In this document: positions 1 through 64,000 of the stretch, piece after piece
Layout: each line of letters opens with the position of its first letter
Position numbering within the stretch: the first letter of the stretch is position 1
DNA from: Parachryseolinea silvisoli
GTDB lineage: Bacteria; Bacteroidota; Bacteroidia; Cytophagales; Cyclobacteriaceae
Direction of reading: 5' to 3'
NCBI RefSeq assembly: GCF_021190955.1
Contig: NZ_JAIOAO010000002.1
Span: 310,001 to 374,000 of the forward strand
Length of the DNA: 64,000 nt
Program-made: the position numbers and the translations under genes
The notes under the pieces: generated by a model
Databases searched by the model: none
What the model saw: only the letters and a program-made list of their open reading frames with translations
Told to the model about the DNA's origin: nothing

Positions 1-144
1 AGCATCTTTAAGCTTCAAGACCGTTATTTTCAGAAAGGTAAGCTGCGCCGTACGCGGGTGGTCTGCCGCGAATTAAAGTCGAAGCGTGACTATCTGGTAC
101 CGGCCGACGCCCAGGTGAGCGACGTTCAGTTCAGTCTTCTTTGA
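1..144 (+). CDS. 3' end of an unidentified gene (possibly SprT-like)
   Basis: An open frame enters the window at base 1 and ends in TGA at 142-144, giving 47 residues with a basic stretch (KGKLRRTRVVCRE) and a closing YLVPADAQV segment. Its tail loosely recalls the C-terminal end of SprT-like metalloprotease-family proteins of Bacteroidota, but no catalytic motif lies in the visible part, so this is a guess. The stop codon overlaps the 3' end of the convergent gene on the other strand by 19 bases, which is compatible with two real genes meeting tail to tail. Without the upstream sequence I cannot give a function. Confidence 0.45.
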   Translation, partial: SIFKLQDRYFQKGKLRRTRVVCRELKSKRDYLVPADAQVSDVQFSLL

Positions 145-692
145 ATGAAATTGCTAACCAGGTCGTAAAACACCGTGGGCAGCAAGGTACGCCAACGGTC
201 TAGCTGAAGCGTGCCACCCATGTTGATATACTGGTCGATGTGATACTTCTGAAACTCGGTGCGCACAAACTCGGGAAAGTTTACGGCCGCGATCCATCCA
301 TCGCCCACTTCTTCAAACCACTCTTCATAATACGAGTCGTCGGAGCCGTGGAAGTTCATGATGTTCTCGCCGATCAGGATAAACTTATTGATTCCCTCGT
401 GGATGAGCACTTCGAGTATATTTCGCTTGAGCGTCATGATGTCGTTGTGCAGCGTGTCGTTCCACTCGCCGATAAACTCGATGACGCAGTAGCCGGCGTC
501 GTAGTCGGCGTAGAGAATCTTGATGTATAACGTCTCGGAGCCGATGCCGTCCCAGGCGGGATCAATGTAGTAGCCGTAGATGGTTTCGGAGTAACGATCG
601 AAGTTATACTCTTTGCCGTAGAAGGGCGAGCGCTCGTCTTCCGCTGGGTCGTAATATTTAAGCCAGTTGTAATAAGGTTCTATCTCGTGCAT
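126..692 (-). CDS. conserved hypothetical protein, last gene of the murQ operon
   Basis: A 188-residue soluble protein that I do not recognise. It is acidic and very rich in Tyr, Trp and Phe (the first 35 residues hold nine aromatic residues), with no signal peptide, membrane segment or catalytic motif that I can identify. It starts one base after the murQ stop, so it is almost certainly cotranscribed and probably translationally coupled with murQ. That placement suggests, but does not prove, a role linked to cell-wall sugar recycling. The ATG start is taken because it abuts the upstream stop codon. The antisense frame over 240-530 is a shadow. Confidence 0.8.
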   Translation of the reverse strand: MHEIEPYYNWLKYYDPAEDERSPFYGKEYNFDRYSETIYGYYIDPAWDGIGSETLYIKILYADYDAGYCVIEFIGEWNDTLHNDIMTLKRNILEVLIHEGINKFILIGENIMNFHGSDDSYYEEWFEEVGDGWIAAVNFPEFVRTEFQKYHIDQYINMGGTLQLDRWRTLLPTVFYDLVSNFIQRRLN

Positions 693-693
693 G

Positions 694-1497
694 TCATTGT
701 TGGCTATCGATAGCCTTTCTGACAGAACCGTGTTCGCGCAGCAGTTGTTCAGCCTTTTCGGTCGGGATGCCCAGCTCGTCTACGATCATGCGAACTGCTC
801 TTTCCACCAGCTTGTGGTTGGTCAGCTGCATGTCTATCATTTTGTTGCCCCGTACGTGGCCGAGACGGATCATGACCGATGTCGTGATCATGTTCAGGGC
901 CAGCTTTTGGGCTGTGCCCGACTTCATCCGTGTACTGCCTGTGAGGAATTCCGGCCCCACCACAATCTCAACGGGAAAGTCCGATTCGCGGGCTACGGCC
1001 GAGCCGGCATTACACACGATGCAGCCGGTCGCAATGCTGTGCTTCCGTGCTGTGGCCAGTCCCCCGATAACGTATGGTGTGCGGCCAGAGGCGGCAATGC
1101 CCACCAGTACATCGCGGGAGCTGATGTTATATTCCTGCAGATCTTTCCAGGCTTGTTCCGCGTCGTCCTCCGCGTTCTCTACTGCCCGGCGAATGGCTCT
1201 GTCACCACCGGCTATTATACCAATAACGTGCCCGTGCGGCACGCCAAAGGTGGGCGGGATCTCAGATGCATCGACCACGCCGAGGCGACCACTGGTGCCG
1301 GCGCCGATGTAGAACAGGCGGCCACCTGGCTGCATGCGCTCGACAATGGCGTTCACCAGGGCTTCTATTTGTGGGATGACCTTCTGTACGGCATGGGGCA
1401 CCGTCTGGTCTTCGCGGTTGATGTTTTCGAGCAGCTCACGCACGCTCATCTGTTCGAGATTGTCGTAGTCGGATGAGGATTCGGTGGTAGCTGCCAC
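694..1497 (-). CDS. murQ: N-acetylmuramic acid 6-phosphate etherase
   Basis: MurQ cleaves the D-lactyl ether of MurNAc 6-phosphate to give GlcNAc 6-phosphate, the key step in reuse of muramic acid from turned-over peptidoglycan in the cytosol. The 267-residue protein has the SIS fold signature YIGAGTSGRLGVVDASEIPPTFG at about 63-85. Glu79 and Glu110 have the same 31-residue spacing as the catalytic Glu83/Glu114 pair of the E. coli enzyme. A second SIS motif (GIAASGRTPYV) and the STRMKSGTAQK segment follow. The gene lies 7 bases after a BadF-type sugar kinase and 1 base before a gene of unknown function. No PTS or sugar-6-phosphate transporter is next to it, so MurNAc 6-phosphate presumably comes from the neighbouring kinase. 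Confidence 0.95.
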   Translation of the reverse strand: MAATTESSSDYDNLEQMSVRELLENINREDQTVPHAVQKVIPQIEALVNAIVERMQPGGRLFYIGAGTSGRLGVVDASEIPPTFGVPHGHVIGIIAGGDRAIRRAVENAEDDAEQAWKDLQEYNISSRDVLVGIAASGRTPYVIGGLATARKHSIATGCIVCNAGSAVARESDFPVEIVVGPEFLTGSTRMKSGTAQKLALNMITTSVMIRLGHVRGNKMIDMQLTNHKLVERAVRMIVDELGIPTEKAEQLLREHGSVRKAIDSQQ

Positions 1498-1504
1498 GAG
1501 TATG

Positions 1505-2359
1505 TTAGTTTGATTCGTTCTGGTGGTACAGGGTCAGGCCGGCAATAGGACCTTCCAGGATGTTCTTTACTGTGATGCCTTTGTCGTTGGCCACCTGGCG
1601 CAGCACGTCACTGAAGTAGAAGGCGATGGAGCCGGTGAAGTGCACTTTGAGGTCCTGGTAGTTTTTGTACTGCATCACGTTGTTCTCATAGAACTCGGAG
1701 AAGCTGCGGTATACCAGGTCGTAGCAATACGATTCCTTCAGGTGTTGGAAGAGGAACTTGGTGAAGCTTGCCAGGAAAGCGCTTGGGCGCTCTTGCTGAT
1801 ATACTTTCTCGAGAAACTCTTCGCGGGTCAGCGGGAAGCGCTCGTGGAACTGCGCGGCCAGTGTTTTTGGCAATTTGTTGCGCAAGTAGTCTACCAGGAA
1901 CTGGCGGCCCAGGTGAGCACCCGATCCTTCGTCGGCCAGGATCCAGCCCAGGTTGGCGACGTTGTCGACAATGGCGGTACCATCGTAGAGGCAGGAGTTT
2001 GAACCGGTGCCCATTATACAAGCAATGCCGGCTTCATGTCCACACAGTGCACGGGCGGCAGCGAGTAAGTCCCAACCGATTTCGATCTGTGCTTCGGGAA
2101 AGAACTCCAGGAACGCGCTCTTGATGGTAAGCTGATTCTTTACCGACGATACCCCGGCGCCGTAGAAAAAGATCTTGCTGACGTCACCCTGTTGTTGGTT
2201 GATCTTCGGCAACAGCACCTCCTGCACGTTCTTTTTCAGATCTTCGATGGGTTGATAATACGGATTGAATCCCGGCGTGTTGGCCTGGCCAATCGATCCG
2301 TCGTTTTGAATAAATCTCCAATCGATTTTGGAGCCTCCGCTGTCGGCTATAAGAATCAT
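1505..2359 (-). CDS. BadF/BadG-family sugar kinase (GlcNAc/MurNAc kinase-like)
   Basis: This 284-residue protein belongs to the BadF/BadG/BcrA/BcrD ATPase family that includes mammalian N-acetylglucosamine kinase and bacterial MurK. The phosphate-1 loop is at the N terminus (IADSGGSKIDWRF, about 4-16). A GTGSNSCLYDG motif sits near 117-127 and an adenosine-type GPIAGL motif near the C terminus. It is first in a tight operon with murQ, only 7 bases upstream, so the likely reaction is ATP-dependent 6-phosphorylation of MurNAc, or of GlcNAc and MurNAc, to feed MurQ. The family call is firm; the substrate is inferred from the neighbour alone. Confidence 0.85.
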   Translation of the reverse strand: MILIADSGGSKIDWRFIQNDGSIGQANTPGFNPYYQPIEDLKKNVQEVLLPKINQQQGDVSKIFFYGAGVSSVKNQLTIKSAFLEFFPEAQIEIGWDLLAAARALCGHEAGIACIMGTGSNSCLYDGTAIVDNVANLGWILADEGSGAHLGRQFLVDYLRNKLPKTLAAQFHERFPLTREEFLEKVYQQERPSAFLASFTKFLFQHLKESYCYDLVYRSFSEFYENNVMQYKNYQDLKVHFTGSIAFYFSDVLRQVANDKGITVKNILEGPIAGLTLYHQNESN

Positions 2360-2520
2360 GTCGCGTGGTACTGGTTTGGCAAAGTAAATCAGTTGAATCC
2401 GGAAGTGCCGTCATTCAACCTGGCAAAACTAAAAGAGTAAACAACAACAAAAAAGAACACAACGAAATGTGTTCGTGTGTCTGGTAAAATTTACAATCTT
2501 TTAATGCTCTGCATGTCCGG

Positions 2521-2769
2521 TTATGGTAATAAGCGTCCGGTTACGGCAAATTTTTCGAAAACAGAATCTGTGTGTGGCGCATCCTTGAGCTCGTCGGTGA
2601 GGTCTTGCCCTGCCCAGTGTTCGTAGTGCTTGCCATCGCGCCACAGGCGGGAGCGTCCCACGTCGTAAATGAGACCCTTGTACGCCACCCATATCTGCGG
2701 CTTGTCCTGACCGTTGCGCAGGGCCAACTGTGCGCGTGTGTAGGTAGGAAGTGTTTCGTGTGTATTCAC
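2521..2769 (-). CDS. small cytochrome b5-like heme/steroid-binding domain protein
   Basis: An 82-residue protein made of a single cytochrome b5-like domain: YTRAQLALRNG, then IWVAYKGLIYDV (about 27-37), then HYEHWAGQDLT with His51 as the usual first axial ligand, then APH with His66 as the likely second. This form, with VAYKG.IYDV and W..G.H....AG.DLT, matches the short stand-alone b5-like proteins (MAPR/DUF-type) rather than classic microsomal b5. No signal peptide or membrane anchor is present. Its ATG overlaps the stop of the upstream RDD gene by 4 bases, implying translational coupling. The RDD protein could be its membrane partner, but that is inference. Confidence 0.85.
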   Translation of the reverse strand: MNTHETLPTYTRAQLALRNGQDKPQIWVAYKGLIYDVGRSRLWRDGKHYEHWAGQDLTDELKDAPHTDSVFEKFAVTGRLLP

Positions 2770-3479
2770 TTGCCGGCGGTCAGTTGGCTGTAGTCTTTGA
2801 GGATCGTCGTCAGAAATGCCTCAAAGGTCATGTCGGTCTGTATGCCCAAACGGGTCTTGATCTTTTCGGTGACGATCATGGCGGGCTGCAGGTTGTCGTG
2901 ACGGCGATACACTTCCAGCGCTTGCTGTATCAACTCGGCATCGCGGTCGGAGAGCATGATCACGCCAGGGAATTGCGGCACGTAGTCGTCCGTGGCCAGG
3001 GTAAAGATTTCGGCGGCAGTCACGTCTTTCTGCTTGACCAGCTTTACCACCGTAGTGCCTGCGGCAATATCGCCCAGGCGTTGGCCGCGGCCGTTCCAGG
3101 CGATGGTAATGACTGCAATCATGCCTTGCGCAGCCTGCACTTCCACCAGGCGCAGCAGCCACCGCAGCAAATAGTTGCCAATGGTGGCGGGCGTGCCGTC
3201 CGTGCGAACGACCTTGATCTTCATCTGCCGTTTGCCGGGGCTCTGGCCATCCATAAAGATCTCGAACAGGAGGTGATAGAGTATCGAAGGAATAACCAAT
3301 ACCGAGATGCCCAGGGCAGCCGAGTCGATCTCGACGAGGCTCATGCCATAGGCCACCAGCACGATGTAGGCGACGACGATGACGGTGTCGATCAAGCCGG
3401 CTGCCATGCGGTCACCCAGCGAAGCAACGGGGTATTGGATAAAAACATTTTGCGTTGTCCGTACACTTACAGTTTGCAT
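2766..3479 (-). CDS. RDD family membrane protein
   Basis: A 237-residue integral membrane protein with the RDD signature: a GDRMAAGLIDTV segment near residue 25, two hydrophobic helices, then GQSPGKRQMKIKVVRTDG, a conserved loop of the family. A membrane segment (GMIAVITIAW) and GQRLGDIAAGTTVV close the domain, and a cytosolic tail of about 85 residues follows. I start it at the ATG at 3477-3479 (MQTVSVRTTQ). The longer frame would run into the divergent gene at 3538 and has an uncharacteristic basic leader. RDD proteins have been linked to ion or small-molecule transport; the substrate here is unknown. It is divergent from the SpoIIM/MoxR/DUF58 operon, a pairing I recall from many Bacteroidota. 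Confidence 0.88.
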   Translation of the reverse strand: MQTVSVRTTQNVFIQYPVASLGDRMAAGLIDTVIVVAYIVLVAYGMSLVEIDSAALGISVLVIPSILYHLLFEIFMDGQSPGKRQMKIKVVRTDGTPATIGNYLLRWLLRLVEVQAAQGMIAVITIAWNGRGQRLGDIAAGTTVVKLVKQKDVTAAEIFTLATDDYVPQFPGVIMLSDRDAELIQQALEVYRRHDNLQPAMIVTEKIKTRLGIQTDMTFEAFLTTILKDYSQLTAGK

Positions 3480-3537
3480 CAGGAAGGAAATTCGATAACT
3501 TTTCCGTTGTAAAGATAATGCAAATAGAAATCTGACG

Positions 3538-4785
3538 ATGCGCAAAGATCTCACTCTTGTAACGATCCTGCTGGCGGTCCTGACAGCCGGATGCCGGCCG
3601 GACCCTGTCGACTACACCACCCTGCCCGAAGAGAAGCTACGGCATATGGCGGACTCGCTGGCGCAGGTCTTTATTCTGACAGATGGCCATGTGGACTTAC
3701 CGTACAGACTCAACGTGCGGCACTTCCGGTTGGAACGTGAGTTCCTGGGCATTCCCCTTCAATCGAATACGGGCGACTTTGATTATGAGCGGGCCCGCCA
3801 GGGTGGCCTGGATGCACCCTTTATGTCAATCTATATTCCAGCCTCGTACCAGCAGCTGCCTGACCACGGCAAGGCATACGCCGATTCGGTGATCAGCATG
3901 GTGACGGGCATTACCGACTCGCTGTCGGACAAGTTTGCCTTTGCCGGTACACCGGCCGAGGTCGAAGCCAACACCCGCGCGGGCAAGATCTCGTTGCCAA
4001 TGGGCATGGAGAACGGCTGCCCCATCGGCAACGACCTGAAGAACCTGGAGCATTTTTACAAACGCGGCATTCGCTATATCACCCTCTCCCATAGCAAAGA
4101 CAACCAGATTTGTGACTCGTCGGGGGACACCACCCACACGTGGAATGGCCTGAGTCCTTTTGGCCGCGACGTGGTAAAGGAGATGAACCGCCTGGGCATT
4201 ATGGTTGACATTTCACACGTAGACGACAGCACGTTCTACCAGGTGCTGGCCCTGACGGAAGTGCCGTGCATTGCCTCGCACTCGGCGTGCCGTTTCTTTG
4301 CGCCGACCGTACGACGCGACATGACCGACGATATGATCCGGAAAATGGGTGAGCACGGCGGCGTGATCCACATCAACTTTTACAACGCCTTTCTCGACTC
4401 CGCCGTGGTGAAGCGTAACCAGGAGAACCGTGAAAAGCTGGCCACCTTGCTGGAGGCGAGGAACCTGAAGTATACCGACTCGCTGGCGAAGCCCGTCATC
4501 GAGCAGTTCCGCCAGGACAACCCCTCGCTGAATACCGATGTGGAGATGGTGGCCAACCACATCGACCACATTGTGAAGCTGGCGGGCATTGACCATGTGG
4601 GACTGGGCTCGGACTTCGACGGCGTGGACGGCGATCTGCCCACCGGCCTGGAGGATGTGTCCAAGTATCCGAACCTGTTGTATGTCCTGTTAAAACGCGG
4701 TTATTCGCCGGAGGATATCGAGAAGATTTGCAGCAAAAACACGTTCCGTGTGTGGAACGCTGCGCTGGCGGCGGCGCGGCCGTAA
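3538..4785 (+). CDS. membrane dipeptidase (peptidase family M19), lipoprotein
   Basis: A zinc-dependent dipeptidase of the renal dipeptidase family, 415 residues. The N terminus is a lipoprotein signal with lipobox LTAGC (Cys19), so the enzyme should be anchored in the cell envelope. Metal and substrate motifs appear in order: DGHVDLPYR (about 49-57), the bridging glutamate in MGMENG, LSHSKDNQ, VDISH, ASHSACR and GLGSDFDGV. Length fits the family. It is the first gene of the rightward run leading into SpoIIM, MoxR and DUF58, although a 97-base gap with a weak hairpin separates it from SpoIIM, so it may have its own transcript. A likely role is degrading periplasmic dipeptides. Confidence 0.93.
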   Translation: MRKDLTLVTILLAVLTAGCRPDPVDYTTLPEEKLRHMADSLAQVFILTDGHVDLPYRLNVRHFRLEREFLGIPLQSNTGDFDYERARQGGLDAPFMSIYIPASYQQLPDHGKAYADSVISMVTGITDSLSDKFAFAGTPAEVEANTRAGKISLPMGMENGCPIGNDLKNLEHFYKRGIRYITLSHSKDNQICDSSGDTTHTWNGLSPFGRDVVKEMNRLGIMVDISHVDDSTFYQVLALTEVPCIASHSACRFFAPTVRRDMTDDMIRKMGEHGGVIHINFYNAFLDSAVVKRNQENREKLATLLEARNLKYTDSLAKPVIEQFRQDNPSLNTDVEMVANHIDHIVKLAGIDHVGLGSDFDGVDGDLPTGLEDVSKYPNLLYVLLKRGYSPEDIEKICSKNTFRVWNAALAAARP

Positions 4786-4882
4786 TCGGTAAAAATATTT
4801 CGCCCTTGCACAACGGCAAATGCGTGTATGCCGTTTAGAAATTGTGCATTTTTGGCTTCCGCATGAGCGGAGCATACACCCT

Positions 4883-5851
4883 GTGAGAGAGGCTGCATTT
4901 GTAAAACGAAACCAGGCGCGGTGGCAGGAGTTTGAGAGAACACTGTCCGCACAGGCGGCATCTACCCCCGACAAGCTGGCCGAAGTCTTCATTCAGATCA
5001 CCGACGATCTTTCCTTTGCACGCACGCAGTACCCCGATAGTCGCGTGACCACGTACCTCAACAACCTGGCTTCCAAGATCCACCTGGAGATTTACAAGAA
5101 TAAAAAAGAAGACCGGAGCCGCTTCCGTACTTTCTGGACACACGAAATACCTTCGGCGGTATACGCCAGCCGAAAGCAAATGCTGTATGCGCTGCTGATC
5201 TTTCTGATCGCTGGTGCGGTCGGAGTGGTCTCTACGTTGTACGACGACACCTTTACGCGTCTGATCCTGGGTGACTACTATGTGAATATGACACTCGAGA
5301 ACATTCACAACGGTAACCCCACCGCGGTATACGAAGGCGGCAATGAGAGTGACATGTTCTTTCGCATTACCCTCAACAACATTATGGTGGCCCTTCGGGC
5401 TTTTGCCGTAGGTGCCGTGTCCTCCATCTTTACCGGGTTGTTGCTGTTTTACAACGGCCTGATGGTCGGTACGTTCCTGACTTTCTTTTATACGGAGCAA
5501 CAGCTGGCGCAGGGCGCGCCGGTGGTGATGCTGCACGGCACGATTGAGCTTACGTCTATCGTCATTGCCGGCGGCGCGGGTCTTGTCATGGGCAACAGTC
5601 TGTTATTTCCGGGTACATACTCGCGCATGGCATCGTTCAAGCGCGGCGCCTTGCGGGGCGTGAAGATTGCCGTGGGGCTGGTACCGTTCTTTATCGTGGC
5701 CGGCTTTATCGAGTCGTTCGTTACCCGCTATGCTTTTATGCATTGGGGCCTGAAAGTTCTGATCATTGGCTTATCCGCCTTTATCATGTTGTTCTATTTT
5801 GTTTATCATCCTTATCGCCTTGCCAAACATGGAAAACTTCACGTTGATTGA
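4883..5851 (+). CDS. SpoIIM-like (stage II sporulation protein M) membrane protein
   Basis: A polytopic membrane protein of the SpoIIM/DUF95 family, about 322 residues. I choose the GTG at 4883 because the family typically begins (M)REAAFVKRN. The upstream ATG at 4820 lies inside a small hairpin (AACGGCA/TGCCGTT, 4812-4835) and would add an unlikely leader. A cytosolic region of about 95 residues precedes five or so hydrophobic segments. The family core includes ITLNNIMVALRAF, FYNGLMVGTF and the conserved HGTIEL motif. In non-sporulating Bacteroidota this protein co-occurs with RDD, DUF4129, DUF4350, MoxR and DUF58 genes, as here. Its biochemical role is unknown. The 3' end overlaps the next gene by 23 bases. 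Confidence 0.9.
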   Translation: MREAAFVKRNQARWQEFERTLSAQAASTPDKLAEVFIQITDDLSFARTQYPDSRVTTYLNNLASKIHLEIYKNKKEDRSRFRTFWTHEIPSAVYASRKQMLYALLIFLIAGAVGVVSTLYDDTFTRLILGDYYVNMTLENIHNGNPTAVYEGGNESDMFFRITLNNIMVALRAFAVGAVSSIFTGLLLFYNGLMVGTFLTFFYTEQQLAQGAPVVMLHGTIELTSIVIAGGAGLVMGNSLLFPGTYSRMASFKRGALRGVKIAVGLVPFFIVAGFIESFVTRYAFMHWGLKVLIIGLSAFIMLFYFVYHPYRLAKHGKLHVD

Positions 5852-6836
5852 GTATCAGAAAGAGCGCGACTTCAGTCAGAAGATGAGCGTCGTGTTTGAA
5901 TTCGTCCGGCAAAACTTCAAGTCTTTGTCGCGGTGTTTGCTCTTTATTGCGGGGCCGCCGGTAGCGGTCGGGGCCATCTTTATCAATGATTTCTTTAACC
6001 GTATCCTGGGCTTTAGCAAGGCGTCGCGCGGCAACGCTTACGGCGCCGGTGTTGAAAACATCGAAGATTACTTTACGTCGATTACGTTCCTGTTACAAGT
6101 CATCGGTATCCTGGGTTTTCTGTGGATCGGCGGTGTGATCACCATCGCATGCGTCTATGGCTACATGCGGCTGTACCGGGAGAAGGGCAGCAACCAGATT
6201 GAAGTAAGCGAGGTATGGAGTTATGTGCGCCAAAACTTCGGCCGGTATTTTGGCACGGTGACGTCGTACTTTTTTCTGACGATGATCACTTTTATGATAC
6301 TCTCCATCCCGCTGATGCTGGTGATGGGAGTGGCTGCGACCATTAGCCCTTTCCTGACGATTTTCTTTGTGCTTGGTTTTTATGTAGGGGCCGGGTTGCT
6401 CGGCATGAACCTGTCGATGATCTTTATTATCCGGGCCGTGGAGCCCGTGAGCTTCTTCGATGGCCTGCAACGGCTTATATACCTGGTAAAGGGCAAGGTG
6501 TGGAGCACGTTTGGTGTGGGCGCGTTGAATACACTGATCCAGTCGGTGATCTCGGGTGTCTTTCTGATTCCATGGTATATCATTCTGGCGCTCTCTTTCC
6601 TGCACGAGGTTGACGGTGCCGAGTTTCAGGAACCCTCGTCCGTGTGGAACGCCGTGGGGTCTGTGTTCTTCATCCTCTATTTTATTTGCAATATCATGCT
6701 TTACGCGCTCCCATTGTTGGGATTGGCGTTTCAATATTATAACCTGGTAGAGCTTAAAGAAGCGCGGGGTTTGCTAAACAACCTGGAGTCTTTTGGGGAA
6801 ACAAGTGCACCCAAACAAGCCGATGAACATTACTAG
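5829..6836 (+). CDS. polytopic membrane protein of unknown function (SpoIIM/MoxR operon)
   Basis: A 335-residue protein with about six to seven hydrophobic helices separated by short loops and no recognisable catalytic motif. The start is the ATG at 5829 (MENFTLIEYQKERDFSQKM), which overlaps the end of the SpoIIM gene by 23 bases; the longer frame would only add residues read from within SpoIIM. The N-terminal 40 residues are charged and probably cytosolic (VFEFVRQNFKSL), and a similar VWSYVRQNFGRYFG motif recurs near residue 125, which may point to an internal duplication. The overlaps on both sides (14 bases with the next gene) indicate a translationally coupled membrane operon. Confidence 0.85.
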   Translation: MENFTLIEYQKERDFSQKMSVVFEFVRQNFKSLSRCLLFIAGPPVAVGAIFINDFFNRILGFSKASRGNAYGAGVENIEDYFTSITFLLQVIGILGFLWIGGVITIACVYGYMRLYREKGSNQIEVSEVWSYVRQNFGRYFGTVTSYFFLTMITFMILSIPLMLVMGVAATISPFLTIFFVLGFYVGAGLLGMNLSMIFIIRAVEPVSFFDGLQRLIYLVKGKVWSTFGVGALNTLIQSVISGVFLIPWYIILALSFLHEVDGAEFQEPSSVWNAVGSVFFILYFICNIMLYALPLLGLAFQYYNLVELKEARGLLNNLESFGETSAPKQADEHY

Positions 6837-7602
6837 ATCGTTTTTCTTTCTTTTCTTGCTGACGCTCACGGTCGGTGCTTATGCGCAAGACCAGGTGCCG
6901 CAGACTGCCATAGACACGCTGATGGACGCGGTTGTTGCAGGCGAAGACGAGAAGGAAGTGCCGGAGGTCGTTCCACCGAACGACAGCACCACGATAGAAG
7001 CCCGTGCCATGGATCCTGCCAAGCTGCAGCAGATGCAGGAAGATCCGGAAATGGACTACGGGCAAGATAGCCCGGCCGTAGTAGGGTTATGGGACAGACT
7101 GATGATGTGGCTGGTGGCGATCCTTCGCTGGTTGTTCTTTATGGGCGAATCGACGGATTGGGGCAATGTAATCGTCGGCATCCTGGGGGTGGGTATTTTG
7201 ACGTATGTCATTCTGCGGCTTCTCAAAATTGACGCCCTTAACATGCTCCGTTCCAGGAGCCGGGCCACGTTGCACCATACGGTGTTGGAAGAGAACATTC
7301 ACGAGATGGATTTTGAAAAGCTTATTGCCGATGCATTGGCAGAGCATGCGTATCGCCTGGCCATTCGGTTAACATTTTTGTATAGTCTCAAGCTGCTCTC
7401 CGACCGGCAACACATTCATTGGGAACCGGGCAAGACCAACCACGACTACCTGCGTGAACTGTCGGTAGCCGAGTTGAAGGTCGGCTTTCGCGAGCTGAAC
7501 TTTTATTTCGAGAACGCATGGTATGGTAACTTCTCCATTACGGGCGAGCACTACCAGCGCGTAAACAGTATCTTCAACACCTGGAAAACCAACGTGCGTT
7601 GA
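6823..7602 (+). CDS. DUF4129 domain protein, exported and membrane-anchored
   Basis: A 259-residue protein starting at the ATG at 6823 (MNITRSFFFLFLLTLTVGAYAQ, a clear signal peptide of about 22 residues). An acidic, probably extracytoplasmic stretch of 70-80 residues follows, then a transmembrane segment (VIVGILGVGILTYVILRLL, about 113-131) and a C-terminal cytosolic domain. The segment ALAEHAYRLAIRLTFLYSLKLL with the downstream ELN.YFENAWYGN is characteristic of DUF4129 proteins next to DUF58/MoxR genes. It overlaps the upstream gene by 14 bases and the downstream TTG start by 4. Function is unknown; the family is usually discussed with MoxR chaperones and transglutaminase-like proteins. 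Confidence 0.85.
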   Translation: MNITRSFFFLFLLTLTVGAYAQDQVPQTAIDTLMDAVVAGEDEKEVPEVVPPNDSTTIEARAMDPAKLQQMQEDPEMDYGQDSPAVVGLWDRLMMWLVAILRWLFFMGESTDWGNVIVGILGVGILTYVILRLLKIDALNMLRSRSRATLHHTVLEENIHEMDFEKLIADALAEHAYRLAIRLTFLYSLKLLSDRQHIHWEPGKTNHDYLRELSVAELKVGFRELNFYFENAWYGNFSITGEHYQRVNSIFNTWKTNVR

Positions 7603-8801
7603 AAAAAGACTGGAAATATATCTTCTACCTCGGGGGTGCCGTTCTGATCTACGTGGCCTTCAATCTACTGGCCCCGCGGCAACTGGATTGGCGCGTGACG
7701 TATTACCATAAACACAAGATACCGTTTGGCGGACATGCTCTCAACACCCTGGTGCACGACCAGTTTGCCGATCGCGACATCCGGCAAAATAACGAGACGT
7801 TGTATGAGCTCTATGACAGCGTACAAAAACCGGTAAACCTGCTGATCGTTGCTTCGTCCTTCTCGCCCGGCGACGAGGAAGTAAAAGCGCTGCTGAAAAA
7901 CGTGGCCATGGGAGGTCATGCACTGATTTCCACGGGTGGGATGTATGGCAAGCTGCCGGATACACTCGGAATTGAGATCACGAATTATTTTTATGAAGAC
8001 GGCTATACTCAGTATATGACCGACGCGACGGACAGCACCCACCTGCGCTTTTCCAACGCAGGCTTGCCAGATACCACGCATTATCTCTATCCGCGTAAAA
8101 ACATGGGTGAACGGATCGCTATCACAAACGATTCCCTGGACATGCGCGTGGCTGCGGTAAACGACCTGGGCATGATCGTGACGGTAACGATACCCTGGGG
8201 CAAGGGCAAGATTATTCTTAACAGCACGCCGATGATCTTTACCAACGCCTATATGTTGTCTGGTGAAAATAATCGTTTTGCCGCCACAACGCTTTCGTAC
8301 TTGCCTGACAACGATCTGCTCTGGACGGAGTTTTACGAGCTGGGGCGTATGGAAGCCCGGACTCCGCTGCGCTTTATCCTGATGACACCGACGCTGCGGT
8401 GGGCCTATTTTATTACGATTCTGGCGTTGTTGCTCTTCATTTTATTTGAAGCCAAACGCCGGCAGCGCACGATTCCGATCATTAAGCCGGTGGCCAATAC
8501 CACACTGGAGTTTGTCCATACCATCGGCGATCTATATTATCAGCACGGCGACCACAAGGATATTGCTGAAAAGCTTATTATGTACTGGCTTGAGCAGGTA
8601 CGGACACGTTACTGGCTTTCTACCACCAAGCTGGACAATGCCTTTACGGAGGCCCTCATTCGCAAGTCGGGCAAGCCGGCTGAAGATGTTCGCGCATTGG
8701 TGAATGTCATTCGCCTGATCCAGTCAAAGCCCGACGTGGCGCTGGACCGCCTGATCGACCTCAATGACCGTATTGAAAAATTCACTCCCTCCTCGCTATA
8801 A
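7599..8801 (+). CDS. DUF4350 domain protein
   Basis: A 400-residue protein with one N-terminal membrane helix (YIFYLGGAVLIYVAFNLLA), a glutamine-amidotransferase-like DUF4350 domain (LLIVASSFSPGDEEVKALL, then GGHALISTGG), a second membrane helix near residue 270 (WAYFITILALLLFILF) and a cytosolic tail of about 110 residues. It starts with TTG in a TTGA overlap with the upstream stop; no ATG near by fits, so re-initiation is likely. DUF4350 proteins regularly sit between DUF4129 and MoxR genes, and this operon follows that order. The enzymatic residues of true amidotransferases are not evident, so it is probably a structural or binding module. Confidence 0.87.
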   Translation: MKKDWKYIFYLGGAVLIYVAFNLLAPRQLDWRVTYYHKHKIPFGGHALNTLVHDQFADRDIRQNNETLYELYDSVQKPVNLLIVASSFSPGDEEVKALLKNVAMGGHALISTGGMYGKLPDTLGIEITNYFYEDGYTQYMTDATDSTHLRFSNAGLPDTTHYLYPRKNMGERIAITNDSLDMRVAAVNDLGMIVTVTIPWGKGKIILNSTPMIFTNAYMLSGENNRFAATTLSYLPDNDLLWTEFYELGRMEARTPLRFILMTPTLRWAYFITILALLLFILFEAKRRQRTIPIIKPVANTTLEFVHTIGDLYYQHGDHKDIAEKLIMYWLEQVRTRYWLSTTKLDNAFTEALIRKSGKPAEDVRALVNVIRLIQSKPDVALDRLIDLNDRIEKFTPSSL

Positions 8802-8812
8802 CACACAACATT

Positions 8813-9790
8813 ATGGAAGAAAAAGCATTTGAAAGCCGCGTAGACCTTAGCGCCCTCAACGCCAGCGTAACACGCATTCGCGAAGAGATCGGCAAAGTGA
8901 TCGTGGGTCAGGAAGCGATGATCGACCTGCTCATCACGGCCATCCTGGCTGACGGCCACGTGCTGATCGAAGGCGTGCCGGGGGTAGCCAAGACGTTAAC
9001 GGCCAAACTGCTGTCGCGAATTATATCGGCGAAGTTCTCGCGCATTCAGTTCACGCCCGACCTGATGCCGTCGGATGTACTCGGTACTTCCGTCTTCAAT
9101 GTTAAAAAGACCGAGTTTGAATTTAAGGCTGGTCCGATCTTCTCGAATATCGTATTGATTGACGAGATCAACCGCGCCCCGGCCAAGACCCAGGCGGCAT
9201 TGTTCGAAGTGATGGAAGAGCGGCAGGTTACCATCGATGGTACGACGTATCCGTTGGAGTATCCTTACCTGGTAGTCGCTACACAAAACCCGGTGGAGCA
9301 TGAAGGCACATACCGTTTGCCGGAAGCGCAGCTGGACCGATTCCTGTTTAAGATTACGGTGGGCTATCCCGAACTGTTGCAAGAGGTTTCTATTCTCGCG
9401 AATCACCACCGTCGTCGTGGCCACCTGGCGCTGGACGAGGTGAATGCGGTGTTGACCGTAGATCAAATCCGGCAGGTGCGTGAGTCGGTGCAGCAAGTAC
9501 ATATCGAAGAGAACCTGGTGCACTATATTGCCAGCATTATGCACGAGACGCGCAATAATCCGGCGCTCTTCCTGGGGGCTTCACCGCGGGCATCGATCGC
9601 GATCCTTAACAGTGCCAAAGCCTATGCTGCCATTAACGGCCGGGACTTTGTAACGCCGGAAGATATCAAGTATATCGCGCTGCCAGTGTTGCGGCACCGC
9701 CTGATGCTTACGCCTGATAAGGAGATGGAAGGTGTGACGACAGACGAAGTGGTAAGACAGATCGTCGATAAAATCGAAGTACCACGCTAG
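8813..9790 (+). CDS. MoxR family AAA+ ATPase
   Basis: A 325-residue AAA+ ATPase of the MoxR/RavA group (AAA_3 domain, C-terminal AAA lid). Walker A is GVPGVAKT (54-61) and Walker B is IVLIDEIN (113-120). The family segment TPDLMPSDVLG (81-91) and the sensor/arginine-finger region RLPEAQLDRF follow, and GASPRAS lies in the lid. These ATPases are thought to act as chaperones that insert cofactors or assemble protein complexes, usually with a von Willebrand-type partner. Here that partner is the DUF58 protein encoded with a 1-base overlap. No BatA/BatB genes are next to it, so this is the DUF58/DUF4129/DUF4350 type of operon. Confidence 0.96.
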   Translation: MEEKAFESRVDLSALNASVTRIREEIGKVIVGQEAMIDLLITAILADGHVLIEGVPGVAKTLTAKLLSRIISAKFSRIQFTPDLMPSDVLGTSVFNVKKTEFEFKAGPIFSNIVLIDEINRAPAKTQAALFEVMEERQVTIDGTTYPLEYPYLVVATQNPVEHEGTYRLPEAQLDRFLFKITVGYPELLQEVSILANHHRRRGHLALDEVNAVLTVDQIRQVRESVQQVHIEENLVHYIASIMHETRNNPALFLGASPRASIAILNSAKAYAAINGRDFVTPEDIKYIALPVLRHRLMLTPDKEMEGVTTDEVVRQIVDKIEVPR

Positions 9791-11121
9791 TGAAGCTCAT
9801 CCGTCCACTATATTTAACCAACCGGCTTTTTATTGCCACGGGAACAGTCGTGATGCTGTTCATTCTCAGCTTTGTGCTGGAGTGGCCCATCCTGATTCCC
9901 CAGGCTGCTTTCTTGCTGTTGCTGGCGGTCATCCTTGCGGATACGCTATTGCTCTTCCGCTTGCGCAAGGGCCTGCATGGGCATCGCATTACTCCCGAGA
10001 AGCTGTCGAACGGTGACCAGAACGAGATCCGTATTCACCTGGAAAATTATTATCCTTTTATAGCGGACATCACCGTCATCGACGAGATACCGCACCAGTT
10101 CCAGCGTCGCGACCTGCACTTTGCGCTTTCCATGCCTCCAGGGCAGAGCAAGACTTTACAGTATTCGCTGCGGCCGGTAAAGCGTGGCGAGTATTCTTTC
10201 GGCACAGTCAACATCTTTGTCTGCTCACCGATCGGTTTCCTTCGCCGCCGGTATAAATTTTCGGACGATGCCATGGTACCGGTATATCCTTCATACCTGC
10301 AAATGCGCAAGTACGAGTTGATGGCCATCTCTAACCGGCTGACGGAAGCCGGTATCAAAAAGATCCGTCGCATTGGTCAGAACACCGAGTTCGAGCTGAT
10401 CAAGGAATATGTGAGTGGCGACGACTTTCGCAACATCAACTGGAAGGCCAGCGCACGCCGTCCGCACCTGATGGTGAACCACTATCAAGACGAACGGTCA
10501 CAGCAGATGTACTGCCTGATCGACAAAGGGCGCGTGATGCAAATGCCCTTCGCGGGCATGAGTCTGTTGGATTATGCTATTAATGCCAGCCTGGTGATCT
10601 CCAACATTGCGATCAAAAAATCAGATAAGGCCGGACTCATTACGTTTCAGGATACGATTGGCACTACGTTGCCGGCGGGACGTAAGAATAATCAAATGTC
10701 GCAGATTCTCGAGGTGCTGTACAACCAGAAGACTGCTTACCGCGAGTCGGACTTCTCGGCATTGTACACACATGTACGCCGCAAAGTGAGCCAGCGCAGT
10801 CTGCTGCTTTTGTTCACGAATTTCGAGTCTATCCATAGCCTCCACCGGCAGCTGCCTTTCTTAAAAAGCCTGGCTCAACAGCACCTGTTGGTTGTAGTCT
10901 TTTTTGAGAATACCGAATTGAAAGCTATGACTACCACGCATGCGGCTGATGTGCGCGGTATATATCACAAAGTCATTGCCGAGAAGTTTGCGTATGACAA
11001 AAAGCTTATTGTAAAAGAATTGAGCCGGCACGGCATACAGGCCTTGCTGACGGCACCGGAGAATCTGACGGTGAACACGATCAATAAGTACCTGGAGTTG
11101 AAGGCCAGGGGGCTGTTTTAG
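9790..11121 (+). CDS. DUF58 domain protein (VWA-like), MoxR partner
   Basis: A 443-residue protein starting with GTG in a TAGTG overlap with the MoxR gene. Two hydrophobic helices lie at about 11-55. An extracytoplasmic or interfacial beta-rich part follows (LRPVKRGEYSFGTVNIFV), then the DUF58 motif (FELIKEYVSGDDFRNINWKASAR, around 199-221) and a von Willebrand-like domain with a degenerate MIDAS (YCLIDKGRVM). DUF58 proteins occur beside MoxR ATPases almost universally and are assumed to be their substrates or adaptors. The downstream gene, an inactive RseP homologue, begins 22 bases later and is probably in the same transcript. Confidence 0.92.
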   Translation: MKLIRPLYLTNRLFIATGTVVMLFILSFVLEWPILIPQAAFLLLLAVILADTLLLFRLRKGLHGHRITPEKLSNGDQNEIRIHLENYYPFIADITVIDEIPHQFQRRDLHFALSMPPGQSKTLQYSLRPVKRGEYSFGTVNIFVCSPIGFLRRRYKFSDDAMVPVYPSYLQMRKYELMAISNRLTEAGIKKIRRIGQNTEFELIKEYVSGDDFRNINWKASARRPHLMVNHYQDERSQQMYCLIDKGRVMQMPFAGMSLLDYAINASLVISNIAIKKSDKAGLITFQDTIGTTLPAGRKNNQMSQILEVLYNQKTAYRESDFSALYTHVRRKVSQRSLLLLFTNFESIHSLHRQLPFLKSLAQQHLLVVVFFENTELKAMTTTHAADVRGIYHKVIAEKFAYDKKLIVKELSRHGIQALLTAPENLTVNTINKYLELKARGLF

Positions 11122-11143
11122 CAATTTTATTATCACCGCACGG

Positions 11144-12448
11144 ATGAACTTATTGCAAAGTCTTTTGCTTATTGCCATCCTTAACCTGGTCTACCAGGCA
11201 GGCTTCTTTGTAATGTCCCGCTGGCTTCGTGTTTCTAACGACCACTATTTCCTCGGCTATGGACGATCGCTGTTTACGTTCAGGGCCGGCGGCGTAAAGT
11301 TCTCCATGGGTTGGTACATCCCGATATTTTTTCTTGCCCGCATCTATACCGTGACCGATGGCCAGAAAAGTGCCATGATCTACCCATGGGAGTTTGCAAA
11401 CCGTACCCTGGGGCGGCGGCTACTGGCTACCTGGGGCGGCGCGATGGCGCTGATCTTCTTTGCCTGGACTTTTTTTACGTATGACGCATTTGTCAAACCG
11501 TATAGCGTCATTACTCGCGAAGATGTGAACCGTTACGGCATCGAACCAAATCAGACCGCGAAAGAGGCCGGCTTCCGATCAGGAGACAAAATCCTACAAA
11601 TAAACAGCCGCGAGTACGAATTGTTTGACGATCTAATCAAACCAACCGCGTTGCTACCGAACGGTGCAGTATATACCGTTCAAAGGGGTGACAGTGTGTT
11701 GGATATTACTATTTCGCCTCAGATGGCGAAGACATTTGTTCCTGACCCTGAGAACTTCCGCCTGTCCCTTCGTATGCCGTTTGAGGTGCTATCTGTCATT
11801 CCTGGAACGCCGGCAGATGCCGCAGCAATACAACCCGGTGATCTCATCACGAAAGCGAACGGGAGAGAGGCCATCCTATCTTTGGATAATGTGCATAACG
11901 AGCGCTATAAAGGTACTGACACCGTCTTGCTAGAAATAGAACGCATCCAGGACGGTCGAACGAGTGTACAGACAAAATATATTGTCATGCCAGAAACTCT
12001 TGCGAAAGATGGCGCCTTCGTCGAAGGCAGCGTGGCGCTGGGCATAAAGACTAAGCTCCTTTTTTCACGTACACACCGGTCACGCACATTTTTTCAGGCA
12101 GCGGGTGAGGGCGTATCTATCATATCAAAATTCTTTACCTCCTCCCTGCGAGGTATTTCTCAGGTGACATACAAGGCATCGCGAAGCGAAATAGAGCCAA
12201 TAGCCATTACGCCAGCAATCCGGTCGTTTGCGCATCATGTCAGCACACGCGCATTGATCGTCTGGATATATAATATTCTGCCGTTGCCTTATTCCCTCTT
12301 CTGGGAAACCATTGCCTTATTCTATGAAGGTATTACCTGGAAGAAATACCCCGAATCCTTATTCAGATGGTCGTGGATAGCGGGCCTTGTTGTGTTTGTC
12401 GCTTTTGTGCTGTTTACGTTCGTAAAAGATCTACTCGCTCTATTCTGA
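11144..12448 (+). CDS. RseP-like site-2 protease homologue lacking catalytic residues (pseudoprotease)
   Basis: The 434-residue protein keeps the architecture of RseP/M50B proteases. There is a first helix (4-26), a second (about 94-112) preceded by the PWEF motif (81-84), two PDZ domains (about 130-190 and 208-275), an EPIAI segment (351-355) where RseP has GPISI, and two C-terminal helices. The zinc motif HExxH is replaced by YQAGF (17-21). The conserved GGYV loop reads IFFLARIY, and the LPxPxLDGG motif reads LPLPYSLFWE (379-388), so both zinc-binding elements are lost. The frame is open and long, so this looks like a maintained inactive paralogue, not a decayed gene. It follows DUF58 by 22 bases. 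A role in binding or escorting membrane substrates is inference. Confidence 0.85.
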   Translation: MNLLQSLLLIAILNLVYQAGFFVMSRWLRVSNDHYFLGYGRSLFTFRAGGVKFSMGWYIPIFFLARIYTVTDGQKSAMIYPWEFANRTLGRRLLATWGGAMALIFFAWTFFTYDAFVKPYSVITREDVNRYGIEPNQTAKEAGFRSGDKILQINSREYELFDDLIKPTALLPNGAVYTVQRGDSVLDITISPQMAKTFVPDPENFRLSLRMPFEVLSVIPGTPADAAAIQPGDLITKANGREAILSLDNVHNERYKGTDTVLLEIERIQDGRTSVQTKYIVMPETLAKDGAFVEGSVALGIKTKLLFSRTHRSRTFFQAAGEGVSIISKFFTSSLRGISQVTYKASRSEIEPIAITPAIRSFAHHVSTRALIVWIYNILPLPYSLFWETIALFYEGITWKKYPESLFRWSWIAGLVVFVAFVLFTFVKDLLALF

Positions 12449-12491
12449 CAACCATGCGGTCACGTCTCGTACTCACAAAGCACAATCGTGT

Positions 12492-13346
12492 TCAATGTAG
12501 GCTCATGCTCAGAATTCCCATGAGCATAATCACCTTACAAAACGCGCTGAGTCGGGCAAAGTCCCGGATAGTATCGGCTCGAATAAGCCGATATAGTAGC
12601 CACAACAGGGGTACGAACAGAAAGATAACATAATACTGTAGCGGCAGTACCTGATAGAAATAATTCAATATCACCACCGTTGCGCTGAATAGGAACAAGA
12701 TGAGGTAGATCACAAACTTCGTGCGGCGAAGCCCCAACATGATGGGCAGGGTCTTGCATCCAAACGTGACATCGCCCTTCAGGTCTTCCATGTCTTTGAT
12801 AATCTCGCGGACGAGCGTCATAAAGAATGCAAAACTGGCGTAGATGATAATCAAGGCACTGCCGGTGTGGTAGTACAGATCGACAATGAAAATGGCCAGG
12901 CCAGTGAGGAAGGCTACCACAAAATTGCCGATGAAGGGCAGTCTCTTTAGGTTATTGGAATAAAACCACAGTAAGAAGACTGTCACCAGGTTTACCGCCC
13001 CGATCTTCCACGACAGTAACAACCCGAGCAGTACACCCGCGCTGGAGAGTACAACGTGAAACAGGATGGCATACCGACGGGTGATGCTTTTGCCAATCAC
13101 GACCCGGCTGGGTTTATTGATGTAGTCGATCTTGACGTCGTAGTAGTCGTTGATGATATAGCCGGCGGCGGCAATCAGCACGGTGGACGTGGCCAGGATG
13201 AACAGAGAGCCGTCGTTGAGCGTGGTGGTGGCAATCAGGAAGCCCGCGGTGCAATATTGGGCCAGACCAATGATAACCAGGTTGCCAAAGCGGGTGAGCT
13301 TGAGCAGCGATTCCAGAAATGTACGAAATGGACGACCTGTTGCCAT
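12492..13346 (-). CDS. UbiA family prenyltransferase (geranylgeranylglycerol-phosphate geranylgeranyltransferase-like)
   Basis: A 284-residue polytopic membrane protein with the two aspartate-rich motifs of UbiA prenyltransferases: NDYYDVKID (about 66-74) and DMEDLKGD (about 187-194), which bind the Mg-diphosphate of the prenyl donor. Eight or so hydrophobic helices are visible. In Bacteroidota proteins of this type are commonly named geranylgeranylglycerol-phosphate geranylgeranyltransferase, the second prenyl transfer in archaeal ether lipids. A partner first-step enzyme is encoded in this window at 48.4-49.1 kb, which makes that name plausible, but a quinone or heme prenyltransferase cannot be excluded. 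It converges on the RseP-like gene with no visible terminator. A small palindrome (ACCGT-TC-ACGGT) lies just before the start. Confidence 0.85.
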   Translation of the reverse strand: MATGRPFRTFLESLLKLTRFGNLVIIGLAQYCTAGFLIATTTLNDGSLFILATSTVLIAAAGYIINDYYDVKIDYINKPSRVVIGKSITRRYAILFHVVLSSAGVLLGLLLSWKIGAVNLVTVFLLWFYSNNLKRLPFIGNFVVAFLTGLAIFIVDLYYHTGSALIIIYASFAFFMTLVREIIKDMEDLKGDVTFGCKTLPIMLGLRRTKFVIYLILFLFSATVVILNYFYQVLPLQYYVIFLFVPLLWLLYRLIRADTIRDFARLSAFCKVIMLMGILSMSLH

Positions 13347-13454
13347 AGATACCGTTCACGGTAAAAATAGCAACAGGTTGTCATTAATTATATTTCCCCA
13401 CGGTCAAAAGCCACGACCGGCATAAAAACAGTCTTGCAACCCGCTGTACGGTCG

Positions 13455-15812
13455 TTAGAACCCAACCGTTAACATTGCCATAAAGTTGGTGCCTGCCTGG
13501 GGGAAATAGTAGGCGACGCCATCATACGCATAGCCGTCAGACGAATATTCTACATCAAACACATTGTTGACCAGTAGGCTTACCTCGCAGCGCTTGACCT
13601 GGTGCAGCGGCAGGCGATAGTTAAATCGTACGTCATTTGTGAAATAACTGTCGAGGGTCAATGTCTCGCTTTCGGTATTGTCGAGGTACTGCTTGCCTAC
13701 ATATTTGGCCAGCCATGTGGCTTGAAAATTCCGGAAGGCATTCCAGGTCAGTTGGCTGCCGGCGATCCAGCCGGGAGAAAGAATGATGGCCGTGGTTTTC
13801 TTTTCGGTCATGTTGTTGGGATCGACTACGTAGTCCTGGTTCCGGTTTACACTCCAGGTAGCATTGGCCTGCCACGCCAGGCGCTCGGTCAGCTTGATAC
13901 CGCCGGAAAGCTCAATGCCGGTGCGGTAGCTTTTGCCTACGTTGGCGCGGATGGGGTTGCCTACGTTATCCAGGCGGCCCGTTAGGACCAACTGGTCGGT
14001 GTAATTCATAAGGTAATAGTTCACCTCCAGATTGTAACGCGAGGCCTGGCGGCGCCAGCCCATTTCGAGGTTGCCGAGGCGCTCGTGTTTGGGCTTTTCG
14101 GTGCCGCCCAGGTAATCGGTGCGGTTTGGCTCGCGGTTAGCGATGGCATACGAACCGTAGAGTACATCCCGCTCCGACACCGTGTAGCTCACGCCGGCCT
14201 TCGGGTTAAAGAAGTGGAAAGAGTCCTGAATGTCATAGGCGAACATACCGTCTTCAAGGCCTGACGTTTTGTAGTCTACTGTGCGGTATTGCAGGTCTAC
14301 AAAAACGTTGAGGTTTTCGAGCACGTCGTAGTTCCATTTGGCATAGATATTAAAGTCATTCTTCTCCGCGTCACCGTCGTAGTATTTATAGCCCGTAGGC
14401 ACGTTGCCCATATACTGTCCCCACAGAATCTTGCCGTAGTGCCGGGCATCACCGTATTGGTTAAAGGCGCCGCCGAGTATAAAAGAGGTTTTGTCCTGAT
14501 CGTAGTTCAGCGAGAAGGTGCCGCCATAGAATTTGTTATCCAGCCATTTGCGTGTTACAAAGTCGCCATACGTCAGGGTCGTGTCACCCAGTACGATGTC
14601 GGACAGGCCCAGGTCGGCAAACGATGTTCCTTGCTGGTACTGTTCGTAGTAGCCACGACCATACGTATAGTGCAGGGAGGCGTTTACGTTCCAGGCATCG
14701 TTGAGCTGTTGTGTGAGGTGCAATTGATAGTGGTCCTGGCGGTATTCATCCACCTGGTCATTGTAGTAGCCGATTACGTTCCAGTTTTCGTCGTACAGGG
14801 CGCCGCACGAGTTGAAGGTGCGGTTGGTCTTCATGGTTTCTGCATCGATGCCGTTCCAGGCCTGGTATGTACGCTCGTGGCCACCGAAGGTAATGGCTTT
14901 GATCACGGTCTTCTTGCCGTAATAGCCGCCGCTGATGTAGTAAGAGGAAAGATCCGACTCGGCGCGGTCTATATATCCATCGGAAAGGATTTTCGACACT
15001 TTGGCATCAAACGCCCAGTGGTTGTTGATCAGGCCGGTACCGGCTTTGGCGGTATAGCGCTGCGTGTTAAAAGAACCGGCTGCCACCATCACTTCCGCAT
15101 ACGGATCAGGTTGCAGCGAGAGCGTCTGCAAGTTTACGGTACCGCCGAACGAACCGGCGCCGTTAGTAGACGTACCGACACCCCGTTGTACCTGGATGCT
15201 TTGTGTGGACGATGCCACGTCGGGTATATCTACCCAGAAGGTGCCTTGCGACTCGCTGTCGTTGTATGGTATGCCGTTAATGGTTACGTTGATGCGTGTG
15301 GCGTCGCTGCCGCGAATGCGCAGGCCGGTGTAGCCCACGCCGGCGCCGGCGTTGGATGTCGTAACGAGTGACGGTGTCCAGTTGAGCAAGAGGGGAAGAT
15401 CCTGGCCGAAGTTCTGGCGGGCCAGCTCGTCTTTGCTCACGTTGGTAAAGGTGGTCGGCGTTTTGCGATCGGCCCGTGTCGACAATACCACCACTTCATC
15501 GGTGAGGGTATACGACGGATCGAGTGACAGCGTCAACTCCTGGTCGGCGGCGACAGAGATCTTCTCGGTGCGCGCAGTGTATCCCAGCGAACGAAGCGTG
15601 ACGGTATACTCACCGGTGGGTACGCGGTCGAACCGAAAGCGGCCTGCGGCATCGGTGGTGGTATAGAACGACAGCTCCGAGAGCTGCAGTGTTGCGCCGA
15701 CAATGGACTCCTGATTTTTGCTATCGCGGACAGTGCCGTAGACAGCATAGCGTTGCGCCTGCGCGCAGAGAGACAACAGCACTGCGGCTGCCATCATTAG
15801 ATGCTTGAACAT
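13455..15812 (-). CDS. TonB-dependent receptor, probably for thiamine
   Basis: A 785-residue outer-membrane receptor. It has a signal peptide (about 1-19), a carboxypeptidase-regulatory-like beta-sandwich (YGTVRDSKNQESIVGATLQL, about 24-110), a plug domain (LLLNWTPSL, GLRIRGSDATRINVTINGIPYND) and a 22-stranded barrel ending in TVGF with a terminal Phe. Importers of this class take up vitamins, siderophores or glycans with energy from TonB-ExbBD. A TPP riboswitch lies in the 5' leader, so thiamine or a precursor is the likely ligand. No SusD-like gene or inner-membrane thiamine transporter follows it here. Large antisense frames in this region are shadows. Confidence 0.93.
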   Translation of the reverse strand: MFKHLMMAAAVLLSLCAQAQRYAVYGTVRDSKNQESIVGATLQLSELSFYTTTDAAGRFRFDRVPTGEYTVTLRSLGYTARTEKISVAADQELTLSLDPSYTLTDEVVVLSTRADRKTPTTFTNVSKDELARQNFGQDLPLLLNWTPSLVTTSNAGAGVGYTGLRIRGSDATRINVTINGIPYNDSESQGTFWVDIPDVASSTQSIQVQRGVGTSTNGAGSFGGTVNLQTLSLQPDPYAEVMVAAGSFNTQRYTAKAGTGLINNHWAFDAKVSKILSDGYIDRAESDLSSYYISGGYYGKKTVIKAITFGGHERTYQAWNGIDAETMKTNRTFNSCGALYDENWNVIGYYNDQVDEYRQDHYQLHLTQQLNDAWNVNASLHYTYGRGYYEQYQQGTSFADLGLSDIVLGDTTLTYGDFVTRKWLDNKFYGGTFSLNYDQDKTSFILGGAFNQYGDARHYGKILWGQYMGNVPTGYKYYDGDAEKNDFNIYAKWNYDVLENLNVFVDLQYRTVDYKTSGLEDGMFAYDIQDSFHFFNPKAGVSYTVSERDVLYGSYAIANREPNRTDYLGGTEKPKHERLGNLEMGWRRQASRYNLEVNYYLMNYTDQLVLTGRLDNVGNPIRANVGKSYRTGIELSGGIKLTERLAWQANATWSVNRNQDYVVDPNNMTEKKTTAIILSPGWIAGSQLTWNAFRNFQATWLAKYVGKQYLDNTESETLTLDSYFTNDVRFNYRLPLHQVKRCEVSLLVNNVFDVEYSSDGYAYDGVAYYFPQAGTNFMAMLTVGF

Positions 15813-15835
15813 GGTAAAAATATTGGTTTAAACCT

Positions 15836-15860
15836 GCAGCGCACAGGGGAATGCGCCTGC
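15836..15860 (-). promoter_or_regulatory. hairpin in the riboswitch leader, candidate expression platform
   Basis: On the minus strand GCAG(G)CGCA pairs with TGCGCTGC around an eight-base loop, giving eight base pairs with one bulged G. It lies between the TPP aptamer and the receptor ATG at 15812. No run of U follows directly; instead a 10-base palindrome GGTTTAAACC and AT-rich leader come next. Control of translation initiation is therefore as likely as termination. The role is inferred from position only. Confidence 0.5.
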
Positions 15861-15870
15861 TTACGTTTAA

Positions 15871-15960
15871 CCTTGCCTTCCCTTCGGCCGCATTACCGGC
15901 ATCAGGTTCATTGGGTATGATCTCAGCCCGTTATATTAAGGCACCCCCTCCCCGGCTTTT
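15871..15960 (-). promoter_or_regulatory. TPP riboswitch (THI box)
   Basis: Read on the minus strand, the leader contains the conserved blocks of the thiamine pyrophosphate aptamer in order: GGGGGTGCC, GGGCTGAGATCATACCC (P2/J region with the CTGAGA motif), GAACCTGATGCCGG (pyrimidine- and pyrophosphate-sensor arms), TAATGC and CGAAGGGAAGG. TPP binding should repress the downstream TonB-dependent receptor. The aptamer ends about 60 bases before the receptor start. Confidence in the element is high; the exact P1 ends are approximate. Confidence 0.95.
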
Positions 15961-16065
15961 TCACCAGGGCTGGGACAAAGGTAATAGTGTACGAATTGAT
16001 TTTGCAAAAAAACTTTCCCCGCGCAGGTGCAGCCCGTATCTTTCGGATAGGTAACACTCTTCCTA

Positions 16066-16590
16066 ATGTCTACAACCTCCTCCTCGTCAGCCTACAAAGC
16101 CATTATCAATAAGCGATCACTCGACATTGCGGAGACCGAAGACGGCTACACCGTCAACGGCGCAGCGTTGCAGCCTGACATTCTGCCGATGGGCGACGGC
16201 TACTTTCACATTCTGCTCGAAAATAAAAGCTATCGTGCCGAGGTTGTTAAGGCTGACACGGCCACTAAGACGTTTACGTTCAAGATCAACAACAAGCCCT
16301 ACACGGTCGAGGTAAAAGACAAGTTCGATCTGCTCCTGGAGAAGATGGGCATGAGCAGCGCGGCCGCCGGCAAAATCAATTCGTTGCGAGCACCGATGCC
16401 GGGACTTATCATCGACCTGAAAGTGAAACAGGGCGATACGGTGAAGCTGAACGACCCACTGTTGATTCTCGAAGCCATGAAAATGGAAAACATTCTCAAG
16501 TCGCCGGGAGAAGGCATCGTAAAAACGCTTAAAATTAAAAAGGGCGACAGTGTGGAGAAGAACCAGGTGCTGATCGAATTCCAGGATTGA
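16066..16590 (+). CDS. biotin carboxyl carrier protein of an acyl-CoA carboxylase
   Basis: A 174-residue biotin/lipoyl-domain protein. The C-terminal 75 residues form a barrel with the biotin attachment motif EAMKMEN; the lysine is the biotinylated residue. MPGLI, 35 residues or so before it, is the usual companion motif. The N-terminal 95 residues are the smaller beta-rich region seen in carrier subunits of acetyl-/propionyl-CoA carboxylases in Bacteroidota. No biotin carboxylase or carboxyltransferase gene is adjacent, so the complex it serves cannot be told from this window. It precedes pyrH by 67 bases. Confidence 0.9.
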   Translation: MSTTSSSSAYKAIINKRSLDIAETEDGYTVNGAALQPDILPMGDGYFHILLENKSYRAEVVKADTATKTFTFKINNKPYTVEVKDKFDLLLEKMGMSSAAAGKINSLRAPMPGLIIDLKVKQGDTVKLNDPLLILEAMKMENILKSPGEGIVKTLKIKKGDSVEKNQVLIEFQD

Positions 16591-16657
16591 TTTTCCAAAT
16601 CCACCCCAAATGGAATATATTGCGGCCGTTTTGGCCAGGCAATCCTAAATCCTACGA

Positions 16658-17365
16658 ATGAAGTACAAGCGTATCCTCCTCAAACTCAGTGGTGAAGCCC
16701 TGCAGGGATCGTCGAAGAATACCAACGTCGACCCCAATGTTCTCGAACAATACTGCGGCGAAATACGAGCCCTGAAAGACCAGGGTGTGGAAATCGCTAT
16801 TGTGATTGGCGGTGGCAATATCTTCCGCGGAGGTCAGGCAGAGGCGCTTGGCATCGATCGCGTGCAAGGTGATTACATGGGTATGTTGGCAACTGTCATC
16901 AATGCCATGGCCCTACAAAGCGCGCTGGAGCGTCACGGCATGTACACACGCCTGATGTCTGGCATTAAGATGGAGCAGGTGTGCGAGCCTTTTATTCGCC
17001 GCCGCGCCATTCGTCACCTGGAAAAAGGCCGCATCGTCATCTTCGGTGCCGGCATTGGCAATCCGTATTTCACCACCGACTCGACCGCTGCCCTGCGCGC
17101 GGTGGAAGTACAAGCCAACGTGGTGCTAAAAGGCACTCGCGTAGACGGTGTGTACACCGCAGACCCCGAGAAATTTCCGGACGCGACGCGCTACAGCACG
17201 CTCTCTTTCCAGGAAGCGTATGAAAAAAATCTCAACATCATGGACATGACGGCGTTCACACTCTGCAAAGAGAACAACCTGCCGATCATTGTTTTTGATA
17301 TGAATAAAAAGGGCAATCTGTTAACCGTCGTAAAAGGCGAAGAAGCCGGCACGCTGATCAGCTAA
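16658..17365 (+). CDS. pyrH: UMP kinase
   Basis: PyrH phosphorylates UMP to UDP with ATP, feeding pyrimidine nucleotides and UDP-sugars. The 235-residue protein has the amino-acid kinase fold: [12 protein letters not shown] (about 4-15), [11 protein letters not shown] (about 49-59), the family segment [16 protein letters not shown], and [20 protein letters not shown] for the catalytic and allosteric core. [10 protein letters not shown] lies near residue 165. Length and start match the family. It is followed after 71 bases by frr, the normal bacterial pyrH-frr order. Confidence 0.97.
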
Positions 17366-17436
17366 GAAAGCAGGTCTCGCGGGCCGTGTGTATTTGACGC
17401 CGAGTCATTATATTTATAGCCCAAGTCGAAATTTGT

Positions 17437-17991
17437 ATGGAAGAGATCGAACTATACCTGGACGATGCCCAGGAATCCATGAGCAAAGCATTGGCGCACG
17501 TAGGTCATGAGCTGACCAAAATCCGTGCGGGAAAAGCCAGCCCCAATATGCTGGATGGCATTCAGGTTGCCTACTACGGCGCCACATCACCCCTTAATCA
17601 GGTGGCTTCAGTGACTACACCGGATGCCCGTACCATTTTTATCAAGCCGTGGGAACGCGGCATGATCGTTGAAATTGAGCGTTCTATCATGAATGCAAAC
17701 CTAGGCCTCAACCCGCAGAACGATGGCCAGCAGGTCATCATCAACGTACCCATGCTGACGGAAGAGCGCAGAAAGGTACTGGTAAAACAAGTGAGCCAGG
17801 AGTGCGAGGCAGGCAAAGTGAGCCTCCGCAGCGTACGCAAGGAAACCAACGAAATGCTGAAGAAGATCAAAGGTGTATCGGAAGATGACGTGAAGAACGC
17901 CGAGGAGAAAGTGCAGAAGATGACCGACGACTTCACCAACAGGATCGACGCCCTCATGAAAAAGAAAGAGGCCGAGATCATGACTGTTTAA
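17437..17991 (+). CDS. frr: ribosome recycling factor
   Basis: Frr separates the post-termination ribosome together with EF-G. This 184-residue protein shows the two-domain RRF layout: a long helical N terminus (DAQESMSKALAHVGHELTKIRAGKASPNML, in which RAGKAS is the family hallmark), the beta domain with YYGATSPLNQVASV, and C-terminal helices RRKVLVKQVSQECE and a charged end. Length fits the family (about 185). A strong intrinsic terminator follows. Confidence 0.97.
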   Translation: MEEIELYLDDAQESMSKALAHVGHELTKIRAGKASPNMLDGIQVAYYGATSPLNQVASVTTPDARTIFIKPWERGMIVEIERSIMNANLGLNPQNDGQQVIINVPMLTEERRKVLVKQVSQECEAGKVSLRSVRKETNEMLKKIKGVSEDDVKNAEEKVQKMTDDFTNRIDALMKKKEAEIMTV

Positions 17992-18031
17992 TTACGACTC
18001 GTTAGCCAATCAATCAACCCATAACCCGAAG

Positions 18032-18058
18032 AGACTGCCTACCGGCAGTCTTTTTTTT
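18032..18058 (+). terminator. intrinsic terminator after frr
   Basis: AGACTGCC pairs with GGCAGTCT around a TACC loop and is followed by a run of eight T residues on the plus strand. It ends the pyrH-frr transcript just before the convergent rodA gene. Confidence 0.93.
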
Positions 18059-18070
18059 GTCCCTGGTTAT

Positions 18071-19348
18071 TTACAACCGTTGCAGTACGTGCATGCGGTG
18101 CGCGTCGAGCTTTAACAGAATAAACAACAGCGCCGTAAACGCCCACAGCGACGAGCCCCCATAGCTAAAGAACGGCAAGGGAATACCAATTACCGGAAAG
18201 AGCCCAATCGTCATGGCAATGTTGGTCGCAAAGTGAAAGAAAAATATGCACGCCACGGAGTAGCCATACACACGGGCAAAGCGGTTCTTCTGTCGCTCGG
18301 CCAGGAACACAACCCGGAAGAGCAACGACATAAAGAGTCCAACCATGATCAGGCTGCCGAGCCAGCCGTACTCTTCGCCAATGGTACAAAAGATGAAATC
18401 GGTATACTGCTCGGGTACAAATTTGAGCTTGGTTTGTGTGCCTTTCAAAAAGCCTTTGCCAATAACACCTCCGGAACCAATCGCCACTTTAGATTGGTAC
18501 ACGTGGTATCCCGCGCCTAACTGATCGAGGTCCGGATTCAACAACACCATCACACGACGCTGGTGGTGGGGCTCCAGCAGTTTGGCGAAAATAAACTCCA
18601 CGCTCATGATGGTTACGACGAGTACCGCCGCGCCAATTGTGATGACGGCGAGGCGTTTTATTTTCTTGCGGCGGTTCATAAAGATCACCAGCGCCCACGC
18701 GACGCCAATGGCGCCGAATAAATACCAGTTGTTCTCTACCAGCAGGGTAAGAATAAAGATGACTGCCACCCCCAGGCCAACCAATAGCAGGAAGGGTGAC
18801 ATACCTTCACGGTAAAAGACGAGAAGGAATACCAGGAACACCATGGCGGTACCATAGTCCTTCTGCATCAGGATGAGAATGATGGGGCCACCGATAAAGG
18901 CGAAGGCGGCCGCCTGGTTTCGGATGTTATCCATACGAAAACCGATCGTGCCCATAAACTTCGCGACGGCAAGTGCGGTGGCAAACTTGGCAAACTCCGA
19001 CGGTTGTACGCCAAATGAACCAACACCCAGCCATGAACGGTTGCCCCCTACTTCTTTACCGATGAAGGGCACCAGTAGCAGCAGGAACATGATGAGTCCA
19101 AATATTATATAGGCGAAGGCCTCGTAGAAACGCATGTCAATGATGAGGATCGCCAGGATCAGGAAGATGGATGTGACGATAAACATCAACTGCCGGCCCG
19201 AGTTGATCGAGAAGTCGAAGATGGACTGATGCTCGTCATAGGTAGCGGAGTAAATATTCAGCCAGCCCCAGAACACCATGACACCATAGATCATCACCGT
19301 GACCCAGTCAATCTTATTGGTTATGATCTCTTCTCTTTCTCTTCTCAC
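18071..19348 (-). CDS. rodA: rod-shape peptidoglycan glycosyltransferase RodA (SEDS)
   Basis: RodA is the SEDS-family peptidoglycan polymerase of the elongasome, working with the PBP2 encoded just upstream. The 425-residue protein has ten or so membrane helices. SEDS landmarks are present: GNRSWLGVGSFGVQPSEFAKFA (about 101-122, with the conserved W and the PSEFAK motif), then GSGGVIGKGFLKGTQTKL, FVPEQYTDFIFCTIGEEYG, and the C-terminal GIPLPFFSYGGSSL. The start overlaps nothing; 27 bases separate it from mrdA. It is the last gene of the cell-shape operon. Confidence 0.96.
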   Translation of the reverse strand: MRREREEIITNKIDWVTVMIYGVMVFWGWLNIYSATYDEHQSIFDFSINSGRQLMFIVTSIFLILAILIIDMRFYEAFAYIIFGLIMFLLLLVPFIGKEVGGNRSWLGVGSFGVQPSEFAKFATALAVAKFMGTIGFRMDNIRNQAAAFAFIGGPIILILMQKDYGTAMVFLVFLLVFYREGMSPFLLLVGLGVAVIFILTLLVENNWYLFGAIGVAWALVIFMNRRKKIKRLAVITIGAAVLVVTIMSVEFIFAKLLEPHHQRRVMVLLNPDLDQLGAGYHVYQSKVAIGSGGVIGKGFLKGTQTKLKFVPEQYTDFIFCTIGEEYGWLGSLIMVGLFMSLLFRVVFLAERQKNRFARVYGYSVACIFFFHFATNIAMTIGLFPVIGIPLPFFSYGGSSLWAFTALLFILLKLDAHRMHVLQRL

Positions 19349-19375
19349 GGTATCGTTCCGTTAAGCGATGGGGTG

Positions 19376-21196
19376 TTATTCGAATTTACCTTTCAGCACG
19401 TAGTCTTCAATGTTGGGGCGCTGTGTTCCACCCAACAGGTATTTCTCAATCATGAGACTGGCGATGGAGGCCGCTGCGCGTCCACCCTGACCGGAAAATT
19501 CCACATATACCGATATCGCGATCTTCGGATTCACGGCGGGTGCATACGCGATGAATACCGAGTGGTCAGCCTTTGGTTCGTTCTGCACGGTACCGGTCTT
19601 GCCACACACTACGATGTCCTTTAGCTTGGCGCGATACTGTGCGGTACCCGACTCTACCACTTGTTGCATAGCATCGGCAGCGACGCGGAAGTTAGCCGAG
19701 TCGATCGTTGTATAGTGCCGCGCGATATACTGGGGTAGTGGCACGCCGCTATTACCAATTGACTTTACCAGGTGCGGTGTAATGTAATATCCTTTGTTGG
19801 CAATCGTTGCGGCAAAGTTGGCCATCTGCAACGGCACGACCAGGTTCTCACCTTCACCAATCGCGAGGGAGTAGATGTTCGAGAACTTCCATGGCCGCCC
19901 GGTATAGGCGCGGTCGTAATATGCCGGGCTTGGTACCAGGCCACGCTTTTCATTGGGCAGGTCTATGCCCAGGCGTTTGCCAAAGCCAAAGCTCATGATA
20001 TGTTTGTCCCACTCTTCCAGGCCAATGCGCGTATCGTCAAAGGGGTTGTTGGCTTTGCCTTTCTGCAACATCCTCCGCAGCACCTCGCGAAAATACGGGT
20101 TACAAGAATTGGTAATAGCCCCGCGTAGATCTTCGTTGGTATGGGCACCATGGCAATTGATGATCGAACGATCGCACCGGATGCGCGTCTCCGGAGTGAT
20201 AACTCCTTCCTGCAACGCCACCATTGCCTGAGCGACTTTAAAAATAGAACCCGGACGATACTGCGCCATGAGCGGGCGGTTGAACAACGGCTTCAAGCTG
20301 TCGTTGCTGATCAACACATAGTTCTCGCTATAGTTTTTACCCGTAAGCAGGTTTGGATCATACGACGGGCCCGACACCATGGACAGAATTTCGCCGGTTG
20401 CCGGTTCGATGGCGATGATACTACCGGCCTTTCCTTTCAGCAGGAACTCGCCATACTCTTGCAGCGTCAGATCGATCGTAGATGTTAGGTCTTGGCCCGG
20501 CACAGACAGCGTATCGTATTTACCATCTTCGTAAGCCCCTTTGATTACGCCATCTTTGTTGCGCATGAGGTATTTCACCCCCCGTGTGCCGCGCAGATAC
20601 TCTTCATAATATGCTTCAATACCGCTCTGGCCGGTGTAGTCGCCCTGGCGGTAGATGTGTTCTTTTTGGTTATCCAATTGGCGCTTCGAGATCTCGCTTA
20701 CATAGCCAATGGCATTTGCCGCGGCGGTGCTGGCGTACGCACGGGTGGTTCGCACCTGGATGAAGAAGCCGCGGAACTCGTCGATGCGATCCTGAATGCG
20801 CGCCAGGTCATAGTTCGACAACTGGCGGATAAAGGGATAGGGTTGCAGCTCGTTGGCTTTGCGGTTTCGGATCTCGGTTTGGAAACTTTTGAAGAGCGCA
20901 CGCAGCTGTTGCTGGTCGATCTCAAACACCTGGCAGAAGCGGGCACTGTCGAGGTTCTTTACTTCTCGCAGGATGATCATGAGGTCAAACTCGGGATTGT
21001 TGTACACAATGAGCTTGCCGTTGCGGTCTTTGATGATCCCGCGAATGGGATATTGCACCTCTTTGCGAATGGCGTTTACATCCGCGAGGTTTTTGTAGCT
21101 GTCTTCGACGATCTGGATAAAGAATAGCTTTACCAGGAACACAAAGCCTATCAGTACGAATACAAATTGTATGATTTCCTTCCTGCCTTCGTTCAT
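19376..21196 (-). CDS. mrdA: penicillin-binding protein 2, elongasome transpeptidase
   Basis: PBP2 crosslinks peptidoglycan during lateral growth. The 606-residue protein has one N-terminal membrane helix (about 9-30), the PBP dimerisation domain (RGIIKDRNGKLIVYN onward), and a transpeptidase domain with the three penicillin-binding motifs: S317-I-F-K320, S364-C-N366 and K533-T-G-T536. Spacing and length are normal for class B PBPs of Bacteroidota. It is transcribed with rodA downstream and mreBCD upstream. Confidence 0.97.
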   Translation of the reverse strand: MNEGRKEIIQFVFVLIGFVFLVKLFFIQIVEDSYKNLADVNAIRKEVQYPIRGIIKDRNGKLIVYNNPEFDLMIILREVKNLDSARFCQVFEIDQQQLRALFKSFQTEIRNRKANELQPYPFIRQLSNYDLARIQDRIDEFRGFFIQVRTTRAYASTAAANAIGYVSEISKRQLDNQKEHIYRQGDYTGQSGIEAYYEEYLRGTRGVKYLMRNKDGVIKGAYEDGKYDTLSVPGQDLTSTIDLTLQEYGEFLLKGKAGSIIAIEPATGEILSMVSGPSYDPNLLTGKNYSENYVLISNDSLKPLFNRPLMAQYRPGSIFKVAQAMVALQEGVITPETRIRCDRSIINCHGAHTNEDLRGAITNSCNPYFREVLRRMLQKGKANNPFDDTRIGLEEWDKHIMSFGFGKRLGIDLPNEKRGLVPSPAYYDRAYTGRPWKFSNIYSLAIGEGENLVVPLQMANFAATIANKGYYITPHLVKSIGNSGVPLPQYIARHYTTIDSANFRVAADAMQQVVESGTAQYRAKLKDIVVCGKTGTVQNEPKADHSVFIAYAPAVNPKIAISVYVEFSGQGGRAAASIASLMIEKYLLGGTQRPNIEDYVLKGKFE

Positions 21197-21234
21197 GTTG
21201 TTACTCCAATTTTAGCAGTGCGTAGCCGGGCGGC

Positions 21235-21747
21235 TTAGCGCCTTCTGCCTGGAAACAAAAATTGCGCGATTAAAATTACCAGCGTGGTAAAAAATGTGCT
21301 CACGATGGTCTTCCACAACGTGAACCAGAACATTCCCAAACCACCTGCTTCCATGTAGAACAGCATGAGGTGGTGAATGAACACCAGCGGCAACGCATAT
21401 ACGACAAACCATTGGAAGCCGCCCAGTGCCATCGACGGGGTGACGTTGCTGTCATACCCACCTTGCGGCGTGATGGAGCTGAGCCAATAGTTGCGTACGT
21501 ACATTACAAAAACACACGCAAAGGCATGCAAGCCGATGCTTTCATAAAACATGTCGACAGCAAAGCCCATGAGGAAGCCAATGCCCATTAGTACAAGCGG
21601 GTTGGTCTCTACCGGCAGCAGCAACAGATACGCCACGTATAAGAAACAGAAGGCGGTGTGAAACAACACGACGTTCTGCAGAATCATGACCTGATACAGC
21701 AGGTACACAAAAAACGCTATGATTTGGGGAATGCCGATCCTGCTCAT
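21235..21747 (-). CDS. mreD: rod shape-determining protein MreD
   Basis: A 170-residue membrane protein with about five helices and little else, between mreC and mrdA. Family identity rests on position, size and the helix pattern, with a conserved aromatic-rich N terminus (IAFFVYLLYQVMILQNVVLF) and the LLLPVETNPLVLMGIGFLMGFAVDMFY segment that is typical of Bacteroidota MreD. It overlaps mreC by 4 bases. It helps organise the elongasome together with MreC. Confidence 0.9.
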   Translation of the reverse strand: MSRIGIPQIIAFFVYLLYQVMILQNVVLFHTAFCFLYVAYLLLLPVETNPLVLMGIGFLMGFAVDMFYESIGLHAFACVFVMYVRNYWLSSITPQGGYDSNVTPSMALGGFQWFVVYALPLVFIHHLMLFYMEAGGLGMFWFTLWKTIVSTFFTTLVILIAQFLFPGRRR

Positions 21748-22586
21748 TTTGCCATGGCGTTTACGACCTGCTCCAGAGAATCCTGTTCACTCTTATACAC
21801 GCTCTTCACCACGGTCAGGAACGACAGCTTGCGGAAGTCCTGCGAAAGTTTCACGCGCAGGTCATATGTCAGGGCCTCGTTGCTGAGATTTACTTCCGAT
21901 ACGGTGCCCACCATAATGCCTTCTGGGAAGACGGAGTTAAAGCCGGACGTTACCACGGTGTCGCCTACCAGGGGCTTTACGTGGCGCGGTATAAAGTTAA
22001 AGCGAATTACACCAGGGTCGCGGCCATCCCACTGCACCGAACCGAAGTGGCCGGTGCGCTTGAGTACCGACGATACCATCACATCGATGTGCAGCAACGA
22101 GGTCACTACACCGTAGTGTTCGGACACCAGCTTCACTTTGCCGACGGCTCCCAGCGGGCTGATCACGGCCATGCCGGGTTCAATGCCGGCGTCGCGGCCT
22201 TTGTTGATAGTGATAAAGTTCTTGGTGAGGTCTACGTGGTTGTTGACGACTTTGGCGCTGACAAAATCAAAACGTTTGATGCGCGACGAATCTGGTGGCG
22301 GGGCCACGCTGTCGGTCAAATACGTTCGCTGATGATAGGTCTCCAGCTCGCGGCGCAATCCGGCGTTTTCGGCGGACAGTGTCGCGTTGACATTACTGAG
22401 CAGGAAGTAGTCGCGGACGCTTTGGGAGAAGCCGTTCACGGAGGCGACGATTGTATTGGACGAATTGAAGAACTGGGTTCCCTGGTACTCGTTGTTTTTC
22501 ACGACGAGCCAAAAACAGAATACTTCCAGCACTAAGAAGGTGAAGAAAGCCCGGTACTGATAGATGAAATAAAATAGCCTTTCCAT
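21744..22586 (-). CDS. mreC: rod shape-determining protein MreC
   Basis: A 280-residue bitopic protein with one N-terminal helix (about 9-28), a short coiled coil (LLSNVNATLSAENAGLRRELETY, about 61-83) and the two beta-barrel periplasmic domains of MreC: FITINKGRDAGIEPGMAVISPLGAVGKV, then VKPLVGDTVVTSGFNSVFPEGIMVG. MreC links the cytoplasmic MreB filament to PBP2 and RodA. It starts 56 bases after mreB and overlaps mreD by 4 bases. Confidence 0.95.
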   Translation of the reverse strand: MERLFYFIYQYRAFFTFLVLEVFCFWLVVKNNEYQGTQFFNSSNTIVASVNGFSQSVRDYFLLSNVNATLSAENAGLRRELETYHQRTYLTDSVAPPPDSSRIKRFDFVSAKVVNNHVDLTKNFITINKGRDAGIEPGMAVISPLGAVGKVKLVSEHYGVVTSLLHIDVMVSSVLKRTGHFGSVQWDGRDPGVIRFNFIPRHVKPLVGDTVVTSGFNSVFPEGIMVGTVSEVNLSNEALTYDLRVKLSQDFRKLSFLTVVKSVYKSEQDSLEQVVNAMAK

Positions 22587-22642
22587 TACCGTGTCAACAA
22601 ATCACATGGCTTCGTTACTCCTGCTTCTTCCACGTCAGAAGA

Positions 22643-23668
22643 CTAGGTCATTAATACAGCTCTGAACTGATTGAGATTTTTCAGTGCCTGGCCGGTACCG
22701 CGAACCACGGCACGCAGCGGATCGTCGGCTACGTGGATGGGCAGCTTGGTTTTAAGTGCGAGGCGTTTGTCCAACCCGCGCAGCAGGGCGCCGCCACCGG
22801 TCAGATAGATGCCACGCTCATAAATATCGGCCGAAAGCTCGGGGGGAGAGGTCTCCAGGGCTTTGAGTACAGCTTCTTCCAATTTAGATACCGATTTGTC
22901 GAGGGCGAAAGCCACTTCAGAGTACGAGATCTTGATGGTCTTGGGAATACCCGTCATCAAGTCGCGGCCGCGGATCTCGTAATCGTCCGGTCCGTCGTCA
23001 AGCTCCGTCAGGGCTGAGCCTACTTCGATCTTCACCTTCTCGGCCGAGCGCTCGCCGATGAGCAGGTTGTGCTGACGGCGCATATAGTCGAGGATGTCGC
23101 GGTTAAAGGTATCGCCGGCCACACGGATGGACTGGTCGCAGACGATGCCCGACAGGGCAATCACGGCGATATCCGTTGTTCCACCACCGATGTCGACAAT
23201 CATGTTGCCAATAGGCTGTTCGATGTCGATCCCCGTTCCGATCGCCGCAGCGATCGGTTCATAGATCATATATACTTCTTTGGCGCCGGCATGTTCTGCC
23301 GAGTCGCGTACAGCACGTTTCTCTACTTCGGTAATACCGGAAGGTATGCAGATCACCATGCGGTATGACGGTGGGAACAGACGCTTGCCGGTGTCGATCA
23401 TTTTGATCAGCCCGCGGATCATCATCTCGGCCGCCTGGAAGTCGGCGATCACACCCTCTTTTAGCGGGCGGATGGTCTTGATGTGATCATGCGTTTTCTC
23501 ATGCATCTGCATCGCCTCGCGGCCGATGGCCAACACCTTGGCGTTCACTTTGTCAAGTGCGATGATGGAGGGCTCATCCACGACAATCTTGTCTTTGTAA
23601 ATGATAAGGGTGTTTGCTGTCCCCAGGTCTATTGCGATGTCGCTGGTGAAGAAGTCAAAAAATGCCAT
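22643..23668 (-). CDS. mreB: rod shape-determining actin homologue MreB
   Basis: MreB is the bacterial actin that directs lateral wall synthesis. The 341-residue protein has the phosphate-1 motif DIAIDLGTANTLIIY (about 10-24), the phosphate-2 motif IVDIGGGTTDIAVI (about 157-170), and the adenosine motif YLTGGGALLRGLD (about 288-300). Length and N terminus are typical. It is the first shape gene of the operon; a long inverted repeat lies between it and purH. Confidence 0.98.
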   Translation of the reverse strand: MAFFDFFTSDIAIDLGTANTLIIYKDKIVVDEPSIIALDKVNAKVLAIGREAMQMHEKTHDHIKTIRPLKEGVIADFQAAEMMIRGLIKMIDTGKRLFPPSYRMVICIPSGITEVEKRAVRDSAEHAGAKEVYMIYEPIAAAIGTGIDIEQPIGNMIVDIGGGTTDIAVIALSGIVCDQSIRVAGDTFNRDILDYMRRQHNLLIGERSAEKVKIEVGSALTELDDGPDDYEIRGRDLMTGIPKTIKISYSEVAFALDKSVSKLEEAVLKALETSPPELSADIYERGIYLTGGGALLRGLDKRLALKTKLPIHVADDPLRAVVRGTGQALKNLNQFRAVLMT

Positions 23669-23750
23669 GTATGTCTATTCCCTTGTTTAAACTAAAAAGT
23701 TCGGAAGTAACCGATGATGCGCCTGTAAAATTGCATTTAATTTACCAAAT

Positions 23751-23801
23751 AAATATGTACCGGTTCAAAAATGTAAGTTTTTTGCGAGCCGGTACATATT
23801 T
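23751..23801 (-). terminator. long inverted repeat between purH and mreB (terminator or regulatory hairpin)
   Basis: Two 16-base arms (23751-23766 and 23786-23801) pair perfectly except for one G-U pair; the outer arm reads AAATATGTACCGG and the loop is 19 bases. On the minus strand it follows purH and precedes mreB by about 80 bases and leads into an AT-rich stretch, not a clean U tract. It may attenuate read-through from purH into the shape operon or act as an operator. A smaller hairpin (AAGCC/GGCTT) is at 23840-23854. Confidence 0.6.
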
Positions 23802-23874
23802 TATCGATGAAGAGATCGGGACAGACCTGGAAGGTAGTTAAAGCCTACCGGGCTTACCCGGGTTCACAACGCTC

Positions 23875-25401
23875 TTAGTGTTTGAAGTGTCGCACGCCGG
23901 TAAAGACCATGGCCATGCCGTGTTGGTCGCAGAAGTCGACGGAGTCCTGATCTTTTACCGAGCCACCCGGTTGGATCACCGCGTGGATACCTTGCTGGTT
24001 AGCAATTTCCACACAGTCGGGGAACGGAAAAAAGGCATCGGATGCCATGACTGCGCCCTTTAGGGAAAAACCAAACACACCCGCTTTTTCAATCGCCTGT
24101 TTCAGGGCGTCGACACGGGAGGTCTGCCCTACGCCGCTCGCCAGCAGCTGACCGTCCACCGCCAGTATAATGGTGTTCGACTTGGTGTGTTTACAGATCT
24201 TGCTTGCGAACAGCAGGGCGTCGACCTCGGCTGCGGTCGGCGCTATTTTGGTAACGACCTTTAGGTCTTCTTTGCTGTCTGTCTTCAAGTCGAGGTCTTG
24301 CTCGATCACACCGTTCAGGATCGTCTTGCTTTGCAGCTTCTCCTGCAGCTGTTGCTTCTGGCGTAACAGCATCCGGTTCTTTTTGCTGCGCAGCAGCGCC
24401 AGCGCGTCGTCGGTATAGGCGGGTGCGATGAGAATCTCAAAGAACAGTTTGTTGATCTCTTCGGCTGCTGCCAGATCGATCGTGGTAGTGGTCGCCAGCA
24501 CGCCGCCAAAGGCTGACGTGGTGTCGGCCTGGAAAGCTTTGAGGTATGCTTCTTTTACGGTGGGCGCCGTGGCTACACCGCAGGCGTTGGTATGCTTGAT
24601 AATGACGAAGGCCGTCTCGCCGGCGAACTCCTGCACAAGGTTTACGGCGGCATCTACGTCCACCAGGTTGTTGTAAGAAAGCTCTTTACCATTGAGCTGT
24701 TCAAAAAGGCCGTCGAAGTCGCCGTAGAATGTGCCCTTCTGGTGAGGATTCTCCCCATAGCGCAGGAATCGTCCCTGCGACAAGCTCTTTTTGTACCGGG
24801 GCAATGCAAACTCGCCATTGAAGTATTGGAAGATGGCGGTGTCGTAGTGTGAGGTGACGTCGAAGGCCATCGCGGCAAAGCGCTTGCGGTCTTGCAGGGC
24901 GGGGGCACCGTTGGTTTGCTGAAGCACTTCCAGCACCTCGGTATACTGGTTGCGCGAGGAGACGATCAGTACGTCCTGGAAATTTTTCGCGGCTGCGCGG
25001 ATCAACGAGATACCGCCGATGTCTATCTTTTCTATGATATCATCTTCCGAGCCACCTTTGGCCACGGTCTCTTCGAAAGGATATAGGTCTACAATGACCA
25101 GGTCGAGCGGGCCGATGTTAAACTCTTGTGCTTGTTTTTTGTCGCCGGCGTCCTCGCGGCGAAAAAGAATGCCGCCGAATACGGCGGGATGTAGCGTCTT
25201 TACACGGCCTCCAAAGATCGACGGATAGCCCGTCAGCTTTTCTACCGGCGTTACGGTGTAGCCCAGCTTTTCAATGAATTCCTGGGTGCCGCCGGTGGAG
25301 ACAAACTCTACACCCTGCTTGCCCAGAAAGTGCACGATTGGCTCCAGGTTATCTTTATAAAAAACAGAAATTAACGCGCGGGTGATCTTCCGGTTGGCCA
25401 T
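23875..25401 (-). CDS. purH: bifunctional AICAR transformylase/IMP cyclohydrolase
   Basis: PurH carries out the last two steps of IMP synthesis: formyl transfer from 10-formyl-THF to AICAR, then ring closure. The 508-residue protein has an N-terminal MGS-like cyclohydrolase domain (ALISVFYKDNLEPIVHFLGKQGVEFVSTGGT) and a C-terminal AICARFT domain with RYGENPHQ and the catalytic KHTNACG motif. AFGGV and the C-terminal DAFFPFPDCVE and QPGGSVKDQDSV motifs complete it. Length is as expected. Confidence 0.98.
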   Translation of the reverse strand: MANRKITRALISVFYKDNLEPIVHFLGKQGVEFVSTGGTQEFIEKLGYTVTPVEKLTGYPSIFGGRVKTLHPAVFGGILFRREDAGDKKQAQEFNIGPLDLVIVDLYPFEETVAKGGSEDDIIEKIDIGGISLIRAAAKNFQDVLIVSSRNQYTEVLEVLQQTNGAPALQDRKRFAAMAFDVTSHYDTAIFQYFNGEFALPRYKKSLSQGRFLRYGENPHQKGTFYGDFDGLFEQLNGKELSYNNLVDVDAAVNLVQEFAGETAFVIIKHTNACGVATAPTVKEAYLKAFQADTTSAFGGVLATTTTIDLAAAEEINKLFFEILIAPAYTDDALALLRSKKNRMLLRQKQQLQEKLQSKTILNGVIEQDLDLKTDSKEDLKVVTKIAPTAAEVDALLFASKICKHTKSNTIILAVDGQLLASGVGQTSRVDALKQAIEKAGVFGFSLKGAVMASDAFFPFPDCVEIANQQGIHAVIQPGGSVKDQDSVDFCDQHGMAMVFTGVRHFKH

Positions 25402-25453
25402 GGTGGTTACAGGGTGTTTAAAATGAGGTGCAAAAGTAGATGGAAATTCGGTG

Positions 25454-26278
25454 TTAGTCTAAGTCGGAGTCTTCGTATTCTTCGAACTCGAGCGTAAAGT
25501 CGTCGGCGTCCAGGTAAGACGGGAAACGGTCGCGGAAGGCTTCCAGCGCATTGGCGCTCAACTCAACGGTGTGAATGGCTTCTGTGCCTTCATTCGTATA
25601 GACCACTCCGCCTTTTGGGCTGATCACCGACGAGTGGCCGTTGTACTCCACGCCCTGGCCATCAAGACCAATGCGGTTTACACCCACCACGTAACTAACA
25701 TTTTCAATGGCCCGCGCCCGCAGCAGCGTGTCCCACGCGTCAATGCGGGTGATGGGCCAGTTGGCCACATATATTGCCACGTCGTACGACAGCTTGCGTG
25801 TGGTGGCATCATAGCGGTTCCGGCTCCACACGGGGAAGCGCAGGTCGTAGCAAATGAGCGGGCAGATGCGCCAGCCTTTCCACGTGCCGATTAACAAGCT
25901 TTCGCCGGGGCTATAAGTCTTGTGCTCATTCTCCATCCGGAACAGGTGGCGCTTGTCGTAGGTTTTAAAATGACCACCCGGTTCCATCCACAGCAAACGG
26001 TTGTAAAAGCGGTCATGTACGTTAACGATATAGCTACCCAAAATCAGGGCTCCGGTCTGGTCGGCCATTTGGCGCATCCATTTAAAGGTGCGCATGTTCA
26101 TCAGCTCGGCATGGCGATTGGCCGCCATGGTAAAGCCGGTTGTAAACATTTCCGGCAACACTATGACGTCTGTCGCGCCGCTGATCCGCCAGATCTTCTC
26201 CTCAAACATGGAGAGGTTTGCACTGATGTCTTCCCAATGCGTATCTGACTGAATAAGCGTGATTTTGAGGTCCTGCAT
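25454..26278 (-). CDS. nitrilase-family amidohydrolase, omega-amidase-like
   Basis: A 274-residue carbon-nitrogen hydrolase with the catalytic Glu in VLPEMFTTGF, Lys in YDKRHLFRMENEH and Cys in ICYDLRFPVWSRN. These features match the YafV/omega-amidase (Nit2) subgroup, which hydrolyses alpha-ketoglutaramate or alpha-ketosuccinamate. The start is the ATG at 26276-26278 (MQDLKITLIQSD); the longer frame adds 30 residues lacking any family similarity. The aminotransferase encoded upstream in the same direction is of the type that produces such keto-amides, a pairing that supports this role. A 385-base non-coding gap separates the two. Confidence 0.9.
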   Translation of the reverse strand: MQDLKITLIQSDTHWEDISANLSMFEEKIWRISGATDVIVLPEMFTTGFTMAANRHAELMNMRTFKWMRQMADQTGALILGSYIVNVHDRFYNRLLWMEPGGHFKTYDKRHLFRMENEHKTYSPGESLLIGTWKGWRICPLICYDLRFPVWSRNRYDATTRKLSYDVAIYVANWPITRIDAWDTLLRARAIENVSYVVGVNRIGLDGQGVEYNGHSSVISPKGGVVYTNEGTEAIHTVELSANALEAFRDRFPSYLDADDFTLEFEEYEDSDLD

Positions 26279-26361
26279 GCGTGTAAGAGTTTTCCGGACC
26301 GCAAAGAAAACAAAATAAGAGGAGAATGAACAGGCAATTTGCGCAACGGAGGACATTACCC

Positions 26362-26416
26362 GTATCAAAGCCCTACCATCCTCCTACTAAAGGGCTACTA
26401 AAGCCCTATTAATGCC
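26362..26416. repeat. 11-base tandem repeat array, first (five units)
   Basis: Five consecutive 11-base units; the best three are CTACTAAAGGG (26384), CTACTAAAGCC (26395) and CTATTAATGCC (26406). The first (GTATCAAAGCC, 26362) is a clear relative and the second (CTACCATCCTC) is degenerate. Confidence 0.75.
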
Positions 26417-26547
26417 ATCTCTGCCTGATTCACAACGGTCCGGAAACTGCAGCCGTGGCAGGCAGGGCTACACCCCGAAGCATGGTAAAGCCGGGGCCAA
26501 AAATGCGGCACCGAGGGGTAAATATTCCCGGATTCCCGGGGGATGTC

Positions 26548-26602
26548 TCCGAGTTAAGCCCGAGTTAAGTGCGAGTATAGCCCGACATAAGTCCGTTCTT
26601 AT
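26548..26602. repeat. 11-base tandem repeat array, second (five units)
   Basis: Units TCCGAGTTAAG, CCCGAGTTAAG, TGCGAGTATAG, CCCGACATAAG and TCCGTTCTTAT follow one another with an exact 11-base period. The first two differ at one base and the later ones drift. The TTAAGcCC core resembles the CTAAAGCC core of the first array 150 bases away. Confidence 0.75.
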
Positions 26603-26663
26603 AGCACGGAGACTGGTGGCGGTTAAGTCGATGTTGTCTGAATGTGTAATTGGCTGTGGAAGG

Positions 26664-27809
26664 TCAAATCTTTCGCAAGATCTCGCAGGCCCTGGACAGG
26701 GTCTCTTCCTTCTTGGCGAAACAGAACCGCAGCAGGTGGTTATCCGTCCGGTCCTGATAGAAAACCGATACGGGAATGGCGGCTACCTTAAATTTCTTTG
26801 TTAGCTCCTCTGCCATGGTCGTGTCCGGCTGATGGGAGATATTTTTGTAGGAGAGTAGTTGAAAATAGGAGCCTTTGCACGCCACTGGCTCAAAGGACGA
26901 GCCGCGTAGATGCTCTAAAAAGAAGTCGCGTTTTTGCTGGTAAAAGGCGGCCAGCGACAAATAACGGTCGGGTACCTGCATATATTCCGCCAGTGCCAGC
27001 TGCACGGGCGTATTTACGCTAAACGCTATGAATTGATGCGCTTTGCGCACTTCGTGCATGATGGGGCCGGGGGCTACCACGTAGCCTACCTTCCAGCCGG
27101 TGGCGTGGAAAGTCTTGCCAAAAGAAAAAACCGCCAGGCTACGCGCCGCCAGCGCGGGGTACCGCAGCACGCTTTGGTGTTGTTGGCCGTCAAAGATCAG
27201 GCGTTCGTATACCTCGTCGCTCAGTACAAGCAGGTTGTGTTGTTCAGCCAGGGTCTCGAGGGTGCGCAGGTCTTCGTTGCTTAGTGTCACGCCACAGGGA
27301 TTGTGGGGTGTGTTGATCATGATCATGCGCGTGCGTGGGGTAATGCGCGCGCGGACCATACCCCAGTCAATGGCAAACGTCGGGTATTGTAATGGCAGGT
27401 GCACGGGTATACCGCCGTTCAGGCGGATGGCCGGATCGTACGAGTCATAGGCCGGATCGAATAAGATGACTTCATCGCCGGGACTGACAAAGGCGGCGAT
27501 GGCGGCGAAGAGGGCTTCCGTCGCGCCGGGGGTAATGGTGATCTCGGTTTCGGGGTCAACGGTGTGGCCGTAAGTCTCGCGAATGACCTGGGCGATGATC
27601 TGCCGCAACGCGGGAGCCCCGGGCATGGGTGCATACTGGTTGTTGCCCTCCAACATATAGCGATGCACCAGGTGCACGATGGTCTCGTCGATGGCGAAGT
27701 CGGGAAAGCCCTGCGACAGGTTGATGGCTCCATGCTCGAGTGCCATCTTCGACATAACTGAAAAAATGGAGGTCCCTACGTCAGGCAGCCTGGACGGAAT
27801 CGTGCTCAT
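26664..27809 (-). CDS. PLP-dependent aminotransferase (methionine/glutamine transaminase type)
   Basis: A 381-residue class I aminotransferase. The fold is marked by NLSQGFPDF near the N terminus, QYAPMPGAPALRQ, the NTPHNPCG motif, VLSDEVYERLIFD, and the PLP lysine in SFGKTFHATGWKVGY. RFCFAKKEETL carries the substrate-carboxylate arginine. The closest family I recognise is the YbdL/KAT methionine aminotransferase group, which uses keto-acids and glutamine or methionine. Together with the omega-amidase-like neighbour this suggests the glutamine transaminase/omega-amidase route and methionine salvage. It follows def by 6 bases and is probably cotranscribed with it. Confidence 0.92.
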   Translation of the reverse strand: MSTIPSRLPDVGTSIFSVMSKMALEHGAINLSQGFPDFAIDETIVHLVHRYMLEGNNQYAPMPGAPALRQIIAQVIRETYGHTVDPETEITITPGATEALFAAIAAFVSPGDEVILFDPAYDSYDPAIRLNGGIPVHLPLQYPTFAIDWGMVRARITPRTRMIMINTPHNPCGVTLSNEDLRTLETLAEQHNLLVLSDEVYERLIFDGQQHQSVLRYPALAARSLAVFSFGKTFHATGWKVGYVVAPGPIMHEVRKAHQFIAFSVNTPVQLALAEYMQVPDRYLSLAAFYQQKRDFFLEHLRGSSFEPVACKGSYFQLLSYKNISHQPDTTMAEELTKKFKVAAIPVSVFYQDRTDNHLLRFCFAKKEETLSRACEILRKI

Positions 27810-27815
27810 GCGTTG

Positions 27816-28370
27816 TTATTTCTTCAACGGGGCGGCAATGCGGTATTCCGTGTCGACCTTACCCTTGGAAATATCGGTCAGCTTACTTTTCAGCAAACGC
27901 TTTTTGAGGGCGGGCAGATAGTCTACAAACATTTTCCCTTCGATGTGGTCGTATTCGTGCTGGATGATACGCGCCTGCATGCCGTCGTACTCTTCTTCTT
28001 TCTGATTCCACTGATCATCGAAGTACCGAATGCGCAACCTGGCTTTGCGGGCTACTTTCTCGCGGATGTTGGGGATGCTCAGACAGCCTTCTTCATAATC
28101 CCACGGCTCGCCCCACTCTTCCAGGATCTGGGGATTGATGAAAGCCTTTTTGAAATCGGCCATGCCCGGTTCGTCCTCCAGTACGGTGCCATCGACCACA
28201 AACAGGCGAATGCTTTTGCCGATCTGCGGGGCGGCCAGGCCAATGCCGCTGGCGGCATGCATGGTCTCATACATGTCTTCAATAAGCTGCTTCAGGTCTG
28301 TACCGGGTGCGATATCGCTCGCCTTCTGGCGCAGCACGGCATCGCCATACATCACAATGGGATAAATCAT
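27816..28370 (-). CDS. def: peptide deformylase
   Basis: Def removes the formyl group from nascent N-terminal methionine. The 184-residue protein has all three family motifs: GIGLAAPQIG (42-51), EEGCLSIP (93-100, metal ligand Cys96) and QHEYDHIEG (137-145, metal ligands His138 and His142 with catalytic Glu139). The C-terminal extension past the third motif (about 40 residues, basic) is typical of Bacteroidota deformylases. It lies between ruvX and the aminotransferase gene. Confidence 0.97.
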   Translation of the reverse strand: MIYPIVMYGDAVLRQKASDIAPGTDLKQLIEDMYETMHAASGIGLAAPQIGKSIRLFVVDGTVLEDEPGMADFKKAFINPQILEEWGEPWDYEEGCLSIPNIREKVARKARLRIRYFDDQWNQKEEEYDGMQARIIQHEYDHIEGKMFVDYLPALKKRLLKSKLTDISKGKVDTEYRIAAPLKK

Positions 28371-28398
28371 GGCGCGAATTTAAAAAAAATAGGACGTT

Positions 28399-28815
28399 TT
28401 AGCGCGGGTGAGCTTCCAGGAAAGACTGAAGAATGATGGTGGCGCTGATCTTGTCAACGTTGCCCTTTACCTGGCGGTCCTTCTTTTTCATGCCGCCGTC
28501 GATCATGGCCCGCAGGGCTATCGTGCTGGTGAAGCGCTCGTCCACGGGGTGGACCGGTTTGTCGGGGAAAGCCTTGTTTAATTCCTCCACAAACGCCCGT
28601 ACAAAGGGGGCGGTTTCGGAGTCTTCGTTCTTGAGGGTCTTGGGCATGCCAATCACAAACTCGTCGACGGGTTCGCGTTTCAAATAGGCCTGGAGGTAGG
28701 CCAGAAGTCCCTCGGTGGGTACGGTCTCCAGGGCGGTGGCAATAATGCGCATGGGGTCGGTCACGGCCAGCCCCGTTCTCTTCTTTCCGTAGTCAATCGC
28801 CAGAATTCGTCCCAT
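28399..28815 (-). CDS. ruvX: YqgF/RuvX family putative Holliday junction resolvase (pre-16S rRNA nuclease)
   Basis: A 138-residue RNase H-like protein with the opening motif ILAIDYGKKRTGLAVTD (about 4-20), a central VIGMPK segment and the closing VDERFTSTIAL and DKISATIILQSFLE motifs that carry the remaining acidic residues. The family was first named as a Holliday junction resolvase; work in E. coli points to 5' processing of 16S rRNA. Length is standard. It is followed by def after 28 bases. Confidence 0.95.
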   Translation of the reverse strand: MGRILAIDYGKKRTGLAVTDPMRIIATALETVPTEGLLAYLQAYLKREPVDEFVIGMPKTLKNEDSETAPFVRAFVEELNKAFPDKPVHPVDERFTSTIALRAMIDGGMKKKDRQVKGNVDKISATIILQSFLEAHPR

Positions 28816-28847
28816 GAAATACCCCCGCCAGCAGGCGGCAGGCCCTG

Positions 28848-29603
28848 TCAGTTATACTTGATTTTGTCAAAGAAGAGTTTCTTTACCCGGTTCTCAATGG
28901 CCATGGCTTTGGGAAAGAGTATATCGTTTTCGATGCGGGCATGGGTTATGAGGCTTTTCTCGAAGTCGCGCAGCTCGTTATACATGACTTTAATGTGGAG
29001 CGGCGTGTCTTTATTCACAGCATAGTCGCGGGTGATCTTGCGGATGCCTTCCATCTCGTCGTCGTGTACGTCGTGCTCCATCGCAAACTTCTGCACCGAG
29101 TTTTTCTCCAGCAGGTAGTATAGCTTAGGCGGCACGTGGGTGCCCTTGGAGGCGCGTTCCAGTGTCAGGATATAGCGGAAAAGTGTGTCCTCCTCTTCGT
29201 AGATATGTTCAATGAAATCTTCCACGAACAGCGGGAAGACAAACTTCAGGTCACGTTCTACCACCAGGTAGTCTTCGTGGTGCGCTTTGAAGCTTTCCAC
29301 CAGCCGGGCAATGTAGGGGAGCTTGTGCTTTACAAACAGGAAATGTGAATGCTTGAGGTATTCGATGATGAGGTCGATGGGGTACGACACCAGCGGCAGG
29401 TCGGCTTCGCGCAGGTACGTGGGCGACTCCAGCTCGCGAATCACCTGCTCCACCCGCAGGCCCTGTTTCTGGCATACCTGGGCAAGTGTGAGCTCGGAAT
29501 ATTCGTAGAAACGAATACCGAAATAAAAAAGCACATACGCATGTACATAGTTCTGATCAACTAAGTCTGAAATGCGCGTATCTTTTAGTGTTGCCTTGCT
29601 CAT
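28848..29603 (-). CDS. RIC/hemerythrin-like di-iron protein lacking the N-terminal Cys pair
   Basis: A 251-residue protein starting at the ATG at 29601-29603 (MSKATLKDTR). An N-terminal ScdA-like helical domain (about 15-60, LAQVCQKQGLRVEQVIREL) is followed by a hemerythrin domain. His87, His133, Glu137, His177 (or His180), His221 and Glu225 are placed like the di-iron ligands of YtfE/ScdA (RIC), including both HxxxE pairs. In RIC proteins the ScdA_N domain carries a conserved CC pair (FCCGG); here the position reads FYEYS (about 32-36) and no Cys is present. It is therefore a hemerythrin relative whose iron-cluster repair role is uncertain. It is upstream of ruvX by 32 bases. Confidence 0.85.
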   Translation of the reverse strand: MSKATLKDTRISDLVDQNYVHAYVLFYFGIRFYEYSELTLAQVCQKQGLRVEQVIRELESPTYLREADLPLVSYPIDLIIEYLKHSHFLFVKHKLPYIARLVESFKAHHEDYLVVERDLKFVFPLFVEDFIEHIYEEEDTLFRYILTLERASKGTHVPPKLYYLLEKNSVQKFAMEHDVHDDEMEGIRKITRDYAVNKDTPLHIKVMYNELRDFEKSLITHARIENDILFPKAMAIENRVKKLFFDKIKYN

Positions 29604-29840
29604 GATCCTAGTAAATATAAGCGAAAAATTCCCCATAGTTAGCCAATTCCCGGGGAAGAAAAGCTGAGAAAAGTCAGAAGACGTTTGGGTTCGCGTTCAA
29701 TCTGCAAAAGCCTTGCCAGCCGGCGAAAAATTCGGCACCCGCCGACCTAAGGCTCCACAAATTCCTACTGGCGCTGGGGTGATTTGGTTTGAACCTTTAT
29801 TTTCATCTTTCGTTACAGATTTTATTTTATTATTGCTGTC

Positions 29841-31460
29841 ATGAGTGAGAATCGGAATTCAAAAAACCATATCAGTCTGCCGCTAGTGCTCTGTTTAGGC
29901 CTTGCTGCGGGGATTTTTGTGGGTACCAGCTTTAGCACCAAGAATAGCTCGGGAGAGGTGGGAGACGACGTGCAAAAGCTACGGGAGGTGTTGACGCAAA
30001 TCAACGACGAATATGTAGACACCATAAATACCAGCAACCTGGTGGACGACGCCATCCAGCAAATGCTGCACCGGCTGGACCCCCATTCGTCGTATATACC
30101 GGCGAAAGACCGTATCGCCGCAAACGAGGACCTGCGTGGCAATTTTGACGGCATCGGCGTGGAATTCAACATCTTCCGCGACACCATCGTTGTGGTATCG
30201 CCCCTGAGCGGCGGCCCTTCGGAAGCGCTGGGCATTCAGTCGGGCGACAAGATCATCCGCGTGGACAATAAGAACCTGGCCGGCGTGGGCGTGACCTCCC
30301 CGGACGTTATGAAGGCCCTGAAAGGCCCCCGTGGCACCGAAGTAACCGTCACCATCCTGCGCCGCGACAAGGAGATTGACTATAAGATCATCCGCGACAA
30401 AATTCCCCAGTACTCGGTAGACGTTTCCTACATGGTCGACCACGAGATCGGCTACATTAAAGTGAACCGCTTCGCCGCCACGACGTACGAAGAGTTCCAC
30501 ACGGCGATGGCCGCCCTGCGCGAAAAGGGCATGAAGAAGCTTGTGCTTGACCTGCAGGGCAACCCCGGTGGGTACATGAACATTGCCATCGACATGGCAG
30601 ACGATTTCCTGTCGGCAGGCAAAAAGATCGTGTTCACCAAAGGCAAAGACAAAAAGAACAACTCCGAGGCACTTTCGACGGCCCGCGGCGACTTTGAATC
30701 CGGTGACCTGATCGTGCTGGTAAACGAAGGCAGCGCCTCGGCTTCTGAGATCCTTTCTGGCGCCTTACAAGATAACGACCGTGCGCTGATCGTTGGCCGC
30801 CGTAGCTTTGGTAAAGGATTGGTGCAGTCACCCTACGACCTGAGCGACGGCTCGGAGCTGCGTCTGACCGTCAGCCGCTATTACACTCCAAGCGGCCGCT
30901 CCATCCAGAAGCCTTACCAGGACGAAGACGAATATGCACTCGACATCGTCAGCCGCTACAACCACGGCGAGTTCTTTCACTCCGACAGCATCAAGTTTAA
31001 CGACTCGCTGAAGTATATCACCCAAAATGGCCGCACCGTGTATGGTGGCGGAGGTATCATGCCTGATTACTTCGTACCGCTCGATACATCACTCAACAGT
31101 CATTATCTGAACGAGCTGTATACCTCCACGTCCATTCAGGAGTATACGTTCGGTTTTGCCGAAGACCACCGTGCGGCATTGGAGAAGAAAGGCTTCGAGA
31201 GCTTCTTGAAAAACTTTGTCGTGACCGATGCCATGATCAACGAGCTGGTAAGAGTGGGCGAGCGCAACAAAGTTAAGCCTGACAACAAAGAGCTGCGTAT
31301 GAAGAAAAAGCTCTTCCAGGTGCATATCAAATCTCAGATCGCGCGCAAGCTGTGGGGCAACGATGGTTTCTATCCGGTATTTAATGAAACAAATGAGATC
31401 TTTTTGCAGTCGATCAAGATGTTTGATCGTATCCCGGAGTTGAGCCGCTCGAAGATGTAG
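29841..31460 (+). CDS. S41 family C-terminal processing peptidase
   Basis: A 539-residue carboxyl-terminal protease. It begins with a membrane anchor (about 12-30, LPLVLCLGLAAGIFVG), then a tail-binding helix region (DDAIQQMLHRLDPHSSYIP), a PDZ domain (about 95-170, IGVEFNIFRDTIVVV to VTVTILRRDK) and the catalytic S41 core. The nucleophile serine is in NEGSASASEIL and the general-base lysine is in RRSFGKGLVQ. A C-terminal region of about 150 residues follows. It probably acts in the periplasm on envelope proteins. The only neighbour in the same direction is far off; a bidirectional terminator follows. Confidence 0.96.
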   Translation: MSENRNSKNHISLPLVLCLGLAAGIFVGTSFSTKNSSGEVGDDVQKLREVLTQINDEYVDTINTSNLVDDAIQQMLHRLDPHSSYIPAKDRIAANEDLRGNFDGIGVEFNIFRDTIVVVSPLSGGPSEALGIQSGDKIIRVDNKNLAGVGVTSPDVMKALKGPRGTEVTVTILRRDKEIDYKIIRDKIPQYSVDVSYMVDHEIGYIKVNRFAATTYEEFHTAMAALREKGMKKLVLDLQGNPGGYMNIAIDMADDFLSAGKKIVFTKGKDKKNNSEALSTARGDFESGDLIVLVNEGSASASEILSGALQDNDRALIVGRRSFGKGLVQSPYDLSDGSELRLTVSRYYTPSGRSIQKPYQDEDEYALDIVSRYNHGEFFHSDSIKFNDSLKYITQNGRTVYGGGGIMPDYFVPLDTSLNSHYLNELYTSTSIQEYTFGFAEDHRAALEKKGFESFLKNFVVTDAMINELVRVGERNKVKPDNKELRMKKKLFQVHIKSQIARKLWGNDGFYPVFNETNEIFLQSIKMFDRIPELSRSKM

Positions 31461-31480
31461 ACGTCAACCTGCAACGACTA

Positions 31481-31520
31481 AAAAAAGGAAGGTACTCGTA
31501 AATGAGCACCTTCCTTTTTT
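31481..31520. terminator. bidirectional terminator between the S41 and S8 protease genes
   Basis: AAAAAAGGAAGGTACTC pairs with GAGCACCTTCCTTTTTT (one mismatch) around a short AT-rich loop. Runs of A on the left and T on the right make it work for both convergent genes. Confidence 0.9.
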
Positions 31521-31536
31521 ATAAGCACGTATGATG

Positions 31537-34500
31537 TTACCGGATGACGACCCGTCGCACGATTACGTCATTGTCGAGCTGCAGCTTGACTAAGTATATA
31601 CCAGCGGGGTAGCCAATGGTGCTGATGGTATGGCTGAATTGATCGTGTAGGCTGCCGAGGTATATATGGGTCATTTCTGCGCCCTGGGCGTTTAGCACGG
31701 TCAGTGAAAATTCGCGGGCATCTATATCTCGCACCGTTACGGTAAGCTTGCCGTTCAAGACGGGCACAGGAAATATGATCACGCGCCGATCGAGCTCGCC
31801 TTCCGATGACGTGGCCCCTTTGACCCGGATCTGAACCGGTATACGCAGGCTTTCATGTCCGCCACTGACATTAGAAACGTATACAATGGTATCATTCTGG
31901 ACCGATATCATCGTAAACTCCGGCCCTGTCGCCAGGGGCGCTCCGCCATATTGATCTTTATACCAGTTATAGTCGCTGCCGCCGGTTGCAACGAGCGTGG
32001 CGTTACAGCCCGTGCAGACTTCTGTCGGCAACACCAGGGGCAGCGGTATTTGCAATACCTCGTTATAGAGCTCATCTGCTGCACTCGCCGATGCCAGGAG
32101 GTCGGTGAGATTCGATGCGCCGTGCAAGGCAAACGCTACTTTAACACTTTCTCCCTGCGCCAGGGTATAGGGACCGGCCGACACAACGTGGCTTACATCG
32201 GCGCCGGCTCCTGCCGCACCGGCTGTCGTTCGGTCGCTCGATATCGCAGTAAATTTCTCAGCGTCGGTAAAACCGTCGTATAGTCCAAACGAATTGTTAT
32301 CCGGGTCGGGGGTGTTGTCGATTGCGTAATAGTTAGGGGTACCGTTCAATACCTGAATGCCTGCATGCGGCAGCGAGGAAGAAGCCTTGGAGTATACATA
32401 GCCCACACGCGTGTCAGCATCCCAACCTGCTGCATCCTGGCCACCACCCGCGCTTACGTCCCAGTCGGCAAACAGGCCTACGTAGAAGTCCGTCATGGGC
32501 GTAGCTTGCGCGTTGGTGAGGGTGTATTCTACCACTGCAAACTTGTCGTAGGGCGTACCGCGCCACACCTGGGTGCGGTAGTTCACCTGCACACGTTGCT
32601 CGCTTGTTACGTCGGTATCGGAAAAACTGCCATTGATTTCGGCGTCAGCATCTTCGCCGGGCACGGTCTTGCGGATCTGACTGGTGGACACAAAGTCCTG
32701 ATCGTATAGGCTGCCTTCACCACGCACGCTGTTAAGAATGTCGCCGGCGGAGCTGCCCAGGATCAGGCCCATCTCATACAGCATCGATTTGCCATTATAT
32801 GTGAAGCCTATGCCACCTTGCGAATTGACCGCATCGGCGTACCCAATGCGCCCCGCGGAGGCGATGGATGTCTTGATCTGATTTTCCTCCATCGTGCGGT
32901 ACGGTAGGTTGGGCACGAAGGAAATATGCTGATAGTCCTGATAGTCGCCGTCCGAGAATGTCACCAACAAGTCGATGACCTGGCCTTCGACCAGGTTGGA
33001 ATTTAGTGTCAGCTCAAACGGTGTTGCGTTATTTCGTACGGTCTTGCCGCCGGTGATCACACCCGGTGTAATCTTACCGCGGGTGATATTGACGCTGGCA
33101 TCTGCCGTCGCGATCGTGATCTCCAATGTTGGTGACGTACTTTGCAGGTAATTGGTGATATCGAAATACAGTCGCGCATTGTCGCCTGGCTCGGCAACGT
33201 TACCCTCCGAGTCCAGCAGGTCGTATTTTAGCACCCGCAGCGAGGGCGACGTTCGTGTGAGCGACGCATAGATATCCAACGAGCCCATGCCCAATCTGTC
33301 TTTATACCTGGCTTCGGCGTTGACGCCTACTGTATACAAAGACTTGTCGGCCGTGACACGCAACTGCTCTCCCAACTGAGGGCCATTGTATTCGGGAAAT
33401 ATGCTCGCTACCAGGGCCGCGGCGCCACAGGTCATGGGCGCGGAAAAGGAGCTGCCGTCGATAGTGGTATAACCACCGCCAAAGTCGGTCGTACGTATAG
33501 CGATACCCGGTGCCGAAAGATCTATCGCTTTGTTGTAGGTATAAGCAATGACATTGTTCTCACGCAGGGCAGCCACGGAAAGAACATTGTCGTACGAGGC
33601 AGGATAAACGAACTTTTCTTCCCATCTGTTACCGCCGGCTGCCACCACCAGACACCCAAGGTCTTTGGTGACGTAGTTAATAAGGTCCTGGGATATCTGG
33701 CTGCGGGCGTACGAGCCCCACGAGCAATTGATAATCCGCGCACCTTGCCGGGCTGCATATACTATGCCCTGGAAGGTATCGGTGTCGTATTCTTTTTCGG
33801 TACTGGGCTGATTATCGGCATAGTGCTTTGTAAAAAGCAGTTTAGCATTAAACCCTACACCCGAGATGCCAATTACGTTGTTAGTCGCTGCCGCGGCTAC
33901 ACCGCCTACCTGCGTACCATGGCTAAACCCGACGCCCGCTTTGGGCACGGTCGGATCGTTGTCGCCGATAAAACTGGGGTCGCGTTCGCTGATACGCACC
34001 GGACCCGAGAAATCCCAGCCGCGATAGTCGTCGATATAACCATTATGATCATCATCCACCCCGTTGGGCGGATACTCTGCTTCGTTTATATATAGTTTGG
34101 GCGCCAGGTCCGGATGGCTGGTGTCTACACCCGAGTCGACAATGGCGATGATGACGTCCTCACTGCCTTGGGTAATGCCCCACGCTTCGTAAGCGCGGAT
34201 GTTGGTCAGGTAATATTGGTTAACGATTTCCTCATCATTCGGATCAAACGGCGGGCCGTCCTCGTTTAGCAACCTCTGCCGGTATACCGGCTCGGCTACA
34301 TCTATGTACCCCGTAGCGTAGAGCTCGTTGATAAAATCATCTACCGGCCGGTTGGGGTCAAAGGTTATTTCAAAATATTGTTGAATGTCAACGGCCGGCA
34401 TAAACGCTTGTGCACGGGCGCGTTTGTTTTTTATGGTGGTATTGGGTGGAACCAGGGGGCGAATGGAACCTCCTAACGACATGCGGCCGGCGGGGTTTTG

Positions 34501-34665
34501 AAAAACAGCTTTGTATTCCGGGCGTACTTTCACCAGGACTTTACCCGGTATATAGTCGTCGGCGCGGATACCGGCCGGCCAGGAAAATTGCTGCACAGGT
34601 TTTACCTGTGCCCGGGACAGGACAGCGAGCGTACAGCAAAGCAAGCAAATACTTAGAATCCGCAT
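31537..34665 (-). CDS. secreted subtilisin-like serine protease (S8) with T9SS C-terminal domain
   Basis: A 1042-residue secreted protease, taken from the ATG at 34663-34665, giving the signal peptide MRILSICLLCCTLAVLSRAQ; the longer frame would add seven residues before it. A pro-region of about 150 residues leads to the S8 domain with Asp177 (VDSG), His249 (SHGTQVGG), oxyanion Asn346 (AAGGN) and Ser406 (GSSFSAP). A large middle region of repeat-like beta sandwiches follows. The last 80 residues form a type IX sorting domain (IFPVPVLNGKLTV, LTVLNAQGAE, GIYLVKLQ, ending VVIR). T9SS should export it to the cell surface or medium. The GVDDDHNGY and similar Asp-rich loops look like calcium sites. 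Confidence 0.95.
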   Translation of the reverse strand: MRILSICLLCCTLAVLSRAQVKPVQQFSWPAGIRADDYIPGKVLVKVRPEYKAVFQNPAGRMSLGGSIRPLVPPNTTIKNKRARAQAFMPAVDIQQYFEITFDPNRPVDDFINELYATGYIDVAEPVYRQRLLNEDGPPFDPNDEEIVNQYYLTNIRAYEAWGITQGSEDVIIAIVDSGVDTSHPDLAPKLYINEAEYPPNGVDDDHNGYIDDYRGWDFSGPVRISERDPSFIGDNDPTVPKAGVGFSHGTQVGGVAAAATNNVIGISGVGFNAKLLFTKHYADNQPSTEKEYDTDTFQGIVYAARQGARIINCSWGSYARSQISQDLINYVTKDLGCLVVAAGGNRWEEKFVYPASYDNVLSVAALRENNVIAYTYNKAIDLSAPGIAIRTTDFGGGYTTIDGSSFSAPMTCGAAALVASIFPEYNGPQLGEQLRVTADKSLYTVGVNAEARYKDRLGMGSLDIYASLTRTSPSLRVLKYDLLDSEGNVAEPGDNARLYFDITNYLQSTSPTLEITIATADASVNITRGKITPGVITGGKTVRNNATPFELTLNSNLVEGQVIDLLVTFSDGDYQDYQHISFVPNLPYRTMEENQIKTSIASAGRIGYADAVNSQGGIGFTYNGKSMLYEMGLILGSSAGDILNSVRGEGSLYDQDFVSTSQIRKTVPGEDADAEINGSFSDTDVTSEQRVQVNYRTQVWRGTPYDKFAVVEYTLTNAQATPMTDFYVGLFADWDVSAGGGQDAAGWDADTRVGYVYSKASSSLPHAGIQVLNGTPNYYAIDNTPDPDNNSFGLYDGFTDAEKFTAISSDRTTAGAAGAGADVSHVVSAGPYTLAQGESVKVAFALHGASNLTDLLASASAADELYNEVLQIPLPLVLPTEVCTGCNATLVATGGSDYNWYKDQYGGAPLATGPEFTMISVQNDTIVYVSNVSGGHESLRIPVQIRVKGATSSEGELDRRVIIFPVPVLNGKLTVTVRDIDAREFSLTVLNAQGAEMTHIYLGSLHDQFSHTISTIGYPAGIYLVKLQLDNDVIVRRVVIR

Positions 34666-34824
34666 ATAGAAAGCACTAACCGACAATTACAACAATAATA
34701 GCTTCACGCTGGGAATAGTAACCTACAATCGCCTCGCTCCCCAGATTGTGACTACCCCTCTTTCAAAGATAAAGATATTCCGGTTAAGAATGGAAGGAAT
34801 GCCGTAGCAGTCCTTCGCTGAAAA

Positions 34825-35853
34825 CTAGTGTGAAAAACGGTATTCCTGAATGGTGTCGATAAAACACCGCACATTGTCCACCGCCGTGTCCGGATACAGG
34901 CCGTGACCCAGGTTGGCAATGTGTTTCTGAGGGCCAAACGCTTCCAGCATTTTAATGGTCTCGCGTTTTACATCTTGCTTAGAGCCGTACAGCGCACAGG
35001 GGTCTAGGTTGCCTTGCAGCACTTTGTTGGGCATCAGCGCCCGGGACTCGGCCACATCCATGTTCCAATCCAGGCCCACTACATGGCAGTTCAGGTTGTT
35101 CATCTGAGCGCGGGCAAAAAATGCCCCCTTGGCGAAAACAGTCTTCGGCACATCGGTGATGGCATCGCAGATGCGGGTGATATAAGGCAGTGAGAATTCT
35201 TCGTATTGCGCCGGGCTGAGAATGCCTGCCCAGGAGTCAAATACCTGGATCAGGTCAGCGCCCGCTTTCACCTGCGCCTGCAAGTATTTGATGGTGGTTT
35301 CGGTAATCATGTCCAACAGCTTGTGAGCAAAGGCGGGGTCTGCATACAACACTTTTTTAGCAGCACTGAATGTTTTGCTGCCGCGGCCTTCGATCATGTA
35401 GGAAAAGATGGTCCAGGGTGCGCCGGCGAAACCGATCAGGGGCACGCGGCCATTCAACGCGCGTTTGGTGAGTGCGATGGCGTCCAATACATATTGCAGC
35501 TCGCCAGCCTCCGCTACGTGCACCATTGCCAGGTCGGCCGGCGACGTGATCTTGTTTGGGAACACAGGTCCTTTGTTTTCCTCCATTTCATAGGACAGGC
35601 CCATGGCCTCGGGCACCACCAGGATGTCTGAAAAAATGATGGCCGCATCGACCTTTAGAATGTCTACGGGTTGAATGGTAACTTCGGTTGCGAGCTCCGG
35701 CGATTTCACCAGGGCTTTGAAATCCTTTACGGAAGCCCGCACCTGGCGGTATTCCGGCAGGATGCGTCCGGCCTGGCGCATAAGCCACACCGGTGTGCGT
35801 TCGGTCGTCAAGCCATTGGCTGCACGCAGCAGTAGATCGTTCTGAAGTGACAT
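34825..35853 (-). CDS. hemE: uroporphyrinogen decarboxylase
   Basis: HemE decarboxylates uroporphyrinogen III to coproporphyrinogen III. The 342-residue protein opens with the [16 protein letters not shown] motif (about 22-37), followed by [29 protein letters not shown] and FDSWAG. The C terminus carries GNLDPCAL and [15 protein letters not shown] with the conserved His. Length is normal. It lies downstream of a DMT transporter, with 46 bases between them, and no other heme genes are near. Confidence 0.97.
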
Positions 35854-35899
35854 GTTGGCGGAGTAATTACCGCCGCAAAAGTAGAAGTATTTTTGGTTT

Positions 35900-36781
35900 T
35901 TACTTACGGTTGGCCAGGTATACGCCCGCGATGATGGTAATCATGCCGGCCAGGTGTCCCCACGAGAGCTTTTCGTGATCGAGCACCCCCCACAGTACGG
36001 CAACCAGGGGAATGGCATATGTCACCGAGCTGGCAAACAACGGCGTGCTTACCTTCACCAGTTTGTTAAATAAGAACATCGCCACGGCAGTACTCATCAA
36101 CCCGAGCAGCACGACAAATCCAAATGCCTGCCAGGCTCCAGGTTGCGTCGTCAGCTTGGATAAAAAATCTGTAAAGCCCAACAAGTATATGATCGCCACC
36201 GGCCCTACTAACAGCAGCGCCACGCTGGTGATCGTCAACGCGCTCAGATCGGTTATCTTAAATTTGATCAGGTTGAGATTCGAACCATAGCAGAAGCAAG
36301 CCGCCACAATCAACAACGCATACAGGTTCACACCACCGATGGTACCCCCGGCGCGCGACATGCTCAACAACACTGCCCCGCCAAACCCCAGCACGATGCC
36401 GGCAATGGCCGTGGCGCTAAAGCGCTGATTAAAAAGAATGGCGCCGATAATCATGGTAAAGATGGGCGTCAACGTATTGAGTACACCGGCCACGGAGCTT
36501 TCCATGTGCGTCTGTGCCGTAGCAAAGAGAAAGGAGGGTATAAAAACGCCGAGCATGCCCGAGGCGAAGAGCTTACCGTAGTGACTACTGCTCTTTAACT
36601 CTTTCAGCCGGGTAAGTGCCAATGGCATCAGGAACAAGGACGCGGCCACCACGCGTAGTGCGCCCACTTCGTCGGGCGAGAAAACTTTCAGACCTTGTTT
36701 GATCAGAATAAAGGATGTACCCCAGATGAGCGTTAGCGTAATAAAGATCAGCAGGGCCGTGCGGCGATTAGAATCAGGCAT
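35900..36781 (-). CDS. DMT superfamily transporter (EamA domains)
   Basis: A 293-residue membrane protein with ten helices arranged as two EamA repeats. The first repeat has [21 protein letters not shown] near the N terminus and [24 protein letters not shown]; the second has [36 protein letters not shown]. These exporters or importers handle amino acids, nucleotide sugars or other small metabolites; the substrate cannot be told. It is between dusB and hemE in one direction. Confidence 0.9.
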
Positions 36782-36867
36782 AATAGAAGGTAGAAAGTAG
36801 GAATACGGTTTTGTTTCGCGAAAGGTTCTCCAAGTAGTAAGGAAATAAAACCTGTTTCTTGCTTTTG

Positions 36868-37857
36868 TTATACTTCGACCGATGCATAGGTATCGGCAAC
36901 CTCGTCCAGAATTGCCATCACGTCGGCTTCGGTAGGTGCCTCCACCAAACGCATTCTAAAGGGTTTAAAATCGGGAATGCTTTTAAAGTAGTTAGTATAG
37001 TGACGACGCATTTCAAATACGCCCAATCGGTCGCCTTTCCAGCGGATGGAGAATTCGAAGTGTTTTTTGGTGGCCTGTACGCGCTCCGCCATGGTGGGCG
37101 GCGGGGCCATCTGGCCGGTGCGCAGATATTCTTTGATCTCGCGGAAGATCCATGGGTAGCCAATAGCGGCCCGGCCGATCATCACGCCATCTACACCGTA
37201 TCGATTTTTATACTCCAGCGCCTTTTCGGGCGAGTCGATATCGCCGTTGCCAAAGATGGGGATATGGATGCGCGGGTTTTCTTTGATCTTGCCGATGAGT
37301 GTCCAGTCGGCTTCGCCTTTGTACATCTGCACGCGTGTGCGGCCGTGTACACTGAGGGCCTGGATGCCGATGTCTTGCAGACGCTCGGCTACTTCCAGAA
37401 TGTTTTTGGTCGACTCGTCCCAGCCCAGCCGCGTTTTTACCGTTACCGGCAGCGACGTGCACTTGACGATCTCGGCGGTCATCTTCACCATCTTGGGGAT
37501 GTCCTGCAGGAGGGCCGCGCCGGCACCGCGGCAGGCAACCGCTTTTACGGGGCAGCCGTAGTTAATATCGATGAGGTCGGGACGTGCGGCCGTGGCAATT
37601 TCGGCGGACTGAACCATGTTGCCAATGTCACCGCCAAACAGCTGAATGCCGATGGGGCGCTCATATTCAAAAATATCGAGTTTCTGCCGGCTTTTGGCGG
37701 CATCGCGAATCAATCCCTCCGACGAGATAAACTCCGTGTACATGAGGTCCGCCCCATTCTCCTTACACACCGCCCGAAACGGCGGATCGCTCACATCCTC
37801 CATGGGTGCAAGCAACAAAGGAAACTCTCCCAGCTCTATTTGACCGATTTTCGCCAT
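36868..37857 (-). CDS. dusB: tRNA-dihydrouridine synthase B
   Basis: A flavin enzyme that reduces uridines in the D-loop of tRNA. I use the ATG at 37855-37857 (MAKIGQIELGEFPLLLAPMEDV), giving 329 residues; the upstream ATG adds four residues and fits less well. Family landmarks are LAPMEDVSDPPFR, YTEFISSEGL, the catalytic Cys in INYGCPVKAV, KTRLGWDE, LSVHGRTRVQMYKG and IGRAAIGYPWIF. It starts 27 bases from the divergent CPBP gene. Confidence 0.96.
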   Translation of the reverse strand: MAKIGQIELGEFPLLLAPMEDVSDPPFRAVCKENGADLMYTEFISSEGLIRDAAKSRQKLDIFEYERPIGIQLFGGDIGNMVQSAEIATAARPDLIDINYGCPVKAVACRGAGAALLQDIPKMVKMTAEIVKCTSLPVTVKTRLGWDESTKNILEVAERLQDIGIQALSVHGRTRVQMYKGEADWTLIGKIKENPRIHIPIFGNGDIDSPEKALEYKNRYGVDGVMIGRAAIGYPWIFREIKEYLRTGQMAPPPTMAERVQATKKHFEFSIRWKGDRLGVFEMRRHYTNYFKSIPDFKPFRMRLVEAPTEADVMAILDEVADTYASVEV

Positions 37858-37884
37858 ATTAGCCCGCAAATTTAACTATAAATC

Positions 37885-38841
37885 ATGGAGCCGGAAATAG
37901 CCCGACGTCAATCCTCGCCCTTAACTACCATCCTCTTAATGTTGGTTGCCGTACTTCTGGGTTTTCAGATTGTCGGACCGCTGATTGGCTATTTTATAGC
38001 CTTACCGTTTTATCCCGGAAGTGGCACAGAAATGATCAAGGATCTAAAAAATCCCATTGGGCATCCGGAAGTGAAAGTTCCCCTGTTTATTATGCAGGGC
38101 TGTGCTACGTTTTTTGGCCTTATTCTTATTCCCGTCATTTTGATACACATCCTGCGAAGCCGGGCGTATGCTGTTGGGTTCTTCAATGGCGCGATCTTTC
38201 CACAAACCGCATTGATCACGGTTGCATTGGTATTTGTATTCACGGGGGTGAACTCCATCTTTATCGAGTGGAACCAAAACATCAAGTTTCCGGACGGAAT
38301 CGAGCAACCGCTTAAGGACCTGGAAGAAATGCTGCGCAAGCAGACGGAATTCTTAACAAAGTTTGACTCCATTGGCCAATTGATATTGGCGGTGGTCGTC
38401 GTTTCCATTCTGCCCGGCATTGGCGAGGAACTAGTATTCCGTGGCATCATCCAACGGGAGTTCTATCGGGCCACGCGCAACATTCACGTTTCCATATGGG
38501 TTTCCGCGGCCATTTTCAGTGCCATACACATACAGTTCTACGGTTTTGTGCCCCGCATGCTGCTGGGTGCGCTGTTTGGCTATCTCTATTACTGGTCGGG
38601 TAGCCTGACCATGTCCATGCTCGCCCATTTGTTTAACAACGGCATGATGGTCGTAGCGTTATATTTTTATCAGCAAGGAGCCTTGGATATCGATGTCGAA
38701 AGCACCGAAGCGGCCCCCTGGCCCATCGTTGCGATCAGTACAGCCGCGACGGGCTTGCTCGGCTTTTTATTTTGGAAGTTCTACCGCGAGCGTGGCCTGG
38801 GGCAGGCGCGTCCGGAAGATGATGCTACCACCTCGCTCTAA
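37885..38841 (+). CDS. CPBP family intramembrane glutamic endopeptidase
   Basis: A 318-residue membrane protein with about eight helices. It carries the CPBP (Abi/CaaX protease) motifs: EELVFRGII (Glu-Glu, and Arg; around 190), the second motif SAAIFSAIHIQFYGFVPRMLLG with the conserved His, and the third SLTMSMLAHLFNNGM. A long insertion between helices 4 and 5 (DGIEQPLKDLEEMLRKQ) is probably extracytoplasmic. Members process prenylated peptides or serve as immunity or maturation factors; this one has no toxin or peptide gene next to it. cdsA follows after 48 bases. Confidence 0.9.
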   Translation: MEPEIARRQSSPLTTILLMLVAVLLGFQIVGPLIGYFIALPFYPGSGTEMIKDLKNPIGHPEVKVPLFIMQGCATFFGLILIPVILIHILRSRAYAVGFFNGAIFPQTALITVALVFVFTGVNSIFIEWNQNIKFPDGIEQPLKDLEEMLRKQTEFLTKFDSIGQLILAVVVVSILPGIGEELVFRGIIQREFYRATRNIHVSIWVSAAIFSAIHIQFYGFVPRMLLGALFGYLYYWSGSLTMSMLAHLFNNGMMVVALYFYQQGALDIDVESTEAAPWPIVAISTAATGLLGFLFWKFYRERGLGQARPEDDATTSL

Positions 38842-38889
38842 AGTTCCCAGGAATTTGCACTTTTGCAATCGATCTAACCACACCGCTGC

Positions 38890-39714
38890 GTGACCATATC
38901 TAAGTATAGTAACCTTACACAACGAATCATCACTGGCTTGCTGGGCTCTGGCGGCATCATCGCTGCCGTATGGTATAGTGAGTGGAGCTACTTTGCCGTG
39001 TTCTTCATCATCTGCCTTTTCTCGCTGCTGGAGTTCTACAAGCTTGCCGGCCTCGACGGGCTCGCCCCACAGAAGACTTTTGGCACGCTATGCGGCATCC
39101 TCATCTTTGTACTGTCGTTCTTTATTGAAAAGAATCTCCTCTCCGCGCGATATTACTTCCTCATCTTTCCGCTCATTTCGTGTGTCTACATGATCAAGCT
39201 TTACAAGAAGTTTGAGCGCAAGCCTTTCACAAATATCGCCTTTACCTTTCTTGGTATTTTTTACGTGGCGGTACCGTTCACCCTCCTCAACATCGCGGTG
39301 TTGCAAGACAGCGGATATAATTTTGAGATTATCCTAGGTTGCCTGTTCATCTTATGGGCGAGCGACACGGGTGCCTACTTTGCCGGGACGTTCTTTGGCA
39401 AGCGCAAATTGTTCGAGCGCATCTCGCCCAAAAAGTCGTGGGAAGGTTTCTTTGGCGGCGCAGCCCTTGCCATGGTCTTTGCTTTCATCATGTCGCAGTA
39501 TTTGCACACACTTACTTTTACGCAGTGGATGGTCGTCGGTGTCATCATTGTTATAGGTGGTACTTTTGGTGACTTGGTTGAGTCGCTGCTGAAACGCAGC
39601 ATCGAAATAAAAGACTCGGGCAGTACATTGCCGGGACACGGGGGCTTCCTCGACCGCTTTGATGGCTTGCTGATCTCGGCTCCTTTTATCGTGGCTTACC
39701 TGGAGGTATTTTGA
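38890..39714 (+). CDS. cdsA: phosphatidate cytidylyltransferase
   Basis: CdsA makes CDP-diacylglycerol from phosphatidate and CTP at the membrane, the branch point for phospholipids. The 274-residue protein starts with GTG (MTISKYSNLTQRI) and has seven or eight helices. The C-terminal signature SLLKRSIEIKDSGSTLPGHGGFLDRFDGL contains the DSG...PGHGG..DR.D motif of the family. ASDTGAYFAGTFFGKRKLFERISPKKSWEG precedes it. The final TGA overlaps the TTG start of the next gene. Confidence 0.96.
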   Translation: MTISKYSNLTQRIITGLLGSGGIIAAVWYSEWSYFAVFFIICLFSLLEFYKLAGLDGLAPQKTFGTLCGILIFVLSFFIEKNLLSARYYFLIFPLISCVYMIKLYKKFERKPFTNIAFTFLGIFYVAVPFTLLNIAVLQDSGYNFEIILGCLFILWASDTGAYFAGTFFGKRKLFERISPKKSWEGFFGGAALAMVFAFIMSQYLHTLTFTQWMVVGVIIVIGGTFGDLVESLLKRSIEIKDSGSTLPGHGGFLDRFDGLLISAPFIVAYLEVF

Positions 39715-40337
39715 AAGCGCTTATAGAAGTACATTACCTTCCGTCTGTTGCTTACTTCGCAGCGCTCGCACATGCGAAGAGTATCGTCCTGGAACGGCAC
39801 GAACATTATGTTAAACAAACCTACCGGAACCGTTGTCATGTTAACACGTCACAAGGAGTGTCTACATTGATCGTACCCGTTACAACCAAGCACAACAAAA
39901 CACTTATTACCGACATACGGATAGACTATAGTCAGAAGTGGGTAAACAATCATTGGCGAACCATCCGGTCGGCGTACGGCAATGCACCTTTCTTTGAGCA
40001 TTATGCGGATGATCTTGAAAAGGTACTTTACAGCAAACACGAATTTTTATATGATCTGAACGTTCGTTTTCTGTCATTGTGTCTGAAATGGCTTAAATGG
40101 GGAATTCCTGTCACGGAAAGTCTGTCGTATGAAACAACGGCCCAATTTGACACAACTGACTTACGTTCACAGATTAACAGCAAGAAACAGGATAATTTGT
40201 CCAACTTTTTTCGTCCGAGTTCCTATACGCAAGTATTTGGCAATGCGTTTGTAGAGAACATGAGTCTTGTCGACCTAATCTTTTGTGAAGGTCCGGAAGC
40301 CGGTAGACGTGTTCAGGCTTCCGCGATGCTGAAATGA
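39711..40337 (+). CDS. WbqC-like family protein
   Basis: A 208-residue soluble protein that resembles the WbqC family, whose members are found in some polysaccharide loci and elsewhere with unknown biochemistry. Typical elements are IEVHYLPSVAYFAAL at the start, HYVKQTYRNRCHV, LIVPV, KWVNNHWRTIRSAYGNAPFFEHY and a C-terminal SSYTQVFGNAF...VDLIFCEGP. It starts with TTG in a TTGA overlap with cdsA, so the two are coupled. No polysaccharide genes are present near it. Confidence 0.85.
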   Translation: MKALIEVHYLPSVAYFAALAHAKSIVLERHEHYVKQTYRNRCHVNTSQGVSTLIVPVTTKHNKTLITDIRIDYSQKWVNNHWRTIRSAYGNAPFFEHYADDLEKVLYSKHEFLYDLNVRFLSLCLKWLKWGIPVTESLSYETTAQFDTTDLRSQINSKKQDNLSNFFRPSSYTQVFGNAFVENMSLVDLIFCEGPEAGRRVQASAMLK

Positions 40338-40450
40338 ACAAATCTGATTTCCCTGGTGTTTCTTACACAGTATTAATTCTTCACAATCCGAATGGTGTTG
40401 AACTCGCAAAAAACTTTACATTTACACTAATCATCATTGACTTTCTCTCT

Positions 40451-43003
40451 ATGGAGGCTAAATTTTCCAACCGCGTTAAAGAAGTGATTTCACTGAGCCG
40501 GGAAGAAGCATTGCGTTTAGGGCATGACTACATAGGTACTGAACATCTTATTCTGGGTATGATCCGCGAAGGCGAAGGCGTCGCGGTAGGCGTACTGAAG
40601 AAGCTGGGTGTACCGATGGATGAGCTCCGAAACGAGATTGAAAAAATTTCCAAAGGCACAGCAACGCACCAGATCAAAAACCTGGCAAACATCCCCCTCA
40701 CAAAGGCGTCAGAAAAAGTGCTCAAGATCACGTACCTCGAAGCTAAAATCTTCAAGGCTCAACTGATCGGTACGGAGCATCTCTTGCTGTCGATCCTGCG
40801 TGACCATGATAACCTGGGGACCCAGATCTTAAATAAGTTTGACGTAAACTACGAGACTGTAAAAGAAATGCTGGAGTACCAAAACGAAGGTCCGATGGCT
40901 TCACAAGACACGGACGATCCGGATGACGATTCATCCAAAATCTTCGGCGGTGGCAGCCAAGGCGCCGCTGGCAAAGAGAAAAAAGGAACCGAGAAATCTC
41001 GCACGCCTGTACTCGACAACTTCGGCCGTGACCTCACCCGTCTGGCAGAAGATAACAAACTCGATCCTATCGTAGGACGCGAGAAAGAGATCGAGCGTGT
41101 GGCACAGATTCTCTCGCGTCGAAAGAAAAACAATCCGATCCTGATCGGTGAGCCCGGCGTGGGTAAGACGGCGATTGCCGAAGGCCTCGCGCTGCGCATC
41201 ATCCAGAAGAAGGTATCACGCGTGCTGTTTGGCAAACGTGTTGTAACCCTCGACCTGGCATCGCTGGTGGCTGGTACCAAGTACCGCGGCCAGTTTGAAG
41301 AACGTATGAAAGCCGTCATGAACGAGCTGGAGAAATCACCCGATGTGATCCTGTTCATTGACGAGCTGCACACCATTGTGGGTGCTGGTGGCGCATCTGG
41401 TTCGCTGGATGCATCCAACATGTTTAAACCCGCCCTGGCCCGTGGTGAAATACAATGCATTGGCGCAACGACCCTGGACGAGTACCGTCAGTACATCGAG
41501 AAGGACGGAGCCTTGGCTCGCCGCTTCCAGATGGTGATGGTAGACTCTACTTCGATAGAGGAAACTATCCAGATCCTCGATAATATCAAGGAGAAATACG
41601 AGGAACACCACCACGTAATCTATACCAAAGAAGCGATCGATGCTTGCGTAAAACTTTCCGACCGCTACATCAGCGACCGGTACCTGCCGGACAAAGCGAT
41701 CGATGTACTCGACGAAGCCGGTGCCCGTGTGCACATCAACAACATTCACGTGCCGGAAGACATCGTGAAGTTTGAAGAGGCTATCGAAGACGTTAAGAAG
41801 GAAAAGAACCGCGTCGTAAAAAGCCAGAAGTACGAAGAAGCCGCCCAACTGCGCGACCGCGAGAAGAAGCTGATCGAACAGCTCGACATCGCCAAAGCAA
41901 AATGGGAGGAGAAGACCCGTACTGAAAAATATACGGTAAACGAAGACAACGTGGCCGACGTGATCGCCATGATGACCGGCATTCCCACGAAGCGTATCGC
42001 GCAGAAAGAAAGCAACAAGTTGCTGAACATGGGCGAAGAGCTGGCTGGCAGAGTGATCGGTCAGGAAGAGGCCATCCGGAAGCTTGTAAAAGCCATTCAA
42101 CGTACACGCGTAGGCTTGAAAGATCCGAAGAAGCCGATCGGCTCCTTTATCTTCCTGGGTCCTACCGGTGTTGGTAAAACCGAGCTTGCCAAAGTACTGG
42201 CAACGTACCTCTTCGACAAAGATGACGCCCTGGTGCGGATCGACATGAGTGAGTATATGGAGAAATTCTCCGTATCACGCCTGGTGGGCGCCCCTCCCGG
42301 CTACGTAGGCTACGAAGAAGGCGGCCAGCTGACGGAGAAAGTACGCCGCAAGCCGTACTCAGTCATATTGCTGGACGAGATCGAAAAAGCTCACCCGGAT
42401 GTATTTAACATCCTGCTGCAAGTACTCGACGATGGTATTCTGACCGATGGTCTGGGCCGCCGTGTAGACTTCCGCAACACCATCATCATCATGACCTCCA
42501 ACATCGGCGTGCGTGATCTGAAGGATTTCGGAACGGGCATCGGCTTCTCGACTACTGCCAAACGTGAAAGCGAAGAGGAGCACATGAAGCTGACGATTGC
42601 CAACGCGTTAAAGCGTGCCTTCAGCCCTGAGTTCCTCAACCGTCTGGACGACGTGATTGTGTTCAACACGCTGCAACGCGAGCACATCCACAAGATCATC
42701 GACCTTACACTGGCGAAGCTGTTCACCCGCATCACCCAACTGGGCTATAACGTTGAGCTAAGCGACAAAGCCAAGGACTTTATTGCGGAGAAGGGGTATG
42801 ACCAACAATTTGGCGCCCGCCCGCTAAACCGAGCGATCCAGAAATACCTGGAAGACCCGGTAGCCGAAGAAATCCTCAAAGGCGAAGTCGAAGAAGGTGG
42901 TACGATCATGGCCGACTACGAAGGCAAGGGCGATCTGCTCACCATCAAAGTGAAGAAGACAAAATCTTCCTCTTCGAAAGAGAAGAAGGAGAAAGAAGAA
43001 TAA
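40451..43003 (+). CDS. clpC: ClpC-type AAA+ unfoldase of the Clp protease
   Basis: An 850-residue Hsp100 ATPase that unfolds proteins for ClpP. The start is the ATG at 40451 ([20 protein letters not shown]), the standard ClpC N terminus. A Clp_N double repeat spans about 1-145. AAA1 carries Walker A GEPGVGKT and Walker B VILFIDEL, a UVR-like segment ([18 protein letters not shown]) lies in the middle, and AAA2 has Walker A GPTGVGKT and [11 protein letters not shown] Lys/Glu/Ser-rich tail ends it. A weak promoter-like pair (TTG at 40398, TACATTTA at 40417) lies upstream, with a spacer shorter than usual. Two terminators follow. Confidence 0.96.
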
Positions 43004-43010
43004 GTAAAAG

Positions 43011-43038
43011 AAAAGGGGCGTCGAGCCCCTTTCTTTTT
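43011..43038 (+). terminator. intrinsic terminator after clpC
   Basis: AAAGGGGC pairs with GCCCCTTT around a five-base loop, followed by a T-rich tail on the plus strand. Confidence 0.88.
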
Positions 43039-43046
43039 ATCGTTCT

Positions 43047-43078
43047 AAAAAGGCGGTCCACGGTGGACCGCCTTTTTT
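43047..43078. terminator. bidirectional terminator between clpC and ppc
   Basis: AAAAAGGCGGTCCA pairs with TGGACCGCCTTTTT around a CGG loop, with A and T runs on either side, two bases from the ppc stop. It should end the leftward ppc transcript and any clpC read-through. Confidence 0.92.
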
Positions 43079-43079
43079 A

Positions 43080-45644
43080 TTAAGCCGAGTTACGGGCTGC
43101 GTTGATGATACCAAACATACAACGCAATACCAGCTTGCGCAGGTGTTTCTCAAACGGTTTGTCGCGGTCTTCCAGGTCGCGCAGGTTCTGTAACGCATAT
43201 TGCTGAATCGTTATTAACGGTAGCACAATACGCTCGCGCAGTTTTACCGAGTCGCGGTTTACGGGTGTATTCTCCATCAGCTCTGTCAGGCCTGAAACTT
43301 CCAGGATCATTTCGCGTGAGAGCTTATACTCGTTGTGCATTTTCTTCCAGAACTCGCCAAAGTCTTTATCCTTCGCCAGGTAGGCAGTAGCCGGATAATA
43401 ACACTTGGTAAGCGACATCATGCTGTTGCTTAACAGCGTGCGGAAGAATAACGATTCTTTAAAAAGAATCTTCAGCTCGCGCAGCTTGCCTTGCGACTTC
43501 AGCTCGCGTATAGCGGCGCCGACGCCATAGAAGCCGGGGATGTTCTGTTTCATCTGCGCCCACGAGCTGACAAACGGAATCGCGCGCAGGTCTTCAAACT
43601 TCAAGCTACCGGAGTTGCGCTTCACCGGGCGCGAGCCAATATTGGTCTCGCCAAAGTATACCAGTGGCGTGATCTTCTCCAGGTATGGCACAAACTTCGG
43701 GTGCTGTTTTAGCTCCCGGTAGGCCTGGTGACCTTCGTCTGCGAGCGAGTCGAGCAAAGCCTTCTCCTTCTCTTGCAGCGGATCCAGTGTTTGGAAGACT
43801 GAGTTCTCAATACCTGCCGACAGCAGTTGTTCCAGGTTGTACCGGCACGAAACCGCTTTACCAAAGTTCGAGCTGATGGTCTGCCCTTGTATGGTAATTT
43901 GTACTTCTTTGTCTTCAATGGTATCACCCAACGACGCATAAAAGTCGTGGGTATTGCCACCACCGCGTGCCGGGGGACCACCGCGTCCGTCGAAGAACAC
44001 CGCGATAAATCCTTCCCCGCGTGCAATGCGGGTCAGGTTTTCTTTTGCTTTAAAGATAGACCAGTTGGCGCGTAGGTAGCCACCGTCTTTCGTACCGTCG
44101 GAGAAGCCGAGCATAATGGTCTGCTTCTTGCCCCGGCGCTCCAGGTGCTCGCGGTATTCCGGTATGCTGTACAACGTCTTCATGACGGACTCGCAGTTGG
44201 CCAGGTCTTCGATCGTCTCAAAGAGCGGCACAATGTCCAGCGTCAGTTCATCGCCTTTGCCCAATATAAGCTTCGCCAGCTGGTACACGCGGATTATATC
44301 CAGCGCTGACTGGCAGTTGCTGATCACATAGCGATGGCAGCCTTCCACCCCGTTCTGCTCTTGTATTTGGCCGATTACGCTAAAGCTTTCGATCAGCTCC
44401 GTGACAAAGTCATCGTCGAACTTGAGTGACGCCGGTTTGAAGTTGAGTGAGAGTATTGTATCGATCTTCTCTCGTTCGCTCAGCTTATCAAAGTTTTTCA
44501 GCTTCTTATGCTTCGACTGCAGCTTGGCCAGACATGCTTCCCACGCTTGCGCGTGTTTGCGGCTGTCCTGGCGGATGTCCATGCTGGCAAAGTAAAAACC
44601 GAAGATCTTTACTTTCAGGATAAAGGAGTCAAGCAGCTCCAGGAACAACCCGCGGTGATCGTTGATCAATACCTCGCGTGCCTCAAACAGATCGTTCAGC
44701 AGCTCGTCGGGGTGATGATAAATCTCGCCGTAGCCGTTGCCATAGGCAATGGGGTATACTTTGCTTTCAGCGCGGGCGATGATATGGTCTACCCCTTTAA
44801 AAGTAAGACGGCGTTTCAGCCAGCGCAGGTCGCGGTGGTAACATTTCAACAGTGTCTCCTGCAAGTGTTGTGCAACCTGGATAGTCGTCTCGTGTGTAAC
44901 AAACGGGTTGCCGTCGCGGTCGCCGCCGGGCCAGAAGCCGATCTTGATCAGGTCGAAGTTATTCCACTCTTCCAGCTTTACATTCAGGCCCGTCATCACT
45001 TTGTGGACAATGCCGGGGATTACCGTGTAGAATACATTTTCCAGGAACCAGGACAAGCTGGCAGCCTCGTCAAATGGCGTGGGCTTTTCTTTATTAATAA
45101 TGGCGGTCTTACCCAGCTGCCGCAGCAACAGGTTGATGTCTTCGAGACGGTTCTCGCGAATGGCCAGTTCCAGGTCGTTGATGATGGCCAATACACTGCC
45201 CGGATAGAACTGGGTAGGGTGTGCTGTCAGCACCACACGCACGCTGAAATCCTCCAGCTTTTGGCGTAGCGCTTCCTCCACGCCTTCTGATTGCGCGCGC
45301 AGCATCAAGGCCGAGAGCGTGCCCTTGCCGTGCAGGTCGTTGATCTCGTCAAAGGCAGCGTCTTCGATCGAGTCGAACAATACCACCTGACGCTCTACGT
45401 ATTGAATCAGGTTGAACAGCAGGTTAAACTGCTCTTCGCGCGATGCCTGGGGGGTAAAGTCAGCAAAGAATTTCTTAATGATTGTAAGAGGGTCCTTGCC
45501 CTTTTCGAATCCGGTTTCACAGGCTTGTTGCAACAGGGGAAGCAGTGTACCGGTCCGGTAAATGCCCGTGTAGGGGAGGTTAAGAAAAAGACTGTTGTAC
45601 ATGTGGTACCGTGTGGACACAGTCTTGTTGAACTCACTTGCCAT
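43080..45644 (-). CDS. ppc: phosphoenolpyruvate carboxylase
   Basis: Ppc carboxylates PEP to oxaloacetate, replenishing the TCA cycle. The 854-residue protein has the first catalytic His in VVLTAHPTQ (His142) and FWPGGDRDGNPFVT. GFSDGTKDGGYLRANW, then FFDGRGGPPARGGGNTH (the loop with catalytic Arg residues) and TIQGQTISSNFG follow. It ends in RNSA where most enzymes have [Q/R]NTG. It is a little shorter than the E. coli enzyme (883). The start is supported by the length and a nearby -7-type element. Confidence 0.93.
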   Translation of the reverse strand: MASEFNKTVSTRYHMYNSLFLNLPYTGIYRTGTLLPLLQQACETGFEKGKDPLTIIKKFFADFTPQASREEQFNLLFNLIQYVERQVVLFDSIEDAAFDEINDLHGKGTLSALMLRAQSEGVEEALRQKLEDFSVRVVLTAHPTQFYPGSVLAIINDLELAIRENRLEDINLLLRQLGKTAIINKEKPTPFDEAASLSWFLENVFYTVIPGIVHKVMTGLNVKLEEWNNFDLIKIGFWPGGDRDGNPFVTHETTIQVAQHLQETLLKCYHRDLRWLKRRLTFKGVDHIIARAESKVYPIAYGNGYGEIYHHPDELLNDLFEAREVLINDHRGLFLELLDSFILKVKIFGFYFASMDIRQDSRKHAQAWEACLAKLQSKHKKLKNFDKLSEREKIDTILSLNFKPASLKFDDDFVTELIESFSVIGQIQEQNGVEGCHRYVISNCQSALDIIRVYQLAKLILGKGDELTLDIVPLFETIEDLANCESVMKTLYSIPEYREHLERRGKKQTIMLGFSDGTKDGGYLRANWSIFKAKENLTRIARGEGFIAVFFDGRGGPPARGGGNTHDFYASLGDTIEDKEVQITIQGQTISSNFGKAVSCRYNLEQLLSAGIENSVFQTLDPLQEKEKALLDSLADEGHQAYRELKQHPKFVPYLEKITPLVYFGETNIGSRPVKRNSGSLKFEDLRAIPFVSSWAQMKQNIPGFYGVGAAIRELKSQGKLRELKILFKESLFFRTLLSNSMMSLTKCYYPATAYLAKDKDFGEFWKKMHNEYKLSREMILEVSGLTELMENTPVNRDSVKLRERIVLPLITIQQYALQNLRDLEDRDKPFEKHLRKLVLRCMFGIINAARNSA

Positions 45645-45665
45645 TAGCTAGTTTTTGAACGCCAA

Positions 45666-45673
45666 CAAAGTTA
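45666..45673 (-). promoter_or_regulatory. candidate -7 element upstream of ppc
   Basis: The minus strand reads TAACTTTG, an exact match to the Bacteroidota -7 consensus TAnnTTTG, about 22 bases before the ppc ATG. No convincing TTTG box is found at the expected distance upstream, so the assignment is tentative. Confidence 0.45.
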
Positions 45674-45815
45674 TCAAATACTGCCGTGAGGGGGGTGGAG
45701 GGTCAATATATTGCAGATTTTCTTTTCGAAAACGTTTTCGGAATAAGAAAGGGGGCAGAAAGCGGGGCACTCCTCCACTTCCTGCGCACCCTTCCGGATG
45801 GTTGCGGTTCGCGGT

Positions 45816-46226
45816 TTAATCGACCACTTCGCCTTTTATGGTCAACACTACCTCGCTTTGTTCCGTATTGGCAATGATGGTAACGGTCTTGTTAAAGACG
45901 CCTTTATTTGCGGCATTGTACGTGGCCTTCACAAAACCTTCACCGTTTACCGGAATCGGGTCTTTGGAGTATTCGGCTACGGTACAACCGCAAGAGGCCT
46001 TCACGGAGGTGATTACCAACGGCTCGCTTCCGGTATTGGTAAATGTAAAGGTGTGATTGACCGGCTTGTTGACTTTGATCTTACCAAAGTTGAAGGTAGT
46101 CGCTACCCAGTTAAATGCAGGTACTCCGAAAAAGTCGGTTACGCCCGTTACGTGCGCGGCACGGGTTTGGGTCAAAGCTGCCAGCGCGAAGAAAGCGCCG
46201 ACGAGGATAAAAGCAGTTTTTCTCAT
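45816..46226 (-). CDS. DUF1573 family exported protein
   Basis: A 136-residue protein with a signal peptide (about 1-23, ILVGAFFALAALTQTRAA) and an immunoglobulin-like DUF1573 domain. The family hallmarks are FNFGKIKVNKPVNHTFTFTNTG and the SCGCTVAEY motif with KDPIPVNGEG. Such small proteins are common in Bacteroidota and are presumed periplasmic, of unknown role. It is divergent from the histidine kinase gene, with 160 bases between. Confidence 0.9.
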   Translation of the reverse strand: MRKTAFILVGAFFALAALTQTRAAHVTGVTDFFGVPAFNWVATTFNFGKIKVNKPVNHTFTFTNTGSEPLVITSVKASCGCTVAEYSKDPIPVNGEGFVKATYNAANKGVFNKTVTIIANTEQSEVVLTIKGEVVD

Positions 46227-46307
46227 ACGTTGTGATGCGGTTTAAAAGTTTGTAAAAGTATTGCTGTTCGATCGATACAAAACTGCTCATACCGTTCGCG
46301 AAACAGT

Positions 46308-46345
46308 GTTAAACGCTGCCTAAAAAATGTTAATGACTTGTTAAT
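46308..46345. promoter_or_regulatory. GTTAAW direct repeats, candidate response-regulator site
   Basis: GTTAAA (46308) and two copies of GTTAAT (46329 and 46340) lie on one strand with spacings of 21 and 11 bases, that is, on one face of the helix. They sit between the divergent DUF1573 and histidine kinase genes. Direct repeats with about one-turn spacing are typical of OmpR-family regulators, and one is encoded here. No binding data exist for this sequence. Confidence 0.45.
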
Positions 46346-46386
46346 CTAACAGCACCCGGGGAAACAATATCGTACCTTTCTGAACC

Positions 46387-47649
46387 GTGAGAAACTCGAC
46401 TATACGCCTCATCGTCATTCTGGCCACGCTTTCGATTGTGGGCATTACGATCACCCAGATCTATTGGGTGCGCCGTGCCTTCAACCTGAAGGAAGCCGAG
46501 TTTGAGCGCTCGGTAACAACCGCCCTCTATAATGTAGCCCAGCAGGTATACGACATTAACAATACGCCCGCGCCGGCGATCAACCCGGTAAAGCAGCTCT
46601 CGTCCAACTATTTTGTCGTATCGGTCAACAATCAGCTCGACGCGCGTCTGCTGGAGTTTCTGTTACGCACCGAGTTTGAGCGGCGAAATATCATTATCGA
46701 TTTTGAATACGGTGTATATGATTGTTTGAGCGAGTGTATGCTCTACGGCAATTATATACCCCTTAAGACTGCCAAGAGTAAAATTACCGACCGTAACTTG
46801 CCCGAGTGGGCCAACCATGGCTATTACTTTGGCGTGCAATTTCCCAACCGCGGCGCCCACCTGCTAAATCAAATGGGTATCTGGTCATTCTCCACCGCGG
46901 TGCTCCTGGTTGTGCTCATTTTCTTTAGCTATACTATTTTCATTATCCTCAAGCAAAAACGGTTGTCGGAGATTCAGAAGGATTTTATCAACAACATGAC
47001 GCACGAGTTTAAGACACCGATCTCTACGATCGCGCTGTCGACTCAAGTCTTAAAAGATCCTGGCATTATACAGCAGCCCGAGCGGCTGCTGAACTATGCG
47101 ACGATCATCGAAAAAGAAAACCTGCGCCTCAAGCAGCAAGTAGAGCGCGTACTGCAAGTAGCCCGCCTCGACAAGGGCGACATTGCCCTGCAAAAAGAAA
47201 CGGTCAACGTGCACCAGGTCATTGGCGACGCCATTCACAATGCGTCGATGACCCTGCGCGAAAAGCAGGGCGCTGTCAGCACAACGTTTCACGCCACCAT
47301 TCACGAGCTACAGGCCGACCGTCTACACATTACGAATGTGCTGACCAACCTGCTGGACAACGCCATCAAATATTGCCGCGATATACCACTGATTACGGTA
47401 TCGACCACAGACTATAATAAAGGTGTGCTGATCGAGGTCCAGGACAACGGTATCGGCATCGGGCACGAGAATCATAAACGTGTATTTCAGAAATTTTACC
47501 GTGTTCCTACTGGCAATGTACACGACGTGAAGGGCTTTGGTTTAGGGTTAAGCTATGTGAAGACGATCGTCGAAGCCCATGATGGATATGTAACCCTGCA
47601 CAGCGAGCTCGACAAGGGCAGTGTCTTCAGGGTGTTTATCCCCGCTTAA
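46387..47649 (+). CDS. sensor histidine kinase
   Basis: A 420-residue membrane kinase starting with GTG. Two helices (about 9-28 and 167-188) frame a periplasmic sensor region of about 140 residues that contains YDCLSECMLYGNY. The HisKA domain has the phosphoacceptor His206 in NNMTHEFKTP. The HATPase domain follows: N box LLDNAIKYC, G1 VQDNGIGIG, G2 GFGLGLSYV. No HAMP domain is evident. The gene is followed by its response regulator after 21 bases; the type resembles the RprX-like kinases of Bacteroidota, which is an impression only. Confidence 0.93.
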   Translation: MRNSTIRLIVILATLSIVGITITQIYWVRRAFNLKEAEFERSVTTALYNVAQQVYDINNTPAPAINPVKQLSSNYFVVSVNNQLDARLLEFLLRTEFERRNIIIDFEYGVYDCLSECMLYGNYIPLKTAKSKITDRNLPEWANHGYYFGVQFPNRGAHLLNQMGIWSFSTAVLLVVLIFFSYTIFIILKQKRLSEIQKDFINNMTHEFKTPISTIALSTQVLKDPGIIQQPERLLNYATIIEKENLRLKQQVERVLQVARLDKGDIALQKETVNVHQVIGDAIHNASMTLREKQGAVSTTFHATIHELQADRLHITNVLTNLLDNAIKYCRDIPLITVSTTDYNKGVLIEVQDNGIGIGHENHKRVFQKFYRVPTGNVHDVKGFGLGLSYVKTIVEAHDGYVTLHSELDKGSVFRVFIPA

Positions 47650-47670
47650 CCGAACGCCAAACCGTACTGC

Positions 47671-48363
47671 ATGATAGCCGAAAAGAAAATACTGCTTGTG
47701 GAAGATGATCCCAGCCTGGGCTTTGTCATCAAAGACAACCTGACGATGCGCGGGTACTCTGTTACGCTGTGCACGGATGGCGAAGCCGGCGAACGGTCCT
47801 TCCGGACAGGCGATTTTAATCTTTGCATTTTTGACGTCATGCTGCCGAAGAAGGACGGTTTTGCGCTGGCCCGTACCGTGCGCGAAAGCGACAAGGAAAT
47901 ACCCATCCTCTTCCTCACGGCCAAGTCGATGACCGTAGACAAGCTGACCGGCTTTCAAACTGGCGCCGACGATTATATCACCAAACCTTTCAACCTCGAA
48001 GAGCTACTGTACCGCATGGAAGTATTCCTGCGCCGCACCAGTGAGCCCATGCCTGCGCCCGAGCGTACTTTCTCCCTGGGCCGGTATCATTTTGATTATA
48101 CGACTTACACGCTACGACTAAACGATACTGAAAAGACGCTGACACAGAAGGAGGCCGAAGTATTACAATTGCTGTATCAGCATCGTACGCGCGTGTTAAA
48201 ACGCGAAGAGATCTTAAAACATGTGTGGGGAGACGACGACTACTTTATGGGCCGCAGTATGGATGTATTCATCTCCAAGCTACGCAAATACCTGAAAGAA
48301 GATCCGAGTGTTCGGATTGTAAACTACCACGGTGTGGGTTTCCGGTTGGAGTTTGAGCAATAG
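47671..48363 (+). CDS. OmpR-family response regulator
   Basis: A 230-residue two-domain regulator. The receiver domain has the acidic pocket EDD (11-13), the phosphoacceptor Asp55 in CIFDVMLPKKDG and the conserved Lys after FLTAK. The C-terminal winged-helix DNA-binding domain ends KLRKYLKEDPSVRIVNYHGVGFRLEF, as in OmpR/PhoB proteins. It is cotranscribed with the kinase upstream. The GTTAAW repeats in the promoter region are possible targets. Confidence 0.95.
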   Translation: MIAEKKILLVEDDPSLGFVIKDNLTMRGYSVTLCTDGEAGERSFRTGDFNLCIFDVMLPKKDGFALARTVRESDKEIPILFLTAKSMTVDKLTGFQTGADDYITKPFNLEELLYRMEVFLRRTSEPMPAPERTFSLGRYHFDYTTYTLRLNDTEKTLTQKEAEVLQLLYQHRTRVLKREEILKHVWGDDDYFMGRSMDVFISKLRKYLKEDPSVRIVNYHGVGFRLEFEQ

Positions 48364-48372
48364 CTCCCGGTG

Positions 48373-49122
48373 TTAACCCTGGTTCCATTCGTATACCTTG
48401 TCAGCAATGCCGATCAGCAATTCAGGATCTTTTTCCAGCGCATTGCCGATCACGACCATATCTGCTCCAGCTTCCAATGCGCGCAAGGCTTTCTGACTGG
48501 TGTTGATCCCGCCGCCGACAATCAAGGGTATTTGTATTGCCTTACGCACGGTTGCGATCATCTTGGCGCTGATCTCTTTCTCCGCTCCGCTGCCTGCATC
48601 CATATACATAGCTTGCAAGCCCAACATTTCACCGGCCATGGCCGTGGCAGCCGCGAGTGAATACTTGTCGTCAGGAATGGGCATGGTGTTGCTGATATAG
48701 GCGGCCGACGTAATACGCCCGCTGTTGATCAGCATATACCCGGTTGGTATCACTTCCAGTTTTGTGTTGCGAAGGATGGGCGCCGCGACCACATGCTGGC
48801 CAATGAGCAGTTCGGGATTGCGACCAGAGATAAGCGACAAAAACAATAACGCATCCGCTGTAGGCTCGATCTGCATCGAGTTGCCCGGGAAGAGTACTAC
48901 GGGGATTTTTACAAGGTCTTTGATCTGCCGCACGATCTGCGCCAGGTTACTGGTCGTGACCAGGCTGCCACCGACAAAAAAATAGTCGACGCAGTTTTCG
49001 CTGGCCAGGTTGATCAATTGCGTAAGCCGCGCGGGGTCGTCTATTTTGTCAGGGTCGACCAGCACCGCGATGGATTTCTTCCCACGCTGCCGGCGCTCGT
49101 GCAGGGACGTGAGAACACTCAT
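48373..49122 (-). CDS. geranylgeranylglyceryl/heptaprenylglyceryl phosphate synthase
   Basis: A 249-residue TIM-barrel prenyltransferase of the GGGPS/PcrB family, which joins a polyprenyl diphosphate to glycerol 1-phosphate. Family motifs seen are VLVDPDKIDD (about 20-29), FFVGGSL, VVLFPGNSMQI (substrate binding), LLFLSLISGRNPE, YMDAGSGAEKEI and LIVGGGINTSQKA, with VVIGNALEKDPE. This is the archaeal-type ether-lipid enzyme that is also present in many Bacteroidota. It overlaps the upstream membrane protein gene by 4 bases. Whether it makes a C20 ether lipid or a longer product is not decided by sequence alone. Confidence 0.93.
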   Translation of the reverse strand: MSVLTSLHERRQRGKKSIAVLVDPDKIDDPARLTQLINLASENCVDYFFVGGSLVTTSNLAQIVRQIKDLVKIPVVLFPGNSMQIEPTADALLFLSLISGRNPELLIGQHVVAAPILRNTKLEVIPTGYMLINSGRITSAAYISNTMPIPDDKYSLAAATAMAGEMLGLQAMYMDAGSGAEKEISAKMIATVRKAIQIPLIVGGGINTSQKALRALEAGADMVVIGNALEKDPELLIGIADKVYEWNQG

Positions 49123-49544
49123 TCTTTTGTTTCCTTCTTATCTTCTGCAGAAGAATGTAAATACTCGGCAAGCTTTTCTTTTGCAAGGCCCAGCAGAAAG
49201 ACGGTAGCCTGGCTTGCCAGGGCTGTGCCGATCTGCGTCACGATGCCGGGCACCGCGGGCTCGTAACTCACCTCTTCGACGGGCTCGTGCCCATTGGATT
49301 GGATCACGCGTACCGGCTTGGCGTGCACGACCTTGCGGCGTCTGCTTTTGCTTTTACCACCGCCCGCCAGCTGCCGTACCAACAAGTAGGATACAGCCAA
49401 CGCGCCGCCTATGACGAGCGTATTGATCACCACCTTGCTGGTGCGCTCGGAGATGAGTTTTACTTCCTCCTCCAACTGCGCACGATGTTTGGCTGATTTC
49501 TTGATCAGCTCGCTCTTCATGTCATTCGATTCCAGCAGTTCCAT
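49119..49544 (-). CDS. hypothetical small membrane protein
   Basis: A 141-residue protein I do not recognise. The N-terminal 35 residues are charged and helical (LIKKSAKHRAQLEEEVKLISERTSK). One membrane helix (about 39-58, VINTLVIGGALAVSYLLVRQL) is followed by a basic linker (KSKSRRRK) and a second hydrophobic stretch near residue 100 (VTQIGTALASQATVFLLGLAK). It is translated with the synthase downstream (4-base overlap) and 3 bases after the holin-like gene. The stable three-gene operon suggests a shared role at the membrane. Confidence 0.85.
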   Translation of the reverse strand: MELLESNDMKSELIKKSAKHRAQLEEEVKLISERTSKVVINTLVIGGALAVSYLLVRQLAGGGKSKSRRRKVVHAKPVRVIQSNGHEPVEEVSYEPAVPGIVTQIGTALASQATVFLLGLAKEKLAEYLHSSAEDKKETKE

Positions 49545-49547
49545 ACG

Positions 49548-49904
49548 CTACTTTTTCTTTTGCTTCAAGTTTTCTGACAATCGTTTTTCCAGGGTATCAC
49601 GAACAGTATCCCGGCCCAGGATCAGGGCCAGGGCCAGTATAAAATAAAATCCCGCTACCATGGCAAAGCCGCCAAAGTTGCCGAGAGACTCGCCGATCTT
49701 ATAGGCTACGGCCATACTGATCAGCAGGACAACAAGCGTGACAATAAAACCGATGATAATAAACAGGGCTATCTTGGCAATGGCTTTTGCCAGGTCTTCT
49801 TTCACCTCCAGCTTCATTAGCTCGATACGCGTCTCCACATAGCCGGTGACGTTACTAATGAGGTTGTCCAGTTTCAGCATCTTCAAAATCGATTCCTTCA
49901 GCAC
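49548..49904 (-). CDS. phage holin family (DUF1469-type) membrane protein
   Basis: A 118-residue protein with two strong helices (about 47-72 and 82-98) after an amphipathic N terminus (YVETRIELMKLEVKEDLAKAIAKI). This fits the Phage_holin_3_6 (DUF1469) family, found widely in non-phage chromosomes, where it is not a holin in the lysis sense. Here it begins the operon with a small membrane protein and the prenylglyceryl phosphate synthase. No other phage genes are near. Confidence 0.8.
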   Translation of the reverse strand: MLKESILKMLKLDNLISNVTGYVETRIELMKLEVKEDLAKAIAKIALFIIIGFIVTLVVLLISMAVAYKIGESLGNFGGFAMVAGFYFILALALILGRDTVRDTLEKRLSENLKQKKK

Positions 49905-49954
49905 ACTGTATCCAGTTTACCGCAATATAGAGAGAAGATTGGAATTAAAGATCG

Positions 49955-51571
49955 CTATTGAGGCTCAAACTTCAGCAGCTTTTCGCGCACCACGGCGCTG
50001 TCGGGCGTAACTAATTCCTCGTGTTGGAGTAGAATTTTATGCGCCGCACTGTAATAATAACGGTGGTCGGAACGGGCTTGGCTGCCTTCCACGTAGTGCT
50101 GTTTGTACACATAAACGGAGTCGAACGAAATATCTGCCAGTGCCATATGCGACAACACCTGGTCAATGCACACACGGTACTTGCCTTGCCCATCCTCGCC
50201 GTCCCAGCAGAACCCGGGCCGGTTAAACAAGAACATCTGGTCGCCGACAAAGAGGGTGGCGTTCTTCACATATACCGGGTAGATAAGGGAAGGCTCCTGG
50301 TCGGTGATCGTCTCGGCATTGCCTTCATATCGTACCCACTCGCCGCTCTGCGTGCGTTTGTTCATTTGCGTTACCACACGATAATATACTTTCGGTTCGC
50401 CGGGGGCCGTGGCGGCGTACGTCAGGTGCAGACTCTCGGTCGCATCGCGGTTGAAGTAGATCAGCGAGAAGGGTATAAAGAAGAAAGTGAGTAACAAGTA
50501 TACAAAGCCTACCAATCGATACTTCAGCGTAAGCTTACCCAAGCCGCTGGCGAGTTCCATCGGCAACCGGCGCAACACGGGAATGGGGAAGAACAGCAGA
50601 ACACCGATAAAGTTGAACAGGAAGTGCGCAATGGCGATGCTGATCGCGCTCGATGTATTGGCATTAAGCGCTGCCGCAATAAATGCTGTAATGGTTGTAC
50701 CCACGTTGGCACCCATAATAAACGGAGCCGCCTGGCGCAGTGTAGCGATCTTCTTCGCGACAATAGGCACCACCACCGAAGTAGTAATAGTACTCGAACG
50801 AATGGCTGCCGTGGTCAGCAGGCCCCAGCCAAACGACTTGAGCTGGCTCTTGAAAAAGAAGCGGCTGAACACTTCGGGGGACTTGGCCTTGAGCAGATCC
50901 GAGATCAGCTTGCGGAAGATCAGGATGGAACAGAACAGCATGATCACCGCCAGCAAGGCCAGCACAAACGGACTGGGTATCAGGTCAGACAACCCCCGCA
51001 CCACCGGTCCGAAGAGGCTCGATATCGGCTTGATGGTCTCCTCCACGGGACGGGCCGTTGGCGTAAAGAAACGTTTGGCCAGCCAATCGGAGATGCCCGA
51101 TAGAAAACCGTAGTAATACTCCAACGGGAAGAGTACCACGGTCGTCAGAATATTAAAGAAGTCGTGATACGTACCTGCCGCTACCGCACGCTTAAATTCC
51201 TTGCGGCGGTTGATGAAGCCCAACGCCACGATCGTACTCGTAATGGTTGTACCGATGTTGGCGCCCATGATGATGGGAATGGCATTCTGCAGGGTAATCG
51301 CGCCCGAGGCTACCAGGGCAACCACCAGCGAGGTGGTGGTGGAGCTGCTTTGCAGCATAGCCGTTACCAGCAAACCGATAAACAGTGCGGTGAAGGGGTT
51401 CGCCGTGGCCAACAGAATGGTCTCAGTAACGTTGCGGCTGAGATGCTGCAACGATGACACCATCAGGTCGAGGGCAAAGAGGAAAAGCACCAACGCGCCG
51501 ATAATGGACAGTACGATCCAGACGTTGTCACGAATCTTTTTTCCAGGATCAGTCGGTAGCGCAGTTTCCAA
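49955..51571 (-). CDS. Na/Pi cotransporter family protein (NptA-like) with a distinctive C-terminal domain
   Basis: A 538-residue membrane protein with two inverted Na/Pi-cotransporter repeats, each with the QSSSTTTSLVVALVASG-type signature (the second reads RSSTITTSVVVPIVAKK). About ten helices span the first 380 residues. The bacterial family usually ends in a PhoU domain; here a region of about 165 residues follows the last helix (YRVVTQMNKRTQSGEWVRYEG onward), rich in beta-type Tyr and Val, and does not look like PhoU. It may be an extracytoplasmic domain. The function is probably sodium-driven phosphate uptake, though substrate is inferred. Confidence 0.88.
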   Translation of the reverse strand: METALPTDPGKKIRDNVWIVLSIIGALVLFLFALDLMVSSLQHLSRNVTETILLATANPFTALFIGLLVTAMLQSSSTTTSLVVALVASGAITLQNAIPIIMGANIGTTITSTIVALGFINRRKEFKRAVAAGTYHDFFNILTTVVLFPLEYYYGFLSGISDWLAKRFFTPTARPVEETIKPISSLFGPVVRGLSDLIPSPFVLALLAVIMLFCSILIFRKLISDLLKAKSPEVFSRFFFKSQLKSFGWGLLTTAAIRSSTITTSVVVPIVAKKIATLRQAAPFIMGANVGTTITAFIAAALNANTSSAISIAIAHFLFNFIGVLLFFPIPVLRRLPMELASGLGKLTLKYRLVGFVYLLLTFFFIPFSLIYFNRDATESLHLTYAATAPGEPKVYYRVVTQMNKRTQSGEWVRYEGNAETITDQEPSLIYPVYVKNATLFVGDQMFLFNRPGFCWDGEDGQGKYRVCIDQVLSHMALADISFDSVYVYKQHYVEGSQARSDHRYYYSAAHKILLQHEELVTPDSAVVREKLLKFEPQ

Positions 51572-51675
51572 AGAGTTGTTTACAGTAGGTGTAAAAATAC
51601 ATTGTGGCGCAGGTATCTATACTGTGTCGCCCCAATAATTAATATAGTTTTAACATACACGCACGCCTGGCGGCC

Positions 51676-52866
51676 TTAGCCTGCCAGTTCGTTTACGGCC
51701 ATCCAGGCCATTAAGCCGGGACCAATGGCCAGGGCGTCTTCATCAATGTTAAAGGTGGGCGTGTGCACGTACGAGGTAAGGCCCTTCGCATCGTTTCGTG
51801 TACCCAGCCGGTAGAATGACGCCGGAATCACCTGTGAGTAGTAGGCAAAGTCTTCCGCCCCCAGGGTAATGTCGATGTCGTGTACATTTTCCTGGCCCAC
51901 ATAGGCCTCGGCCGCTACCCGCAACCGGCGGGTAAGTTCAGGGTTGTTTTCCAGGTATGGATAACCGTGAGAGATCTCTACCTCGCACCGTCCGCCCATG
52001 CCTTCCGCCAGGCTCTCGGCCATTTTCTGGATCTTCTGCAAGCCCGACGCGCGCCACGTTTCATTCATGGCCCGGAAGGTACCGGCGATCCGTACTTCAT
52101 CGGGAATAATATTTGTCGCTCCCTTGCCCACGATGTCTCCGAAAGTGAGTACGGTAGGTTGCTTGGGGCTGGCGTTGCGACTGATGATTTGCTGCAGGGC
52201 AATGATGATATGCGAGGCAATCACGATCGGGTCTATGGCCAGTTCCGGCGCGGCACCGTGGCCTCCCTTGCCAATCACCCGCAGGTAAATCTCGTCGGCA
52301 CTTGCCATATACATACCTTCGCGAAAGCCGATCTTACCGGCTGGCAGCAGGGGGAATACGTGTTGCCCAATGATGCCGACCGGCCGGGGATTTTCCAGCG
52401 CACCATCGCGAATCATATAGGAAGCTCCTCCGGGATTTTTCTCTTCCCCCGGCTGGAACAAAAAACGTACGGTACCTTCAAACTGATCTTTTACCTCGTT
52501 CAGAATGCGGGCTGTGCCCAGCAGTGAAGAAGTGTGTACATCGTGTCCGCAGGCGTGCATCACCCCCGGGTTGGTGGATTTATAAGGCACGTCGTTTGCT
52601 TCTACGATGGGTAGCGCATCCATGTCGGCGCGCAGGGCGATGGTCTTGCGTGTAGGGTTCTTACCCGCTACTTCGGCCACCAGGCCGGTACCCGCCATGC
52701 GGGTAATGTTGGTAATGCCAAACGAGCGTAGTTGTTCCTCCACGTACTTCACCGTGTTTACTTCCTGATAGGAGAGCTCCGGGTTGGCGTGTATGTGACG
52801 GCGGATGGCTACGGTTTTGGCACTGTGCGCTTGCGACAGTGATTTTATTTTTTCAAGGAGACTCAT
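51676..52866 (-). CDS. M20 family amidohydrolase (N-acyl-amino acid or hippurate hydrolase type)
   Basis: A 396-residue di-zinc hydrolase beginning at the ATG at 52864-52866 (MSLLEKIKSLSQAHSAKTV); the longer frame adds 61 residues of no family similarity. Motifs are IRRHIHANPELSYQE, ALRADMDALPI, MHACGHDVHTSSLLG (metal ligands and Cys), FLFQPGEEKNPGGA and a C-terminal LGAEDFAYY. No signal peptide is present, so it is probably cytosolic. The subfamily hydrolyses acylated amino acids or indoleacetyl conjugates; the substrate is not evident from the context. Confidence 0.92.
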   Translation of the reverse strand: MSLLEKIKSLSQAHSAKTVAIRRHIHANPELSYQEVNTVKYVEEQLRSFGITNITRMAGTGLVAEVAGKNPTRKTIALRADMDALPIVEANDVPYKSTNPGVMHACGHDVHTSSLLGTARILNEVKDQFEGTVRFLFQPGEEKNPGGASYMIRDGALENPRPVGIIGQHVFPLLPAGKIGFREGMYMASADEIYLRVIGKGGHGAAPELAIDPIVIASHIIIALQQIISRNASPKQPTVLTFGDIVGKGATNIIPDEVRIAGTFRAMNETWRASGLQKIQKMAESLAEGMGGRCEVEISHGYPYLENNPELTRRLRVAAEAYVGQENVHDIDITLGAEDFAYYSQVIPASFYRLGTRNDAKGLTSYVHTPTFNIDEDALAIGPGLMAWMAVNELAG

Positions 52867-53117
52867 GGTTTCTAATCGTGCTTCCAAAAGTAACGCTACC
52901 CGGTCAGATTGAAAAAGAATATCCTTTATTCTGCATGCCGACTGAATTGATGATTTTTTTCGCTTTTGGAGAGTATTTGTTAGGGTTTCCGGGCATTTCT
53001 TTGTCTGGTATGATATGACCCGCCAACCGGGCGTCAAACCCTTGATCAAACATTCTTTGTGAATACAAACTTATCCTCGCATATTCGGACCTTTCATTTC
53101 AAAAAATTCTAACCTTA

Positions 53118-55031
53118 ATGTACCTACGCACAAACATTTTCGCGGCGTTCACGATGCTGTCGTGCTCAGTGGCCTTCGCCCAGCAGCGCGACGGAATGGA
53201 AACGCTGAAGCTCGACGACATGTCGGCATTCAAAACCCAGGCGGGTAACTGGCAGATCGTCGGCGACGTGGTCATTGACCGCACCGTTGACGTACACCAC
53301 GAAGACGCCGCCCCGGCCGCCGAGACCGGCAAAAAGAAAAAGGGCAAGAAAGAAGAAGTTGCGACCGTTGCTCCCCAAGCGGTACGCTTTACTGCCGGCA
53401 AAGGCATCTTGTTGAACCTGAACGACAACACTAAAAAGGATAACCTCGTCACCAACTTCGAGCACGGCGACATTGAATTGTCCCTGGAAGTTATGCTTCC
53501 CAAAGGCTCCAACTCGGGTTTATACCTGCAAGGACGCTACGAAGTCCAGCTGTTTGACAGTTGGGGAGCAAAGAGCGCCAAGTACTCCGACATTGGCGGC
53601 ATCTACCGTAACTGGGAGAACGAACCCGGCAAAATATACCTTGGCAAAGCCCCGCTCAGCAACCCCTCTAAGGCTCCCGGCTTGTGGCAGACGCTGAAAA
53701 TCTCTTTCCGTGCGCCGAAGTTCGATACCAATGGTAAGAAAATTGCTAACGCTCGTTTTGTATCCGTTGAATTGAACGGCGTTAAAATACATGACAACGT
53801 AGAAGTGCCGCTGCCCACCGGTGGCCCCGTTGAAAACAACGAGACGGCCAAGGGTCCCATCATGATCCAAGGCGACCACGGTGCCGTGGCCTTCCGCAAC
53901 GTCCGCTACAAACTGATGAAAGAAGGTACTGCGTCTGTTAGCGACGTCGCTTTCAAAGCCTACAAAGGCAATTTCAAAGCTGTATCAGAATTCGCCACTG
54001 CCAAACCGGTAAAGACCGGCACTTCGCCGTCACTGACGTGCGATGTACTGGACGACGAGAATGGCTACGGTATTGTCTATACCGGTAAAGTTACGGTACC
54101 GGCCGACGGCAAATACACTTTCCGTCTGGGCTATACCGGTGGCGTTGTATTTACTGTAAATGACGAAACCCTTGTTGACGTGCAACGCCCCGATGCCGGC
54201 GGCTGGGACGAAGGTTCCATCACGCTGAAGGCTGGTTCGTATCCTTTTGTGATTGCCAACTTCAAGGATGCATCGTGGATGCCCCCGCGCCTTGGCCTGA
54301 CCGTACAAACGGATGGCACGTATCCTGTGACCCTAAATGCCTATAACTCGTTTCCGCCGGACGACGAACCCACCACTCCGATCCTGATCGCTGTCGGGTC
54401 ACAGCCTAAACTGCTCCGTGCCTTTATCAACTTCGATGGCCGTCGCAGCAAGCGCCTCACCCACACCATCGGCGTAGGCGAACCTGGCGGCATTAACTAT
54501 GTATACGACCTGGGCTCGGGCAACCTGGCCGCTGTCTGGCGCGGTGACTTCGTAGACGCTACTCCTATGTGGCATGACCGTGGCGACGGTTCGTTCCGTC
54601 CGCTGGGTGCTGTACAATATTTGTTCATTGGCCAGCCGCTGGCTTTCCTGCCTGGTGCGAATGACGCCTTCCCCGAAACAGCCAACGAGTATCGCTCAAA
54701 AGGATATACCGTAGACCCTGCCACGGGCCGCCCGGTATTTAAGTACCTGTACAAGGGCCTGGAAGTAAGCGACAAAGTATACCCCGAAGACAACGAGCGT
54801 ATCCTCACGCACGAAGTGACGATTAAAGATCGCGGTACTCAAACCGGTTTATATTACAAGCTGGCGGAAGGCAGCAGTATCCTGTCGTTGCCCGACGGCA
54901 GCTATGCCATCAACGACAAGCAGTACTATGTAAAACCTACGGGACAGGCTACCATCCGTGAAGTTGGCGGTAGGAAAGAGCTGGTTGTACCTGTAACCGG
55001 TAACACGGTAAAATATTCTGTCATTTGGTAA
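53118..55031 (+). CDS. secreted DUF1080 (3-keto-disaccharide hydrolase fold) and PA14 domain protein
   Basis: A 637-residue exported protein with signal peptide (about 1-22). A DUF1080 concanavalin-like domain spans about 30-275, with GDIELSLEVMLPKGSNSGLYLQGRYEVQLFDS and GIYRNWENEPGK as family landmarks. It is interrupted near residue 72 by a charged insert (TGKKKKGKKEE). A PA14-like domain follows (about 300-410, YGIVYTGKVTVPADGKYTFRL), then a C-terminal beta region with GVGEPGGINYVYDLGSG and YAINDKQYYV. DUF1080 proteins include 3-keto-glycoside hydrolases and lyases. Whether the catalytic residues are kept here is not clear. The next gene begins 14 bases after it. Confidence 0.88.
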   Translation: MYLRTNIFAAFTMLSCSVAFAQQRDGMETLKLDDMSAFKTQAGNWQIVGDVVIDRTVDVHHEDAAPAAETGKKKKGKKEEVATVAPQAVRFTAGKGILLNLNDNTKKDNLVTNFEHGDIELSLEVMLPKGSNSGLYLQGRYEVQLFDSWGAKSAKYSDIGGIYRNWENEPGKIYLGKAPLSNPSKAPGLWQTLKISFRAPKFDTNGKKIANARFVSVELNGVKIHDNVEVPLPTGGPVENNETAKGPIMIQGDHGAVAFRNVRYKLMKEGTASVSDVAFKAYKGNFKAVSEFATAKPVKTGTSPSLTCDVLDDENGYGIVYTGKVTVPADGKYTFRLGYTGGVVFTVNDETLVDVQRPDAGGWDEGSITLKAGSYPFVIANFKDASWMPPRLGLTVQTDGTYPVTLNAYNSFPPDDEPTTPILIAVGSQPKLLRAFINFDGRRSKRLTHTIGVGEPGGINYVYDLGSGNLAAVWRGDFVDATPMWHDRGDGSFRPLGAVQYLFIGQPLAFLPGANDAFPETANEYRSKGYTVDPATGRPVFKYLYKGLEVSDKVYPEDNERILTHEVTIKDRGTQTGLYYKLAEGSSILSLPDGSYAINDKQYYVKPTGQATIREVGGRKELVVPVTGNTVKYSVIW

Positions 55032-55045
55032 ATCGCACGATCATC

Positions 55046-56998
55046 ATGAACAAGCTGATAAAGAAATTATTCCTTTTGGGCCTGGCAGCATGTACCCTCC
55101 TGCCAGTGGAGGCGCAAGTGAAAGCCCCCACAGAAGACGACTATTATAAGATTATCACCATTCCTACTCCGGAAGGTATACTGCTCGAAGTAGGTGGCGT
55201 TGCCACGCTGCCCGACGGACGCATTGCCCTGTCTACACGCCGCGGCGATGTATGGGTGGTTGAAAACGCTGCCATGGTCGACGGCCGTGTGCCGAGCTAT
55301 ACCCTCTTCGCTACCGGCCTGCACGAGCCGCTGGGTCTTGCCTATAAAGACAACGCCCTCTACGCTGCCCAACGCGGCGAGCTCACCAAGCTGGTCGACA
55401 CCGACGGCGACGGCAAAGCCGACGTCTATGAAACAATCTATGCGTGGCCACTCTCCGGTCACTACCACGAATATTCCTTTGGTCCGAAGATCGCGCCAGA
55501 CGGCAGCTTTTTCGTGACAGGGAACGTAGCCTTCGGCGACGAAGAGTGGTGGCGTGGCGAAAGCCGCCAGCCGTGGCGTGGATGGACCATGCACATTTTG
55601 CCGAACGGCACGATGGAACCCTGGGCTACGGGCATGCGCTCACCCTGTGGGTTGGGCATGATCGACGGCGAATTGTTCTACGACGACAACCAGGGTGACT
55701 GGCAAGGTTCCGGTGCGATCTTTCACGTAACTAAAGGAAGCTTTACGGGTCACCCCGCCGGTCTTCGTTGGACAGGCCACCCCAACTCGCCGGTTAAGCT
55801 CACGGCCGATCAGTTCTTTGCCAAGCTCGACGAACGCCGCATTCGTCAGAACGGTCAGGCGGTAAAGCCCGAGAACATCGCCGATGAAAAGAATCCCAAC
55901 CTTCTCTTCGAGGTTAAGAAACAATTCCCGGAAGTACGCCTACCGGCAGTATGGCTGCCACACGGTGTGCTGGGTATCTCTAACTCTGAAATCCTCCGCG
56001 ACGAAACAGCAGGTGGCTTCGGTCCTTTTGCCGGTCAGATCTTTGTAGGCGACCAGGGCCAAAGCAAGATCATGCGGGTTGTGATGGAGAAAGTAAAAGG
56101 CGAGTTCCAGGGTGTAGCCTTCGACTTCCGCTCGGGCTTCCAGTCGGGTGTATTGCGTATGAACTGGGGCCACGACGGCTCCCTGTTTGTCGGTGAAACA
56201 AACCGGGGCTGGGGCTCCGCTGGTACCACCACTTCGGGCTTCCAACGCTTGCTCTGGATGGGGGCTGTGCCGATGGAAATGAAGACTGTTCGCGCGATGC
56301 CTGACGGCTTCGAGATCGAGTTCACCAAACCGGTTGACAAAGCAAAGGCAGAGGACCTGTCATCCTACGAAGGCCGCAGCTTTATCTACAAATACCACTC
56401 GGTATACGGCAGCCCGACTATCAACGACGAGAAGCTAGTCATTAAAGGCGTAAAAGTATCTGACGACGCGATGACCGTGCGACTGGTGATCGACAACCTG
56501 CGTCAGTATTACCTACATGAGCTCATCTTGCCGGGCATCCGCTCGCAAGACGGCTTGCCGGTATTGCACGCCACGGCGTTCTATACCCTCAACAACATTC
56601 CCGACGGTGCACGCCTGGCGCCGGGTCAATACAGCACGAAAAAGTCTGCTGCGGCAGCCCCGGCTAAAACTACTCCAGCTAAAACAACGGCCGCGACAGC
56701 CGCTACTGCTTCGAAGAAAGCTCCCACATATGCTGAGATCGAACCGCTGCTGGTGAAGAACACGTGTACCGCCTGCCACCAGGTCAACAAGCGCCAGGTG
56801 GGCCCGTCCTTTGCCGACGTAGCCAAGCGTAAGTACAGCAACGAGCGCATCGTGCAGCTGATCTATAATCCCGAGCCGAAGAACTGGCCCGAGCACGAGA
56901 CGCCCATGGCGCCGATGCCCCAGGTACCGAAGGCCGAGGCCCTTAAGATTGCCAGCTGGATCAACTCCTTGCGCAAAGAAACCGCGCCGAATCCATAG
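55046..56998 (+). CDS. secreted PQQ/GSDH-like beta-propeller protein with C-terminal cytochrome c domain
   Basis: A 650-residue protein starting at the ATG at 55046 (MNKLIKKLFLLGLAACTLLPVEAQ, signal peptide). The body is a propeller of the sugar-dehydrogenase/sorbosone-dehydrogenase type (GLAYKDNALYAAQRGELTKLVDTDGDGKAD, the DGD region probably binding calcium). An Ala/Lys/Thr-rich linker (about 530-565) leads to a single-heme cytochrome c with CTACH (574-578) and a distal MAPMPQVP methionine. It should accept electrons from a sugar or alcohol in the periplasm. The gene is coupled to the DUF1080/PA14 gene just upstream, and a terminator follows. Confidence 0.9.
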   Translation: MNKLIKKLFLLGLAACTLLPVEAQVKAPTEDDYYKIITIPTPEGILLEVGGVATLPDGRIALSTRRGDVWVVENAAMVDGRVPSYTLFATGLHEPLGLAYKDNALYAAQRGELTKLVDTDGDGKADVYETIYAWPLSGHYHEYSFGPKIAPDGSFFVTGNVAFGDEEWWRGESRQPWRGWTMHILPNGTMEPWATGMRSPCGLGMIDGELFYDDNQGDWQGSGAIFHVTKGSFTGHPAGLRWTGHPNSPVKLTADQFFAKLDERRIRQNGQAVKPENIADEKNPNLLFEVKKQFPEVRLPAVWLPHGVLGISNSEILRDETAGGFGPFAGQIFVGDQGQSKIMRVVMEKVKGEFQGVAFDFRSGFQSGVLRMNWGHDGSLFVGETNRGWGSAGTTTSGFQRLLWMGAVPMEMKTVRAMPDGFEIEFTKPVDKAKAEDLSSYEGRSFIYKYHSVYGSPTINDEKLVIKGVKVSDDAMTVRLVIDNLRQYYLHELILPGIRSQDGLPVLHATAFYTLNNIPDGARLAPGQYSTKKSAAAAPAKTTPAKTTAATAATASKKAPTYAEIEPLLVKNTCTACHQVNKRQVGPSFADVAKRKYSNERIVQLIYNPEPKNWPEHETPMAPMPQVPKAEALKIASWINSLRKETAPNP

Positions 56999-57025
56999 GC
57001 ATCTAAGCTCTATAGCATTGTCCAT

Positions 57026-57057
57026 AATCCCGAAGGAACTCCCTTCGGGATTTTTTT
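57026..57057 (+). terminator. intrinsic terminator after the cytochrome gene
   Basis: AATCCCGAAGG pairs with CCTTCGGGATT around an AACTC loop, followed by a run of T. It ends the two-gene secreted module. Confidence 0.93.
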
Positions 57058-57174
57058 ATGTTCTTGAGTTGGCCGAAATCCATCTAAGTAAATGATAATT
57101 AGAAGCTTGTTTTGAGCCTGGGATATCGGCCAGAAAAATTTTTTAAACTTTTTTCACTTAGCCGTGGCTCCTGC

Positions 57175-57205
57175 TTTGGAAAAATCCGTTCCTCTACTAC
57201 CTTTG
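57175..57205 (+). promoter_or_regulatory. Bacteroidota-type promoter of tRNA-Val
   Basis: TTTG at 57175-57178, a 19-base spacer and TACCTTTG at 57198-57205 match the sigma-ABfr consensus of TTTG and TAnnTTTG. The -7 element ends 14 bases before the tRNA gene. Confidence 0.82.
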
Positions 57206-57219
57206 CAGTCCCAAAATAT

Positions 57220-57294
57220 GGGAGCTTAGCTCAGCTGGTTCAGAGCATCTGCCTTACAAGCAGAGGGTCGGGGGTTCGAACCCCTCAGCTCCCA
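57220..57294 (+). tRNA. tRNA-Val (anticodon TAC)
   Basis: A complete cloverleaf: acceptor GGGAGCT/AGCTCCC, D arm with AGCTCAGCTGGTTCAGAGC, anticodon stem TCTGC/GCAGA around loop CTTACAA with anticodon TAC, and T arm GGGGGTTCGAACCCCTC. The discriminator is A at 57294 and CCA is not encoded (the next bases are CAG). A terminator hairpin follows within a few bases. Confidence 0.97.
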
Positions 57295-57297
57295 CAG

Positions 57298-57327
57298 AAA
57301 AGCCACTCAATCGAGTGGCTTTTTTTA
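57298..57327 (+). terminator. intrinsic terminator after tRNA-Val
   Basis: AAAGCCACTC pairs with GAGTGGCTTT around AATC, followed by a T run, four bases after the tRNA gene. Confidence 0.93.
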
Positions 57328-57343
57328 TTAGCTTGACCCTGTC

Positions 57344-57922
57344 ATGTACGACCTGTTAACACATACCCCGCTGTTCGCTTTTGCCCTTCAGGAAGAAGCC
57401 ACCCATGAGTTTACGGAGTTTGAGCCTCTGTTTGTCGGTGTTGGTAAGCTGAATGCTGCTTTTAGTCTCATGCGACAGATCACCTTGCGGCGGCCGAGCA
57501 TCATCATCAACCTGGGGTCGGCGGGGAGTCAGCTGCATGCGCGGGGAACAGTCGTGTGCTGTACGCAGTTTATTCAACGCGATATGGATGTGACAGCGTT
57601 GGGGTTTGAGAAGTATACCACACCGTTTACCGATCAGCCTGCTGTATTGCGTTATGGATTGACTGCGCCGGGCTTGCCTGAAGGTATTTGCGGCAGTGGC
57701 GATAGCTTTGAAGTGAATCACGCTGCCACGGCGTATGATGTGATCGACATGGAGGCGTATGCCCTGGCCTGGGTAGCGATGAAAGAACAGATTCCTTTCT
57801 TGTGTCTGAAGTATATATCGGACGGCGCCGATGGGCAGGCAGCGACGGATTGGCAGACTTCTGTACGCAGTGCATCCAGTGCTTTAAAAACCGTTATTCA
57901 TAAACTGCGACAACCGCAATAA
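57344..57922 (+). CDS. nucleoside phosphorylase superfamily protein (nucleosidase-like)
   Basis: A 192-residue protein with the phosphorylase/MTAN fold: GVGKLNAAF near residue 32, INLGSAGS near 55, and DVIDMEAYALAWVAMKEQIPFLCLKYISDGADG, in which the Asp-Met-Glu motif and the Asp of SDGAD are the catalytic and base-binding elements. It is shorter than full-length MTAN/SAH nucleosidases (about 230), with a shortened N terminus. The substrate, perhaps methylthioadenosine, S-adenosylhomocysteine or futalosine, cannot be told. Start at the ATG 17 bases after the tRNA terminator. Confidence 0.88.
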   Translation: MYDLLTHTPLFAFALQEEATHEFTEFEPLFVGVGKLNAAFSLMRQITLRRPSIIINLGSAGSQLHARGTVVCCTQFIQRDMDVTALGFEKYTTPFTDQPAVLRYGLTAPGLPEGICGSGDSFEVNHAATAYDVIDMEAYALAWVAMKEQIPFLCLKYISDGADGQAATDWQTSVRSASSALKTVIHKLRQPQ

Positions 57923-58267
57923 CCCCAACGTAGTGGCCACACACTGATTTGCGCCACGTTATTCTATCTATCTCATCAATTGCTGGCTGGTCTATCACGC
58001 GTCGTCGTGTATTTTTCTCTACAAAAATCATCGCTTCACGATGCCGTGGCCTTGGAGGAAATCGCATTGTTGAGTCAACAACACGTATTTTAGCCAAAGT
58101 GGGTACGATCTTTTAAAAACTATTTATGTCTGACCGGCCTGTTCGTCGGTGTAAATGCAGGATTAGTCCATCACACGCATGGTTGAAAACCTCCTGTAAG
58201 TAGTTAACCTGTCTGCTTCGCCAGCTTTTTTCAGCTGTATAAACTCGAAGCGGTAAATATTTAACCT
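57923..58267. other. non-coding gap before otsAB, no recognised element
   Basis: About 345 bases of mixed composition with no open frame of note, no terminator hairpin with a T run and no clear TTTG/TAnnTTTG promoter that I can fix. It probably holds the otsAB promoter. Confidence 0.6.
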
Positions 58268-60469
58268 ATGAAGAGACTCATCGTTGTATCCAATCGCCTG
58301 CCGTACCAAGTGCAGGAGAGTGAGGGTAAAGTCATCCTCCGGCAAAGTGATGGTGGCCTGGTAACGGCCCTGAAAAGCTATTTTGAAGAAGAAGCCCGCA
58401 AGGGTGGTGCTGTTGAAAAACGTTGGGTGGGGGCTGCCGATTTTCCGGAAAAGCGTTGGAAAAAATTCAAGGCACAGGAGGGTACCGAAGCGACCTTTGA
58501 GATCGACCCGATCTTCATTGAGAAAAAAACCTATAATAAGTTCTATAACGGCTTTTGCAACGCCACACTCTGGCCGCTGTTTCATTACTTCCCTTCTTAT
58601 GTAGAATATGATGAGGAGACTTTTCAGGCGTATGAGGCCGTAAACCGCGCGTTCGCCGATATGCTCCTCACCTTCTTGCAACCCGGTGATACATTATGGA
58701 TTCACGACTATCAGTTGCTGTTATTACCCGACATGATCCGGCAAAAACTGCCTGATATCTCCATTGGATTCTTTTTACACATTCCTTTTCCTTCGTATGA
58801 GATCTTCCGGTTGTTACACCGTACCTGGAAAGAGAAGATCATTCGCGGTATGTTGGGAGCGGACCTGGTTGGGTTTCACACGCATGAATATGTGCAGCAT
58901 TTTTTGAAGACGGTGCGCATGGTAGCGGGGCACGATCACCAATTTCGCTCCATTGTAGTAGATAATCGCATCATTAAAACTGACTTATTCCCGCTAGGCA
59001 TCGACTATGCGAAATTCCACGATGCGGCCAATTTGCCGGCCGTGATCGAGCAACGGGATACGATCCGTAAAAACTTTCAAGATAAGAAGATCATATTTTC
59101 CGTTGATCGCCTGGATTATACCAAAGGCGTTACACACCGGCTGGTGGGATTTGAGAAATTCCTGGAGGCTTATCCTGAATGGAAAGAGCAGGTGGTGTTT
59201 GTCCTGGTGGTCGTGCCTTCGCGGCAGATTATTTCCAAGTACAATGAGCGTTTGAAATTAATTGAAGAGCAAGTGGGTAGTATCAACGGCAAGCACTCAA
59301 CGCTGTCGTGGCAACCCATTATTTATAGATATAGCAACCTGGCTTTTGATGAGCTGTGCGCGTTGTATGAAGCAGCAGATGCCGCGTTGATCACACCCTT
59401 GCGCGACGGCATGAACCTTGTAGCAAAGGAATATGTCGCAAGCCGGGCGCAGGAGGATGGTGTGCTGATCTTGAGCGAGCTGGCGGGTGCAGCAAGTGAA
59501 ATGGGCGAGGCATTGTTGGTGAACCCCGTGGATACGATTGATATGGCCAACGCCATTTCTACTGCCTTGACAATGCCTGTACAAGAACAGCGGCACAACA
59601 TGAAGTTGTTGCAAAAACGACTACAAGACTATACCGTCATTCATTGGGTGAATGATTTCCTAAAGCAACTGGAAGATGTGCGTGTTCAACAGCATGAGCA
59701 GGAGACGAAAGCCATCACCGCCAACGTGGCGAAACACATTTCGGACGACTTCCACCACGCGGGTACGCGACACCTATTGTTAGATTATGATGGCACCCTG
59801 GTGCCTTTTGCACGCCACCCGTCACAAGCGCGACCCGATGAGAACCTGTTGAAACTGCTGGGAGAGCTTTCAGCGAATACACAAACCGACATTACGATCA
59901 TCAGCGGACGTGACAGCTCAACGTTGGAGGAATGGTTTAGCAATTTGTCACTTAACCTGGTGGCGGAGCACGGCGCGTCTATCCGTCTCAAGAACGGTCC
60001 GTGGACGCATGGTGAAGCGATTGATCAAACCTGGAAGCCCCTGATCCGTCCGACGCTGGAGCTTTTTGCACAGCGAAGCCCGGGGGCATTTATTGAAGAA
60101 AAGAATCACACGCTCGCATGGCATTATCGCAATGTGGACGCTGAGCTTGGCTTTGTACGCTCACGCGAATTGCTCGACAACCTTTTCCACCTGGTGCGTA
60201 ACGGGCAGTTGCAGATTATCGATGGCAACAAAGTGATCGAGGTGCGTGTAGCTGGCGTCGATAAAGGAAATGCTGCGCGCCGGCTAGTCGATGACCATGC
60301 ATACGATTTCGTGCTAGCCATTGGCGATGATAAGACGGATGAAGATATGTTCCGGGCGTTGACCGAGAAAGCCGTTACGATTAAAGTGGGGGCAGGCCAT
60401 ACCCTTGCACACTACAATATACCGTCACAACAGGGTGTTATTCAACTGCTGAATAAGCTCGCACATTAA
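58268..60469 (+). CDS. fused trehalose-6-phosphate synthase/phosphatase
   Basis: A 733-residue bifunctional enzyme. The N-terminal half (about 1-470) is an OtsA-type GT20 glycosyltransferase opening with IVVSNRLPYQVQ, then WIHDYQLLLLPDMIRQKLPDI and VDRLDYTKGVTHRLVGFEKF, and PLRDGMNLVAKEYV near the end. The C-terminal half (about 490-733) is an OtsB HAD phosphatase with DYDGTLVPF and GDDKTDEDMF. Together they convert UDP-glucose (or another NDP-glucose) and glucose 6-phosphate to trehalose. It has no neighbouring trehalase. Trehalose is a compatible solute and stress protectant. Confidence 0.95.
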   Translation: MKRLIVVSNRLPYQVQESEGKVILRQSDGGLVTALKSYFEEEARKGGAVEKRWVGAADFPEKRWKKFKAQEGTEATFEIDPIFIEKKTYNKFYNGFCNATLWPLFHYFPSYVEYDEETFQAYEAVNRAFADMLLTFLQPGDTLWIHDYQLLLLPDMIRQKLPDISIGFFLHIPFPSYEIFRLLHRTWKEKIIRGMLGADLVGFHTHEYVQHFLKTVRMVAGHDHQFRSIVVDNRIIKTDLFPLGIDYAKFHDAANLPAVIEQRDTIRKNFQDKKIIFSVDRLDYTKGVTHRLVGFEKFLEAYPEWKEQVVFVLVVVPSRQIISKYNERLKLIEEQVGSINGKHSTLSWQPIIYRYSNLAFDELCALYEAADAALITPLRDGMNLVAKEYVASRAQEDGVLILSELAGAASEMGEALLVNPVDTIDMANAISTALTMPVQEQRHNMKLLQKRLQDYTVIHWVNDFLKQLEDVRVQQHEQETKAITANVAKHISDDFHHAGTRHLLLDYDGTLVPFARHPSQARPDENLLKLLGELSANTQTDITIISGRDSSTLEEWFSNLSLNLVAEHGASIRLKNGPWTHGEAIDQTWKPLIRPTLELFAQRSPGAFIEEKNHTLAWHYRNVDAELGFVRSRELLDNLFHLVRNGQLQIIDGNKVIEVRVAGVDKGNAARRLVDDHAYDFVLAIGDDKTDEDMFRALTEKAVTIKVGAGHTLAHYNIPSQQGVIQLLNKLAH

Positions 60470-60529
60470 CTCATAGACAAGCGGTTTATTTTTTTGTACC
60501 TTAGGGTTCACTAATTTATACCGTCTGCT

Positions 60530-61069
60530 ATGCCTGTATTGGATCCGGTCTTCAAAAAGCTGAACTACAAAGATCAGTCTACGCTCTATATCATCGATGC
60601 TCCTGAAAGCTTCGTCCCTACTATGAAAGGCATGGAGGCATTTGCCACTATCAAGACGTCATTGACTGGCGCCAAACGGGTAAACTTCATACTGGCATTT
60701 GTAAAGACACAGCGGCAAATTGACACCATGGCTACAAAGGTACCGCAGGTGCTGGAAGACGATGCGGTGTTATGGTTTGCATACCCGAAGGGCACGTCGA
60801 AGAAATATACCTGTGACTTTAATCGTGACACCGGGTGGAATGCCTTCGGGACACTGGGATTCGAGCCCGTGCGCATGGTGGCAATTGACGAAGATTGGAG
60901 CGCCCTCCGGCTGCGGAGGGTTGAGCACATCAAGACTATGACGCGCAGCTTTGCTATGAGCGAGGCCGGCAGGAAAAAAGTTGAAGGTGCAAAAAAGGCT
61001 TCGAAGGCGGAGCCTCCAAAGAAGGCTGCCAAGGGCAAAGCTCCTGCAAAAGGCAAATCCGCTAAGTGA
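60530..61069 (+). CDS. DUF3052-like protein with a lysine/alanine-rich tail
   Basis: A 179-residue protein. The core (about 20-135) matches my recollection of the DUF3052 family, with VNFILAFVKTQRQID, ALWFAYPKGTSKK and VRMVAIDEDWSALRLRR as its hallmarks. The last 40 residues are a Lys/Ala/Pro tail (AKKASKAEPPKKAAKGKAP) like that of histone H1-type or DNA-binding bacterial tails, not typical of the family. Function is unknown. The next gene is convergent, six bases from its end. Confidence 0.78.
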   Translation: MPVLDPVFKKLNYKDQSTLYIIDAPESFVPTMKGMEAFATIKTSLTGAKRVNFILAFVKTQRQIDTMATKVPQVLEDDAVLWFAYPKGTSKKYTCDFNRDTGWNAFGTLGFEPVRMVAIDEDWSALRLRRVEHIKTMTRSFAMSEAGRKKVEGAKKASKAEPPKKAAKGKAPAKGKSAK

Positions 61070-61074
61070 TCCTA

Positions 61075-61584
61075 TCAGCGCTCAAATTCGCGCGACGACC
61101 GTATCATCTCAGAATAACTTTGTTTTTTAGCGCAAGCCGTCATGGTCAGGACGATGCGTTTGGTTTTGGTGGCGCTTGTTTTGGCGCTTTCGATCCATTT
61201 GCTAAAGTAGGCCTGGTGTGAAGGCGCCAGCGACTTAAAATACTTCATGGCATCGGGGTCATCTTTGAGGCATTTTAGCAGGTCGGCGGAGAGCTGTAAG
61301 GCCCGATCGTCGGGTTCCATGACTACCCTTATAGTATCCCCTAATTTTTTGCCGGTACCCTTGCGGAGGGCGGCATTCAGCGGCAGGATAAAATTACCTT
61401 CGCCCATGGGAAGCAGCGCCAGCTTTTCGAAGGCGAAGGAATCCAGGGTACCTTTAACGCGAAAGGACACTTTGGTGTCAGGCTTTAGCTTGCAGGCCTG
61501 GGTGGCAGGTATTTCAATATAGGTCCAGCCGCTCTTTTCTCCTTTTTTCTCGAACTTGAGCACCTTGGCATTAAACTTTACCAT
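61075..61584 (-). CDS. DUF1905/YdeI-type (OmpD-associated) protein
   Basis: A 169-residue protein starting at the ATG at 61582-61584 (MVKFNAKVLKFEKKG); the longer frame adds 35 residues with no family features. An N-terminal DUF1905 beta domain (GWTYIEIPATQACKLKPDTKVSFRVKGTLD, LPMGEGNFILPLNAALRKG) is followed by a helical YdeI/OmpD-associated region (SHQAYFSKWIESAKTSATKTKRIV). It is divergent from the marR gene and shares its operator region. YdeI is linked to bacteriocin or antimicrobial-peptide protection in enterobacteria; a role here is inferred only. Confidence 0.85.
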   Translation of the reverse strand: MVKFNAKVLKFEKKGEKSGWTYIEIPATQACKLKPDTKVSFRVKGTLDSFAFEKLALLPMGEGNFILPLNAALRKGTGKKLGDTIRVVMEPDDRALQLSADLLKCLKDDPDAMKYFKSLAPSHQAYFSKWIESAKTSATKTKRIVLTMTACAKKQSYSEMIRSSREFER

Positions 61585-61624
61585 ACGAGGCAAGGTACAA
61601 AATTTTGGCACGTCCGACTGGAAC

Positions 61625-61654
61625 ATTGTGTTGACAACTATTGTTCTTACTTTG
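61625..61654 (+). promoter_or_regulatory. marR promoter with embedded operator ACAACTATTGT
   Basis: ATTG at 61625-61628 and TTACTTTG at 61647-61654 resemble the -33 and -7 boxes, with an 18-base spacer. The palindrome ACAACTATTGT (61634-61644) lies between them, the classic place for repressor binding. The same 11 bases recur before the pirin gene. The site also lies in the divergent promoter region of the YdeI-type gene. Confidence 0.6.
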
Positions 61655-61682
61655 AATTGTGCCGTAACCCGAACGAACAGAT

Positions 61683-62138
61683 ATGTCACTCGAGCAAGAT
61701 ATTAAGCAGGAGAAATTTCAAAATGAATACCACAAAGCCAGCATCAACATTCTTTATACCGGCAGCTGGCTGTATAACGTCAACGCGACGTATCTGAAGA
61801 AGTTCGATATCACGCCCGAGCAATTCAATGTATTGCGCATTCTGCGAGGCGCCCATCCGCAGAGCATGATGCTGGCGGAAGTTTCGGCCCGAATGATTGA
61901 CAAGAACAGCAATTGCACGCGCCTGGTAGAGAAACTGCGCCAGAAGGGACTGGTGAGCCGCGAGATTCGGGAAGATAATCGCCGGCAGGTAGATATCCGC
62001 GTGACGGATAAAGGCCTGACCCTGCTGAAAAAAATGGATGCTGATGACCGTGGACCATCATTCCTGTCTGTATTTGAAAATCTTACAAAAAAAGAAGCTC
62101 GCGAGTTGAACCGCATTTTGGATAAGTTGCGCAGTTAA
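61683..62138 (+). CDS. MarR family transcriptional regulator
   Basis: A 151-residue winged-helix regulator. The helix-turn-helix core reads FDITPEQFNVLRILRGAHPQSMMLAEVSARM, then the recognition helix NSNCTRLVEKLRQKGLVSREIREDNRRQVDIRVT, with the DNA-contacting wing at the DNRRQ segment typical of the family. It has no Cys in the usual OhrR redox positions near the N terminus, so a ligand or charge signal is as likely as peroxide. It is placed between two copies of a common operator and probably represses itself and the pirin-nitroreductase-OsmC operon. Confidence 0.94.
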   Translation: MSLEQDIKQEKFQNEYHKASINILYTGSWLYNVNATYLKKFDITPEQFNVLRILRGAHPQSMMLAEVSARMIDKNSNCTRLVEKLRQKGLVSREIREDNRRQVDIRVTDKGLTLLKKMDADDRGPSFLSVFENLTKKEARELNRILDKLRS

Positions 62139-62149
62139 AAAAATTCACG

Positions 62150-62175
62150 ACAACTATTGTAATAACAACAGTTGT
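62150..62175. promoter_or_regulatory. pair of MarR-type operators before the pirin gene
   Basis: ACAACTATTGT (62150-62160) is an exact copy of the site in the marR promoter, and ACAACAGTTGT (62165-62175) is a perfect palindrome with a 15-base centre-to-centre spacing. Both begin ACAAC and end TTGT. They lie 11 bases after the marR stop and about 80 bases before the pirin ATG. Confidence 0.6.
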
Positions 62176-62180
62176 GTGAA

Positions 62181-62192
62181 CTTCGATCGAAG
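62181..62192. promoter_or_regulatory. 12-base perfect palindrome CTTCGATCGAAG
   Basis: A perfect palindrome right after the operator pair. It could bind a second dimeric regulator or be chance; no other copy was noticed in the window. Confidence 0.3.
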
Positions 62193-62252
62193 GGGTTGTG
62201 TTAAGTGATTGAACATTGGTCGGAAGGACGATCAAATCAACAAATTACCTTT

Positions 62253-62963
62253 ATGAATACCGTACTGCACAAATCAAACACCCGTGGTAATGCTAATCAC
62301 GGCTGGCTCGATAGCCACCACACGTTTAGCTTCGCGCATTATTACGATCCTACCCGTATGCATTTTGGGGCGTTGCGTGTCCTGAACGATGACGCAGTGG
62401 CTCCAGGCAAAGGCTTTGGCACCCACCCGCACGATAACATGGAGATCATTTCGATCCCGCTGCACGGCGACCTGGAGCACAAAGACAGCATGGGAAACAC
62501 GGCCGTAATCCAGGAAAATGATGTACAGATCATGAGCGCCGGCACGGGCATCTATCACTCGGAATACAATAAGAATTCGGACAAGCCGGTAAAATTCCTG
62601 CAGATCTGGGTGTTCCCGAAAGAAAAAAACATACAGCCGCGCTATGAGCAGAAGACGTATCTGCCAGAAGACCGCGTGAACAAATTACAGGTGGTAGTAG
62701 CGCCGACGGATTCGCCGGAGAGCGTACGCATCAACCAGGATGCCTGGTTTTCGCTTGGCAACCTGAAGAAAGGTTTTCAAACGGAGTACACGCTCCACAA
62801 ACAAGGTACGGGTGTGTATGCGTTTGTACTTGAAGGAAGCGTAACGATACAAGGGCAGCGCCTGGAGCGTCGTGATGGATTTGGCATCTGGAATACGGAG
62901 AGCTTATCGATCCTGGCGGACGAGGATGCTGAAATCCTGTTGATGGAAGTTCCGATGAATTAA
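62253..62963 (+). CDS. pirin family protein (YhhW-like bicupin)
   Basis: A 236-residue bicupin beginning at the ATG at 62253 (MNTVLHKSNTRGNANHGWLDSHHTFSF), which matches the family N terminus; a longer frame adds 16 residues. The metal motif is in GFGTHPHDNMEIISIPLHG, followed by GTGIYHSEYN with the further His and Glu ligands. The relatives YhhW and pirin are iron or other metal proteins with quercetin 2,3-dioxygenase activity in vitro. It is the first gene of the operon with the nitroreductase and OsmC genes. Confidence 0.94.
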   Translation: MNTVLHKSNTRGNANHGWLDSHHTFSFAHYYDPTRMHFGALRVLNDDAVAPGKGFGTHPHDNMEIISIPLHGDLEHKDSMGNTAVIQENDVQIMSAGTGIYHSEYNKNSDKPVKFLQIWVFPKEKNIQPRYEQKTYLPEDRVNKLQVVVAPTDSPESVRINQDAWFSLGNLKKGFQTEYTLHKQGTGVYAFVLEGSVTIQGQRLERRDGFGIWNTESLSILADEDAEILLMEVPMN

Positions 62964-63003
62964 AAAGTGTAAATTACCTGCCGTATTTGTGATCCTTGAA
63001 GCT

Positions 63004-63582
63004 ATGCAGAAGTCATCCACGATCGAATATCCGGTTACGGCACTGATACAAAACAGGAAGAGCACACGGGCATTTTCAGCGGCCCCGATCGAAGGCGAGA
63101 AAATCTACTCGCTGTTCGAGGCCACGCGCTGGGCACCGTCCAGCGCCAACGAGCAACCTTGGGTATATATCTACGCCACACGCGACCAGGAAACACTTTG
63201 GAACAAGATGTTTGATTGTCTGGACGAGGGGAATAAGATCTGGACCAAGGATGCTCCCTTGCTGATCGCCAGCCTGGCACGCAAACATTTTACGCGCTAC
63301 AGCAGCGCCAATGCACACGCCATGTACGACCTGGGAGGAGCCAACTCCTTCCTGTCGTTACAGGCGGTGGAGCTGGGCTTGCAAGTGCGCCAGATGGCAG
63401 GCTTTGATATGCCGAAGGCCGTTGTCAACCTGCAGGTGCCCGATACGTTTGAGGTCGGTGTATTTCTCGCCGTAGGGTATCCCGGCGACCCGGCCTCCCT
63501 TCCGGAAAAGCTCAAGCTGCGCGAGCTGGCACCTCGCGAGCGTTTCCTGCAGCAAGAATTTGTCATGAACAGAACTTTCTAA
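63004..63582 (+). CDS. nitroreductase family protein
   Basis: A flavin-dependent oxidoreductase of 192 residues from the ATG at 63004 (MQKSSTIEYPVTALIQNRKSTRAFS). A GTG five codons upstream is possible. It shows the nitroreductase fold: IQNRKSTRAFSAAPI at the FMN-binding start, EATRWAPSSANEQPWVYI, GGANSFLSLQAVELGLQVRQMAGFD and a short C terminus. Targets are probably quinones or nitro compounds. It lies 40 bases after pirin and ends in a TAATG overlap with the OsmC gene. Confidence 0.93.
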   Translation: MQKSSTIEYPVTALIQNRKSTRAFSAAPIEGEKIYSLFEATRWAPSSANEQPWVYIYATRDQETLWNKMFDCLDEGNKIWTKDAPLLIASLARKHFTRYSSANAHAMYDLGGANSFLSLQAVELGLQVRQMAGFDMPKAVVNLQVPDTFEVGVFLAVGYPGDPASLPEKLKLRELAPRERFLQQEFVMNRTF

Positions 63583-63992
63583 TGATCCCTGAAAAAACTG
63601 CCGTGGCGACGATCGGTACCGATTCGTACTACACCACCCTGGAGTCAACGGTGCATACGTTACACGCCGACGAACCTATCGGGAGCGGCGGCACGGACCG
63701 GGGTCCGAGCCCCCACGATTTTCTGCGGATGTCACTCGCCTCGTGCACAGCCATTACGTTGCGGATGTATGCCAATCGTAAAAACTTTGATGTACAGCAA
63801 ATACAGGTGAAAGTACTGAGCGAGCAGGTTGAAGGAAAAACGATCTTTCACCGCGACGTTGTTATTACCGGCAACCTGGATGAAACGCAGCACAAGCGGA
63901 TGTTACAGATTGCCAATGCTTGTCCTGTGCACAAGACGCTGACCAATCCCATCGAAATTCAGACAAACCTGTCGGCTACTGCTCCTCGCTAA
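63582..63992 (+). CDS. OsmC/Ohr family peroxide-reductase-like protein
   Basis: A 136-residue OsmC-type protein. The two redox cysteines are in SLASCTAITLRMYANRKN (central helix) and NACPVHKTL, with GGTDRGPSPHDFL before the first. Members detoxify organic hydroperoxides. It begins with the A of the nitroreductase stop (TAATG), so it is coupled. Its association with a MarR regulator matches the general OhrR-Ohr plan, although this protein is of the wider OsmC group. The window ends 8 bases after its stop. Confidence 0.94.
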   Translation: MIPEKTAVATIGTDSYYTTLESTVHTLHADEPIGSGGTDRGPSPHDFLRMSLASCTAITLRMYANRKNFDVQQIQVKVLSEQVEGKTIFHRDVVITGNLDETQHKRMLQIANACPVHKTLTNPIEIQTNLSATAPR

Positions 63993-64000
63993 TAAGCGCT

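Follow-up and report, generated by a model that had tools for sequence, protein, structure and literature searches.

Pseudoproteases are well known among rhomboids. For site-2 proteases (S2Ps), a review of the bacterial members states, in the part of its text available to us, that all S2Ps contain HExxH and LDG (PMC10202637). A Schistosoma study removed inactive homologues, and no dead S2P is named in the accessible portion of that article (PMC2772863). In the literature searched, seen in part and with subscription journals mostly outside, so that absence from print is unproven, the sole S2P pseudoprotease named is EGY3, described in the available text as found only in plants (PMC9355673). In the accessible part of another paper (PMC13039401), RseP and pseudoprotease occur in the references only.

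The window (the whole stretch of DNA analysed, 64,000 nucleotides) contains a preserved ORF with an ATG start at 11144-12448 (+), encoding a 434-aa, full-length RseP homologue. This protein matches TIGR00054 over residues 1-434 (E=6.1e-17; 61.6 bits, the cut-off being 147.55) and the RseP of A. aeolicus, aq_1964 (PDB 9j83), over residues 1-433 (1.1e-19), in agreement with the RseP homology that the first-pass annotation had proposed from the letters alone; the Pfam M50 match (0.0049) falls under the Pfam cut-off. Profile searches and the joint alignment give the order TM1, altered membrane loop, TM2, PDZ tandem, TM3 and TM4. Two stretches match the PDZ profile, and the domains were placed at approximately residues 132-192 (11537-11719, +; profile and PDB matches) and 213-267 (11780-11944, +; Pfam and TIGR profile matches). 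An AlphaFold model built with a 2-sequence alignment reached a pLDDT of 37; the fold is read from the sequence, according to which the protein appears to keep the RseP architecture of membrane helices and PDZ tandem.

From 390 sampled genomes of the window's GTDB family, 19 were recovered with the window protein at E<=1e-32, being 11 carriers of RseP homologues without HExxH (window included; dead copies hereafter) and eight genomes with intact RsePs. The dead copy of genome G002 is 100% identical to a protein of Dawidia soli PWU37 (L095), from the Cytophagales species that is the closest relative at the locus; we refer to the window genome and D. soli as the Dawidia group. The remaining nine homologues without HExxH are 24-37% identical. 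A profile of the 11 members gave, by leave-one-out, 399-491 bits for dead copies vs at most 359 bits for 39 canonical RsePs. When rerun on the 390 genomes at E<=1e-103, it returned the same 11 and 13 intact RsePs with nothing between them; since the profile was built from these 11, their scores prove nothing, the informative part being that there was no twelfth copy. The distribution is patchy (11/390), and therefore most relatives do without a dead copy; in the genus-level group it was found in 2 of 7 genomes, counting the window's.

Draws of 345 genomes across the phylum and 370 across the order gave no dead copy outside the GTDB family over 1e-103 and, within it, the window's alone; these draws overlap, the top few candidates per genome were scored and a dead copy below about 347 bits would be missed. 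Five other order-wide hits over this threshold are intact RsePs. A single-sequence search of the order (390 genomes, E<=1e-40) recovered, besides the window, a single intact RseP (G162). Of two scans of genome contigs, one was empty and the other returned D. soli and a weak partial-PDZ match in a Gemmiger MAG. A phage or plasmid origin received no support: a scan of viral contigs turned up no relative, and plasmid tblastn gave weak hits in 9 records, of which the one inspected (Hymenobacter, L172) is an intact RseP. This gene, on a 141-kb plasmid record of Hymenobacter sp. BRD128 (L172, 1315-2664), has HEFGH and LDGG.

Relationship to RseP holds for the whole set. All 11 dead copies match TIGR00054 at E<=0.001 (best 1.2e-35), Pfam M50 at E<=1 (best 9.1e-19) and the PDZ profile, with TIGR00054 scores (61.6-123.7 bits) that lie under the curated cut-off of 147.55 in every case. 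Compared with a profile of ten canonical RsePs, the dead-copy profile is colinear over 422 columns (probability 100, E=2.5e-82), and this, together with the TIGR00054 match, rules out that the protein has no homology to RseP. Despite great divergence, 10 of the 11 copies have 417 to 434 aa. The G512 copy (L102, 8900-10114) stops at 404 aa and its last helix is missing, possibly as a result of decay in this genome. Every one of the 11 carriers has exactly one RseP over the TIGR00054 cut-off, always with HExxH.

Within the window protein, YQAGF stands in place of HExxH (residues 17-21; 11192-11206, +), the former membrane re-entrant beta-loop PLGGYVK reads PIFFLAR (residues 60-66; 11321-11341, +) and the former LPxPxLDGG (LPIPALDGG) reads LPLPYSLFW (residues 379-387; 12278-12304, +), the zinc Asp being replaced by Leu385. 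SGPIG has changed to IEPIA, while PWEF is retained at 81-84. The joint alignment hence bears out the first-pass description, in which HExxH, the GGYV loop and LDGG were replaced, PWEF was kept and EPIA stood at the GPI position. The catalytic Glu and both zinc His of HExxH and the Asp of LDGG are each retained in 0/11 dead copies; in the GGYV loop, the first Gly is retained in none and the second in 4/11. The HExxH and LDG residues are present in 48/48 canonical rows, a figure partly built in since HE..H and LDG served to select these rows. HExxH is also present in 28/28 relative loci fetched without a motif filter (L006-L033) and in 18/18 borderline profile hits.

The dead group has derived residues of its own: Tyr17, at the place of the first zinc His, Phe36 and Pro135 in 11/11 copies and Tyr68 in 10/11. 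Positions retained by dead and canonical groups alike include those in the PDZ domains, Gly99, the GPI proline and the two LPxP prolines; the PDZ core residues G143, G147, D148, G232 and D233 are kept in 10-11 of the 11 dead copies. Chance, a local mutation or a sequencing error is ruled out, since neither His, nor the Glu or the Asp, is present in the D. soli orthologue at the same locus or in the nine other homologues. The expectation that orthologues would be without HExxH was borne out by the D. soli orthologue, and all 11 dead copies are devoid of every residue needed for zinc binding and cleavage.

In a tree of 59 rows, a single branch (support 100/100, length 2.13) splits the 11 dead from the 48 intact sequences, the tree being unrooted, with long dead branches flagged, a bootstrap that is not fully settled and an unsure topology within the dead group. 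A single origin is favoured by the shared residues, while not proven. The dead tree partly mirrors the intact one, both in the Dawidia-group pair and in the pairing of G421 and G542, as would fit an old descent with losses; transfer is also possible.

The dead copies of the window and D. soli are 52-53% identical, with omega of 0.24 by counting and 0.268 by maximum likelihood (LRT against omega 1 = 93.8), and the two genes differ by 18 bases in length, each being one open frame. Between the same genomes, identity is 88-98% and omega 0.02-0.09 for nine genes of the operon and its flanks, and intact RseP has omega of 0.04-0.045; the tree distance is 1.81 for the dead copy vs 0.083 for intact RseP. 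The dead copies of G421 and G542 have omega of 0.134 (LRT 189, dS near saturation). Their dead copies are 62% identical and their intact RsePs 69%, and therefore strong acceleration is not general. The dead copy is under purifying selection, tested in two pairs only, and partial relaxation could explain the fast evolution of the Dawidia-group copy. The suggestion that an inactive RseP paralogue has been maintained, much as iRhoms have been among rhomboids, agrees with the significant RseP matches, the omega of about 0.27 and the dead D. soli orthologue, which has no stop.

Synonymous change is raised as well. Of the codons for residues identical between the window and D. soli, 108/212 differ in the dead gene, while the nine flanking genes give 1048/3060 (p=1.7e-6). 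The raised divergence falls mostly in the PDZ part and the stretch that follows it, residues 119-345 (window 11498-12178 vs L067; 58/97, p=6.6e-7), while TM3-4 codons equal the flanks (20/50, p=0.45) and TM1-2 is marginal (30/65, p=0.049), these being four comparisons, uncorrected. This pattern would fit a divergent allele having taken the place of the PDZ part.

Upstream in the window, a same-strand gene run was recognized by family matches. It starts with a SpoIIM-family protein whose true start may be internal (4820-5851, +), followed by a protein from the ORF list without a significant family match, by its sequence probably a membrane protein (5829-6836, +), a DUF4129 protein (6820-7602, +), a DUF4350 protein (7599-8801, +), a MoxR-type AAA+ ATPase with AAA_3 and AAA_lid_2 (8813-9790, +) and a DUF58 protein (9790-11121, +), which ends 22 bp before the dead RseP. 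A convergent UbiA prenyltransferase, also from a family match (12492-13346, -), closes off the unit on its downstream side. The gap between DUF58 and dead RseP is 19 bp in D. soli, on the same strand and with synteny on both sides, G002 having the order DUF58, dead RseP and UbiA. In the Dawidia group, the dead RseP is probably co-transcribed with the MoxR-DUF58 genes. The MoxR study in Riemerella, as far as its text is available, deals with a Bat operon whose arrangement is unlike the window's (PMC11834572).

The coupling to MoxR-DUF58 claimed by the first-pass annotation stands by position in the window and D. soli, but not as a general rule, and orthologues are far from always downstream of DUF58. 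Just 2/11 dead copies are found behind DUF58 (the window's and that of G002/D. soli), both in the genus-level group of the window. Six others have a same-strand gene upstream, never DUF58; these neighbours are a linalool dehydratase-like protein (weak match, below cut-off), an FAD oxidoreductase, a RES-domain protein, a cytochrome c/DUF7133 protein and two ORFs without family match. The copies of G605, G542 and G421 are isolated, with opposite-strand genes on either side. Seen from the other direction, 26 stretches at DUF58 hits of relatives contain MoxR and DUF58 in 21 cases, a recognised MoxR being absent in five (L078, L080, L083, L085, L092), and the dead gene is found in two of the 21, the window's own and that of G002; the operon is thus common in genomes where the gene does not accompany it. 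As far as sampled, the MoxR association is limited to the Dawidia group.

Other features of these neighbourhoods can be mentioned. In G003 and G005, from the same genus-level group, a 1196-aa ORF lies downstream of DUF58 (L068, 11050-14640; L069, 11135-14725). The L068 ORF, the one of the two that was searched, is a subtilase with a secretion tail. Judged by eye, G499 and G605 (L105, L106) have similar ORFs near the dead RseP, being a protein that starts with MPVNRNALIRY and nucleotidyltransferase-like ORFs.

We suggest, with a probability of roughly 0.7, that the dead RseP is a maintained site-2 pseudoprotease, in which the RseP architecture was kept and cleavage was lost. It is likewise probable that the dead copies make up a bacterial site-2 pseudoprotease family of patchy occurrence within the window's GTDB family. 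The most likely role of the dead RseP is that of a membrane receptor, decoy or scaffold that does not cleave. Its PDZ tandem in the periplasm and its bundle of helices would hold membrane clients, and it might compete with the active RseP or present these clients to partners. Within the Dawidia group, the protein may be produced together with the MoxR AAA+ system. The PDZ tandem persists while the substrate-strand loop has changed, and therefore the clients of the dead RseP may differ from those of RseP. According to the accessible part of a study of E. coli RseP, the GGYV loop binds substrate strands, and Pro or deletion changes in it weaken this binding (PMC4597795). With its substrate-clamping loop altered, the dead RseP may not bind RseP clients at all.

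This loop is the main difficulty for a narrower reading, in which the protein would regulate the cell's own intact RseP as a decoy or in a dominant-negative manner, sharing or sequestering its clients (anti-sigma factors, signal-peptide remnants) or forming mixed complexes. The intact RseP present alongside in 11/11 carriers and the nearly invariant PDZ core make this reading possible, but the loop is altered in 11/11 copies, and we hold this reading as less likely than not. It is unlikely that, in the Dawidia group, the dead RseP would instead pass membrane clients to MoxR AAA+/DUF58, as YqgP does with FtsH or Derlins with p97. There is a precedent in a catalytically dead bacterial rhomboid that works as an FtsH adaptor, in the available text of its description (PMC7231995), and the short same-strand gaps past DUF58 with conserved synteny speak in its favour. 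Against this, 9/11 dead copies are elsewhere, just 2/21 MoxR + DUF58 stretches have the gene, and its rate is not visibly tightly coupled to that of the operon genes (52% vs 88-98% identity). Quite improbable, too, is the complete scenario of a bacterial S2P pseudoprotease family whose Dawidia-group member was recruited as membrane-client adaptor of a MoxR AAA+/DUF58 machine.

We also considered that the gene might be a decaying duplicate, a pseudogene-like copy still open by chance. The Dawidia-group copy evolves much faster than its neighbours and the G512 copy has no last helix, which would favour decay, but omega is well under 1 with a strongly significant test, both Dawidia-group genes are open frames of nearly the same length, 10/11 copies are close in size and derived residues are common to different genera. 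Decay of this gene is thus very unlikely, and pure decay as a reading of the whole family is unsupported, given the shared derived residues and the selection test. That the same cavity has acquired a new activity, be it enzymatic or in transport, seems just as remote. The invariant Tyr in place of the first zinc His could point to it, but among the near-invariant positions there is no group of conserved His, Cys, Asp or Glu able to bind a metal in the membrane core: D148 and D233 belong to the PDZ domains, and active RseP has E395 and D429 as well.

Returning to the pseudoprotease reading, a dead RseP copy under selection hints at a non-cutting job for the S2P fold in bacteria, and its presence beside an intact RseP could offer a tractable system for the study of scaffold roles of S2Ps without cutting. 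As 11/11 dead copies are under the RseP cut-off, profile-based annotation may therefore miss or misname such genes.

Of the described systems, the nearest is RseP itself (TIGR00054, an M50B group I site-2 protease known from E. coli and, as aq_1964, from A. aeolicus), with which the dead copies share length, a colinear core, two PDZ domains, PWEF, GPI and LPxP, and from which they differ in the replaced HExxH, LDGG and GGYV loop and in scores below the TIGR00054 cut-off in all copies. EGY3 belongs to an S2P group other than that of RseP. Similarly to the dead RseP, this plant thylakoid protein is, in the available portions of the articles, a dead S2P member without HExxH kept beside active ones (PMC9355673; PMC10978774). 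However, it is a chloroplast protein, and it is likened here by description and not by sequence. Between rhomboids and S2Ps we know of no homology. The iRhoms, Derlins and YqgP resemble the dead RseP in that an intramembrane-protease fold is dead or serves a non-catalytic purpose, for Derlins and YqgP together with an AAA+ partner, as far as the accessible texts describe them (PMC3149277; PMC7231995), but theirs is a rhomboid fold with serine chemistry. If the unlikely role as a MoxR adaptor were true, the dead RseP would be the bacterial equivalent of Derlin-p97, with a site-2 protease fold as its basis.
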